In this document: in pieces, positions 1 through 64,000 of the stretch
Position numbering within the stretch: position 1 is the first letter of the stretch
Layout of the letters: every line of letters begins with the position of its first letter
NCBI GenBank assembly: GCA_030737835.1
Contig: CM060849.1
Coordinates: 5,828,001 to 5,892,000 of the forward strand
DNA length: 64,000 bases
Origin: Acorus gramineus
Taxonomy: Eukaryota > Streptophyta > Magnoliopsida > Acorales > Acoraceae
Reading direction: 5' to 3'
Program-made: the position numbers and the translations under genes
The notes under the pieces: generated by a model
Told to the model about the DNA's origin: nothing
Seen by the model: the letters and a program-made list of their open reading frames with translations, nothing else
Database searches by the model: none

Positions 1-2
1 AG

Positions 3-488
3 GAGCTTCCACAAGTCCACTGGACATATCGCACTGCCTGAAGAAAACCCACTGGGGAGACCCCTTACGCCCTCACCTACGGCACGGAGGTAGTCATTCC
101 AATTGAAGTTGGCCTTCCAACTCTGCGATCATCGCTTGCTGACTCTGAGCAGAACGATGTGGCCCTCACTCGGAACCTCACCCTGCTCGAGGAACGAAGG
201 GAAACCGCTCTCATCCGCCTAGCCGCCTACCAATGCCAACAGGCCCTCAACTTCAACCAAAAGGTGCGCTCCTGGTCATTCATTCCCAACGAGTGGGTGC
301 TCCGACGTGTCACCGACAACAACGCTCGCGAACCTAACACTGGAAAACTTGGGGCCACCTGGGAAGGTCCATATGAGGTGCTGGAGGCTCACGGCAAGGG
401 GGCATACAAGCTTTGCACAGTTGGGCCTCGTAAGGTACCCATACTGACGCCATGGAATGCTACGAACTTAAGAAAATATTATGTTTAG
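3..488 (+). pseudogene. Integrase C-terminus of R1 (Ty3/gypsy pol tail)
   Basis: Reading from base 3 gives a protein of about 161 codons. It contains the family motif TGETPYALTYGTEVVIPIE, then LTLLEERRETALIRLAAY, a basic segment, and the chromodomain-less gypsy tail GKLGATWEGPYEVLEAHGKG ending in NATNLRKYYV. In plant gypsy elements this is the part of integrase that follows the catalytic core. An in-frame TGA at 39-41 stands where the family usually has Arg or Pro in YRTTPRK, so a CGA-to-TGA change is likely. The final stop is TAG at 486-488. The open part after base 159 has no ATG start and is simply the end of a longer polyprotein. The element is not autonomous in this form. Confidence 0.85.
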
Positions 489-839
489 GCCGGATGGCGT
501 TATCAAATAATGTTTAGAGACTATTTATGATTAATTCATTCCTTTAGCTTACATCTATGTGTTCTAAATATGGAAGAATGGTTGTGAATAAATATATCTC
601 TATTCATTGCATGGTCACCCCCCCCCCTCGGCACAACTACAGGCAAGGGCAGTGATGCTTGCTGACTACCCTTGTACTATCAGCCGAGGGATGCCATACC
701 AGACCGGGTCTAGCTGCGCGCGCGCCGTGGGTTGGATCGGGAATGGGACACCCATCCACCCCCGCACGCGTGGTCGGATATATGCCAAAACTCCCTCCAA
801 GGGTGATGCCGCTAGCCCTTTCAAGCCGGAGGAAGGGGT
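489..839 (+). other. R1 region after pol, non-coding
   Basis: This follows the pol stop directly. It is AT-rich to about 605, with AATAAATATA-like tracts that could serve as weak polyadenylation signals, then turns GC-rich after a C-run at 619. I see no protein similarity. Confidence 0.5.
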
Positions 840-1345
840 CGGATCCCATAGGGTGACACCACCAGTCGGTTCAAGCCAAGGGACCCAACCCAAAACTTCC
901 CATAGGGTGACACCATCTCACGGTTCAAGCCAGGGACAAACGGAATACTCTCCAAGGGTGACGCTACTAGCCAGTTCAAGCCGGAGGGAAGGGTTGAACC
1001 CCATAGGGCCATGCCGGTCTCACGGTTCAAGCCAGGGGACCAACCCAAAACCCCATAGGGCCATGCCGTTCTCACGGTTCAAGCCAGGGGACCAACTCAA
1101 AATCCCACAAGGCCATGCCGTTCTCACGGTTCAAGCCAGGGGACCAACCCGAAACCCCATAGGGCCATGCCGTTCTCACGGCTCAAGCCAGGGGACCAAT
1201 TCAAAACCCCACAGGGTCATGCCGTTCTCACGGTTCAAGCCAGGGGACCCCATAGGGCCATGCCGTTCTCACAGTTCAAGCCAGGGGACCAACTCAAAAC
1301 TCCACAGGGCCATGCCATTCTCAAGGTTCAAGCCAGGGGAATAAC
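840..1345 (+). repeat. 52-bp tandem repeat array in the R1 3' region
   Basis: The motif CTCACGGTTCAAGCC starts at 1,019, 1,071, 1,123, 1,175 and 1,227, exactly 52 bases apart. A shortened spacing (41 bases) leads to 1,268, then 52 again to 1,320. More diverged units extend left to about 840 (GGTTCAAGCCAAGGGACC). Each unit also carries GGGACCAA and CCATAGGGCCATGCC. Tandem arrays between pol and the 3' LTR are typical of Retand-like elements. Open frames through the array are repeat translations, not genes. Confidence 0.85.
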
Positions 1346-2019
1346 CTAAAATCTCGTAGGGCCATGCCACGTGCTCACAGTCAAAAGCCGGGGCAACCAC
1401 TCAGGGTCCACATGAGACCACGCTGACAACACGGCTCAAGCCAGCAATACAAATCAGGAGACTCCGCCAACGGATCGTACCTAGGAGAAGTGTCACTGGC
1501 TGGCTCAGGCAAGGGGGGCAAAACTCGAGACCAGCGCGATACGCGCGGACCTTAGCCCCCACAAGATCACCCACACGGGACGGAGACAGACCGCACACAA
1601 CTCAAAATGATGCATAAAAAGTCAAGGTGCAATCTTTAAAACTAAAATTCCTTTGTATTCCATACTTCTCCTATGTCTATTACAAAAAAGGGGGAGAAAA
1701 TACGGGAGGGGCCACGACGCTAACACCATCTCCGAGCCCCACTCGGGCAATAGCAGCACCGGGGTGGAAGCTTAGGGTACAGCCTCGGGCCGAAACCTTC
1801 CACCGCATCGACAGAGTCCGGGTGGCGTCACAGCGGATGGCCCCCTAGTAGGCTGGCAGAATCTCAACCCTCACGAAAGCTCCGGGCACGAGTCACCCTC
1901 AGACCTGTGTTGATCTGGTCCTCCAAATCACCCTCGAACACCTCCTGCTCCAGCGCTCGCGCCTGCAAGTACTCAGCCCAGCGTCAATATTCGTCACGCT
2001 CAACCACCAGCAGGGATGC
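1346..2019. other. R1 spacer between repeats and antisense gene
   Basis: This is degenerate GC-rich sequence, with an AT-rich patch at 1,605-1,695. No domain is recognisable on either strand. It probably includes the 3' untranslated part of the antisense gene. Confidence 0.4.
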
Positions 2020-4803
2020 CTAAGTAACGGCGTGCATCACTGATTCCTCCGCTCGAGCGAGGGCGCCAGGCGAAGACGACCTCGGGCCAGGGGCAAGGCT
2101 CGCTAGGTTAGGGCTTTTGATGTCATCAAAGTCCCACGCAGCGTCATCGTCCTCCTCCTCCTCCCCCCCAGAAGAAGGCTCGGAGCTCGGACAAGGAAGT
2201 CGACCGCCAGCGTGGGATGGACCCTCGCTCCCTGGCGGTCTCCGCGAGAGGCACAGGGCCAACAATCCCTCAGCGTCGGCCATCGGAGTGTTCACGTCAA
2301 TGGATAGGGGGAACGAAGCAGCCCAGACGAAGGTCTGAAGGGCTGGGAAAACGTCTGCTCCATAAAACGGGCTCGAGAAGCCGACAATTCCCTCCCCAAG
2401 TCGACGCGTCCTACATTACACAGTAGCATGCACGTAAGCACGTAACTGCCAGGAAAAGGAAGAACAGCAAAGAGAAGACACAAGATGAGCACATACGAAG
2501 GGACCCGATGTCACGCCCCATGGCGGCCGTCCCCGAGACATGGCAATATATAAAGTATCAGCTATCAAGTACAAGAGGTCAATAACGAATCCAATAAATA
2601 ACACACAAAGTTGGAAAAACAATGATAACTGATAGTTCAACTAAAATGTCGAAGCATAACAGGGAAGCTTCAGCTCCACACCCAACACTGCCCCTGAAAA
2701 TGAAACAGTATCCGAGGGGTGAGCTACAAGCTCAGTGAGTGGCTGGAAACCAAACACCATAACAACAATTCAATACTCAGGCAATTTCCTTTCAAGGAAA
2801 ACATGGGTGGGAACCCAATGGATAACAAGGTCACGTGGTGGCAAGACCATCCTCACCCTCACCCTCACTCCCAGAGGGAGACTCTTGGGACTCTTGGGGA
2901 GAGACCATACCATTTGTTGAAGAGACGCGGAATTACTGGTCCACACAACACTACTAGATTATCTATATCAAGATAACTGCCCAACGATGTCTTTGAACAT
3001 CGATACATAACTTGACCCAACAACTATGAGAACGGACGAACAACGAATGGGTCACGCGACGACGTGACTTCAACTCATCCTCACCCTATCCCCCGGAGGG
3101 GTGACCCTAGGGACTTTTGGGATAATCCTTATGCTCTACACCCTTCGTAATCCAGTAGCCCTCTCCCGGGTAGCCTCTACCTGGTATACTCCCATGATCA
3201 GTACATCTGCCGAACGCATCGGTAGTACCTACAGGTGGGAGCCCTCTGTCAGGACAACTTCAACGCCATGCAGCTTCAACACGGATCCAACAAAGGGGAG
3301 AACGACTCCACACTCGCAATATTATCCGATAGCCCTCTCCCACTTTGCCTCTACCTGTCGACCTTCCACGATCGGTACATCAGCCAGATGTGTATCGCGA
3401 TACACATCGGTAGCACCTACAAGTGGTGGCACAAAACAGGACAGCTTCAACGCTGGGGCAACTTCGGTGCACGGCGATATTGGGAGGAAGACTTCACGCT
3501 CGCAATGCGAACCCTATAGAAAAATCAATTATCCTCGGTAATCCCATACCGATGCCATCAAAATATGCTTGAACTCCCATAGAGGTGCGTCGCTCAAACG
3601 AGGGAGTCGCCTCTACTCTCGCACAGACAAAAGCTCTAAGGCATAACCCAACAGGCGGTTCATACACTCGCCTAACATGGGTAGGCCTAGCTTAATGCCA
3701 TAACCACCGGCTTAACAAAACCGATAAGATAAAGAATTCTCCTGAATTCCAAATGAGTGCATCGCTCGAATGCAAGGGGCGATTACATCGCTAGCGCTCT
3801 AACTAATAAGGTACAACCCGACAGCGGGTCATACCCTCACCTATTTCAGATAGGCGTAATCAGTTTTTAACAAGAGCATATACATTACAAGAGAATTATA
3901 TCATAGTTATGTACATTAACTTACATGCACGATAACATAACAATTTATTATAGGGATACTCCCTAAGATGGATAAAGCATAAACAGTATATATATATATA
4001 TATACAACATACATACCAGGCATGGCCTAAATAATATGCATACACACATACAACAATACAAGCATTACCCTAATATGCGTTGGGTATCACCAACTTAAGA
4101 GGGAAGGGTTAAGCGCGATCTCGCGCACCAACCAGTGCATGCCGACACCAACTTAAGAGGGAAGGGTTAAGCGCGATCTCGCGCACCAACCAGTGCAGGC
4201 TGATAATCCCAAGCGGACCTAAGTCAAGTAGGAGCCACATCTACTTAGTCGGTTTACGCAAAGAGGGAGGGCGAGAAAAAGGGAAAGTCTCATCCTCTTC
4301 GGAAGCTGGTCATAGCTTTGCCCCAACAAAGTGGGGGCAACAACCATACCGCGTCCTCCAGTCTTATCACCAGGGAATATTAAGTATGCACCCGGTTATT
4401 AACCCAGGTTTAATCATGCTAGACATTACTAACATAGGGAGGTAGTACTATAAATAGGGACTACCTAAGGCATGCATATTCTATATATTCATATAAACAC
4501 ACATCACACATGCCCATACATGAAGGGCGCATGCAAACATAATAATTCACACATGAATATGATACATAGGCAAGTATATGGTAGAATAGGGGGTTCTACA
4601 CAATATACGAGCTATACTAACCTAGCATGCAAATATCTAGCATATTATGGGTTAGGAATGACCATACTACTTATCTAAATAAGTAGTATAGTCAGGGTGC
4701 CCAACGGATGCGCGACGCACGACTACGTGCATCCAACGCTTTCCAAAGGGTTGGATCGAACCACTCACCGATACCCGGATCGCCGCGCGTCCGGTCTACG
4801 AGA

Positions 4804-4805
4804 TC
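4804..4805 (-). other. Exon-exon junction inside the LTR: intron precisely missing
   Basis: On the minus strand the sequence reads CCCTCCCCCTGTTTTG then ATCTCGTAGACCGGACGCG, with no base between. In the copy at 57,984 the same two blocks are separated by 507 bases beginning GTAAGG and ending TTTTGTAG. The junction coincides with canonical splice sites to the base. Confidence 0.9.
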
Positions 4806-5016
4806 AAAACAGGGGGAGGGAAATGGGGAGATGCGGGGCCCTTGACACACCCACGACCACCTCAACCACTACCACCACCTCATCAGCATCTTCTCATGCC
4901 TTTCTTGGCCTTATTCACTCTCGCTTTTGCTTCTTCTTGTTCTTCTTCTTCTCAATAAACAAAGGAAAAGCAACCAAAAAGGGGAGCCAAAGAGGGCCTC
5001 GGATGGATTTTCTAGG

Positions 5017-5017
<1 letters not shown>

Positions 5018-5060
<43 letters not shown>
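5018..5060. repeat. (GA)n microsatellite in LTR leader
   Basis: A run of alternating GA lies in the LTR (CT on the LTR sense strand), about 215 bases upstream of the splice junction. The other LTR copies carry a CT-rich tract at the equivalent place (for example 58,386-58,408), so it is part of the family's leader rather than a random microsatellite. Confidence 0.85.
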
Positions 5061-5061
<1 letters not shown>

Positions 5062-6001
5062 CTCACTTTAGGGGGGGTGAGAAGAAGGAGAGAAAAAGGG
5101 GGGTGCACTTAAGCCTATTCTCACCCTCTAACACTTAAAATAACCAAAGGGTTGCTTAACCATTAAGCAAGGGGGGTGAGGTTACCAAAGGTCACCTTAT
5201 TCACCAAAATATCTAACACTATTCGACCAACCAAACCAGGAACTCTCAAAACTCAGATACGGTTTGGAACTGCTTATTTTTCAAAACATTACCGGAATTT
5301 GATGAAATTTTTATGGGTAGTACAAAATGGTACCATGACCCATAACATGCAGTTAGATTTTCAATCAGAGTACTCCAACTCCCGCAGGTAGCTAAAAGCT
5401 AAAATTTTAGCTACTCTAATAAAAAAAATAAGGCTTCAAATGACACAGGCATAACACCCGAACCTCATCGGCACAGGAGGCACCCCACGAATCGGGCATT
5501 GCCACGCCCCACCAAGGGCGACCACCTCCTCCTTCCACCTCCAGTCGACGTCCGGAAGAGAGAACAGGAGACAGCGTTGTCCATTGGCAACAAAATAAAA
5601 GCGGCGCCTCTCGTATGGGCACACCGCGAAGCGGTAGCGGTACATGACCTCGGCGATCCTGAGGCCATACCCCCTCGTCTCATTCAGGTAGAGCGCCGCA
5701 TGCAGGATCCGGAAGACGTTCGGATGCACCTGGAGCGGCGCGAGACCGAAACAGGTAAGCAAGGTAGGGATCAGAGGATGGAGAGGGAGATGGATAACCG
5801 AGAGATGGTGATGGGAGAAGTATGCCTCTCCTGGATGGAGCCCTCACCATCCTCGGCTCCTGGGACAAAGCGGACCCTCCTCTCAAAATACCTCTCGGAA
5901 GGGCGGCCATGGTGCACGAACAGGAGAACTAGGAGTATAAAAGAGGAGAGATTTTAGGAGAGTCGGTTGAGCAATAGCTCAGCCGATCCCTCCTCTCCTC
6001 C

Positions 6002-6010
6002 TCTTATAAC
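6002..6010 (-). promoter_or_regulatory. Possible TATA box for the R1 antisense gene
   Basis: The minus strand reads TTATAAGAG about 90 bases upstream of the ATG at 5,910. The start codon is in a good plant context. A promoter here is an inference from motif and spacing. Confidence 0.3.
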
Positions 6011-6423
6011 GAGTGCAATGACCGTCCCGATCTTCAAGCGCCTCCTCGTCCGTCCACGCGTCCGTTAATGCTGCCCAAGCATTAAATCACCTCGGGACGA
6101 GACAATGTGCCGCCCGAGCGAGGGATAATGAAGAGACGGGCGTCAGTCCCCTCGGAAATCACCACTTCGATCAACTGAGCGTATGGTCGACGTGGCCAAG
6201 CGCCGTAATTCCTTCGGGAACTTACACCTCGTAATAAGGGAGTTGTAGTCAACGTCAACCCCTCAAAACCCTGCGGGCCGCCATAATCAAGTGACACACG
6301 AGGGTCAATGCGAACGTTCTCCCTCGGCAATCAAACCGCCCGCCACGTGTAGCTCCAGGGTGTGATCCTTTCCACCAGATTGGGACGCCCCTAGCCCCCA
6401 TCAAGTAGAAAGACGGGAGCATC
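6011..6423. other. R1 sequence between antisense gene and 3' LTR
   Basis: GC-balanced sequence with no coding similarity. The last bases (GAAAGACGGGAGCATC, up to 6,423) are purine-rich and abut the inferred LTR start, so they may be the polypurine tract. Confidence 0.4.
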
Positions 6424-6995
6424 TGTAGGGCTCAAAAGTGAGGCCCATCCTTAGAGCCCCACGCGGCGATGGCCCATGACCCGCTTCGGTGGTAACCCAC
6501 GCCCTGGATCGCCCCTCGTCGGTGGATCCGGCCCGCTTGTTAGTTGACTGGGTTATAAAGTGCAAATCCAACAAATCCTAAATCATGGGATACTTATCCA
6601 CTAGGGCCAAATGGATAGGTCTCAGGAATAAGTCAACCCCAGAATCTGAGCAAATTTGGGTCACAGATGAGGTAAATCTCAATAGGATGAGGTTGATCCC
6701 AAAAATCCAGGACTCCATACGATCCATGAAGATATGATCTTCAGATAATCCCAGGGGTTGGGGAGAACACTATAAATAGGAACTACGTTTGACTTGATCC
6801 TCGCAGCCAGATTGAGAGCTAGAAATCAAGAGGGGTACGTAGGCAGCCTAGAGAGAAATCTTAAGGTTCAGTCACAAACAAATTACCTCGTTGCCCTAGG
6901 AGGAGGGAAACCGGAGCGTCCAAGGAAAAGATTGGGAGGAGCAGAGTCAACGGATCTTGATGACCTGAATCCGGATAGTCAATTTTTGCGCCTCC
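6424..6995 (+). mobile_element. Probable 3' LTR of R1
   Basis: It begins TGTAGGGCTC directly after a purine-rich tract. It contains a promoter-like CACTATAAATAGG with TATA at 6,771-6,778, and a plausible end at GCGCCTCCA near 6,995. The TGTAG start is shared with the R2 LTR at 34,532. With no partner LTR in the window the right edge is a guess. Confidence 0.5.
6771..6778 (+). promoter_or_regulatory. TATA box of the R1 LTR
   Basis: TATAAATA lies in the context ACACTATAAATAGGAAC. The R2 LTR has an equivalent ACTATAAATAGGGG at 35,069. Transcription would start about 30 bases downstream. Confidence 0.6.
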
Positions 6996-7025
6996 AATTA
7001 TAATTTAGAACAATTATGATGGAGA

Positions 7026-7944
7026 TAAAGATAAGGGGAGTTATATACCCACCCCATACAATTAGAAAACCATCCTGTGATTAATCGTTTTTATGCACCC
7101 AAAACCAAAGGAACACCACCCCTACTGACCACACCCCATTTTGAACCAAGCCCACCCCCTATACTGTTCAATAAACGTAGTGTCGACCGATGCTGCATAC
7201 GTCAACACTTCTAGTGTCGAACTGAAGGGTTACACAAACATTTTTTTTTTGTTATAATATCGACACATGTATTGTCGATATGTGTTAAATATGTCATCAC
7301 GCGGAATATCGATACTAGTAGATTATTGAAAAATAAAAAAATAAGTATCGGTCGATATATAAGATGTCGAGAAAAATGCTAATGGCCAACAATGATAGTG
7401 TTGATACCAACAAATAATTGCAAGCTACTTCTTATGGATATGCTTGAACTTCATCATCTTGAGAACTCGATGCCATGTCCTTAGAATAATTTTTTCAATT
7501 GAAAGCTGTAGTTATAAATCATTGATCAACAAAGATTTCAAAGGACAAAATATAACACAAAAAAAAACAAGAAGAAGATGTTAGTTTGAAAAACATAACT
7601 CTTTCTATTTTTCAATAATCTGGTAGTATCGACACTCCGCTTGGCGACATATTTAACACATATCGACAATACATGTGTTGATATTATAACAAAAAAAATA
7701 TTTGTGTAACCCTTCAGTTCGACACTAGAAGTGTTGACGTATGTAGCATTGGTTGACACTACGTCTCTTAAACAGTACAGGGAGTGGGTTTGGTTCAAAA
7801 TGGGGTGTGGTCGGTAGGGGTGGTTTTACACAATAGTATTTAGTCAGGGTGGTTTTATAGGTTCTAAAAAATTGATTGGGTGACTTTTCAATTGAGGTGG
7901 TTTTCCACTAAACAGGGGTTTAAATAACCGTCCCCTAAACATAA
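7026..7944. mobile_element. Foldback MULE-like non-autonomous element with about 330-bp inverted arms
   Basis: The element is 7,035-7,935. Its left arm (GGGGAGTTATATACCC, later TAGTGTCGACCGATGCTGC and GTTATAATATCGACACATG) is repeated in inverse order from 7,935 leftwards to about 7,595. The arms are roughly 330 bases each and separated by about 220 bases. It is flanked by TAAAGATAA (7,026-7,034) and TAAACATAA (7,936-7,944), a 9-bp duplication with one mismatch. Long arms plus 9-bp duplication fit a MULE-derived foldback element. No transposase is inside. Confidence 0.8.
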
Positions 7945-10044
7945 ACAGGAACTAGGTAGGACATTGATGTGGTGCTTCTCGATAACCTTTGATTGTTAGA
8001 AATTGACAAAGTTAGAATACAGGGGGATGGATCCCCGACTTCAGAGTGGGTCGAATTAAAAAAAAAATGCTAACACTTTGATAACATTTAATTAAAAAAT
8101 ATTCTCGATTTCATCAAAGATTCAGTTTTTTTTTTTTTTTTTTGCACTAGTGTGAAGGATATCAGGGTGAAAATAACCGATTGACTAGTGATTGTCTAAT
8201 TCTATATTTGATGTAGTCTTCAACCATTTTATTTAAACATTTAATTTTTCTATTTCTATCATTTATTTGTCAAGTAGATCTTCATCAACTCTCATAGAAT
8301 TATCAATATTTAATAGAGGAAAATATCAGTCACAATCATAAATTCATGTAGTTAACTTTCCAGTTTTTAAATCTTTTTGCATTATTTTCAAGGTGTTTGA
8401 AGTCCAAATCTTTATTAAAATTAAAAAAATATGTATATTTAAATGAATTGAATGCATATTTATTTATATTTTTTTAACGTTGTATATTATACCAGTGCCC
8501 TTTACTCTTTTAGGACAATCCCAAGTCAATGAAAAAAACTTTATATTTGATTTAAAATAATAAATAAAATTTTATGTAAACTAAATAAGTTAAAAGTGAA
8601 TTGCCTTCATAAACAATATGGTGGATTTGATTTTTTTTATTGTAATACAATAATTATGATATATATTACATAAAATAAAAAAGAGTATTGTTACACCCAT
8701 TTTTTTTTTCAACCCCAATTCCAGTGCTATATTCGTTGATAGAAGATTAACAAAACATTTACTCACATTAACGAGGTATATGTACCGATATAAATTTTTA
8801 ACATTTTCTATAAATGGATCCATGTAATTTATTGGAGTATATGTTTTATTTATTATAAAAACTCATACCTTATTATATTAGATATATTATTTTTAAAAAA
8901 TTCAAAACATATATAGACTGGAATTGGGGATGAAAAATAGGTTACATTATCCTAAAAAAAAACATGTAATATATATCTTGGTTCGGCCCAATTAACACTA
9001 TATATTTTACATATGTTTAACAACTTTAAATAATACCCGAATAAAACTAGAAATTATTTACTAAAAGAGATCCTTGTAATTTATAAAATGTTGGATTGAT
9101 GCATCTGATAATTTTCTTGATTGAAAGCAATATTTTCAATGCTGATAGCCTGATACACTCTGTCCGTCTTGTAGCTCCATACACTATGACAATATAGTAT
9201 ATACTACGTTATTATAATGTATGCGTTCTATCTTAATACAGGACATAAATTTTTTTATCATTTTTTTAATTTAAAAAAATATAGTAATTTATTTTAATAT
9301 ATATTTTGTTTCATATAATAATATGTTAATTAATATGAACTGCAATTAAAATTGTAACGAAGTTTAGACGTATAATTTTCCATTTTCAATTGATGGGTGT
9401 TAACACGATTTAAGACCACAGGAAGAGACAAAAGACAAATTGAGAAGTCATAGTGCTATTCCAAAAAAACATAAAAATAAATAAATAAATAAATTTGAGA
9501 GGTCATAGTCCATTTTGTAACCCTGCTGCATTTGAAAGGTCATATCCTAGATATAGATTTAGATGTGACGTGTCCTATTAATTATCACACTATATGATAA
9601 ATATAAAATGACTTAATTAAATTTGTATAAAATAATTAATTTGCTATAATTAAGTTTGTTTCATTCTAAAAGATGGAAATAGCTTTAAATGGATCCACTC
9701 TACGTTGCAATTTGAACAGGTTAAATTTGGTCCAACCCAACTCAATTCGATATTTGGGCGAGTTCAATTTAAACTCAAACCTGAGTAACCCTAACCTTAT
9801 TCAGGTTTAGTTTGAGTGTAGGTCTTGGTAACTTGAACTCGAAGCATGAATAGTAAATTTGAATGTTCTAAATCAAATTTTAATTTTTAATTTTCTGATA
9901 AAATTTAAATTATCTAATTTATTTTTATATAAAATCTATTACTTCTACAGTTCATCTTTTTATTAACTAAATAAAAATATTCTTCTATTTCATCTTCTTT
10001 TTTTTTTTTTTTTTTTTGCGAAGCGTGGACTCTTATTAAGTTTT
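7945..10044. other. AT-rich intergenic stretch
   Basis: Apart from the MITE-like inverted repeat listed at 8,686, I see only AT-rich sequence with homopolymer runs (poly-T near 8,130 and 9,995; AAAT repeats near 9,475-9,495). No gene, RNA or element end can be supported. Confidence 0.5.
8686..8952. mobile_element. MITE-like element with inverted ends
   Basis: The left end reads TTGTTACACCC, then CAACCCCAATTCCAGT. The right end, inverted, reads AATGTAACC, then CATCCCCAATTCCAGT. The arms are about 35 bases and imperfect. A related inverted repeat lies at 20,108-20,376. I could not settle a target duplication. Confidence 0.45.
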
Positions 10045-10266
10045 AGTGTCCATTTGGATAGAAGGCTGAGGATGCCTGCGTTGAATAGGCAGGAGTGCTT
10101 TTCAAAAGTGCAGTTTCGACGCGTCAAAGAGTCCAAGGAAAATACACATAAAATGCGGGGGGTTACACAGCAAATGCAGAAGCTGTTTTTCTCGTTTGTT
10201 TATGCGGTTGCGTCCAACTGTGTTTGAGGACGCAAACTCGGGTGGAACTCCTATCCAAATGAAGCC
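10045..10266. mobile_element. Small MITE-like element, hAT-type ends possible
   Basis: The left end AGTGTCCATTTGGATAG is mirrored by CTATCCAAATGAAGCC on the right. The ends match over about 11 bases (CATTTGGATAG). The interior is GC-richer than its surroundings. No clear 8-bp duplication was found, so the class is uncertain. Confidence 0.4.
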
Positions 10267-10372
10267 TTAAAATTGTATAAAATGACATGTTGTAGAAGTC
10301 AAACTTCGACCCAACTTGAGTCTCCAAATGAAGCCTTAAAATTGTATAAAATGACATGTTGTAGAAGTCAGA
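10256..10372 (+). repeat. 68-bp direct duplication
   Basis: CCAAATGAAGCCTTAAAATT with its following 25 bases (to GTTGTAGAAGTC) occurs at about 10,256 and again at about 10,324. It overlaps the right end of the small MITE and looks like a local tandem duplication. Confidence 0.7.
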
Positions 10373-10804
10373 TTGAACACAACATGAATCAAACCCGAAA
10401 CTAATTTGAATCTAAACCAAACCCGATGAGTTTGGTTCGGGTTGAGCTTCTCGAATTTGAGGGTCAGATTGAGTTGGATTTAGATTTGATTTTTTTTTAA
10501 TTTTGAGTTAGATTCAGGTTAAACTTTAACCCGACTCAATCGATCCGAATTGCACCCCTGAATACATGCACTAACATAATTTGAGGTCATGGTCCATCTC
10601 GATCGCGTTTTTGGTCTTACCAAATAATGTGATAGTTTTTTCTACCCAAAAATTTATAATGAAGTACACAGAGAAGAAAATATACCAAATTGATATGAGG
10701 AAAATCATATGATTTGTCTACATGTAATTTCCAAATCCTTATGAAATATTATGGAAATGTTATTTAATGACTCTTATCTATCAGATGAGGTAACCAAGTT
10801 TTCT

Positions 10805-11218
10805 AGTCACGCTGAACATTGATTACTCAGTTGACCATAATATTCAATTAAATCTAAATATAATTTAGACTTAGAATTTTCCAAAATCAGTTTGTTTTTT
10901 TTTTTTTTTTTTGGTCTGTGTTTTTATATAAACATCTTTATCATGGATCCCATTAATTTTTCTTCACTTTGAATTGGATTTAGACGAGTAGTTGGGGTGC
11001 TCGCCATTTCTTATTAGTGGATCCAAACCAGTCACGCTAAACATTGATTACTCAGTTGACCATAATATTCAACTAAATCTAAATATAATTTAGACAGAAT
11101 TTTCCAAAATCAGTTTTTTTTTTTTGGTCTGTGATTTTATATAAACATCTTTATCATTGATCCCGTTAATTTTTCTTCACTTTGAATTTTGATTTAGACG
11201 AGTAGTGGATCCAAACCA
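10805..11218 (+). repeat. 225-bp tandem duplication
   Basis: The block starting AGTCACGCT at 10,805 restarts at 11,030. Both copies contain TTGATTACTCAGTTGACC, a long T-run before GGTCTGTG, and TTTAGACGAGTAG. The second copy is shorter by an internal deletion. No coding similarity is seen. Confidence 0.85.
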
Positions 11219-12856
11219 CCTAGAGGTTATTATTGATTATATAGATTAGAAGATTTAATTAATAATTTTTTAAATATGATCAATTAAAATAAAATCTGCT
11301 CTGCTTAGCAATAAAATATCAAGAAAAAAAAAACAGTAACTAGAAACATTAATCAAAGCAACATGAACATTTTGTGAAGCAATAAATTAACCTGCTTAAT
11401 TGTAATTTTACTAGCTTAAAATCATGAAATATACCATTCGTTTATATTGCACTTAAAGTCTTAAATCACAATCCATAGTTTCGATTATAAATTAAAACAT
11501 AATATATATACAATAAATAAGATGAAAAAAAATATCATATCAAATATAAGTCACCAACTTTGAATTAGTCTTCTATATTAGTTCATTTAAGAAAATTTCA
11601 GAAAGATGACTGTTTTTAGAGATGTGATCCAGTAAGGTATATTCAATCTCTAATAGTAGACTAACTTTTAACATTTTAAACATATTTCAGAATAAATTCT
11701 ATAATTTGCCGACCAGAGTATTCAAATTGAAAGCCAATAAAGAATACGTCTGGTTAAGGCTTGGATTTATTATCATGTGTGATTTCCCATGTCTCTCTCT
11801 ACAATAGGATGGCTTTTTATTTGTTTAGGTCATGATCATGACCGGCCACCACTATTGATGACAATTTGTTTGATTAAGACAATTTGGACTTGCTAATGAA
11901 CCAGTAATCAACATAAAAAAGGATTCATTTTAATTTTTATTATACAAGATGCCAAAAATATTAAAGAAAGAGCTTGACAAACATGCATTGATTGTTGACT
12001 GTTTTGGGATCATTTGTATTTGCTGACATTACAATACAGTATTAGGTGATTTCATATGCTTAGATGACGTGTCGTATGTATAATTGATTGCAAAATTGTT
12101 TGACTGTAACACCCGTTTTTACTGTTCCATTTCTTGACTACTAATTGATACTCCTAAAACATAATGAAAATTCATGTTGTTTGAAATTCTTTGTTTGTTT
12201 TCTATCTGTTAATCTATGAAGAAATATATATCTCTGCGGATGAAACATCATAACATGGGTTGAAAGGTTTTAAAATTCGTTTTTTAAACAAAAGCCAACC
12301 AGAGTACACATTTTGTGGCATCAAAATGGGCTTTTATGGTGGAGGAAAGCAAGAAACATTCTCTTGATTATGTGTGTAAAAAATCCATGAAAAACTGACT
12401 GACTTGAAAGTTGAAACTCCTCCCACAGGAAACGATGCAGTGTCTTTGTTTTTTTAAACATGGGCTGAATGTAATGTTCACCTTCCCTTAATTTAGTATT
12501 ACTAGATTGGACTAGTAGATAATACATTACAAAAACCCAAAAGATATATATTTCATTATAAGTACACACACATATATATTATTTTTACAGAATTCCAAAA
12601 TGCGTATTGGGGGTTGCATGATCACAATTCCTAGCATTTTTCATTATATTTGTGAATCTATGTATTTTATTTTGAGATGTTTTGCATTTTTGTAGAAAAA
12701 TGATAGTGGTACCATATGTACCATGCCCAAACAACAAGCACAAAAGACCAAGTCACTTGGAAGCATGGAAGATCAAATCACCTGGAAAATAACAACTAAC
12801 GTGTGACCCATTTTTCTATTCTTATCTGTCACCACATCTTGTATCCCATGTAATCT
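11219..12856. other. AT-rich intergenic stretch
   Basis: I see no gene, RNA or repeat boundary I can support. The strongest open frame (minus strand near 12,321-12,569, about 80 codons) has no recognisable motif. Confidence 0.5.
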
Positions 12857-12861
12857 GTAAC

Positions 12862-13253
12862 TGATGTAGGACAGATTTAAAAAGAAATCATTGTAGAATA
12901 TTTGATTTCAAATCTGTTATCAAAATAAATTTTTATGAGATTTTATTTAGGAATTTAGGATTTTTAGGATCTTATATTTTATTTTATTAAATTTTAATTA
13001 TTGTCATTGTAATTGTGTCTTGATTATTTTTAATAAAGTCATAATTCACATTATGAATATGTATTTGATGTTTATGGCCTATATAATGAGTGTCACCATA
13101 TTTTGTAAAAAAAAAGTTTTTTATCAATAATATTTCGAATTTTCTCCCTTTTAGGGCTTTCTTCCTTGTGGATTCAAGGATTCCTTGTGGATTCAAGGAG
13201 TTTATGAGATCTCAACGCTGGTTGGATCTTTTTATCAGTTTTTCACTGCGTTA
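12862..13253 (+). mobile_element. 5' LTR of the TR-GAG element
   Basis: It starts TGATGTAGGACAG and ends CACTGCGTTA. Both ends are fixed by alignment to the second LTR at 14,904-15,300. It contains a short internal duplication, TTCCTTGTGGATTCAAGGA twice near 13,160-13,199. CCTATATAATGAG near 13,078 may be the TATA box. Confidence 0.9.
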
Positions 13254-13255
13254 GG

Positions 13256-13267
13256 TGGTATCAGAGC
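13256..13267 (+). promoter_or_regulatory. Primer-binding site for tRNA-Met (TR-GAG)
   Basis: TGGTATCAGAGC, two bases after the LTR, is the standard plant initiator-tRNA-Met complementary site that primes minus-strand DNA synthesis. Confidence 0.9.
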
Positions 13268-13301
13268 GAGGATTCACCTGGCTTCGATGACATAAAGTCG
13301 T

Positions 13302-14906
13302 GTGGGAAACAATCATCCCATTGGCGGTGATCGTGGGGTGCAGGAGCTGTTTCGGCCGTTGCGGGAGGACCAAAAGCCACTTCGGGAGGAGTTTCGTCAA
13401 CAAACACGGCAGACTCTTCGTGAGGTGAAGGCTAGCATGAATCTCAATGCCGACAATAGACGATCTGGGAGTGACAGGATGCACACCGAGGGATTTGTCC
13501 AAGGCCAATGTGTTGCTTATAACGTTGTTCGACGACATTCTCATTATCTACCCGATTATGAGGATGACTCGGATGATGAAGGCGGTGAACTGTACGACTA
13601 TCAGCTGAGAAAGCGGCACACGTACTACTACAATTATTTTTCAAAGGTGGACATCTCCTATTTCAACGGTGATTTGCCAATCGATAAGTTCCTTGATTGG
13701 ATCTTAGATATTGATAAATTCTTTGAGATAATGGAGCTGCATGAAAAGGAGATGGTCATAATGGTGGCGCTTCGACTCACGAGTAGTGCCGCTAATTGGT
13801 GGGACCACTTTCAAAGGACCAGACAACGACAAGGAAGAGCACCTATTCGAACATGGAGGAGGATGAGACAATTTCTCATGGATCGCTTCCTTCCTCTAGA
13901 TTATGAACAATATTTGCTCCAATTTTACCATAATTGTTGCCAAGGTAATCGTTCCGTATTCGACTATACCGCTGAATTTTTAAAATTTTCTGGTCAGTAT
14001 AACCTTGCAGAAGCTAAATGGCGACGAGTGGCCCATTATCTTAATGGGTTGAGGTCTTCAGTTCGAAATCGTATTGCTTCAGAAGAGATTTACAGCTTGA
14101 CAGAAGCAATCTCTGCGGCCATAAAAGTGGAATCACAACTGGAGAGATCAAGGGTGCACATGATGTCTAAAGGCTCTTCCATGATCAACCCGCTACATGT
14201 TGCATTAAGTCAAGATATGGTTGATGGATCGATGGAGAAGACCGAAGAAAGTCCACCAGAAAATCAAGAGAATCTAGTGACCGATCCCCATGATCAACCT
14301 CTAGTTGAATCAGAAATTGATGAGGACAGGGCAAATAAAGAAGAGGAGGATGTTGTTCTCTCCGTCGAATCTGAGAAGATTATCGGAGGAGAACAAGAGA
14401 AGTCATTTTTTTATTCCTTAGTGGTGACTCCAGAAATAGAAAAACTTCTAGTTGAATCAGAAATTGATGATGATAGGGCAAATAAAGAAGTGGAGGATGT
14501 TGTTCTCTCCATTGAATCTGAAAAGATTATCGGAGGAGAACAAGAGAAGTCATTTTCTTATTCCTTAGTGGTGACTCCAGAGATAGAAAAACCCCTGCAA
14601 ACGTTCGTGTTGCAGACTACATGCCACATCAACATGAGCGTTTTTTATGCCATCGTCGACAACAGTAATAATGGGGACATTGCAACTACCACAATGGTCG
14701 ATTTGATTGAGAAGGAATTTAAAATCAAGAAGATGTCTCTCCTCTTGCCAAATGTCAAATACAAAGATGCATCAAATAAGATGGAAGAAAAGGTTTTAAT
14801 CTCTCCTATTGGTGTATTTGATTACATCAAATATCATCCTCCTGATCATCTAAGATCTTTTCTTCTTAAATTCGAGGACGAATTTTTTTTAAGAAGAAGA
14901 GACTGA
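13302..14906 (+). CDS. Gag protein of the TR-GAG element
   Basis: This is a single uninterrupted frame of 534 codons, opening after a TAA at 13,293. The first in-frame codon resembling a start is GTG at 13,302. The first ATG is at 13,437 (residue 46), so the ancestral ATG may be lost. Residues about 110-270 are a retrotransposon gag domain: KVDISYFNGDLPIDKFLDW, ALRLTSSAANWWDHFQ, and FDYTAEFLKFSGQYNLAEAK. Residues about 334-431 consist of two copies of an acidic 49-residue module beginning LVESEID (DNA at 14,301 and 14,448, period 147 bases, in frame). There is no CCHC knuckle and no protease. The stop TGA at 14,904-14,906 is formed by the first three bases of the 3' LTR. Gag would form the particle and package RNA, with pol supplied by another element. 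An intact frame in a moderately diverged element suggests recent selection or chance. Confidence 0.88.
   Translation: MGNNHPIGGDRGVQELFRPLREDQKPLREEFRQQTRQTLREVKASMNLNADNRRSGSDRMHTEGFVQGQCVAYNVVRRHSHYLPDYEDDSDDEGGELYDYQLRKRHTYYYNYFSKVDISYFNGDLPIDKFLDWILDIDKFFEIMELHEKEMVIMVALRLTSSAANWWDHFQRTRQRQGRAPIRTWRRMRQFLMDRFLPLDYEQYLLQFYHNCCQGNRSVFDYTAEFLKFSGQYNLAEAKWRRVAHYLNGLRSSVRNRIASEEIYSLTEAISAAIKVESQLERSRVHMMSKGSSMINPLHVALSQDMVDGSMEKTEESPPENQENLVTDPHDQPLVESEIDEDRANKEEEDVVLSVESEKIIGGEQEKSFFYSLVVTPEIEKLLVESEIDDDRANKEVEDVVLSIESEKIIGGEQEKSFSYSLVVTPEIEKPLQTFVLQTTCHINMSVFYAIVDNSNNGDIATTTMVDLIEKEFKIKKMSLLLPNVKYKDASNKMEEKVLISPIGVFDYIKYHPPDHLRSFLLKFEDEFFLRRRD
14888..14903 (+). promoter_or_regulatory. Polypurine tract before the TR-GAG 3' LTR
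   Basis: TTTAAGAAGAAGAGAC directly precedes the LTR start TGATG. It is the expected primer site for plus-strand synthesis and also encodes the last residues of gag. Confidence 0.75.
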
Positions 14907-15300
14907 TGTAGGACAGATTTGGAAAGAAATCATTGCAGAATATTTAATTTCAAATCTGTTATCAAAATAAATTTTTATGAGATTTTATTTAGGAATTTAA
15001 GATTTTTAGGATCTTATGTTTTATTTTATTAAATTTTAATTATTGTCATTGTAATTCTGTTTTTATTTTTTATTTTTAGTAAAGTTATAATTCACATTAT
15101 GAATATGTATTTGATGTTTGTGGCCTATATAATGAGTGCCACCATATTTTGTAAAAAAACAAGTTTTTTATCAATAATATTTCGAATTTTCTCCCTTTTA
15201 GGGCTTTCTTCCTTGTGGATTCAAGGATTCCTTGTGGATTCAAGGAGTTTATGAGATCTCAACGCTGGTTGGATCTTTTTATCAGTTTCTCGCTGCGTTA
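14904..15300 (+). mobile_element. 3' LTR of the TR-GAG element
   Basis: It matches the 5' LTR along its full length with scattered substitutions and a short T-rich insertion near 15,060. It ends CTGCGTTA immediately before the GTAAC duplication. Confidence 0.9.
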
Positions 15301-15310
15301 GTAACAAACA

Positions 15311-15511
15311 TTTGTATATAAATAAAAAACTCATCTCACTATAGTGAGACAATTGAATTGATCCAATATTATATATTCTCATCCTCTTCATTGTATGAGA
15401 GCGCTCGAAGCACTGATGTGCGCCACTTCCTTCCCCCGTTCATCTTCTTACTTCTCATAAATTTCAGCCATGGCCCCATCAATCTCTTGCTCCTCGTCAA
15501 CCCCAACCTTT
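15311..15511 (+). pseudogene. Possible 5' end of a broken host gene
   Basis: GTATATAAATAAAA at 15,311 could be a TATA box. About 150 bases downstream, an ATG at 15,470 in the context CAGCCATGGCCCC opens MAPSISCSSSTPTF, a Ser/Thr-rich start like an organelle-targeting peptide. Similarity to anything cannot be judged because a copia-like LTR begins at 15,512. The arrangement suggests a promoter and first codons truncated by insertions on both sides, but the evidence is motif-level only. Confidence 0.25.
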
Positions 15512-16132
15512 TGTTGGAAAAATGTCTTAGATCCAGTGTTCCAAATTAGATGGTCAGGATTAAGTCATTTAAGGTGGACACCTAATTGGCTAAATCATTA
15601 ATTTTAAAAAAAAAAATCTATTTTTATAATGAGATTTATTGAGAGATTTAAAGGATTTGTTTGTTATGATTTGTTTTCTATAAAATCTCGTGTGTATAGA
15701 CTTTGTAGGCTTGGTTTGGCACATTTGTATCATGAAGAGACCCTAACGAGAAAGACTCCAATAGAGATTTGCATGTAAGTCTTAATATATTTATAATTCT
15801 CAACTATTAGTAGATGCTCTCGTATTTTGTAACCCGCGTGAATATAAGTTTAGGCCGAACTACATTAAATCTCTGTTTTATCTTGTATTTGTGTTTTTTT
15901 CAATCTCATATTTGTTATATTTGCTTTCGCTATGCACAACAGCTTCGTTATCTCAAATGTTCCTCATCTCATTCCCATTAAACTTGACAACACAAATTTC
16001 CTTCAATGGAAATCTTGTTTCTACCGGTTTTGCGAAGCCATCACTTGGACGGCTTCATTGATGGATTTAAACCAGCTCCTCTTTAAAAAGGACCAGTTCA
16101 GACCCAGAATGCTTGAGGGAGTATACCGTTGA
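15512..16132 (+). mobile_element. Truncated Ty1/copia element: LTR-like segment plus gag start
   Basis: TGTTGGAAAAATGTCTTAG at 15,512 is a typical copia LTR start, and TTAGGCCGAACTACATTAAA near 15,855 resembles the LTR tail of Ale-type copia elements. At 15,932 an ATG opens 66 codons containing HLIPIKLDNTNFLQWK, the N-terminal signature of copia gag (gag-polypeptide of LTR copia-type). It degenerates after about 40 residues. No primer-binding site separates LTR and gag, so the junction is deleted. The rest of the element is absent. Confidence 0.65.
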
Positions 16133-16609
16133 CCTGAATTTTTGTAAGAATGGGTTGGTTTTTTATACCCCTATTTTGTTTGGGTAGCATTTAATTTGAA
16201 TTTGAGAATAACATAGGGCATGGTTATAAACTTATAATGTCGATGACAGAGAAGGCATATTCAATTATTCAAATATCATTTGAAGTCTCTGTCTTCCATT
16301 ACAGCTGAAGAGAGGGAAGATTGTCTTTCATTGAACATTTTATTTTACTCCCATCACTTAAACCGAACCACCAGTCAATCATTGACGTGCTATCTATATT
16401 CATTTAATAATTGAAAAAAATATCAATATATAGATTTATTAATATACATAAAGAATCGAAGGGAAACTTTCAATGAATATTTGGTGAGTGAAGGAAAAAA
16501 AAATCAATGGTTGACTGAGATTTGATGAGAAAAGCAAGAAAATAAGTCGCTGCTATCTTGCCATCCTTTTGACAGCCATAAATGGTTTTATTTAAGCAAT
16601 GCTAATTAA

Positions 16610-17161
16610 CTATTTAATGGAAAAATCTAAATAACCCCCTATATAAAATGCCTGAAATTCATATAATACCTTGGCTTTTCATAAAGTCCATATAACCCCA
16701 TCAAAACATTTATATAAATCTAAATAACTTCATGAGTTGAACTTCCGTTGACAGATGAGATCCATGAGTTAAACTTCTGTTCACAGATGAAGTATATACA
16801 ACATACTAATACCTCATACAATTTGTTAAAAATGTAGAAAAATTTCTGTATATGATAATTTTATCATTCTGGATAAATTACAAAACCCTACTTAGAGGGA
16901 TAAAATCGTCATTTATAGATGATTTTTTGCATTTTCAACATATTGTAGGGTTTTTTTTGGTATACTATGCTTTTAACTAGGGTTAATCAAACAGAAGATT
17001 TGCAGAATAATCCTAATTTGTTAACGAAAATTTAAGTCAATGGGCTATTTGGATTTATATAAGTGTTTTCAGGGGATTATATGGATTTTAAGAAAAGTCA
17101 GAGAATTACATGGATTTCAAACAGTTTACAGAGAGATATTTGGATTTTTTCCATTATTTAA
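16610..17161. mobile_element. Second foldback MULE-like element with about 130-bp arms
   Basis: The element is about 16,619-17,152. The left arm begins GGAAAAATCTAAATAACC and includes AAAGTCCATATAACCCC and CATTTATATAAATCTAAATA. The right arm inverted reads GGAAAAAATCCAAATATC, AAAATCCATATAATCCCC and CACTTATATAAATCCAAATA. ACTATTTAA (left) and ATTATTTAA (right) form a possible 9-bp duplication with one mismatch. No transposase is inside. Confidence 0.7.
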
Positions 17162-18307
17162 ACATATGTTTTTTTTTTTTTTTTCTTACTTGGTTCTTGA
17201 ACATATGTTGAAGAAGAAGATATAATTGTGGTTGTGATTACAGCCAATGGTATTTTACTTTTGAAACTGGGAGAACTCATAAAAAAAAAAAAACACATGA
17301 TAGGTTTGACCATTTGCAACAATCTGATTTTGCTTTTGAAACCTCTGTTGTCTTTTATGAACACAAGAATCCTTTCATCTGAGCTTCCTTCTAACAGTTT
17401 CTTTTATCAAAGGTAAAAAACACTTTTTTTTTATAGGTATTTTGTTGGTGTGACATGTGAGAACACGAAGTTCCACCTGAAAAGTGAGTACGTGCTATTC
17501 ATATACATTTATGTTTACACACACACACTATTAAAGAAGTTTTGTTTTATAAAAATCAAAATGAATGTTGTTACACGCACTTCACATGGACTGATGGACA
17601 GTTATATCACTTGTATGGATAGTCTATGGATAGTCTATACCTCGACGATAACCATCCAAGCAAATATATATCCTCGTTAATATTTTTCATATTCGTTAAT
17701 AATGAGTTTATTCCGTTCGTCTTAATGTATATACTTCTCACCATCAAATCATATTTTTTTATTAAAATATGTTTGTTATTTTTCAAAAAAATGAAAATGA
17801 TTGAAGTGCGTGCCAACTACCTTCCCTAACATTTTATCTCCCGTTTTATCTTCTATTTGGATTGAAGAATTGAGTTATTCTGAATAGATAACTATACCAG
17901 TATAGATAATAATTTTACAGGAATAAGAGATTTTCTGTTTGGTTGTATTTTTTATTATTCTCATTAGAAAACGTAAGAATAAAGATTGAGTTGTTTGATT
18001 GATAAAGAATAAAATATAAATAAAGTCTAAATAAGTTGATTTGACATGTTGGTTTTTTTATGTATAAGAGGTGTTGATAGGTGATTTGATGTGATAAGGT
18101 GTAAAAAATTGATTTGACATGTGGGCCTATGGGAATAAATAAATTGAGTATAGCTTATCCTAAGGGTTACTTAGAATTGTTATACTTTTTTATACTCGTT
18201 TAAACTCGCTTAGTAATACCAACTTATACTCTGCAAACAAACTGTCATTTTTCCTATCCATTCTTATACCACCCTTATCCGAGCTTAACCCGTTACCCAA
18301 ACGGGGG
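17162..18307. other. AT-rich intergenic stretch
   Basis: It contains homopolymer runs, a CA-repeat near 17,520 and a locally duplicated TATGGATAGTC near 17,615. No gene or element boundary can be supported. Confidence 0.5.
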
Positions 18308-19432
18308 CAGAGTCTAGATCCAGTCAGGACTGGGTTTGGTCTGTACTAGCAGTATAGAATTACACAACCATTGTAATTGGGTTTCCACTCTTGAGGAGGA
18401 TATTTTCTCATTCAGTTAAACTATCGGTCTTCGGAGTCTCCATTCGCGAACTCAGACCTGAATGAAAATTGGATCCTGCACTCAGAAAGAAATTAGGGGG
18501 ACATCGGTGTGGTGTCAACCAAAGGGTCTCCGAAGCGATGTATCAGTCAGGGATTCAAAACAAAACTCACTTAAATTCTGATGGCTTGAAAGTAATAAAT
18601 TAGATTTGATTCGATACCTTAAATTTTTTAGTTACTTCCCTTTTTATAGGATCACCTCAACTGGATTCTCGCTTCCACTACCCTTGGCTGTTATAACAGT
18701 CTCTCCATTAAACACTTTAGTGGGCTACTTTGGTGGAATCCCCCACATGTTAATGATGCACGTCATGCCTACTAATTACCCACGTTGCGCAATTTGTTGG
18801 CTTTAACTGTCCGCCTGGCAGTTACAGGCGTTTATGGTCCTATGACCGTTTCTTTGACTCTGCTCGTGGCCCTTTGATCTGCTCATAGCCCTTTGGTCTT
18901 TTCGTTCGTCTGTTACCTCTTTGAGTGTGTCTGCGAGGTGAAAGATCGTCCGACCAGACCTTTTGTCTGGTCGTGTCTCTTTTGCTCGTTTACAAAGAGT
19001 AAGGTCGTCTGACCAGACCTATAATCTGATCGTGCCTTAACTACTCGATGTGACATTTTTCCACAAGGTGTCTGACTATCCGACTAGACCCTTGATCTAG
19101 TCGTGCCAGTATTCTCGGTGTCATCACGACATTTTAGATTCGGATCTGGATCTGTAGGCTCTAGATGTGACAGCCCATATCCGTCTTGGCGTGACACATG
19201 TCATTTTCTAACATGGTGCGGATTTTTACTTCTACAACTCTCCTATCGAATATCGATGGGGTATACTAACCAAACTGAGGCGTGACTGGATCTAATAGGA
19301 GAGTAACATTTATACCTAACAATTGACTGTGCAGCTTGATTCATGAATTGTGTAGTTCGATTCATAGGCTATAGAATTCGATACTGATTGTATTAACTAA
19401 ACCTAAATCTGACTGGATCCAGTAGGGATGAC
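18308..19432. mobile_element. Possible remnant LTR with GACCAGACC inverted-repeat units
   Basis: Sharply less AT-rich than its flanks. It contains three imperfect units built on GACCAGACC...GTCTGGTC (18,950-19,110), each a potential hairpin, and a segment reading TCGGTGTGGTGTCAACC typical of plant LTRs. GATCCAGTC at the left is mirrored by GACTGGATC at the right. No paired LTR, duplication or coding region was found, so the identity is tentative. Confidence 0.3.
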
Positions 19433-20077
19433 AGTGGGACTGTCCCAATTGGGTACCTGACTCGACCGACCCTGTTGGGTCAGGTTGGGTTCAGATTAAG
19501 GTTTCGTAGCGGTGGGAGGATATAAAATGAAATTCGACGGGTTTGGGATGAAAAACGGGTTTAATTAACAAAACTCATCTCAAACCCAGCCCGGGTGCAA
19601 CTAATATTAAGATCAAATATGTATTATAATAATAAAACATTTTATTTGTCTTTTGATATTCCCAAAAAAAAAGCTGAAATGATATTACTGAAACATTAAC
19701 AATTAACTTAATCACCTTATCACCACCTGGTTTCTCCCCACCAGGCCACCAAGTCCACCTATTACCAGCCATGCTCCAACCAAATGGATGTTATGTTCAT
19801 ATTTTTTATTTTGTAGGTTATATTCTAATGAATGTTTTATTTTTATTTTAATATTTAACTTAGATTAAATTTAATTTACATGAAAATATGTTTTATTATT
19901 TTTGCCTCAAACCTGTCATGACCCGATCCGATCTAACCTAAATGAGATAGGGCGGGGCGGGTTTAGGCTTTTTATATATCTGTTGGGATGGATTTGAGAC
20001 GAAAAAATTAAATCTGTCACGGGTTTGAATTTGGGTTTCACCAAACCCGTCCCAACTCGTCTCATTGCCATCTTTAG
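19433..20077. mobile_element. Degenerate inverted-repeat element
   Basis: The left end TAGGGATGACAGTGGGAC is mirrored by the inverted right end TAAAGATGGCAATGAGAC. Both continue with imperfect GGGTTTGGG-type stretches, leaving an AT-rich centre. The ends resemble hAT-type MITEs. No clear duplication was found. Confidence 0.35.
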
Positions 20078-20107
20078 GATGTGGCCCCAACATTTTATTA
20101 TTGGATA

Positions 20108-20376
20108 TGTTACATCCAGCCCCATTTCTAACCTCAATTCCAGTCTACATGTGTTTTGAATTTTTTAAAAATATTATATCTCATCTAATGAGATACATGC
20201 TTTTATAAAAAATGAAACATATACTCCAATGAGATGCATAGATGCATTTATAAAAAATGTAAAAAAATTCTTTTAAAACATATGCTTTGTTAATGTGAGT
20301 ATATAAGTCGTACGTTAATTTTCTATTGACGCACATAGGACTGAAAGTGGGGCTGAAAACGTTTCTAAATGTAACA
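20108..20376. mobile_element. MITE-like element related to the one at 8,686
   Basis: The ends are TGTTACATCCAGCCCC on the left and, inverted, TGTTACATTTAGAAACG on the right, with CTCAATTCCAGTC and CCACTTTCAGTCC just inside. The TGTTACA-type end is shared with 8,689. No target duplication could be fixed. Confidence 0.4.
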
Positions 20377-20516
20377 ACGCCCTTTATTATTATAACAAAA
20401 AAACATAAAATACAATTCAAAGATCTTGTACTGTTGCACACCAAGTAGAGACAAAATAATGCTTTCCAAAAGGCTCACGACACCAACCACTCACGCTCAA
20501 TCATGATTTTATTTTG

Positions 20517-21087
20517 GGTTTTGTTACACTCAGCTACAATGTTTGACCATATCTCAGACTCCACGTCAGTAGTCTGACGTGGATTTTTTTTAATGCCACG
20601 TCAGATCTCCAAAAAAGCAATCGAAAATTTCCCCCCTAAAATTTCTGCCCATTTTTTTGGATCCACAACTCTGTCGTCCCTCCTTTTTAAATCCATTAAA
20701 AACATTTCATTTACTGTTTCGTTCTCTCTCTCAAACTCTGCGTCAACCACCACAGACCAGTAACAACAACTCCATGAAAAGGCACTAAATATTCCTCGTT
20801 TGCAGTTATTGGACCAAAAAAGGTATACACTTTGTTTGCAGAAGATTCCAACATTTATTCCTCTGTTTCGAATATTTTATCGTCGTTCGTGACAGCCTTT
20901 TCGTCGAAGGTTACCTCGTTGTAAAGTTTTAGAAGATGACAAATTCAAGTCTGTTCACCACGGTTCAATCATAGACAACCTAATTTTTCGCTTTCTTTCT
21001 TTAATGCATATATACATATGGTTATTATGTGTATACCAACTTAAATATGGCATGTAAATTCAGTTGGTTGTTATAGACCAACAGGAG
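20517..21087 (+). other. Left end and leader of the MULE
   Basis: It contains the terminal TGTTACACTCAG, a small palindrome around TCTGACGTGGA (20,575), and ordinary leader sequence. TTGTTTGCAGAAG near 20,837 could be a 3' splice site of a leader intron. Confidence 0.4.
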
Positions 21088-23512
21088 ATGAATGATTCAG
21101 AACAAATTGGAGAGTGCGTTGATGCTGAACATCGAGCTGAAGGAAACTGCGATGAAGAAGCTGAAGACATTAGACATTTCAAAGCAAATGAAAAATTGAT
21201 GACTGGCATGGAGTTTGATAGTATTGAGGAAGCATTTTCTCGGTATAAGACATTTGCTTTTCTCTGAGGTTTTGGTGTCATGAGGAGTGGAAGAAGATTC
21301 ACTCCCGACGATGACTTGAAGGCAGTTATTTTTGCATGTTCGAAAGAAAAAAAACTGAGAAAGAAGAAGGACGAAACTACCACAATCATGGACGTCTCTC
21401 AAGTCCTGTATAAACCCACTTGCAAAACCAATTGCAAAGCTAGGATGCAAATCAGAACGTTCGGTGATGGAAAATGGGTATTAGATCTTCTTGTGCTTGA
21501 ACACAATCATGAAGTGGACCCAAAACTCTCACGATTTCATAGATGTCATCGCGCACTAACTGCACACGCCATGAAACAATTGGCTATCAATGATGCTGCT
21601 GGACTTCCTCCGTACAAGACATTCGACGCATCAGAATACGAAGGGGGAGGTTACGACAATCTTCCATACACTGAACAAGACTGTCGGAATTATCTTCATA
21701 AAGTGAGACGCCTACAGCTTGGAGAGGGAGACGCTGAAGCGCTACTGCAATATTTCAGCAAATAACAGGAGTTGAATGCCTGCTTCTTTCATAGGATCGA
21801 TTTGGATGAATAGGGTAAGCTGAAAATTATATTTTGGGCAGATGCACGTTGTCGAGTTGCGTATCAATATTTCGGAGGTGTTGTGTCATTTGACACAACA
21901 TATCTAACTAACCGGTACACAATACCATTCGCACCCTTCGTAGGAGTGAACCATTATGGGCAGTCAATTTTGCTAGGTTGTGGGTTGCTTGCTGATGAGA
22001 CAATAGAAACCTATATATGGTTATTCAAGCCTTGGTGAGCTTGTATGGGTAACCTTCCAGCCGCAATAATAACAGACCAATGTAAGTCGATTGGAGGTGC
22101 CATCAAAGAAGTGTTCCCCATGTCTAGGCATCGCCTTTGTCTCTAGCACATCCTGAAAAAAATTCCAGAAAAGTTGTGTAAGGTGAAGTTATTTTTAAAT
22201 TTTGTAATTAGCTACTTGTTTTAACCACGTATAGTATTTAATATGTTTACACTGGTACATGCAAATTTTAAACAGTATATGCCGAATTTAATCGAGTATA
22301 TACAGATATGGTTTCCTTTTTATATGTAGATAAAAGGTTGAACTTACGAAAGCACGTGACCTATTAATTTTGTACATGCATTAATTGTACATACCATTCA
22401 GGTTGAACGGTACAAAGAATTGAAAGACAACCTTAGCAGCCTCGTCTACGATTGTTTAACTGTTGATGAATTTGAAGTTGAGTGGCAAAATATGATTGAG
22501 GATTATCACATGGAGGACAACTCATGGCTGAACTCCTTGTACGAGGATCGTCATCAATGGGTGCCAGTTTTTTTGAAGGACACGTTTTGAGCTGGCATGT
22601 CCACTACCCAGCGTAGTGAAAGCATGAATGCTTACTTTGATGATTATCTAACATCGAAGAAAATGCTGAAACAGTTCGTCCATCAATACGAGAATGTGAC
22701 TAGGAACAAACACGAGAAAAAGGCCCTTGAAGACTTCCATTCCTTCCATTCTACCCCACAACTTATTTCTCCACTGAAGATGGAAGAACAGTTAGCCAAT
22801 GCATATACCATTAACATGTTCAGAAAGTTTTAGGATGAGTTGAGGCAACGAATCCAGCTCAATCACACATGCATTGGAAATGAAGATGGCTGCAAAAAAT
22901 TTCAAGTCATTGAGACAGTGAAAACAGACCGCGGAGAGAATAAGCAGTTGAGATTTGATGTTTTGTACAAAGGAGCAACCAAAGAGGTGAGTTGCATTTG
23001 CAAATCCTTTGAATTTCGTGGAATTTTGTGTCGCCATGCTTTATGCATTCTTTGTTCCGAATTTGTGACTGAAATGCCCGATAAATACTTAATGAATCGG
23101 TGGAGAAAGAATTTCAAACGCATTCATTCAACGGCGACTACCAAAAATTCCAAGTCCATGTTGAACATACCGATGGAGTATGACAACCTGTATTATTTGG
23201 GTTTACGTACTATCCAAGAGACTGTGGAGATGGTGAGTTCATTTTCTGATGCATCTATTTTTTGTTGCCACTCTATTTGAGGAACTGAAGACGAGAACAG
23301 CAAATCACGTCTCCACACTGATTGATGCAAGCATGGCTTACCAGCCTAATTCAACAGGTCAATCGACTAACCGTGCAAGCAATAATATAGCAAACAGTGA
23401 GAAGGTGCTTGATCCTATAGTAGCACAGGCGAAGGGTCATCCAAAGAGCAAAAAGAAGGTTTCACGGTGTGAAATTGTAGTCAACAGGCTTAAAGATATA
23501 TGTGCCATATAA
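21088..23512 (+). pseudogene. FAR1/MURA-type MULE transposase, with seven in-frame stops
   Basis: Starting at ATG 21,088, the order of parts is a FAR1-type DNA-binding region (GMEFDSIEEAFSRYKTFA; CKTNCKARMQI; LEHNHEVDP at about 21,480-21,520), an FRS-like linker, a MULE transposase core with DDE-type aspartates (VVSFDTTYLTNRY, AIITDQCKSIGG, STTQRSESMNAYF), and a SWIM zinc finger CICKSFEFRGILCRHAL near 23,000. The tail has DPIVAQAKGHPKSKKK, common in FAR1-related proteins. In-frame stops lie at 21,265, 21,763, 21,811, 22,036, 22,144, 22,588 and 22,831. Several fall where the family has Trp or Gln, consistent with C-to-T or G-to-A decay. One intron lies at about 22,182-22,401 and a short one at about 23,232-23,279. 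The protein would cut and join the element ends. Jittery- and FAR1-like MULEs are the nearest class. Confidence 0.88.
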
Positions 23513-24240
23513 TACTAGTTCATACCTTTTTGTGCTAGTATATAATAGGTGTTGTTTTTCATGCTATAACTTTCCTCTTTATATTTCAGAAAACATTAAG
23601 GACGAAGCAGCGGCAGGAGAGGTCCACCAGTTCAGTTCAGGACATCGGGATGGGATCACAGATATAGTGTTCACAACACAGTTCTCGGATGGGATCACAG
23701 ATACAAAGTTCACAACACTATTTTCAGATGAGATCACTACCACACCAACTAGACGAAGAATTTGACATGTGGATGGCATCACAGATTTAGAATGCCTACA
23801 ATTTGGTTATTTATAAGAAGTTAATCTTTTTGTTTCATTGATCACTCCTTATTCATGTTGCTTGCTTAATCATACAAGGATACACCAGCCCACTCCATGC
23901 ACATATTAGACTGAAAACGGCATATACTGATCCTCTTTAGTATATAACAAATCAATAAACGCAAACACATTACTATAGAACTAGTGAATAATCATTGAAG
24001 GCATATAATAAATCACGTAACAAATTACTGTTAATCCCATATACCTGTCTTCCTTAGCATATTACAATCCAACAAACACATCACTTGGCATATACCAAGT
24101 TACCCTGTCATATAACTAGTCAATAAACAACTTCACATACATCAAAAAATGTAAAGTCACAACCAAAAGTCATAACCAAATGTTGTAAACCAAAAGCGGA
24201 TAGCTTTACGCCATTGAAAACATGTAACAAACTTGTCCCA
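23513..24240. other. Space between convergent MULE genes
   Basis: AT-rich, with a possible last transposase exon at 23,590-23,765 containing two imperfect copies of a TCGGATGGGATCACAGATA unit. From 23,880 on, motifs of the type GCATATACC and GTATATAAC recur. No other gene. Confidence 0.45.
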
Positions 24241-27200
24241 TCATACTTTGCAATATTCATCACCCATGAATTCTGCAGTTATCAAAGCACGCATATGTGT
24301 CATATCTTCCTTGGTGCTTAAATAGCTACGAATATCCATAATCCTACATGCAATCCAGTGGCATACGAAGACGTCGCAGTCTTGGCCTCCAGTCTGTTGC
24401 GGAGCCGAGACATCAACAACCAAAGGCCACCCTACTGCTTCCTCTAGTATCATCTTCTGAAACAATTTGACTGCCTTACTCGCCCATGCACCATGCTCCT
24501 CTTTTCGGATGGAATAGTACACCAGGAATTGTTGGTTCATCATGTCGATGACCAGTAGGAACCAATGTTGTAATGTAAACATTGGAACAAGGATAACTTT
24601 CACATAGGCTAGGTCTACCTCATCCGACTTCCACTTGAATGCACCGAAGAAGCGTTTGCATCCCCCCAGACCCCCATCAATGTATTGCTGTAATAACAAA
24701 AGAGGTTAGATAACAGTGAGCTGAAAGCTAATCCAACACGGGGCACGGGTGACGTCTACCAACGAGTCTGGAGAAAGCATCAATCACTTAAGCCAAATAA
24801 TCAGGTATATACCAAATCATTAATGTCATATAACGAAAACTATGCATCACACAATTTCCTTACATAACCAAATCATAAGAGGTTATCTACCACTTCACCA
24901 AGCCATTGATTAGAAATAACTTTGAAAAGGTGCTTCCGAGTGACCAGAGGGTGCACAGCGCTCCCATCATCTTCAACCTCCCACACTGGAGAATCATCCA
25001 TTACCAGATTCTTTAAGAATTTTTCTATGAGAGCTCTCTGCTTTGGGGTGCATTTTTCCTTCATGGGATAATTCTACATGAATAGGATGGGTGAATAAAT
25101 ACTCATTCACAAGAATAAATACGTTGAATAAATACTCATTCACAAGACTTGGAGTGGAATAAACGTTGAATAAATACTTACCTGTCTCAAAACATCATCA
25201 ACCGATGTGTAGACTGGTTGAAGTTTCTCTGCCTCAATCTTAGACTATGCAATGGCCAACGCAACCTGTTCCTACTCCGTCAATTGGTGCTTTTCCTTCG
25301 CTAGTTGTATATATGTCTTTGTCTCTTTGGGATTGTTTGCCTTCTTCTGTTGAGTGGGTTTTTCCAATTGAACTTGTTGCCTCTGTAGCTGCCCCCTTGT
25401 TGTCGGACCGACAGTCTTCCCAGTCATAGGTTTTGATAACCCGACAACTATATCATTATCCAACTAATTAATATACAATTGGCAGTAGACATATACCAAC
25501 CCAAACATGGTATGTACCAAACCATAATTGGTATGTACTTTGCCACACACAATATAATCATTTATCCAAACTATAAGAATTGGATATATATACCTCCGGA
25601 TTGTGGGTTACGTGCCTTCCTCGTATTCATTGTTCTCTTCCTCTTGAGACCAGTGAGTGATTTATCCCCTGCATTGCCAGTGCCATCATCTTCTCTCTTC
25701 TCTTTGTCCACCGTTTTCTCTTTGAACGATTTCTGTGTCACAGATTCATCCTCCATCGGCTTCTCTTCAACCGATCTCTCTTTATCCGCTGCCTCTTGCG
25801 TAGGCAAGTTCAAAATATCTTCACATACAGACTCTATCATGGTTGTCAGACACTTCCTCTGACAAAACATCTTGGGGCGCGTGTGCTTCCTCACTCGCAT
25901 GCCCTTCGGCTACTTCCTTATTTGCATGTCCTTCCTCTGCTTGTTCTACCTTGTTTTTTGTTGACTTTATACCCCTACAAACAAACTGAACCACCCTCTC
26001 AATCGATCCAATTGACTTCCCTATTAAAACACAAATATCTTTCATATAAAAGTTTCTGATCAGTATATAACATTTAAAACAGATATATACCTGTATCTTT
26101 CCTTGTGAGTTTACTTTGTTTGATGTTTTTTTGTTCTCTCTCTCCTGCTAACTTTTGTCCCCTTGTTTTAGCCATGACCAAAGGTGCTGTGAGATGACCA
26201 AGTAAGTCATACATACACATACATTGCACAAGAAAATGTAAAGTGGTACATACGAATAAAACATTATATAGAAAACATAACATTGCACATGATAAGATTA
26301 AATATGTATATACCAGATTCAATCGCCTTGGCCCTCTTCTGGGCTCCAACAGTTGATTTTGTATTCGCTGTTCCTAATTTTTGTGCTCTTATTTTTGCCA
26401 AGGTCGCCAGTGCTGTTAAAAAATTAAATTACATATATGTGAAAATTATTCAAGCACATGACAATATTAAGTGATATATATTAATTTATTCGACCACATG
26501 CAAAGTAATGTGTTATATACTAGCAGTAGTCATTGTCTTGCTTGAAGAAGTACCCTTAGCTTCAGCCATACCAACTTTCTTCTTTTCCACCTTCTCTGGA
26601 GTCCTCTTATTTGTCACCGATTTGAACTTTTTTTTCAAGTTCTTGGAATTCAACTTCTGTTCCCTCTGCTCCCTCTTCCTCTTTTTAGTTGGTGAAGAAG
26701 TGGATGGTGGAACAGCATTGATTGGCATGGGCATGTGGAGAACTCTTTCTAACCCCTTTCTTAGATCCTCAACTGAATAGAAACCTGAAGGCATGGGCAT
26801 CAACACATTTTGTGTTTCTGGAGCGGCATTGCCATCATCCTCCTCCACTTCGGGCAATAGAACCCTCTCCTCTTCAATTAAATCATTATTTTGGTTAATC
26901 TCTTCCCATTTCAACTCATTGAATAGTCTGGTATATGTCGTTTTCCTCCCACATGGCATACTTCTCCATTTGTAGATGCGGGCCGGCCATCCAACCCCAG
27001 GTTGGCCTATCTCAACGTGCTCGTACAACCAAACCTATAAACAAATCAATTAAAATTTAATAAGCTACATAATAAGAGCATTTGTTTATATGATTCTTAG
27101 ACAGCATATATCGACCTGATCAGATGTACACCAGGTTAAATAACTACAAAATACTTTGATATATACAAAACCAATTCAACGAAGTGAACAGTATATTCAA

Positions 27201-28162
27201 ATTCGGGGCCAACCAACATATATGAATGTATATATGTTTTACATGCTGGATACACTAATAGGAGTCTGGTATATACCACAATATTTAGGAACTACATTCC
27301 AGTATATACTTAATTTCATTTGGTATATACAAAGAAATATTGCACATATACATTCAGTTAAATAATACTACTTACAGTGAGTGCTATCGCACAGCCACTG
27401 AAATATCCCTTTCCATCTGTCGGATCTGATCCTCTGGCCTTCTCGAGGTTCCGGGATGATCTCTTAATTGCTTTGACAACGTCCTGGTGAACGGCCTTCG
27501 CCCAGGCATACTCCCCAATGTTGTCCAAGTCATCAACAATGTAAGCCAACCCATGCAAATGCGTATGCGTAATTCGACCTGCAAAACAAAAAAGTAGCAA
27601 AAATGTGCAAGATAAATAATCTGGCGAAGTCTCGGACCGACTTCTCATCGTGCCTTCATGACCTTCTCGATGGCGGAGGCGGTTGGGTACTTCTCATTTT
27701 GTGAAGTGAAGTATTGGTGATAGAAGGCGGATGTAGGACTTTTGCTGTCGAGGTCTACAAGCTTTCCGCTCCGACAGACCGAATATGACCGCCACATCCG
27801 ACTCCATGAACCGGAGTACCCGGCCCTTCACAACGAATCTCTCCGGCTGCGGGTTCCAGAAACTGAGTATGGTTTCCAATAGGCATTTCTCCATCCTCAT
27901 CGGAGGGATAACGATGAAACGCCCAAATGGAGTTGACCTGATAGCCTCGACGTGCAGGGGCTTCTCATTGAGCTCCCATTCCTTGATGACATCAACAGTC
28001 CATGTCGTCGTACACCTCGTGTTGATCGTCGTCGTTGAAGACTTTACCTTCTTCAGAGATGCCTGCGCAAGAAGACATACAAAATTATATGACAAAATAA
28101 CACATGGATATGGGTGATGGGGCTGTTGTATATACCTTCACAATCTCTTTTCCGGCGTCCAT
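24241..28162 (-). pseudogene. ULP1-like cysteine protease gene of the MULE (DUF1985-like N-terminus)
   Basis: Exon 1 is 28,162-28,136 (MDAGKEIVK), then a GTATATAC...CTTGCGCAG intron. Exon 2 from 28,062 encodes a DUF1985-like region: IRSTPFGRFIVIPPMRMEK, FVVKGRVLRFMESDVAVIFGL. The frame shifts near 27,770; the continuing frame reads KLVDLDSKSPTSAFYHQYF. Further exons give YIVDDLDNIGEYAWAKA (27,358-27,600), YKWRSMPCGRKT (26,513-27,028), Lys/Glu-rich linkers, VTRKHLFKVISNQWLGEV (24,873-25,064) and the C48 core 24,241-24,699. The core has LQHWFLLVID (His), PQQTGGQDCDVFVCHW (Gln and Cys), but VYYS where the family has an Asp before Ser, so the catalytic Asp seems lost. ULP1 proteases cleave SUMO-like conjugates. 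At least four introns start GTATATA. Frameshift and missing Asp make it a probable pseudogene. Confidence 0.78.
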
Positions 28163-28792
28163 GGTTTTAACTGAGTGTAACAAGAATGGGAGGAGAAGGT
28201 CCGGCGAAACGGAAGAGAAGGTAGACAATGGAGTTGAAGGAGGACACAGTGGGGTTGGAGGACACGGTGGGGTTGAAAAGTGTAGATTGTGGGGCTACAA
28301 AGAGGAGATGGTGGGGCTCGACTATCGTCTGGATTCTATTTGATTTTACTATGTCGCCCTTGCTTTTTCAATTTCTGTAGGGGCATATACGTCATTATGA
28401 ATAGTATATGAACCGATCTTTAAGTGGAAGATGAAAATGCCCTCGCCGTCATCATTAAAACTGCAATGATGGCGACGCGTATACCCGCATCGAGAATGAT
28501 AGACATGTTGTCAAATCAATCTCAAATTTCATGCACATTAGATATAAATAAATAACACTATAAAAAAGAAAATCAGTAAAGAACGAATAATCCGTAAAGC
28601 GGTATATACTAGTTTAGTATAAGTATATGGTAGTTTAAAAAGGTATATGAGTATATAGCACGAATGTTATTTTTTAATATAGCATATTTGGAGGAATTTT
28701 TTAATCTACAATCTTTATTTTCAAATATACAAGATAAGATTAAAAACAATTGAATACCAAGACATTGAATGAAAGATAGTGAGTTATGAAAC
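28163..28792. other. Upstream region of the ULP1-like gene
   Basis: It contains imperfect GGTTGGAGGACAC-type duplications at 28,225-28,275 (two copies) and then AT-rich DNA. It should hold the promoter of the minus-strand gene, but no clear TATA box can be named. Confidence 0.35.
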
Positions 28793-29130
28793 AATATGCT
28801 ATGCAAAGAAAATAAGAAAATAAAGAATCTCTGTGAAAAATTGATTTATGAAAGCATATGCTAACATGAGAAAATAAGGAAAACAAGAATCTTTGTAAAA
28901 AATACCTTTTTGAAACCATCTACTACCAAAACTAAATACAATAATAAAGAATTCCTGTGAAAAATGAATAATGAAACCATATGCTAACACAAAAAAAAAA
29001 AGAATATCTACAAAAACATAATTTATGAAAAAAAAAACATACGCTGACTAAAGAAAATAAGGAAAACAAGCATATCTGTAAAAAAATAATTTATGAAGCC
29101 ATATACTAACAAAAGAAAATAAGGAATCAA
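28793..29130. repeat. AT-rich tandem repeat near the right end of the MULE
   Basis: About five imperfect units of 55-70 bases recur. Each contains GAAAATAAGGAAA or a variant, then AATCT..GTAAAAAA, TTTATGAA and CATATGCTAAC. They extend from about 28,793 to 29,125. Open frames here are repeat artefacts. Confidence 0.75.
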
Positions 29131-29916
29131 CAATCAAAAGGGAGACAATGGTGAAATCGTAGAAGATCCATGATTCAATGATAGTGAAGACGCAGCAGAT
29201 GTACCACACTGGCAAAACGGTGAAAACAATGGTGAAATACCATACTTGCAGCCGATAGTAAGCAATATCCATGATATCAGAGAGGGCGAGTGAGAGGCGA
29301 AGGGAAGAGAGATAGAGAGTGAGAGATTTCGTTTCGTGAAGGGTTTGGTCAAAGAGAGTATGTGAGTATTCTGTGAGGAAAGATGAGAGAGAACGAAGTT
29401 GTAATAAAATAAGCTGAAAGCTTTTTCTCAGACCTTGTCGTTAGCTTGTCATCGGTAGTCACGCCATATATATTTGTGTTTCATGGTATATACCAGATAA
29501 AAGTTGTATATACCATATCTGTCAGAGCATGCCTAACTTTTCCAAACTCCACATCGGTGCCTTTCGTATATTTTGAAATATCCACTCAAGCTGTCAAATC
29601 AATGTCAGCGCTCATTTTCGATGGGATAAGCATTCAACGCTAACTATTATTTTATTTAAAAAAATGTTACAATCCTTTAATGCATGTTAATTCAAGTCAG
29701 TCGGTGAAGCGCTTTTTATTTAAAAAAATGTTAAAACATTTAATGATTGTCAGTCGGTTGTGTCAGTCCGCCTTTATAAAGAAATTTTAAAATTTAAAAT
29801 TCTCAAAATCCATCCGGGTCCGTCGAATGATTCCACATAACCCTACTCTCACCACGTCAGATCCTACATAAGGTCTGATTTTGGAATTGAAAAACCAACT
29901 GAGTGTAACATTTTCG
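29131..29916. other. Right end of the MULE
   Basis: It includes a GA-rich tract (29,280-29,400), several GGTATATACC-type motifs (29,480-29,515), and a ~60-bp duplication around TTTTATTTAAAAAAATGTTA (29,649 and 29,716). It ends with CTGAGTGTAACATTTTCG. No gene is supported. Confidence 0.5.
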
Positions 29917-29926
29917 TTTTATTTTG

Positions 29927-30340
29927 TTCTAAAACCGAAGACGATCCTTCCCGGATGCATGCAAGGCATCAGTTTCAGTTCGAATAAGAAAATCTCTTTT
30001 TTTTTTTTTTTCTGTCAAAGGCATTTCTCTTGCGTTTCAAACCAACCGAAAAAGACCTGAATGGCCTGTACTGGTGATGTTTTATAATTAAAAAAAAATT
30101 AAATATGAAAAGTTTGACCTAGTTCACTAATCAGCATCTGTAAAGCTGAACCTGTCCTTTCAGGAAATAAAAATACAATCACCTCCACATATGATGTGAT
30201 GTCTTCACAATGGCAGGCTCATCTAGCTTTTTTATGTAAAAGTTGGTAAGCATTTGTTTTCCTTATTCTTTCCTTTTTCTTTGAATGCATGCATTGTTTT
30301 TTCAGACTATAGAAAACAATTGGAGTAAAGGTTGTGTTTA
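29927..30340. other. Intergenic gap
   Basis: AT-rich spacer between the MULE and the next LTR element. No gene, RNA or repeat is supported. Confidence 0.5.
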
Positions 30341-30345
30341 GTAAT

Positions 30346-30523
30346 TGTTAGAATAAGAAAAAAGAATTTTTTGTTATTGTATTAGAGGAGTCAAATGCGT
30401 TATTTATAGATAATAGAAGAAAATTTAAAATATCAGAAAAAGAAACTAAAAAAATTAAGAAACTAATAATATCACAATAATGACAATAAAGATATAATAT
30501 TTCCTAATAATGATTATTTAACA
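30346..30523 (-). mobile_element. 3' LTR of the small element
   Basis: On the minus strand it starts TGTTAAATAATC and ends TTCTAACA. It matches the copy at 32,107 over its full length with scattered differences, including a few small indels. Confidence 0.88.
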
Positions 30524-30607
30524 CCCCCTCCAAAACTCTGAAAGGTAGAACCCTTAAAGTTTGTAGAAAAATGAGAAGGTGGCGGACGCTAGCGATAGAG
30601 AGTTGCA

Positions 30608-30830
30608 TGGAGGTGTGCAAGGGGAGTCACAAGATTGCACGAGAGCGCGAGAGGGCAGTTGATGCCGTAGGGAGATGCGCGGAGGTGAGCAAGAGGAGTC
30701 GCGATATTGCACGAGAGTGCGAGAGGGCGGTCGATGCCGTAGGGAGATGCGCGGAGGTGTGCAAGAGGAGTCACGAGTTTGCACGAGAGAGCGAGAGGGC
30801 AGTCGATTGCGTTGAATGTTGGCAAAGGGT
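30608..30830. repeat. About 66-bp tandem repeat, three copies
   Basis: GCACGAGAG..CGAGAGGGC followed by GTCGATGCCGTAGGGAGATG and GCGGAGGTG recurs from 30,637, 30,706 and 30,780 (the last truncated). Confidence 0.8.
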
Positions 30831-31309
30831 GGCCGAGAGCAGCGGAGAGCGCTGGAGGGTAGCTGGAGACGGCCAAGAGCGGCCAAAGGATCACCGAGGG
30901 CGGCAAAGGGCCACCAGAGAGAGGCCGGAGGCGGCCGAGGGCTGTCGGAGGTGGTAGAGGGCAGCTGGTGGTGGCGAAGAATTGCTGGAGGTGGCAGAAG
31001 ATTGCCGAAGGTTACCGATGGCGGTAGAGGATCGCCGGAGGTGGTGGAGGGCGGCCGGAAGGTGGTGGAGGGCGGCCGGAGGATCACCGGGAGGCGGCGA
31101 CCGGAGTCGGTGGCCAGCAGCGGAGGATTGTCGAAGGGCGGCGGACATTGGTGCCGGTAGAGGAGAGCGACAGCCGCTGGTGGTGCACGCTGGTTGGTGG
31201 TTGTGTGCCCTGGGTGGCTCTGGGACGCACATGTAGCGCGCTGGGTCGCGCTGGAGAGGCGTCCCGGACAAGATCCCGGGAGATCCGGGGCAAGATCGCA
31301 GGAGATCCG

Positions 31310-31800
31310 GGGCACTGTCCCGGGAATGTTGGCACGTGCTGGAAGGGCCTGGCACTCGCTGGCAGGCGCTGGCACTCGCGGGCACGCACTGGCAGAATAG
31401 ATCCCAGGAGATCCGAGAGCGCTGGCACGCGCTGGCAGGGCAGATCCCGGGAGATCCGGGAGCTCTGCCACGCCCTGGCAGGGCAGATCCCGGGAGATCC
31501 GGGAGTGCTGGCACGTGCTGGCAGGGTAGATCCTGGGAGATCCGAGAACGCTAGGAGTGCAGATCCCTGGAGATCCGAGAGCTCTGGGACGCCGTGGCAG
31601 GACACATCGGCAAGGCTGGTAGGGCGTGATCGCTGGGCTGGCAGGCAGCGATACGCGAGGGTTGGCTGGGCTGGCAGGGTGCGACGGCAGGGCTGGCACT
31701 GCGCGACGACAGGGCTGGCACGGCGCGACAGCAGGGACGGCAGGGCGCGACGGCAGGGTTGGCAGGTCCATCGGTAGGGCACGGCAGGGCGCGCAGAGCA
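31310..31800. repeat. Tandem GC-rich repeats in the small LTR element
   Basis: Units of about 50 bases built on GCTGGCAGGGCAGATCCCGG and GAGATCCGGGAG recur at least five times between 31,385 and 31,580. Shorter units on GCGACGGCAGGG..GGCA follow to 31,790. Confidence 0.8.
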
Positions 31801-32093
31801 CGTCGGCAGGGCACGGCAAGTGCAGTGATGGCACGCGGTAACGAGCGGTGGCCCGTGGAGGCGCGGAAAGCGCGCGGTGACCCGGGGAGACGCGCGACGA
31901 CGCACGGAGGCACCGTGAGGCGCATGATGGTATGTAGAGAAGCTCAAAGGCGTATGAATGTGTGTGATGGTGCAAGGTGGAACTTTTAGATCTCACAAGC
32001 AAAAGTCCTCCCCCGCTCCGATTGAAGACTCCTCAATTGGAGCAGGAAAAAGAAATAATTTTTTTTTTGTGAATCTAAGGTTTTTAAGGTGGA

Positions 32094-32106
32094 GGCTCTG
32101 ATAACA
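32094..32106 (-). promoter_or_regulatory. Primer-binding site of the small LTR element
   Basis: TGTTATCAGAGCC on the minus strand follows the LTR end TTCTAACA with no gap. It resembles the tRNA-Met site TGGTATCAGAGC. Confidence 0.75.
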
Positions 32107-32277
32107 TGTTAGAATAAAGGAAAGGAAATTCTTGTTATTGTATTAGAGGAGCCAAATGCTCTATTTATAGATACATAGAGAAAAACCTAAAATACCAGAA
32201 AAGGAAACTAAGAAACTAATAATATCACAATAATGACAATAAAAATACAATATTCTTCTAATAATGACTCTTTAACA
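32107..32277 (-). mobile_element. 5' LTR of the small element
   Basis: On the minus strand it runs TGTTAAAGAGTC to TTCTAACA. It is the upstream LTR because the primer-binding site lies on its inner side. Confidence 0.88.
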
Positions 32278-32282
32278 GTAAC

Positions 32283-34531
32283 ATTTTGGAAGAGAATTCA
32301 ATGCAATAACTTAGAGTCATCACAGGCTCTAACACCCCCTCCCCTGGTTTCCAACCCAATTACTATATCAGAATAAATAACAATTCATGTGACATAAGAA
32401 ATTTTTTATTTGATTGCGTTTTCTATTTTTCTTATTGAGAAACGTAAAAATAATATTTTTATTATTTGGTTCACCTTGAATATTACAAAATAATAATGAG
32501 TGGTAGATAAGAGTTGGATATGAGTCTATAACTTTTTAAATGAGAATTATAATACCACCGCATAAATATTGTTATGTATTTGAGAATAAATATGAAAAAT
32601 ATGTGTGATATAATACATGTGACATGTTTTTAATATGTGTGTGAGAGTGTTAGATCAGAAATTTTTCATTAAGAATGATATTTCATAAAAGTTAACTTCA
32701 TCAAAATCAAATTTGTAAAATTTCAAAAAAAAAAGTAAATAGACATATCCTTGGCAAAGTGAGTTCTATAATTCCTCTTATTCTCAGCAAGACAATGATA
32801 TGTGTGATGATGTGACAACATCATAATGAAAGTCAAACAAAATACAAGTATATAAAAACAAGCAAAAGATCCTAACCCTTTAACCCATAGGCGAAGCCAT
32901 GAGTGGGCTCGGCTGGGCTGTAGCCCAGCCGAGATTTGTCAAAATAATTTTTTTATTTTATCTTTAATTTATTTAGAAAGGTTATGGAACTCATTTTTAC
33001 TGTGAGTTGACTATTAATCTCTTGCATATTAGATGAATCTCTGTATTGCAAAAGAGTTTGATTACAAAATATAGATCCATATTTGATAATAAGTGATTTT
33101 TATTATTTGAAACACTGTAGGGCTCGATTTTAATAGGAAATACTAGGGTGTTATGTGGATAGTCCGACGGACAGTCTGTACGTTTTTTAATTTTTTAAAA
33201 TTAGTAAATATCATTTAATGAAATATATATTTTAATAAAAAATGTAGATTACTTCATTTCTAATTTTTAATAAATGTATTTTTTTTATCGAGGTATATAC
33301 TTACCTAAAGAGGTATACACCTCTCTGAATGGCTAATGAGATATATAGGACTGTATTTGGGGCTAACCACAGACTACATGCAACAACGCTCAATTTAATA
33401 GTGTCATTTTATTATATATATTTTGCGTATGTTATCAATTTTACTAGATATATAATGTTCATTATGAATATGAACTTGTTTAATTTATATATATTTTAAA
33501 TTTTGTATTTTTTTTTAATATAGATTAAAAATTTTACTAAATTTTAATTTAACTCAGCCTAAAATTAAGTGCAGACTCCACTGCTTTAACCATCCGAGGC
33601 TAGTAGCCAACAATTCCAAAAAGGTCGGGTTATCTCATCCATGCCTTGAATTTGCCACATGGGACTAAACATGCATATATATCATATATGATTGTTTCAT
33701 ATTTTGTGGGGGAATTCAATCACTTTTTCTCAATCCTCTCTGTTTTTTTATTTCTTCTGTTTTTTTAATCACTCTCTTTAACCCATTTGGAGTCTGACAA
33801 TGGGAACGCAAAGGTATTGTACAGCTCTCAAGGACTTCAATTTTGGAAGAATTAATGGATCTCGACCTGCATGGAGGAATTAAATTTGGATTTTGATTTG
33901 ATTAATTTCTTCAGTGTGGTGGTGTCCTATGGTCAGCAATATATACAGACCATGTGGAATAAATAGATGTTTAGGAATGCCGACGCACCACTTTTCCATT
34001 GCTTTTCTTTCCTAACCAATGGGCGCCTGAATAAATCTATTAAAAACGCATTTGACATGATGTTTTACTACTTATTAAAATGTTTAAGAAATGATATATA
34101 TCGTTCAAAAAACATCATAAAAATCATTTAAAATTATCATATAATTTTTTATTTTGAGGTCATATATATTTTGATGAATTTCATTTATGTACGTATAATT
34201 AAGCATATGATTTTCTAAAAATTGAGTGCATCTAAGCTCAAAATGCTTAGAAAATTAGTTATACTTCCTTGGTAAATAAACTTATCCATGCATAAGCATC
34301 AACTAAGGTTGCGCTTGGTTGCAACAAAATTGATTTTAGACAAAAGTTGAGTTTAAAATTGATTTTGTAGGAACTTGCATCTCCACAGCTTCTGAAAAAC
34401 TCAAGTTTGAACACCTTTTCACATAAATCTGTCTAATCCAAACTCATTCCCAAACGATTTCTAATATGCGAGATGTTGCGTGATCGACTCCTGCCAGGTG
34501 CAAGAACCCTCCATTGAGACTAGTTACAATT
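32283..34531. other. AT-rich intergenic stretch
   Basis: Mostly AT-rich. GGCGAAGCCATGAGTGGGCT at 32,890 and GCAGACTCCACTGC at 33,572 are weakly inverted and may be the ends of an old hAT-like MITE. A segment at 33,150-33,400 resembles the MITE at 20,108 in its interior. Neither boundary is firm and no gene is seen. Confidence 0.4.
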
Positions 34532-35743
34532 TGTAGATACCCTAATTTTGACCATCCAAAGAAAGGAAATTTACTTCAAGTAATATTGAAAAACAATCAC
34601 TTTTGGACATCTAATAGAAAACTCCCTCAGAAACCGAAACTGAAAACCCTAAGTCCAACACTTAGAAATATCTAAGAGCTTGGACAGGGGCAGCTACTTG
34701 AGAGTAGCGCCCCATACCAGGCGGCCAGTTTCAACTAGCCTCCCCCTGACCGACCCCAAACCGCCTTCCTGGATAGGACATAAAGCAAGCATGATTGTGG
34801 CGGATTGTCCCTTCTAGCCGCCCCATCTCAGCCGGTTCATCCTTAGTAACCGACCCAAGCCACCGCTTATCAGAGATGGGAGGTTTGATAGGTTATGATG
34901 GGAGCGGCTACCTAAGAGTAGCCGCCCCTCACTGGGCGGCTAAATACCATTAGCCGCCCCTCACCTGGACACTGTCAGAGAACAAAGATCTAATGGGAGG
35001 TCAAATCAAACACCTTATTACCCATTTTGATCTATTGTCCAGTGGACATTCCTATACCCCTTTTTTACTATAAATAGGGGAGCAACTAATTCATATTTAT
35101 CATCAATTTCAATCATCAATTCCATCATCAATTCGATAATCAATACCCATCAATAACCCCAACCACCCACATTCCCAACACCACCACTTCAAACCCTTGA
35201 GAGAAAAGTGAGAAAGAAACCCATTTCATACACCCAATCCACTCTCGAAATCCACTCTCCAAAACCAAGGCTAAACCCGGTTTAGCCTCTGCTAAAACCA
35301 AACCCAAACCCTACCCAAGTAGCCGGCCCTTCCCCTAGCACACCTGAGTCTCAATTCTCCTTTAGTCAGGTTCCCAAAGCAGAAGAGGATCCCTGTCTTC
35401 ACCTCTGTGTATGGCATATCCATGTCTCAGAGCTGAGACCCCACAAACTCCCCACGAAGGTAGCCACCCCAACTTTTCCTGCTTTTTTTAGAAAAGCAGG
35501 TGGCGATCACAACCACCCCTGAATCCTCATGAGGACCCGTCGGCCGCCTCAACAAGGAACGAACAACCAAACCGCCCACCCCTTCCAAGAAACGATCCAA
35601 CCGAGCCAGCCAAGGCCCAGCTCTCCGGGTCCGAGCTTCTGAAGAACCCCCACACACGCACCCAGACCACCGGAAGACCGTCGAGGAGGAAGGAAGAGAG
35701 GGCCCCTTTCTTTACTTTTTCCTTTCAAAATCCGATACCGACA
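34532..35743 (+). mobile_element. 5' LTR of R2
   Basis: It starts TGTAGATACCCTAATTTTGA and ends CCGATACCGACA, followed after one base by a primer-binding-like sequence. The 1.2-kb length suits the Tat lineage. U3 has repeated palindromic blocks of the type GGCGGCTA...TAGCCGCCCC (34,690-34,970). TATA at 35,069 is followed by a leader with TCAATCATCAATT-type repeats (35,098-35,155). No second LTR is available for confirmation. Confidence 0.65.
35069..35076 (+). promoter_or_regulatory. TATA box of the R2 LTR
   Basis: TATAAATA in ACTATAAATAGGGGAGC. Context and position match the R1 LTR. Confidence 0.65.
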
Positions 35744-35744
35744 G

Positions 35745-35765
35745 CCTGGCGATCACGGTGGGACC
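35745..35765 (+). promoter_or_regulatory. Primer-binding site of R2
   Basis: CCTGGCGATCACGGTGGGACC lies two bases after the LTR end. It resembles the TGGCGCC..GTGGGA sites of Tat/Athila elements with a few changes; the tRNA is uncertain. Confidence 0.5.
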
Positions 35766-35904
35766 TCCCTCGTGAAAGACAACAAAAGGTAATCTTCTTC
35801 TGCTTATTTCCCATAAACCTGACTAGAATGCCATCACCCCTCTAGGAAAACTGAGATTTCCCACCCCTCAAGTCTGGTCCTCCTCTACTTTGCATTACAA
35901 CATC

Positions 35905-36024
35905 TTTTACTGCTTTAAGCTGCACATAGCTGCGCACCCTTTTTACTGCTTTAAGCCGCACACAGCTGCACACCCCTTTACTACTTTAAGCCGCACACAG
36001 CTGCGCACCCTTTTATCGCTTTAT
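35905..36024 (+). repeat. Leader tandem repeat of R2
   Basis: Three to four copies of a 34-36-base unit, ACTGCTTTAAGCCGCACACA then GCTGCGCACCCTTTT, lie between the primer-binding site and gag. Confidence 0.8.
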
Positions 36025-36076
36025 TTACTACTTTGATCTACATTCATTCACACCTAGGCCTTTCCATATTCACGCA

Positions 36077-36704
36077 ATGGAGGCCTATACCCAGGAAAAA
36101 ATAGTAGAGGAGAAGGACAACCAGGGAGACCAAACCGCCCAATTCCTCAACCACCTAGAGGAGAGGATGGCTACCTTAGGATACCAGTCGGTCGAGGACA
36201 TGTTCAATGACCTCACCGACTATCACCAGGCCAAAACCTTGAAGCAGGAAACTCCTGTTAAGACCCCAAAGGCTTGCCCCACCCCCTAATACACCACCAA
36301 CACCCGACTTCTCGGTAAATCTGGGTCCAAGCCTCTTTTCCTTTGCCCCAACTTCCCACGCAAATCCAATATTCCCAACCGTTTTTGCCCCGAGCCCTTA
36401 CCAAGCCACCTCCAACCCGGGACCACTAAACAGTCCTCCCATGGGAGAGACGTTGGATGAAACCATCCGGAGAATCCTCTCCGAGACTGGCCCTTCTGCC
36501 CCCAAACACATGTCTCTACACAACCTGAGACAGATCTCGTCAGTCCACCTACCGGAGGGATTTAAAATCCTAAAATTTTGTCAGTACAACGGTCGTGGAG
36601 ACCCAGACATTCATTTGACCGCCTTTTATCTAGACGCCCGACCGTTTCTAGATAACCGACCTCTGCTAGTATTCCTCTTCCAAAAATCATTGGAAGGAGA
36701 AGCA
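36077..36704 (+). pseudogene. R2 gag, N-terminal part
   Basis: The first block (ATG 36,077 to a stop at 36,287-36,289) reads MEAYTQEKIVEEKDNQGDQ and has no domain match I know. After a frame change, 36,441-36,704 reads MGETLDETIRRILSE, then LPEGFKILKFCQYNGRGDP and FLFQKSLEGEA. This is the start of the Retrotrans_gag domain in Tat elements (usual form: KLPKFETYDGTGDP). Coding stops at 36,704 where the nested LTR is inserted. The frame continues at 43,569 with LQWFSTLP, the expected next residues. Gag builds the particle. Confidence 0.85.
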
Positions 36705-38892
36705 TGTCACGCCACAGGGCGGCCGTCCCCGAGACGTGGCAATAATAAAATATCAGCTATCAATACCTGAGGTCAATAAAGACTCCAACAACAACACACA
36801 AGGTGGCAAAGCAAGGATAATGATAACTGACTGAAAAGCGGAAGCATAATATATAAACAATGTCTGTAACCCAAAAACATTATTACAGACTCGAATACAC
36901 AATCACTGTTCTGTGACAGCCAAGTCTAGACCAGAGAAAATACAACCTGTGCCACATGCACGATTTACAATACATACAATGACTCTAGGACTGCTGACAG
37001 CCTCGCACTCGCCACCCGCCGGAAGAACGCTCCACGCCCATAAGACCACGCCACAGGAAAGCTCCAGCTCCACGCCCAACAATGCCCCTGAAAAGAAACA
37101 GTATGCGAGGGGTGAGCTACATGCTCAGTGAGTGGCTGGAAACCAATCACCATACAACAGTTCAATACTAAAGCAATTTCCTTTCAAGGAAAACATGGGT
37201 GGAAACCCATGGATAACACGGTCACGCGGCGGCGCGACCAACCTCACCCTTACCCTCACTCCCGGAGGAAGACTCTTGGGACTTTTGGGGAGAGACCATA
37301 CCGTTGGTCGAAGAGACTCGGGATTACTGGTCTACACAACACTACTGGATCACCAACTTCACCCTCACCCTCATTCCCGGAGGGGGTCTCTTGGGACTTT
37401 TGGGGAGTGACCATACCGTTGATCGAGGAGACCCGGGATTACTGGTCTACGCAACAATACTGAATCATCTACATCGAGATAACTGTTCAACAATGTCTTT
37501 AGACATCGATACGAGACCGGGTTGCGAACAACTATGGGAACGGATGAACAACGAATGGGTCACGAGGCGATGTGTCTTCACCTCATCCTCACCCTCACTC
37601 CCAGAGGGAGACTCTTGGGACTTTTGGAAGAGACTTAGACTACTCTACACCCTTGGTCCACCGGTAGCCCTTTCCCCGGGTAATCACTACCTGGTATACT
37701 CCCACAATCAGTACGCTCCCGAATGCATCGGTGGTACCTACGGATGGGAGCCCTCTGTCAGGACAGCTAAGACCCGGCCCTCTTCAACACGGACGACATT
37801 GGGAGTAAACATTCCATGTTCGCAAAGCGAACCCAATGAAAAAACAACTACTCTCGATAATCACTTATCGAGATATCGAATACTACTGTACTCCCACACC
37901 ATTGCGTCGCTCAGACACAGGGGGGGTGTCACGCCCCAACTACTGGCTTAACAATCCGATAAGATAATGAATTCTCCTGAATTCCAAACGAGTGCATCGC
38001 TCGGATGCACGGGGCGATTACATCGCCAGCGCTCTAACTAATAAGGTACAACCCGACAGCGGGTCATACCCACGCCTATCCCAGATAGGCCTATCAGTTT
38101 TTAACATGCGCATATAATTATATCCAGGAGAATTTTATATCTAGCTATGTGCATGAACCATATGCACAATCATCTAATAATTATAGAGAACTCCCTAACA
38201 TGGATTTACATCATAATAAATCATACAACATGCATACATGGTCATTAATCACATAAGCACACAAGGCCTAACTTAAACATGCGTTGGATATCACCAACTT
38301 AAAAGAAAGGGTCAAGCGCGATCTCGCGCACTAACAGGTGCATGCCAATATTCCAAACGAACCTGAGTCGAGTAGGAATTCGCATCTACTTACTCAGTTC
38401 GTTCAGAGGGAGAGGGCGGGAGAGATCATCATCTCATGGAGCTGGTCATAGCTTTGCCCCATTAGCATGGGCGCAACAACTACACCACGCCCTCGAGTCT
38501 TATCGCAAGGGAATATTAGGCAGGTGCCCGTTATTAACCCAGACTTAATCATGCTGGATATTCAATTAATATGGTGGGAGTAGTATTACAATACTACCTA
38601 AGGCATGCCATATTCTATACATCCATACACATTTCAAACAATACATGCCCATACTAGAGGGGCGCATGCAACACAATCATTCATACATGTATATAAGCCT
38701 AGCATGCAAGATATTTACATATTATAGCTTAAGCATGGCCATACTACTTATCTACACAAGTAGTATAGCTAGGGGGCCCCATCGATGCGCGACGCGCGTC
38801 TACGCGCGTCGAGCGCATCCCGAGAGGGGGGGGGGGATTGGATCGAACCACTCACCATTACCTGGGACCTCGCGCATCCCATCCGACGAGAT

Positions 38893-39452
38893 CTGCAAGG
38901 TAAGGGCATCAAATTTGGTGAGTAACATCACAATTTAACACTTAGAAATCACTAGAAATACCAAAGACTTAGACATGCACGCATACGGGCTCGCACGCAT
39001 GCAAGCACGCGCGTATGCACGCATGCCCGAGTGCCCCAGCACCTACCCGAGACCCTGGGCAGCCCCACGCATGCCCCAGCACGCGCACGCACGCGCGCAC
39101 TGGCACCTAGCCGCGCGCCCAGACACACGCCCAGGCGCACTGCCCCACGCGCGCATACGCTCGCGCACACCCCACTCGCTGCCAGCATCCGCGCGCACCC
39201 GCGCGCCCGCTCCGCCCGAACCCGCGCTCACGCGCCCGCCTGTGCCTGCCAGCGCCCCTCTGCGCGCGCGCCTGCGCGCGCACGCGCGCAGACAGGCCCC
39301 TGCGCGCGCCCAGCCATCCTTAACCCCTTTTTAACCCCTTTTAACCCCTCCCCCACACTTCTCACTCACCCTAAACCAAATACCTAGCATGCATGACTTC
39401 CCCACAACCCCCTAAGCCATGAAAAACCAAGAAAAGAAGGGGAAGAGCTCAC
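38893..39452 (-). other. Predicted intron in LTR A'
   Basis: On the minus strand exon 1 ends CCCTCCCAAG, the intron starts GTGAGC and ends CCTTACCTTGCAG, and exon 2 begins ATCTCGTCGG. Length is about 560 bases. It lies at the same position as the introns of the other LTR copies but its interior is the GC-rich CACGCGCGC block. Confidence 0.7.
38965..39310. repeat. CpG-dense alternating purine-pyrimidine block (A')
   Basis: Degenerate GCACGCGCGC and GCATGC-type sequence with very few A/T tracts. It lies inside the predicted LTR intron. Long open frames on both strands here are composition artefacts. Confidence 0.85.
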
Positions 39453-42014
39453 CTTGGGAGGGGGAATGAAAGGGGGAGATTCGGGGGCCCTCGATGCACC
39501 CGCGACCACCTCAACCACCACCACCACTACCACCACCTCCTCAGCCCTCCTCAGCCTTCTTTGGCTGCAAATCAGGGGGGGGGAAGACATGAAAAGGGAG
39601 CTAGAGAGAGGGGGATCAACAACAACAACAACACAAACACAAACCTTGGTCTTCCTCCTTCACCTTCTCCTTCCTTTGCTTCTTTGTCCTCCTTCTCCAC
39701 ACACAAAGAGAGGAAAAAGAGACCAAGAGAGGGAGAGAAAGAGAGGTCCACGAGTTGGGAGAGAGGGGGAGAGAGAGAGAGAGCAAAATGGTCATTTTCA
39801 TGCCCAAATAGTGTTTTGGGGTGACCATAAGGGGGTGGTGAGGTTAGGGTTAGGCTCACCCTCACTCAACCACTTATTTTTGCTTTATTAGGAAGCGTGC
39901 GGAGAAGCACCACACACTCGAAAATATCTCACCCACCGAAACCCAGTAACGGCCAAACCCGGATGCGATTCGGAACTGCATATTTTTCAAAATGTTACCG
40001 GAATTCGATGAAATTTTTATGGGTAGTACTAAACAGTACCAGGACCCATAATATGCAGTTAGATTTTCAATCAGAGTACTCTAACTCCCGCAGGTGGCTA
40101 AAAGCCAAAATTTTAGCTACTCCGATCGAAAAAATTAAAAGGCCCTGAATGACCCATAAGTGACCAAGGCTTAACCGAAATTGTCACGCCCTAGGGCGGC
40201 CAACCCCGGGACGCGGTAAGTGTATATATCATATCAGAAACCTACACAGGAGGTCAAATATATATACTCTAAACCACAAATAAAATGACAACACAGATCA
40301 AACAGGGCTGACATAATATATACACAATATAGCGGAAGCTAAAACTGAATCTGTGAATAAACATTCTACAGACTCGATACTCAATCATCTGTCCTGTGAG
40401 AGCCAATATACACCAATACAACTAAATACATACAAATGCGTGCCAAGCACGGTAATACAATACATATGGTCAAGAAGGGATGCTGATAACCTCTGGCACT
40501 CGCGGAACGTAGCGCTGCTCCGCTACTGAAGAAATCCCTCGGAAGGCTCCAACTGCTGCTCCGGCTCCAGCTCAGGCTCAGTGACAACTGGGGAAAAACA
40601 TATGCGAGGGGTGAGCCACACGCTCAGTGAACGGCACAACCCATGCATCACAGACAATATTGACCACAACATATTAATCCATTCTAATCCACAATTTTTC
40701 CATAATCCAGATCATACCCTCACCTTTACCCCTCAACAGGGGACTCAGGATGTTGGGACTAACAATTATTCACAAACAAAACCAGCGGGTCACTCATCGC
40801 CAACCCACTACACCCTCACCCTCACCTTTCCAAAGGTGACATAGGATTTTGGGACTGATAATCATCCATTCACATATCCAGTAGGTCGCTCATCGCCAAC
40901 CCACTACACCCTCACCCTCACCCTACCACGGGTGACATAGGATTTTGGGACTGACTAGGCTGTTGGTCACCCTTGGTCCACCGATGGTCTCTCCCTCCAC
41001 TCCGTAGGCCGCCTGGTCTACTCCCACATTCAGCACAGTCCGTCACCAAATCAGGAAGTGCCTACTGATGGGAGCCCTCTGTCAGGAAGGCCCTGTCTAA
41101 CGTTGGGGGTAGTCTCTACCAGATCCAACGCAGGGAACAGAACAGCCTAATCCATACGCAAGTGATCCACTCGGATCCGCCGACTACACGTCTCAACAAT
41201 TCAAATGTCATGAACTCTTCAGAGTTCCTCCAGGGCGCATATCCAAGATGCGGGGAAAATAGTACAATCAAAAGCAATGTTGTAATATCATTAGGGGAAA
41301 GAAACTTGGGAGGGTGGCGTGAGTTCCCAATACAGGATACCCCGACAACCAAACAAGGAACACGGAGTACCCTAACACGGGTCTCACCGCTGTCCTCGCA
41401 AGGCCCCTCCCCTATAATATTCACTACATATGCTAATAATCATACCAAACATACAACTCTAACGTTCTGAATTCCTCAGAACCCACCAGGGCGCATAACT
41501 ACGATGCGGGGAACATGCATAAGGTTATAACAGGGTGGAATATCATTGGGGGAAAGAAACTCGGGAGGGCAGCGTGAGTTCCCATTATAGGACACCCCGA
41601 CAACCAAACAAGGAACACGGTATACCCTAACCCGGGTCTCACCGCTGTCCTCGCAAGGCCCCTCCCCTATAATATTCACTATAACATGCAATTCAACAAA
41701 TACTAGCATTTAATTTAATAAATAAACTAGTAGGACACATGCATTGGTCGGGCTTCCTAACAAGGAACCAGGAGACATGCTGCATGGCTCATACACATCC
41801 TAAGGGTGCAAGTCCCTAACATGCAAAGTCTAGGGTAGCATGCATTTCTACATTTTCATCATGCTCACATGCAATACATATTATTACAGGTTAATATAAT
41901 CCACGGTGCCCCAGGAGAGGTCGGTATACGCCCAAGTGCGTATAACACCTCTCTACTGGGTTGGATTGTCCCACTCACCGGAACTCGGGTCGACGCGCGA
42001 CAGTCCGTCGAGAT

Positions 42015-42941
42015 CTGCAAGACAGGGTATTAACTGGGTAAGTATAAATCCGCAAGTATTATTAAATACTTAAATAAATACCCAAAACCCACCACAAACA
42101 CCTAACACTCGGGCAAACGTGCACGCGACCCGCACGCACGTTAGCCCGAGCACTCCGGCAACCACCCGCACGGCCACCCGACCGCCCGGGTGCACCGCGC
42201 GCTTCAGCCCGCGCACCCCGCACGCTTCGCGCCGGCCCGCGAGCACCCCGCGCGCAGCGCCTCGCCCCGCGCGCACCCCGCGCGCACCTCCGCCACCTTG
42301 CCGCACCTCGCGCGCACCTCGCACGCACCTCGCACACCTTGCCGCACCTCGCGCGCACCTCGCACGCACCTCGCACACCTTGCCGCACCTCGCGCGCACC
42401 TCGCACGCACCCCGCCTCGCGCCCGTGCACACCGCCTCGCGCCCGACCTCCAGCCTCCACTCACACGGCATCCGCACGACCAGCCCCCCCCCCCCCGGCG
42501 CCCGCCCGCGCGCACGCTCGCGCGCACGCACGCGCGCACGCCCAGCCAGCCCTCTGCGCACGCTGTCGGTGCTGCCTGAGGCCCCCAGCCCGAGCACGCC
42601 TGCACTGCCAGCCCGTCCCGCTCGCCCAGCACGACCAGCGCCCTGCACCAGGCCCGCGCGCACTCGCGCGCACGCCGCGCGTACGCACGCCCGCGCACGC
42701 ACGCGCGCCTGCCCGCGCGCACCCGACCTGCGCGCCGCCTGGACTGCTGCTGCTGCTGCTGTTTGGCCCGGACGACCTGCCACTGCCCGAGCGCCACCAC
42801 CACCCCTCCCTTGACCACCGACCACCTCCAACCACCTCCGACCACCCTCCGATGACCCCCACTGCCGCCGACCACCCCCAAACACCAAACCCACCTCCCT
42901 AGCATTCATCTATGCAAGAAAGAGAGGGAAAGGAGGCTTAC
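42015..42941 (-). other. Predicted intron in LTR B1
   Basis: On the minus strand exon 1 ends CCCTTCCCTCG, the intron opens GTAAGCC and closes CCTGTCTTGCAG, and exon 2 begins ATCTCGACGG. Length is 927 bases, most of it the GC-rich block 42,100-42,735. Confidence 0.72.
42100..42735. repeat. CpG-dense block with CACCTCGCGCGC repeats (B1)
   Basis: Includes at least three copies of a roughly 50-base unit, CACCTTGCCGCACCTCGCGC followed by GCACCTCGCACGCACCTCG (42,290-42,410), and alternating GCGCACGC tracts. It lies within the predicted intron. Confidence 0.85.
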
Positions 42942-43568
42942 CGAGGGAAGGGGAAGACGTTCGGTAGCTCTTCGCGCGCCGAAACCTTCCTCAAAGGCTC
43001 TCCCACGCCCCGATCTATCACGGCCCTCAATTTGGCTCGAAACAGAGGAGAGAGAGAGGAGGTCGGGGAGGCTAGGATCGTCGGAACTCGAATTTGAAGA
43101 CACCGGAGCGTAGATCGGGACCCGATCTACACTTCCCGTGCTTTAGGTTTTTGGTTTTGAGGGGTGGAGGGGGCTCAAACGGAAGAAAAACGGAGGAGAG
43201 GAGAGAGAGAGTCCAAGGTCAGGGATAATGAATAGTGATTTCAAATTTTTAGATTCCCTTTAAGTAGAGCGCGACTTAAAAACCCGGATACGCCCCGGAA
43301 CTGCGAAATTTTTGCAAACGATGCCAGAATTCGATGAAATTTTCGTGAGAGGTCTAAAATGGCACCAGGACACCAAATATGCAGTTAGATTTTCAATCGG
43401 AGTCCTCTAGCTCAGGACGATAGCTAACAGTCCAAAAATAAGCGGTTCCGATCGAAAACCCTAAAAATTTTTAAAACTGCCAGTGCGCTCTAACGGTTAC
43501 CAGCAGGCTAAAAGTGACACATATATAACAGCTTAACCAAAATGGCTCCAAATGACACAGGCATAACA

Positions 43569-45105
43569 GAGAAGCACTACAATGGTTCTCCACCCTCCCT
43601 ATATAGATCATTTGTCAAACTTCTTGGCTATAAGCGAGAAGTTTCTAGGCCGCTACGGTTATCAGAGGATTAGGACCCCCTCTATTTCAGACCTGACCGT
43701 AGAAAGAATGAGGCCTAGGGAGGAATTTGAGCAGTACGTGTCCAGGTGGCGCACCCTCATCCACCGAACTGACCTGCAATTAACAGAATGTCAAGAAATT
43801 AACATGATGTTGCAAGGCCTAAGTCCAGAACTTCGTATGAGTCTTTCGTACGGGGACTGCACTACGTACCAGCTTCTCATTGACCGCCACAATAGGATCT
43901 CCCATTGTGTAGCCCCAGCAGTCCAAACGCAGTCCCCACCTATCAGCCATAGGGTTGGACAACCGCCGAGAAAGGCGCACACCCCCACGGTAGAGGGGAT
44001 CACACAAATTTTGGCACTCTACCCCAACGGAGCGCAAGTTCCTGATCAAGGACCAGCTTCAAGACAGTATACGTCCGGTTCATCCGAATATGTGCCGCCT
44101 CGGCAAGCCAATCAAAACTTAATTCCTCGATCAGTACCCGCCCTCGTGCCGATACGACAAAACCCAATAGCCCAAAGTCCTCAAGTCCAGAGCCCCATAA
44201 TTCAAAGCCAAGGCCAAACTAGGACCCCCCCTGCTTATTCCGCTCCCCCAAGAGCGCAAAACCTAACCCCTAGGCAGCCTACCCAAAGCTCTTACAACGA
44301 AGTTTCCCCTCCAACCTCCTATGGCCCAAGACGGATGGGAAAAAGGGACTCTGACCCACCCCTCCCAGAAACCTTAACAAGGATTTTTAGGGTAATGATG
44401 GACACCAATAGTATCTCCCTCCCTGCCGCTAGGCCCTCACTCCCCGGGGCCAGCACTGCACGTTACTGTCAATACCATTAACAGCATGGTCATACCGCAG
44501 AACAATGCATTGTCTTTCAGGACTTTGTTTATGATTTAAATGATGACAGGCGCCTTGATTGGGCCATGATCAAAGGCCATCTGAGCTGGGGCAATCCCCA
44601 AGCAAACAAGCCACTTGGCATATTCACTGACCCCATGCCAGATCACGACCAAGCCTCCACTTCCAGAACCCACGCTGTCAACATGATTAGGAGGGAGAGA
44701 CATCCATCACCAGAGCCGAGTAGCTCAGAGAGCGCTACCGACGGAAGTTCATCCAAAGAGTCCGAGGAGGAAGGGCAGGACGGGCCTTTCCAGCTAAACC
44801 TCGACGACCACGACCTCGCCATACTGTATGGCGTGGAAGAACAAGTAGTCCCCGTCCTGCCTGAAGTCATCAACATAGAGTCCGATGAAAGCGGACTGGA
44901 CAACCCAGGAGAAGAAGAAGAGGAGGAACCATTCGAAGAGGTTCCCAAAGGAGCGAACAAAGGACCTGAAGAAGGGGAGTGTACTTTGGATGATCTGCAT
45001 CCGGATGACAACGGGTCCTTGAAAAGCACTGACACGGTAGACGGCCCCTACCGCCCAATGACCATCTCCTTCAGTGACAAGGACCTCCCTGATCGAAGGC
45101 TGTGA
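43569..45105 (+). pseudogene. R2 gag, C-terminal part with degenerate zinc knuckle
   Basis: Resumes gag after the nested LTRs. The main frame (43,582-44,481) reads FLGRYGYQRIRTPSISDL, MRPREEFEQYVSRWRTL and LQGLSPELRMSLSYGD, which is the second half of Retrotrans_gag. A Pro/Gln/Ser-rich linker follows. At 44,461-44,517 a CQYH-x-QHGHTAEQC pattern is the CCHC-like knuckle of Tat gag, with a TAA inside it (44,479). A different frame block 44,566-45,105 is acidic (NPGEEEEEEPFEE) and ends at a TGA before the protease. A one- or two-base frameshift lies near 43,595. Confidence 0.82.
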
Positions 45106-45480
45106 GTGTATCCCCTCCATGTTCATGGGCAACTCCAGGCCATCCCGCTAAACAACATCTTCATCGACCCAGGATCAGGGATGAATATCATGACTTGTTC
45201 TACCTACCAAGAAATGCCCAGGCGAGGTCGCCCCTTTGTTCAATCGGTACACTCCACCATCCAGGCTTTCAACCATTCCGGAAAGACCATCTATGGTCCC
45301 AGGATATTCAAACTAGCCGTCGGTCCCCTGATTTGCGAGATGGAGTGCTTCGTAGCCGACATCGACACAAGATACCCCTGATGCTAGGACGTCCATGGCT
45401 AGACAGCATCCAAGTCATCTACTCCCCAAGACATCAATGTCTCCGACTACCATTCATGGGCCACATACTGACCATCTAGG
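45106..45480 (+). pseudogene. R2 protease-like block 1
   Basis: Reads PLHVHGQLQAIPLNNIFIDP then GSGMNIMTCSTYQ, the retroviral-type aspartic protease region of Tat elements (usual active site LIDGGSAVNI, so Asp is kept with Pro after it). A frameshift near 45,375 leads to MLGRPWLDSIQVIYSPRHQC and a TAG, then GEAR. The block stands between gag and pol. It would cleave the polyprotein if intact. Confidence 0.72.
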
Positions 45481-45675
45481 GAGAAGCACGCCTCTGATAT
45501 GAGAACAAAGACAACTGGGTACTACACAATATGTTCACATTCGCCGTACATCCAGGAGCCAAATCCGAAGATGACAGTCCGCCCAGGTCACCCCACAACG
45601 GCTTATGCCCAGTCGAAGGACCAGTCAGGACCATGAATTCAGCTGACAACAACATGGGTCCCAACCCCATTGCTT

Positions 45676-46312
45676 TCCTACCCGACGAGGTCGCACCAGC
45701 TGGAATACGCTCAGCACCCCTTATGATCACTGCAAGCCTCGGAGGGAGAGAATTCCGACACATCTTGGTGGACACTAGGGCATAAACCAATGTCCAGACC
45801 TACTCAGCCTACAACAAGATCAAAAGACAAACCTACAAGCTATAGCCGACGGACGAATTTATCTTTGCTTTCGACAACACACGTAGAGGCGTCTACGGAT
45901 TAGTGACACTTCCTCTAAAAATTGATCCAGTCTCCACCATAGTGAATTGCATGGTGATGGACATCAGGTCACTACATCCCCTATTTGTCAGAAGGACCTG
46001 GCTCGACGGTATCGAAGCTGTCTCATCTACCCGACACCAATGCCTCCGCTTCCCGTATCACGGAGAAATAGTATCTGTCTAGGGAGAGGCACGCTTCAAT
46101 GGAGCGCGAGTCCGCAACTGGACCATCTACGCCATGCACATCAAATGGGAGATGTACTCGTACGGGATGAAGAATTACTCACCCGAAGATATGCTCGGTC
46201 AGGGGCGAAAACCCAAGAGAACAAGGGAAGAAGAAGGAGTTGAACCTGCACAACCTCCACCAGAGATTAACAGGCCCACAAAGGCTAGCCGGCTCGAAGA
46301 AGTGGTTCAAAT
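45676..46312 (+). pseudogene. R2 protease-like block 2 (duplicate) and pol start
   Basis: Reads PAGIRSAPLMITASLGGREF, then RHILVDTRA with TAA at 45,783 in the active-site loop, then TNVQTYSAYNKI. It closes with RRTWLDGIEAVSSTRHQCLR, FPYHGEIVSV, TAG and GEAR. The order and the shared WLDxI...SxRHQCLR..GEAR ending match block 1, so the protease-like region is duplicated head to tail. It continues NYSPEDMLGQGRKPK and, after the solo LTR at 46,318, rejoins ...VQIHKPGTDPPK and stops. RT does not follow. Confidence 0.68.
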
Positions 46313-46629
46313 CCACATGTTATATTTGTGTCACTTTTAACCTGCTGGTAACCGTTGGAGCGTTCTGGAGGTTTTTCATTTTTTTCGGTTTTCGATAGGT
46401 ACTGCAAATTTTTGGACTGTTAGCTATCGTCCTGAGTTAGAGGACTCCGATTGGAAATCTAACTGCATATTTGGTGTCCTGGTGCCGTTTTAAGCCTCTC
46501 ACGAAAATTTCATCGAATTCCGGTAACGTTTCTAAAATTTTACAGTTTTGGGGCGTATCTGGGTTTTTAAGTGACCCGGCTATATAAGGTGGGTGAGAAA
46601 TATCTTGGGCGGCTGTTCCAGGTGTGTTA

Positions 46630-47560
46630 GCAGCAGGCGCAGCAGGTGGGTGCACCAGGTGGCCGGGCGCACGGGTGCGTGCGCACAGGCGTGCGCGCGG
46701 CGTGCGCTCGGGTGGTGCTGTGCGCAGGCGTGCTAGGCGCCCTGGGAGGGGGCTAGCCGGGTAGGCTGGGAGCAGGCGCACCAGTTTGCCGGGCGCGCGA
46801 GCGCGTGCGCGCGGGCGCGCGCGTGGGCGTGTGCTCGGGGGGTGCAGGGGGAGGCATGCGGGTAGACTGGCTGCGGGCTGTGCGAGCAGGGCAGGCCGGC
46901 TGGGCAGGCCATGCTCGGGCAGCTGGCAGGGGGTGCTCGGGCATCAGGCGGGCAGTGGCTGGGCGTGCAGGGTGAGCGGTGCTTGGGCCACTCGACGACG
47001 CGCGCAGGCAGACAGCGCGGGCAGCAGCGCGCACAGGCTGGCAGGCGCGCTGGGTGCGTGCTGCGCGGGCGTGCGCGTGGGCGCTGGGTGAGGGTCCCGG
47101 GTGCTGGGCGTTGAGCGTTGGGTGCTGGGCCGCGGATACCGGGCGCTGGGCTGTGGCGCAGGCGTGCGCGCGGTGCAGTGGGTGCGAGCGGGTGGCGCGC
47201 GCGTGGTGCGCGCGGGTAGAGGCTGGTAGGTGCTCGCGGAGTGTGCGCGGATAGAGGGCTGGAGGTGCGCGCGGGGCGAGGCGCTGCGCGCGGGGCGTGC
47301 GGGGTGCTCGCGGGCCAGCGCGAGGCGTGCGGGGTGCGCGCGGGCTGCTGCGCTGGGGCGCAGTAGGCGCGCGATGCACCAGGGAGGCTAGGCGGCGTGT
47401 CCAGGCGGCGGGCAGGGGCCCGGCGGTGCGCTTGGGTGCGCGGGCGGTGGCGCGGCGGCGCATCCGGGGGCGGGGTGGCCGTGCGGGTGGTTGCCGGGGG
47501 TGCGGGAGTGTGTCGGGGTGCTCGGGCTAGCGTGCGTGCGGGTCGTATGCACGTTTGCCC
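46630..47560. repeat. CpG-dense alternating block (B2)
   Basis: Dense GCGCGCGGG and GTGCGCGCG sequence over more than 900 bases. It corresponds to the intron interior of the related LTRs. Long open frames on both strands are composition artefacts. Confidence 0.85.
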
Positions 47561-48676
47561 GAGTGTTGGTTGTTTGTTTGTGGGTTTTGTGAATTTTGAT
47601 GTCTTTGGTAGTAGTTGTGGATTTTAACTCACCATATAAATGTCTGTCTTGCAGATCCTGACGGGCGGTCGCGCGACGACCCGAACTTCGGTGAGTGGGA
47701 CAATCCAACCCAGTAGAGAGGGGTCATACGCCTTTGGGCGTATACCGACCTCTCCTGGGGCGCCATGGATGTATATTAACCTGCAATAATATGTAATCCA
47801 TGCTTGCATGATTTAAATGTAGAATGCATGCTACCCTAGTCTTTGCATATTAGGGACTTGCACTCTTAGGATAGGTGTAAGAGCCATGCACCATGCCCCC
47901 CTGTTTTCATGTTAGGAAACCTCGGGCTATGCATGCGTCCTACTAGTTTATTTATTAAATTAAATGCTAGTGTATGTTAATTCGCATGCCTTAGATAATA
48001 TTATAGGGAGGAGCCTTGCGAGGTCAACATTGAGACCCGTGTTAGGGTACTCCGTGTTCCTTGTTTGGTTGTCGGGATGTCCTGTATCGGGACCTTATGC
48101 TGCCCTCCCAAGGTTTCTAGTCCCAATAATATTATAAGTAATGTTATATAATTGGTATGATTATTAGCAACTCTAGTGAATATTATAGGGGAGGGGCCTT
48201 GCGAGGACAGTGGTGAGACCCGTGTTAGGGTACTCCGTGTTCCTTGTTTGGTTGTCGGAGTATCCTATATCGGGAACTCACGTTGCCCTCCCGAGCTTCT
48301 TTCCCCCAATGATATTTCACCCTTGCTTTTATTGTACATGTTTCCCCGCATCTTGGTTATGCGCCCTGGAGGAACTCTGAAGAGTTCATGGCATTAGAGT
48401 TGTAGAAATGTGTTGTCGGCGGATCCGAGTGGATCATATGCGTATGGATAGGCTGTTCTGTTCCCTTCGTTGGATCCAGTAGAGGCTGCCCCAGCGTTAG
48501 AAAGGCCGTCCCTTCTAAGGGCTCCTATCAGTAGGCGCCTCCCGATATTTGTGACGGACTGTGCTGAAGTTGTGGGGGTGATAGCCCAGCGGCCTACGGA
48601 GTGGAGGAGAGACTATCGGTGGACCAAGGGTGACCAACAGCCTAGTCAGTCCCAAAATCCTATGTCACCCATTGAA

Positions 48677-48693
48677 GGGTGAGGGTGAGGGTG
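48677..48693 (+). other. GGGTGAGGGTGAGGGTG quadruplex-like motif
   Basis: Three or more GGG runs separated by TGA lie in LTR B2. The same kind of motif occurs in LTR B3 (54,391-54,407) and in the 5' LTR (61,213-61,226), and as its complement at 2,848, 37,250, 40,815 and 40,912. It is always on the LTR sense strand. Confidence 0.7.
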
Positions 48694-49302
48694 TAGTTGG
48701 TTGGCGATTGAGCGACCCACTAGTTTGAGTATTTGTTACCATTTTGTGGTTGTTAATAAGAGATTGTGGATTATTAAGATCTGGTTAGTGGTCAATATTG
48801 TCTGTGATGCATGGGTTGTGCCGTTCACTGAGCATGTGGCTCACCCCTCGCATATTTTTTTCCCAGTTGCCACTGAGCCTGAGCTGGAGCCGGAGCAGCA
48901 GTTGGAGCTTTCCGAGGGATTCCTTCAGTAGCGGAGCAGCGCTACGTCCGCGAGTGCCAGAGGTTATCAGCATCCCGTCTTGGCTGTATGTATTTTATTT
49001 CCGTGCTTGGCACGCGTTGTATATATTCAGTTGTATTTGTGTATATTGGCTCTCACAGGACAGATGATTAGTATCGAGTCTGTAGAATGTTTATTTACAG
49101 ATTCAGTCTTTTGCTTCCGCATTTGGTGTATATATCATGTCAGTCCCTTTGTTATATGTGTGTCCTTCTGGTTGTTTGTGTATGATATATTATTGACCTC
49201 CTGTGTAGATTCTGATATTTTATATACACTTGCCGCGTCCCGGGGACGGCCGCCCTGGGGCGTGACACCACAAGCCTGGGACTGATCCACCCAAGTAAGC
49301 CT

Positions 49303-49775
49303 TCATGCTTTCCAAATTTCTGTACATATTTGTTTACATGCTTTTGAAAACAAAAATCCCAAAAAAAAAATTGCTTTCAAATTCCTGTTTACATGCTTTC
49401 CAAATTCCTGTATATATTTGTTTACATGCTTTCAAAAACAAAAATCTCAAAAAAAAAACATGCTTTCCGAATTCCTGTATATATTTGTTTCCATGCTTTC
49501 AAAAAACAAAAAAAATCCAAAATACAATGCTAATCAGCTTTCATTCCTCACTCCTGTACATATTTGTTTTCAGCTTTCCTAAAAACAACAACCATGAAAC
49601 CAACAAAAAGATTTGTTTATCAGCTTTCATGCTTTCCAAATTCATGTATATATTTGTTTCCGTGCTTTCCAAAAATAAAAAAAAAATCCAAAATACAATG
49701 CTAATCAATTTTCATTCCTCATTCATGCACATACTTGTTTACACGCTTTTCAAAAACAAAACAAAAAAGCCCCAC
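49303..49775 (+). repeat. Degenerate tandem repeats in place of the R2 pol core
   Basis: The unit CATGCTTTCCAAATTCCTGT with ATATTTGTTTAC and an A-rich tail recurs five or six times with 60-110-base spacing. It stands where RT, RNase H and the integrase core would be in a complete element. Confidence 0.8.
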
Positions 49776-49798
49776 AAACAAAAACAAAAAAAAGATGA

Positions 49799-50080
49799 AA
49801 TTAAGAGCCGCGGACCATGCCCAGTCCTACCAAAGGAGGGTGGCAAGGGCATTTGCAAAGAAAGTAATAGAGAGACAATTTAAAACTGGGGAGCTTGTAC
49901 TCAAGCAAATCATGCCGTCAAGGCAACCTCACCCCCAAAGGCAAGCTGCAACCCACATGGGAAGGACCCTATGTGATCACCCATGCCTATTCCGGGAATG
50001 CCTACCGCTTGGTGGACGCTGAAGGAGTCGAAGTCTCAGGTTCGTGGAATGCACTTTATCTAAAGAAATTCCATGCATAG
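49799..50080 (+). pseudogene. R2 integrase tail
   Basis: One frame gives AADHAQSYQRRVARAFAKKV then IERQFKTGELVLKQIMPS. After a one-base shift near 49,915, the frame reads GKLQPTWEGPYVITHAYSGN then RLVDAEGVEVSGSWNALYLK and ends KKFHA. This is the C-terminal tail of Ty3/gypsy integrase, the same region as bases 159-488 of R1. The rest of integrase is absent. Confidence 0.82.
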
Positions 50081-52271
50081 AAACTCTCAATACTTGAGAA
50101 ATATTATTCTTCCTTTCTATGATTTCCAGTGTTTAAACCTGATGATAGAATTGTAAGACTCTCAAAGATAACTTGTATTTTATTTGAACTCATACATTCG
50201 CCACTCATGCCACCTTCATCACACTAGCATGATTTAGAATTTGGTTTATCTAATAAAAGGAGAAATTGCCTACCCTGTAGACTAGGACAATTTTATAAAC
50301 CCAAAGCATCTCCCCTTATTTTCACCCCCCACTCGTAGCAACCCAAAGACAAAATGAGGAATTACCCAGACCTGACATATGTCTCAAAACTGGCTCTAGC
50401 ACTATATAAACACTTCTAGAGGGGAAGCAGAAAAGAACAGGGGTGAAAACAAAAAAGCGCCCCCCCCCCCCCTAAAAACAAAACAAAGCAAAAGAAAGGC
50501 AATGAGAGGCCAAAAGTCAAAACAACACCCAGACAACGGGTTAAACTCTCTACTTTAGCAGGCATGAACGCCTTTACGCACAGTATATGTTGAACAAAAG
50601 GCTATACTAGTACACATCCAAGCAAACGGATTGTACTCTCCACTCAAAATTTGGGTATACGCCCAGCGGGCTGTACTCTCCACTCAAATAAAGAAGTGGT
50701 AAAAAGAAGAAAGCCAGAGGGACCTAGGAAGTAAAGACATATGCCAGACTGTAACAATTTTAAAATATTACCCCAAAGGAAGATATTACTCTTACCCCAA
50801 TCACCCACCCCCCACCCTTTTATTTCCTGCTATGGGGTTTGAATTAAACCATGTCTACTCGGAAAGGCGAAATCTCAGCCAAAGATAGACCTTTTCTATG
50901 TTTACAACAACACACACTCAGATGAGTTCTCTTAAAACACTTGCCTATCTAAAGGAAGCATGCCTGAATTAAATCTTGGTGCATTCATGGATTTCCCAGC
51001 ATGTTTAGAATAATATGATCAAGCATTTGAGGACCATGAACTTGAGAAATTGACACCTAAAAGCCAACACCTTTTCAAATACAATCCTGGTTTGGACATG
51101 AGTGACCACAAGGACCCTTCTTCAGGGACTTAATGGTGTCTTTTACTTTAAGAGAGTTGGAAACATTGCCCTCTTACATGAAAAATCCTTTGAAAAACTA
51201 AAATGCTCCCTTATGTCACTCACACTTATGCGTAAGATTGTATTTTCCTTTTCCAAACATTCAGGCATACCACAATTAAACTCCCATACCAAAAGAAAAT
51301 TGCCCCTATTACTTCCATTTCATACCCTTCCACACACATTTGAGAAAGAAAAATTGCCCCACTCTCATACACACCTGAGAGTCTCTTTTATTCTCAAAAA
51401 ATCACACTCAGAGCCATCTAGGCTCCCTGCTTTTTATGCCGAGCATGGTTTCTCACACTTTTTCCTTACTTACCTTAGATGGGTTGTAGCCCTTGAAAAT
51501 TCAAACAAGAAGGACTCGAAAGTCAGTGCAGAGGCACAATCCGGACAGATTTAACACTTGGTCCATGGAAATAATGTTTTTTCAGATTTTTAAAGGATGA
51601 ATAAACACTCACAAGGACTTTCAGTAGCAGCAAACAAATGGCGAAATCAGAAAAATTATCCCAGGCCAGGAGTGGCTAAACCCGACTAGCCGCCTACCAT
51701 CAGACGGCTGAAACCAAATAACCGTCGCCTTATAGGTATATTTTACTAGTCCTGGGGCAGCTAAAGACAACTAGCCGCCCCTCATTTGCTGCCCAACCTG
51801 CACTGTCAGTCCATTTTTAAATCAACTCTTCAAACCTTTGAGACCTATTAGGAATATTTCTTTCCAAAACCTACATACACGCATTTCATATACATGTACA
51901 TTCACAAAACCTGTATAAGAAAGAATCAAACAGTAGCAAAAACCAAAATCACATATCAAACCATACACCCCCCCAAAACATTCATCCATGCAGACACCCA
52001 ACCATTCACCACACACATACACACATACACAATCATCAAAATTAGAGTCAAAATGCTTTCAAAACCGAACACTTATGTTTAAATACATACATCATACATA
52101 AACAAGCATAAATTGTCCCTAAAACATAAAAAATATATACAAAAGAAAGTCCCTAAAAAAGCAAAAGAGAAAGGATAGGTTCACTAAGAGCTCCAACTCT
52201 GAGTATCTTGGGCCATGCACCATCAGAACAATCACCTGAGCCTAAAGAAAAGAAGAAAGCATGAATTCATT
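50081..52271. other. R2 region after pol
   Basis: Mostly A/C-rich. It includes a C-run at 50,461-50,472 and short GCGGGCTGTACTCTCCACTC-type repeats at 50,550-50,690. At 51,665-51,800 GGCTAAACCCGACTAGCCGC and CAGCTAAAGACAACTAGCCG are close to the palindromic blocks in U3 of the R2 LTR. No protein is recognised on either strand. Confidence 0.4.
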
Positions 52272-52679
52272 GTCATTGTTATATATGTGTCACTTTTAGC
52301 CTTCTGGTCACCAATGAAGCATTCTGGCAGTTTTTCAATTTTTTCTTTTTTTCGATCGGAACCGCTAAAATTTTGGACTTTTGGCTATCATCATGAGTTT
52401 GAGAACTCCGATTGAAAATCTAACTGCACATTATGTGTCCTGGTGCCATTTCAAGCCACTCACGAAAATTTTATCGAATTCTGGTAACGTTTCAGAATTT
52501 CGCAGTTCCGAATCGCATCCGGGTTTTGACCAAGCGAAAAGTCATTGGGAGACTTGACCAAGTCAAAGAGGACTTTGACCAAGTCAAGTTTGACCCTTGA
52601 CTTGGTCAATTGGTTTTGTTTGTTTGTGTGGATGGGTTGACTAAGGTCAAAGTTCACCTAAACCTAAATTTTTCTAAGT

Positions 52680-52710
<31 letters not shown>

Positions 52711-53062
52711 GCCTTTAAGTGAGGTCCACGCCCACCAATAGTGCACCCCTTCTATTCATCTTCTTCTCTCTCTCAAGCTCTCTCAAATCTCCCTTCCCCT
52801 TCCTTTGTTTCCCCCTTTTGACCTAGTAGAAGTGGTGGAAAAGAAAAACCATAGAAGGAGAAAAGCTTGGTAAGGACCCGATCTATCTTTCCATGGTTTC
52901 GTTTTTGTGTTTCCCTTTGTTTTTCATCCTCTCATGGCACCTCTTCTCCTCTGTTTTCAGCCCCTCTTAGGCTGAGAAGGGGTTTGGTGGTGGTGGCTTT
53001 GGTGGTGGTGTTTCGGTGCGCGAAGAGCACCCAATTTTCCCTCCCTTCCTTTCCTCCCTTGG

Positions 53063-53712
53063 GTAAGCTTTCCTCCCCCCCTATTTCTTGTTTAGATGCA
53101 TGTTAGGATGTGTTTTTGAGTATGAATGGTATGCATGGTGGTTAGGGGTTTGGGAGGGCTGAGGGAGGGGGTGGGAAGGACTCGGGCGCGCTTGCGGGGT
53201 CATCCGCGCGCGTGCGCTCGAGTCTGCGCGCGTAGGCAGTGCAGGCGCGCGCGATCGGGCGCGCTGGGGGTGTGCGTGTACGCGCGGACGCGCGGGTGTG
53301 CGCGCGGAGTGCTGCGCGGGGGCGCAGTGCGCGGGGTGCGCGTGGGGGTGCGCGCGGGGTGCTGCCCAGGGGCGTAGTACCCGCGGGTAGACACAAGGCT
53401 GGACGCGCGGTGCGCGCAGGCGCGCGCGAGCGTGTGCGCGCGGGCGGCAGCGTGTCTGGACGCGCGGGCAGGGGCATGGCAGTGCGCCCGGGGCGCGGGC
53501 GTGCGTGCGTGCGCGCGCACCAGTGCGTGTGCGTGTGGGTGGCCGTGCGCATGGCTGTCGTGGGTGCGGGAGGATGTCGGGGCACTCGGGCTCGCGTGCG
53601 TGCGGGCCGTATGCATGCTTGTCCGAGTGTAGGGTATTTCTAGCGTATTTCTAGCTTATTTCTTATGTATTTGTGTAGATTACTCACCATTTTGATTACC
53701 CATGTCTTGCAG
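53063..53712 (+). other. Predicted intron in LTR B3
   Basis: Exon 1 ends CCTCCCTTGG, the intron starts GTAAGCTTTCC and ends CCCATGTCTTGCAG, and exon 2 begins ATCTTGACGG. Length is 650 bases, with the GC-rich block 53,165-53,610 inside and AT-richer sequence before the 3' site. Confidence 0.72.
53165..53610. repeat. CpG-dense alternating block (B3)
   Basis: GCGCGCGTGCGC-type sequence inside the predicted intron, comparable to 42,100-42,735 and 46,630-47,560. Confidence 0.85.
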
Positions 53713-54963
53713 ATCTTGACGGGCAGTCACACAACGACCCGGGTTTTTGTGAGTGGGACAATCCAACCCACTAGGGAGGCGTTCGATGCACGTAGACGTG
53801 CATTGCCCTCCCCTGGGGCACCATAACAACATATTAGCTAGAAATAAATGTGTAGTTATGCATGCATGATAAATATGATACATCCATGCCACCTTAGACT
53901 TTGTATGCTAGGGATATGCACCCTTATATCATGTGTAGCGGCCCTTGCATGCTTAGACACCAAACCCCGGACTATGCATGTTCCCACCTAGTTTAATTCA
54001 ATTAAATCTAATGTGAGCATGCCTTAGAGAATATTATAACCCTGTGGTTATAATATGTGTCTCCCCGCATCTTAGTTATGTGCCCTGGAGGAATTCTGGT
54101 GAATTCATGACATTATGTAGCGTTACCACCGGTGTCGACGGATCCAAGAGGATCATATCCGCGTGACTAGGCTGTCTTCTCCTTATTGGTTGGGATCCGA
54201 GGTAGGAACTCCCCGGCGTTAGCTGGCCTGACAGAGGGCTCCCATCTGTAGGTGCCTCCGATGCGTCGGACTGTGCTGATCGTGGGAGTATACCAGGTAG
54301 AGGCTACGAGGGTGGGAGAGGCTACCCGGTGGGGCCAGGGGTGGGAGAGCGGTCTAGTATGCCCCAAGAGGCCCAGGTCACCCCTCGAAAAGGGTGAGGG
54401 TGAGGGGAGGGAAAGTGGGTTGGCGATGTTACGACCCACTAGCTTGTGTAGTTACTCCCGCTTAGGGACTATAATTATTTGAGGTTAATATGAATTGTGA
54501 TGCATGGGTTGTGCTATTCACTGAGCGTGTGGCTCACCCCTCGCATATATTTTTCTCCAGTTATATCTGAGTCGGATCTGAAGGAGGAGCTCCCCGAGGC
54601 ACATCAGCAGTAGCGGAGCAGCGTCACGTTCTGCGAGTGAGAGGCCATCAGCATCCCCCTTTGATTGTATGTATTGTATTCCGTGCTTGGGCACACGTTT
54701 GTATTTCATTGGATGTCGTTGTATATATATTGGCTCTCACAGGACAGTTGATTATGTATCAGGTCTGTAATATGTCTTTTGAATTACAGACTCAGTCTTT
54801 TAGCTTCCGCTATTTGTGTATATATTATGTCAGCCTCATTGTTGTCTGTGTTGTCATTTTTTATGTTGTTTGGAGTATGTTATTGCCCTCCTGTATAGAC
54901 TGCTGATATCATATATACAATTGCCGCGCCTCGGGGACGGCCGCCCTGGGGCGTGACAGTCAT

Positions 54964-57451
54964 ACACACAATTCTTCTGCCCAAAACCAAGATAAGCATT
55001 ACCTCGGTGTATCATCATCCGCGGGAGGCTGGGTCGAAGGAGGAACATCCTGGCCTGGCTGAGAAGGTGGTAACTGAGGGGAAGACTGAACTTCTAGAGT
55101 GTTCGGAGTAGCAGAAGTATCGCTCACCGAAGAAGCAGCCCTCGCGTATCTCCCACGGCTCTATGTCACCGAAGGACGAGAAGCCCAACTACAGATTTCC
55201 CGTAGCAAAGGAAGCAGAGACCGAATGGTCAGGCTCGAGAGGGAGAAGATCGAGATCCGCCTCTGTCATGGACACACCCCCAACCTGCTTCCCCCTCATA
55301 GTGGCCTCCCAAAGGTGGACTTGCTGCATGTCCCGATCTCTCCTCTCCAGCCTCTGGCGAAGACGACCCTCCATGCTCCTGGATCGGTCCTCAGCCACCC
55401 TCAACCTCTCTTCCAACTCCCGTGCCCTCGCCTCCAAGATCCTGAGAGCCTCCCGGTCCCCGTCCCCGGTTGCCTGAAGAGAACGGACCAGATCCCCCAT
55501 CAAACCACCAGGCACGCCGGCCGACACCTCCAATTCTGACACTCTAGCATGGAGGGACTCTCGCTCACGGCCTAAAATGGAAGACTCCCCCTCCCTCAGC
55601 ACAATACAGGACCGCAACTAATCCATCTCCTCCTCTCTCAAGGCTCTCTCGGACCGCAACAGGTCCACCTCATCCTCGGCCCTCGTGGCCCTCTCCCTCA
55701 CCTGATCAAACTCCATCCGAGTAGCTAGGAGCTCACTACGGACCATGCCCAGCTCGTTCATCAACTCGAGCTCTCAATGGGCGGCACTGATCGGAGGAGG
55801 AGTAGAGGAGGAAGAAGCACCATCAGCTCTTGCTCTTGACAGAGCATCCACCTGGGCCTCAAGGACTCGAACCTGGTCCTGCAAGTGTCGCCTCTGCGCC
55901 CGCAACCCTTCTACTTGCCCGGCCCATGCTTGAAGGTGCTCATTGGTGATCTCGAGCTTCTTCTCCAACTCATTCAGCTCAACCTACAAAAGAAGACATC
56001 ATTTAGAGCACAAAGAGAAGAAGCAAGGAGAGAAAAAAGAAAGTTTTCTTACATAAGCGTCCGAGATCTCCTCCTCCATAGTCCCGAGGATGTCGACATA
56101 TTCCTGGCAGAACTAGGCCATGTACTCCTCGCTGCTAACCACCTCGAGACGACGCTCAACCAAGGTCCCCCTCTCAACCCATCCCCGCACGTACACTACA
56201 TAGTTCCTCGGGAGGTTTGTATCCCGAGGAATTCCGGCCATCGGGATCGGAGGACGCTTTGGCAGAGGATCTGGCACCCACTAGTGGTACCCAAGCTAGC
56301 GGACGACTCGGCTGATCACATGAAAGACCACCTCATTGAAGAAGATAAGCCAGATGTCCTGCGTTAGCTCCTCGGGGACTGCCTCCTCAGTATAGGGCCT
56401 CCAAGTCATCTGCAACAAAGAATACCACGAAAATGAGAAGAGAGCTTAGTCAAAAGAAAATCAAGTACAAGCTTGAAAATTCATAAAATATACCTCTTCT
56501 TCCTTCAAAGCGCGGAAGGCCTCCCGGAACTGAGCAAGGTGACGCAGGCGAGAAGCCCCCGGAGGCACCCATCTCATGGCCCAAGGGAGAGCACGGTCGA
56601 AGATCAGCTAGGTTGGACGAGCAATGGCGAAATGCTCATACCCGAAAATCAGCAAAAAAACAGTCAAAATCAAAAGTCAGGTGAAGTTAATGAACTTAGA
56701 TCAAATCATTCCTATCTTCACTAAATTATACCTGTAGAAATGCTGCAAAACCGCCGAGATTCTTGCCCCCGGCCCTCTTCACCTTCTTCGACAACTCCAC
56801 GCAAAGGTGGGCCAACATGGCCGCTCCCCAGGCAAAGCGTCCCATGGCCTCTAGGTCCCTCATCAACAACAAAAAGTGAGAGGAGACCTTGTCAGAGGCC
56901 GTCGAGAAGAGGACCCGGCCAAAGAAATAAAGGAAGAACGCCCTCAACTCCCTCCGAGCCCTTTGTGGGAATGCAGTAACCTCTCTGGCCTCGATCATCA
57001 GCCTCCTCCTCTCAAAGCTGGCCACGGCCTCACCTTTCTGACGGTGCGTGAATGAACCGAGGCCGTACTATCTCGAAAGCTGTCCGATAGAGATCCGGTT
57101 CAATGTCCTCTCCTGCTCCACGTACTCTCAGTCGCCAATCAACTCTCGAAAGAGCGCCTTGTAGTCAGGACTGGTAGCCACTATCACCACCTCGCCCAAG
57201 ATTGGGAGGCCCATGATCCGCTGAACATCCTCCAACGTTGGCATCACCGCACCAGTGGGAAGGATAAATGTGCAGTTCTTCGGATCCCACCTCTCCGCCA
57301 ACGCCTCTAGATACGGGCGGTGGACATGGAACGGCTCAATCAGAAAGAATGAGTGAAAGCCCGCTTCATCCACTAGGTTCCTCTCCTCCGGTCTCAGGGC
57401 ATCATACCACCTCTTCGTCCCATGCCAGATGGCTCGGATACGGTTCGGCCG
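54964..57451 (-). pseudogene. R2 antisense gene: plant mobile domain plus coiled coil
   Basis: On the minus strand an internal exon starts at 57,451 after the 3' splice site TTTGTTTCAG. It reads RPNRIRAIWHGTKRWYDALR, FHVHRPYLEALAERWDP, PTGAVMPTLEDVQRIMGLP. Later come FFLYFFGRVLFSTASDK, MGRFAWGAAMLAHLCVEL and GGFAAFLQ, ending CAG/GTATAA at 56,732. Next exons give FGYEHFAIARPT...LPWAMRW and MTWRPYTEEAVPEELTQDIW then FHVISRVVR. This is the plant mobile domain (PMD, PF10536), known in Tat antisense ORFs and in MAIN/MAIL-type host proteins. The C-terminal part (55,968-55,189) is heptad-rich: LRAQRRHLQDQVRVLEAQVD, ILEARARELEERLRVAEDR. Several stops (57,128; TAG in the later exons) break it. The first exon is not found and may lie beyond 57,984. 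Confidence 0.78.
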
Positions 57452-57460
57452 CTGAAACAA

Positions 57461-57983
57461 ACAGAAGAAGAGGGGTTAGTCTGAAGATGTCCGAAAGGTG
57501 AGAATCCCAAAAAAAAAATTCATTTCTAAACCATGCTTAGAGGATTAAAATATACATATGCAAGCATGAAACATGAATACACTTCCTTTTTCCCTTAAAC
57601 ACTCCCACCGTAGTCTATATGCAAATCAAAAATTACCCTGCTTAAAACTACACAAACACATTTTTATAAACCTATAAAGCATGCTTATAAAACTCCCACC
57701 ATGATCATCAACGCATGCTTACTTATGCCCTCATCACATCTATTTCAAAAATTGTCACTCCCCTAAAAACTCACATACTCATGCATATGCAAACCCACCA
57801 CCAGCTCTTGTACTAAAACAACACCGTACCCATATAGGCAAACCCACTATGCAAGCATGTTAAAACATTCTGTAGACCTATAAAAGCATGCTTGTAACAC
57901 TCTCCACTGTGATCATTTTTCATACACAAACAAACATGCCTATTTTGAAGACGCATATATATATACTTCTTAGACACTTCATG
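57461..57983. other. R2 sequence between antisense exon and next insertion
   Basis: A/C-rich with repeated AAGCATGCTTATAAAAC-type segments (57,677 and 57,884). An upstream intron or leader of the antisense gene is likely. No coding similarity. Confidence 0.4.
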
Positions 57984-60900
57984 TGTCATGCCTATGTCAT
58001 TTGGAACCTTATTTTTTTCAATCGGAGTCACTAAAATTTTGGCTTTTAGCTACCTGCGAGAGTTGGATTACTCTGATTTAAAATCTAACTACATATTATG
58101 GGTCCTGGTACCGTTTTGTACTACCCATAAAATTTTTATCGAATTCCAGTAATGTTTTGAAATATATGCAGCTCCGACACGTATCCGGGTTTTGAGAGTT
58201 CCTGGTTTGGTTGGTCGAATAGTGTTAGATATTTTGGTGAATAAGGTGACATTTGGTAACCTCACTCCCCCTTGCTTAATGGTTAAGCAACTCCTTTGGT
58301 TATTTTAAGTGTTAGAGGGTGAGAATAGGCTTACGTGCACCCCCCTTTTCTCTCCTTCTCATCACCCCCCCCCCAAAGTGAGAAATCTCTCTCTCTCTCT
58401 CTCTCTCACCCTCCCTAGAAAATCCATCCGAGGCCCTCTTTGGCTCCCCTTTTTGGTTGCTTTTCCTTTGTTTATTGAGAAGAAGAAGAAGAAGAAGAAG
58501 CACAAGAGAGAGTGAATAAGGGTGAGTGTGTGTGTTGTTGTTGTTGTTGTTTCTCTTCTCTCTATCTCCCTCTCATGCCTTTATCCCCTGTTTACAGCCA
58601 AGAAAAGCATGAGGAGATGCTGATGAGGTGGTGGTAGTGTTTGTGGTGGTTGAGGTGGTCGTGGGTGGGTCGAGAGCCCCTAATCTCCCCATTTCCCTCC
58701 CCCTGTTTTGGTAAGGCAGATCTCTGTCTTCTAAAGATCTTTGTGAATCTAGTAATTAGAGGCATATTTTTGGGATTGTGTCCTTATGTCATAAGATCAT
58801 CTATGTGTCTAGTTGTTATATATGAAATTTGGGGTCATTATGATAGCTGTGTTGTAAGTTAGAACCTGTTTTGCATGGCATGTCCAGATTCGAGTGGGAA
58901 TTGACATGCTTCTGAAAATAATTTATTTCGGGATTTTAGAAGCAAAATTATGTGATAATGTCTATATGGATTATGATCCCAGCATGTCATATAATGTGTA
59001 TGATTTATTTCATAATTTTTGGATGTGTAGTTCGTGCTGTGGAGATCAAATAGTAGGGCTGGTTGCAGCAGGTTTAGCAGTTTTGCTCGATTGTGTGTCA
59101 AGGAGTTGTTATGCATGTTGTGGAAAGTATCAAGAGTTAGGGTCTTCATGAAGTACGCTTATATGTGTGTCAGGAGGTTCCATATATTAATTGTGGATCA
59201 TTGGTTGTGTTTTGTAGATCTCGTAGACCGGACGCGCGATGATCCGGGTATCGGAGAGTGGTTCGATCCTACCCTTCGGGAAGCGTTGGATGCATGTAGT
59301 CGTGCGTCGTGCATCCGTTGGGCACGCTGACTATACTACTTATTTAGTAAGTAGTATGGCCATGTCTAACCCATAATATGTTAGATATCTTGCATGCTAG
59401 GCTTATATCGCATGTATAATATTCATGTATGAATGACTGAGTCGCATGCGCCCTTCGTGTATGGGCATGTGTGATGTGTGTTTATATGAATGTATAGCAT
59501 ACGCGTGCCTTAGGTAGTCCCTATTTATAGTACTACCTCCCTATGTTAGTAATATCTAGCATGATTAAACCTGGGTTAATAACTAGATGTATACTTAATA
59601 TTCTCTGGTCATAAGACTGGAAGACGTGGTATGGTTGTTGCACCCATCTTGTTGGGGCAAAGCTATGACCAGATTTCAAAGAGGATGGGACTTTCCCTCT
59701 CTCTCGCCCTCCCTCTTTGCGGAAACTGAGTAAGTAGATGTTGTTCCTACTTGACTCAGGTCCGCTTGGGATTATCGGCATGCACTGGTTGGTGCGTGAG
59801 ATCGCGCTTAACCCTTCCCTTTTTAGTAGGTGATATCCAACGCATGCTTAAGTTATACCTTGTGTGCTTATATGATTAATGTGCCTCATATGCATGTGTA
59901 GTTAGGCCATGCCTTGTATGTATGTTGCGTGATTTATTGTTTATGATGTATAGTCATGTTAGGGAGTACCCTATAATTAATCATATGTTATCACTCATGT
60001 TAAAACTATTTAGGCCTATCTGAAATAGGTGTGGGTACGACCCGCTGTCAGGTTGTACCTCATTAGTTAGAGTGCGAGCGATATAATCGCCACCCCGCAT
60101 CCGAGTGATGCCGTAGAATGGAATTCAGGAGAATTCATTGTTGTATCGATTTTGTTAAACCGGTGGCTATGGCATTAAGTTAGGTCTACCGGTGCTAGGC
60201 GCATGTATGAACCGCCTGTTGGGTTATGTGCCTTGGGCTTATTTCTGCGTGAGAGCAGGGTAACCCCTTGCGTCTGAGGGACGCACTCGTGTGGGAGTAC
60301 AAGAGTATTCGTTATCGTCAATATGTGATTATCGAGAGTAGTTGACTTTCCCATAGGGTCGCTTTGCGAACGTGGGGTGCTTCCTCTCGACATCGTCGTG
60401 CGTCGAAGCTACCCAGTGTCGAAGCTGTCCTGTTTGGTGCCACCACTTGTAGGTGCTACCGATGCGTATCGCGGTACACATCTGGCTGATGTACCGATCG
60501 TGGAAGACCAACAGGTTGAGGCTAAGCGGGAGAGGGCAACCAGATGATATTGCGAGGGTGGAGTCGTTCTCCCCTTTGTTGGATCTGTGTTGATGCTGCA
60601 TGGCATTGAAGCTGTCCTAACAGAGGGCTCCCACCTGTAGGTACTACCGATGCATTCGATAGATGTACTGATCATGGGAGTATACCAGGTAGAGGCTACC
60701 AAGGAGAGGGCTACCGGATGACGAAGGGTGTAGAGTATAAGGATTATCCCAAAAGTCCCTAGGATCACCCCTCCGGGGGCTAGGGTGAGGAAGAGTTGAG
60801 TAACGTCATCACATGACCTTAATACCCATCGAGTATACTCTGGGTATGCTACTCTTAACGCTTGAGGTATCGTAGTATAGCTCTTCCTCATAGTGGAGGG

Positions 60901-61773
60901 ACTGGTTGGTTAGGTTATCCAGTAACACTAGGTGTTATGTTTAACCTTTGTTTCTCCCCGGGTGTCCCAAGAGTTTTTCTTTCGGGGCAAGGCGGGGGAT
61001 GAGTTGAAGTCACGTCACCACGTGACCCATGCATTGTTCGTCCGTTCCCATAGTTGTTGGGTCCAGTTATGTATCGATGTTCAAAGACATCGTTGGGCAA
61101 TTATCTCGATGTAGATAATCCAGTAGTGCTGTGTGGACCAGTAATTCCGTGTCTCTTCAAAAAATGGTATGGTCTCTCTCCCCAAGAGTCCCAAGAGTCT
61201 CACTACGGGAGTGAGGGTGAGGGTGAGATTGGTCGCGCCGCCGTGTGACCTTGTTATCCATTGGGTTTCTACCCATGTTTTCCTTGAGAGGAATTTGCCT
61301 TAGTATTGAATTGTTGTAATGGTGTGTGGTTTCCAGCCACTCATTGAGCTTGTAGCTCACCCGTCGCGTACTGTTTATTTTTCAGGGGCAGTGCTGGGCG
61401 TGGAGCTGGAGCTTCCCTGTGGTGGGGTTCGAGTGCGTGGAGTGTCCCGTTCGGAGGTTAGCGAGTGCGAGGATGTCAGCAGTCCTAGTGTCATTTATGT
61501 ATTTGAAATCCTACATGTTGCACTGGTTGTACTTTATTTGGACTAGACTTGGCTCTCGTCGGACAGTGATTGTGTATTCAAGTCTATAATAATATTTTTG
61601 GTGTACAGACGTCTTGATATTTTTATGCTTCCGCATTTTAGTTGAACTATCAGTTATCATTGTTTTGCCAACTTTGTGTGTTATTTATTGGAGTCACTGT
61701 TGACCTCTTGTGAATGATAGCTGATACTTTATATATTGCCACGTCTCGGGGACAGCCGCCCTGGGGCGTGACA
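57984..61773 (+). mobile_element. 5' LTR of the Tekay/Del-like element (family A, unspliced form)
   Basis: Starts TGTCATGCCTATGTCATTTG and ends GGGGCGTGACA before the primer-binding site. It aligns over its length, in opposite orientation, with the solo LTR at 2,509-5,456. It contains a CT tract (58,386-58,408), the 507-bp intron, two copies of a block GGGCTCCCACCTGTAGGT-x-CTACCGATG (60,430 and 60,624), and GTGAGGGTGAGGGTGAG at 61,211. TCATG precedes it; the matching duplication is outside the window. Confidence 0.88.
58711..59217 (+). other. Predicted spliceosomal intron in the 5' LTR
   Basis: Exon 1 ends CCCCCTGTTTTG, the intron opens GTAAGG and closes TTGTGTTTTGTAG, and exon 2 begins ATCTCGTAGACC. 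Length is 507 bases and it is AT-richer than its flanks. The solo LTR at 2,509-5,456 lacks precisely this segment, which supports splicing of the element's RNA. It lies downstream of the presumed start of transcription, in R/U5. Confidence 0.85.
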
Positions 61774-61776
61774 AGA

Positions 61777-61790
61777 GTTTGTATCAGAGC
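61777..61790 (+). promoter_or_regulatory. Primer-binding site of the Tekay/Del-like element
   Basis: GTTTGTATCAGAGCC lies a few bases after the LTR. It matches the tRNA-Met site TGGTATCAGAGC with one change and establishes that the preceding 3.8 kb is a 5' LTR. Confidence 0.85.
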
Positions 61791-61856
61791 CTAAGTCTAG
61801 TCGTAGGATTGTCATCCGAGTACTCTGGTTTTAGAAGTTCATCTTAGGTTGCTGAC

Positions 61857-61935
61857 ATGCCTCCTGGCATCCGTGGACGTGGACGTGGCCACCCCTGGAC
61901 CCCCCTTAAGTTGTTGACTGGGTCGACTGAATAGG
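61857..61935 (+). pseudogene. Gag start remnant
   Basis: ATG near 61,857 opens MPPGIRGRGRGHPWTPLKLL and stops within about 25 codons. An Arg/Gly-rich start is usual for Tekay-type gag. The remainder is not recognisable. Confidence 0.45.
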
Positions 61936-62183
61936 GACAGTTGTTGGGTCCCTTGTTGTGAGATTAAGGCTTGGACATCAGATTCCAGCCCAGTAGTATG
62001 GTAGTGATGGATTGATTGCAATTTCTAAGGTATGGATCGCATCTCGATAATGGAGCTTCGTCCCCGTGCATCGATATTGCTGGTAACCATGGAGTTCACG
62101 TACGGCACCAGCTTCCCGTTTTGAGGATGTGGCATTTTTATCATTAATGGGCAATGTCTTCTTTCGTTTTCCTGATCGGGATT

Positions 62184-62660
62184 AAGGGGCCTTGCGAGGT
62201 CATCGTTGAGACCCGGGCAAGGGTGCTCCGTGCTCCTTGTTTGGTTGTGAGGATATTCTATATCGAGACCTCATGGTGCCCTCCCAAGGGGTTCTTTTTC
62301 CCTAGTCATGGAATATATTTGAAACATCTATTTGATGATCGCCTTTCCCTCTCACTTGGAAGGTGCTGTAGCAAGTGGTGTTGCGTACGATCGGGATTGG
62401 GTGTGTTCTTTTTCAGCTTTGTGGGCAATTGCTTATGGACTGGGTTCCATAGCCACATCTGGAGTCACTTCGATATATCATCGTGCGTTGTAGCCACCCG
62501 GTAGAGGCCAGAGCCCTGTGAGGTGCTCCCAGATACTATCTAGGATGCTTGTTGGTGCGCCCATATGGCAGAGATAGTGGGCATGGGAGGCTACCAGGTA
62601 GAGGCCACACTGGGAGAGTGCTACTGGATGATGTCAAGAGCGTGGACTCCCCGTGATGAA
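62184..62660 (+). repeat. LTR-like segments inside the internal region
   Basis: GGGGCCTTGCGAGGTCATCG, GAGACCCGGGCAAGGGTGC and CTCCTTGTTTGGTTGTGAGG (62,184-62,265) match LTR B2 around 48,190-48,260. GTAGCCACCCGGTAGAGGCC, GTGGGCATGGGAGGCTACC and GGGAGAGTGCTAC (62,489-62,625) match the LTR A block near 60,680-60,715. They lie after the primer-binding site, where LTR sequence is not expected. Confidence 0.7.
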
Positions 62661-63009
62661 TTTGCCCATTGACTGCAGGATGCTGGAGTTCCAATGGTTG
62701 TAGTTGGGCGAAGAGTCGGTGGTGGCATGTGAAGCACAGTTCTCGATACTGTCACGTTTTGCCCCCACATTGGTCACAAATGAGGAGACGCGATGCTAGC
62801 GTTCGTGATGGGGCTCAACCGCCATATCAGGTAGATGACATCGCATAGGCATTGTTGGGGTTTGACGACCTCCTGTTGCGTGTCTTACGGATTAAGTGCA
62901 GTTGTGTGGCTTACCCAGCGTGTCAGGGTCATCATGAGCTCCAGATTGAGGAGCATCGAGGAGCGGAATTTGGACTTAATCGTTCAAGGAGTTGTTTTGT
63001 TCTTCCCGT

Positions 63010-63215
63010 AGGGGTTGAAGATCAGATACCCCTTGCCACAAATTGATGATCTATTTGACCAACTCTGGGAGCCAGTGTCTGCTTTTAGATCGATCTTCGC
63101 GCGGGGTACCAAAATTGGAGATCCGGGAGTCGGGCATTCCGTTGATGACCGTTTCAAGCACTACGAGTTTTAAGGGGTGCCATCAAGGTTGCCAAATGCG
63201 CCGGATGCCTTCGGG
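63010..63215 (+). pseudogene. Reverse transcriptase fragment
   Basis: One frame reads [21 protein letters not shown], then DDRFKHYEF and, after a stop, PSRLPNAPDAF. These follow the RT order [38 protein letters not shown] of plant gypsy elements. Parts in between are mutated. The catalytic YxDD region is missing because the sequence passes directly to integrase. Confidence 0.75.
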
Positions 63216-64000
63216 ATCTCAAAAGTTTTATTGGGTCTCCGTGGACTACTATGGGGTAGTCTTCGTTAAGGTTGGCAATGTAAAGGCGATATGGGTAACT
63301 TCGTTGCCCCTTGGTTGGCATGCCCTCAGGCAAAGTTTGAGAATCATCGTCGCGTGGAAAGCGTCAGTCCATCAAGGATCCTCAGTTGACGTGGGAGTGA
63401 GTTATCATGGATTGTTGCAGGCTGGCTAAAGTCACATTCGGGTCACGACACTGTCTAAGTGATCATTGACCGACTGACTAAGCCCACGCTTCCCTCCCTA
63501 TCCAACTGACTGAATCCCTGGACGCCTTGACACGGGTTTTTGCCTTCGTGATTATTCGTCTTCATGGCACTCTGGTTGGTGCTATTTTGGATTGAGACGC
63601 AGGCTTACTTTGAGATTGTGGCGCATCCTTGGCAGGCTTTGGCCCGAGCCTCCATTTAAGTATAGCGCGTTTCACCGCCAATGGATGGCCAAGAAAAGAG
63701 GATTATTCAGACCTTGGAGGACATGCTAAGTGCCTGCGTGCTCGACTTGGTGCAGTTGGGTGAGTCACCATCCATTTGTTGGGGTTTGCCTACAAGACAA
63801 ATGCCATTCGAGCATCCAGATGGAACTGAAAAAGGCACTCTACGGGCATAGTTTTATACCTCCCTTGTGTTGGGACGGTTGTTGAGCGCCAGTTGGAGCG
63901 GCCGAGAATTATTTATTTGACCTTGCGGTGGCCAAGATGGTTCGTGTGTGCATCCGCACCTCCCAGAACCGACTGAAGGGATACGCAGGTCATCATCGCC
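63216..64000 (+). pseudogene. Integrase of the Tekay/Del-like element, heavily mutated
   Basis: In shifting frames the sequence gives LACPQAKFENHRR (zinc-binding tail of the HHCC region), SHSGHDTV, VIIDRLTKPTLP, LTESLDALTRVFAFVIIRLH, then GQEKRIIQTLEDMLSACVLD near 63,685-63,750 and HSSIQMELKKALYGHS with PPLCWD near 63,808-63,880. These match, in order, the conserved path of chromoviral integrase (usual forms: GHDAIWVIVDRLTKSAHF, GQSERTIQTLEDMLRACVLD, HSSI..APFEALYG). At least five frame changes and several stops are needed. It continues beyond the window. Confidence 0.82.

Follow-up and report, generated by a model that had tools for sequence, protein, structure and literature searches.

Exact and joint absence of two intron-like LTR segments in copies of an Acorus gramineus retrotransposon family, probably through reverse transcription of spliced leader RNA

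LTRs with and without introns in the 64-kb window

The window analysed here is a stretch of 64,000 nucleotides of the Acorus gramineus genome, and it holds several related LTRs (Table 1). The 5' LTR near its right end opens with TGTCATGCC and closes with GGGGCGTGACA, as seen both by reading and by alignment, and it is followed by sequence that resembles a tRNA-Met primer site. The features that characterize LTR retrotransposons, namely an LTR with TG...CA ends, a primer-like site, a polypurine tract and a 5-bp target duplication, are all represented, wherein the individual features come from different copies. An initial annotation of the window had described a 507-bp segment inside this LTR, and direct reading and alignment agree on its position and ends. 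A second such segment, which that annotation did not mention, is located upstream of it. We refer to the upstream segment as intron A and to the 507-bp segment as intron B. The GT...AG ends, together with exact absence from other copies, are those expected of spliceosomal introns, and we consider the segments to be putative introns on this basis.

Table 1. Positions in the window of the LTRs, putative introns and flanking features
Feature	Position	Strand	Remarks
Solo LTR without introns A and B	2509..5456	-	Joins 4,909/4,908 (A) and 4,805/4,804 (B)
Target-site duplication CCCGA, one side of solo LTR	2504..2508	.	
Target-site duplication CCCGA, other side of solo LTR	5457..5461	.	
Intron B, sister LTR 1	38893..39452	-	GTGAGC...CTTGCAG, GC-rich body; read, flanks aligned
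Intron A, sister LTR 1	39565..39644	-	GTTTGTG...TTTGCAG; read
Intron B, sister LTR 2	42015..42941	-	GTAAGCC...CTTGCAG, GC-rich, tandem repeats
Probable intron A, sister LTR 3	52870..52960	+	GTAAGG...TTTTCAG; reading only
Intron B, sister LTR 3	53063..53712	+	GTAAGC...CTTGCAG, GC-rich
Intron-bearing 5' LTR	57984..61773	+	TG...CA ends, primer-site-like sequence after
Intron A	58522..58597	+	76 bp, GTGAGT...TTTACAG, 49% T; exact 76-base gap in solo LTR
Short exon (exon 2) between introns A and B	58598..58710	+	Alignment; 113 bp
Intron B	58711..59217	+	507 bp, GTAAGG...TTTTGTAG, 39% T
Downstream exon (exon 3), start, within LTR	59218..59717	+	Only first 500 bases marked

The internal region that follows the 5' LTR (61774-64000) looks decayed and short, and its frames are broken. 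By eye, a start resembling that of gag is seen near 61.86 kb, with integrase-like remains near 63.6 kb. The Tekay/Del label used in the initial annotation is putative: three decayed internal pieces were tried against Pfam without any hit, and a PDB sequence comparison of the decayed internal pieces likewise returned nothing. Since the internal stretches that were read are decayed, the enzymes may come from another element, and the family of the 5' LTR is possibly non-autonomous. Elsewhere in the window, a 534-aa open frame at 13302-14906 carries a Retrotrans_gag domain (E 1.7e-10) and apparently belongs to another element.

The solo LTR lacks both introns. It was originally proposed that this copy has its own CCCGA duplication and joins the flanks of the 507-bp segment without an extra or missing base, and alignment with the 5' LTR bears out both points, with exon end 727 aligned to 4,805, exon start 1 aligned to 4,804 and 0 bases extra or missing. 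Intron A is also removed to the base, leaving a gap of 76 at 58,521/4,909. The same alignment reveals no target duplication of more than 1 base for intron B. Other gaps of 12 bases or more are also seen: one is a repeat difference of 14 bases, three are insertions in the solo LTR (43-58 bases) and two are deletions (208 and 203 bases), and none of these has GT...AG ends as printed. The sequence TGTTTTG that ends exon 2 is found again in intron B, 3 bases short of its end. Had a deletion occurred between these two repeats, TAG would remain, and the solo LTR carries no TAG there. The solo LTR also has a tandem duplication of about 58 bp (4088-4203) relative to the 5' LTR.

There are three sister LTRs in the window, with 69-89% identity in aligning stretches. 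The claim that they keep introns at the homologous point holds for all three, at each of which a GT...AG segment was read. Their intron B bodies are GC-rich, 560-927 bp long and partly alike among themselves, whereas the body in the 5' LTR is T-rich and 507 bp long (the composition for sister LTR 1 was taken on a stretch 7 bases longer than its intron). None of the three sister bodies aligns to the 507-bp body in a blastn comparison. Thus, intron B is conserved more in its place and ends than in its body. Over 57 columns, intron A of sister LTR 1 aligns to that of the 5' LTR with 84% identity. Many GC-rich tandem repeats occupy 42213-42725 within intron B of sister LTR 2, including a 41-bp unit present in 3.6 copies.

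Exact joins and their distribution across the genome

The genome searched comprises 398.6 Mb in 137 contigs. An intron B query found at least 40 genome places at 90-100% identity, and a query spanning the junction of the solo LTR found at least 40 places, with the window's own solo LTR included. The listed places are ranked by similarity, and therefore both sets of 40 rows are samples chosen by similarity. The junction rows are L009-L038 (30 rows, wherein L009 is the window's solo LTR) and L069-L078 (10 rows).

Among the matches listed, the exons flanking intron B meet at the splice point in 39 of 40 rows. The script that classified the B junctions called 36 rows exact and four gapped; in three of the latter (L028, L029 and L071), the only difference is in a run of C about 12 bases upstream. 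The imprecise row is L069, in which about 10 exon bases are gone as well and intron A is intact; this copy looks like the product of an ordinary deletion. Three of the 39 exact rows are chimeric, with unrelated sequence upstream (L014, L030 and L036). Exact absence from many copies at separate places, by which the initial annotation proposed to judge its reading, is thus what these matches exhibit. The segment has fixed rather than varying ends, and it lacks the target duplication of its own that a separate transposon would have.

Intron A is also absent in 35 of the 36 exact rows with a readable leader, again among the matches listed. These joins include two that the script placed in its 'other' category but that by reading are joined at the first AG (L024 and L026), and two whose A join carries a short odd residue (L070 and L077). 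The exact row that keeps intron A is L017, in which the 3' site of this intron is changed from CAG to CTG. Conversely, the intron A region is kept in all 36 intron-B-bearing rows printed, as judged by eye and by column fill, and two intron-B-bearing rows are chimeric at the 5' side of this region (L057 and L066).

The joins can also be compared with deletions elsewhere in the same copies. Strict 12-letter matching to a GT-AG-bounded segment of a relative succeeds for the A join in 13 of 40 rows and for the B join in 21 of 40. When pair events are counted, the GT-AG fraction is 25/34 in the A zone and 150/185 in the B zone. L061, L063 and L043 account for the nine A-zone misses, and the B-zone misses printed involve comparators with another segment start (GC, GA or a longer segment). 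Background deletions have ragged, repeat-bounded ends with a mean of 8.8 equivalent placements, versus 2 in the leader, and they are GT-AG in just 11 of 147 kinds (counting events with up to 30 placements).

A sample that is blind to the introns consists of the 40 best matches to exon 3 of the 5' LTR. There are 23 copies with the 507-type intron (three with its 3' part only), seven with the GC-rich type, one without the intron and nine that are unreadable. Thus, intron-bearing copies dominate near the 5' LTR, and the exactly intron-less outcome is rare there (1 of 31 readable copies). One member of this sample, L104, has lost intron B exactly and keeps intron A with an intact 3' CAG; at the 5' side of its intron A, the G-run is longer than in relatives.

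The expected spliced junctions are GAATAAGG/CCAAG and CTGTTTTG/ATCTCG. In 15 of the 40 rows listed, the A join is instead located at the next AG, after CCATGAAG rather than at ...CAG/CCATGAAG (L077, with its residue, is counted here). When the first AG is destroyed, the spliceosome is expected to use the next one. Two intron-A-bearing copies with the same exon-1 end, L017 and L043, have a mutated first AG, which reads CTG and CTA, respectively, and seven of the fifteen next-AG rows match L043 exactly at that join. L015 and L034 have the next-AG join and no mutated relative in the sample; the match of L015, L063, has an intact CAG. Other exon ends also have their own intron-bearing counterparts. 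The join TCTTATG/CTTTCGTTGG in L075 is that of the intron-bearing copies L062 and L092, and at the A join L011 matches L063, L023 matches L056, L028 and L029 match L096, and L009 matches L004, L006, L046 and L058. Variant exon ends with such matches argue for several separate events.

The absence of the intron is polyphyletic on both sides of the junction. A tree from downstream sequence (1,071 columns, 60 rows) has 11 changes of intron state, at least 10 of which are forced by well-supported (starred) branches, and a single change is found in 0% of 200 bootstrap trees. A tree from upstream sequence (660 columns, 75 rows, intron columns removed) has 15 changes, at least 11 of them forced by well-supported branches, and again 0% of bootstrap trees have a single change. 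A tree with all intron-less rows in one clade is rejected for the 60-row set (p-AU 1.6e-40). If only losses are allowed, the counts on the downstream and upstream trees become 13 and 19, which are upper readings. The two trees disagree for some rows, which makes recombination likely, and hence all of these counts are label changes rather than events. Trees of recombining elements overcount, and with recombination there may be fewer independent events.

The 60-row set was obtained from a 79-row set by removing L039, L047 and L072, in which exon 3 was wrongly located, 11 long-branch rows, and L049, L021, L045, L048 and L006. The 79-row tree has 17 changes, with the misplaced exon 3 of those three rows and many long branches included. 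The 75-row upstream set is without L039, L046, L047 and L072. On rechecking, exon 3 was misplaced in no further row without introns, and no wrongly located intron start turned up in the intron-bearing rows covered.

The intron-less copies also carry signs of how they were inserted. In 31 of the 40 rows listed, the 5' end of the LTR could be located, at a distance of 598-806 bases upstream from the junction. Processed copies made by LINE machinery are not expected to carry U3, and its retention in these rows argues against LINE-type processing, which we reject. By reading, a polypurine tract precedes the intron-less copies L021, L032, L038 and L071, which indicates that these are 3' LTRs. L038 and L072 lie on the same strand 15 kb apart and differ at 43 of 2,045 aligned bases (97.9% identity), whereas their identity to the next copy, L073, is only 94.0%. 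Introns are absent from both, and identity and spacing make them a well-supported candidate for an intron-less LTR pair. Both daughter LTRs take their leader from one RNA, and thus both LTRs of a new element made from spliced RNA would be without introns. The pair fits reverse transcription of spliced RNA, for which it is the one such example. In an intron-bearing pair 9.3 kb apart (L051 and L007), the intron is present in both LTRs. L031 and L032, which are both intron-less and 5.7 kb apart, are not counted as an LTR pair because they are 96.0% identical to each other and 96.8% and 96.3% identical to L033. Two intron-less LTRs on different contigs (L012 and L016) share the same 25-base 5' flank, and they probably stem from one insertion that was later duplicated, or else from insertion into the same repeat.

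Possible origins of the intron-less copies

The explanation that we favour, with a probability of about 0.86, is that spliced leader RNA has repeatedly been reverse transcribed and then integrated by LTR-element machinery. The LTR leader would be transcribed as exon 1, intron A, the 113-bp exon, intron B and exon 3. Most new copies would derive from unspliced RNA and keep their introns. Repeatedly, however, spliced RNA would serve as the template for reverse transcription, with integration by the LTR machinery to follow. This scheme presumes that transcription and splicing of the leader take place in vivo, that transcription starts upstream of intron A, and that a particular element supplies the enzymes. 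The initial annotation had already read the intron-less solo LTR as the reverse transcript of a spliced RNA. That reading is strengthened by the joint loss of intron A, by the next-AG joins, by polyphyly in the upstream and downstream trees alike and by the intron-less LTR pair.

Other origins were also weighed. In a variant of the favoured explanation, one or a few spliced-RNA events created intron-less masters, and amplification together with template-switch recombination then spread their leader. Recombination is likely given the different placement of some rows in the two trees, and the intron-less rows do form clades, such as one in the downstream tree where they account for 12 of 13 rows (the thirteenth is the intron-bearing sister LTR 1). 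However, the leader joins differ among copies, both in the use of the first or next AG and in exon ends that have local intron-bearing matches, and the tree of the side with exons 1 and 2 shows polyphyly just as strongly; we consider this variant rather unlikely. Conversion of genomic LTRs by cDNA of the spliced transcript, with no new integration, would likewise give exact joint loss, and gene conversion by cDNA is a standard model of intron loss. Just one intron-less LTR pair is well supported, as such conversion would allow, but the absence of introns from both L038 and L072 would need two conversions, and we regard this route as improbable.

Ordinary DNA deletions whose ends resemble splice sites by chance have L069 as an example, a single imprecise row of 40 in which intron A is kept. 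The other rows are exact, two separate segments are lost jointly with an ambiguity of just 1 base, and the low GT-AG fraction among background deletions makes such a coincidence extremely unlikely. The reverse polarity, in which intron-less LTRs received the 507-bp segment as the insertion of a transposon or introner, would suit the finding that its body is unalignable to the introns at the same place in the sister families. Yet there is no target duplication beyond one base, three sister LTRs have GT...AG segments with other bodies at the same site, and intron A behaves alike, so that we give insertion almost no credence. Intron gain was also rejected on the ground that polyphyly would require repeated insertion of one body at one base without duplication.

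If spliced RNA is indeed reverse transcribed, each such event erases the intron, and either unspliced RNA is the usual template or the intron is restored. Restoration could occur if the R region is long and includes both introns, in which case they would return by way of an early strand transfer onto a 3' LTR that is unspliced. A broader proposal, which we offer only tentatively, is that this group of plant LTR elements has retained LTR introns at a fixed place across diverged families. Their introns would lie in R, be re-imported by strand transfer to an unspliced 3' LTR and be deleted by full copying of a spliced 5' leader, and intron-less lineages would still transpose.

Comparison with known spliced retroelements

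Plant LTR retrotransposons are generally intron-less, with Ogre and EVADE among the notable exceptions according to the portion of PMC12786077 available to us. Judging mostly by titles and the starts of abstracts, we found no description of introns inside plant LTRs. The transcripts of Ogre, BARE1, EVADE and the sunflower elements Tyran/Varan are also spliced, as the accessible parts of PMC6317226, PMC3735527, PMC12786077 and PMC7730604 describe, but the first three have introns that serve expression and are located within coding regions or between them. For BARE1, the available part of PMC3735527 reports that splicing is seen and that DNA copies of spliced RNA were not amplifiable, and its argument is that retrotransposons have to keep spliced RNA out of replication. 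Against this view, at least as that part presents it, the present genome holds many copies that resemble replicated spliced RNA.

In intron-marked Ty and in the SAKE/ONSEN reporters (PMC12786077, in the portion available), intron loss similarly marks passage through RNA, but there the intron is artificial, whereas the present family would carry a natural marker. Since its copies look like replicated spliced RNA, intron state could serve as a natural tag that tells which RNA pool was replicated, with what frequency and at what time. The family also makes it possible to test how an intron persists in an element whose own life cycle is able to remove it, and whether introns in the leader aid expression or shield the element from silencing.

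Two animal systems offer the closest parallels. The splice in the MLV SDARE case, which concerns an animal retrovirus, reportedly removes internal coding sequence and not introns that lie wholly within an LTR. The likeness lies in the natural splicing of RNA from an LTR element, after which the spliced form is packaged, reverse transcribed and integrated, as described in the accessible part of PMC10496198. LINE-1 SpIREs resemble the present copies in that segments of the 5' untranslated leader are spliced out and the RNA is reverse transcribed and integrated, and in that sequence changes alter the splice form (PMC5860796, PMC5860798, in their available parts). By the same partial accounts, SpIREs differ in that they are non-LTR elements and are generally evolutionary dead ends (PMC5860796, PMC5860798). 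In the present family, the introns are inside LTRs and occupy the same place in sister families. Its intron-less copies form clades in the downstream tree, a pattern in which repeated loss and amplification look the same. Exact exon joins in integrated copies, as in SpIREs and SDARE, are nevertheless seen in 39 of the 40 rows listed, and by analogy these copies are best explained as an LTR counterpart of LINE-1 SpIREs and MLV SDARE.
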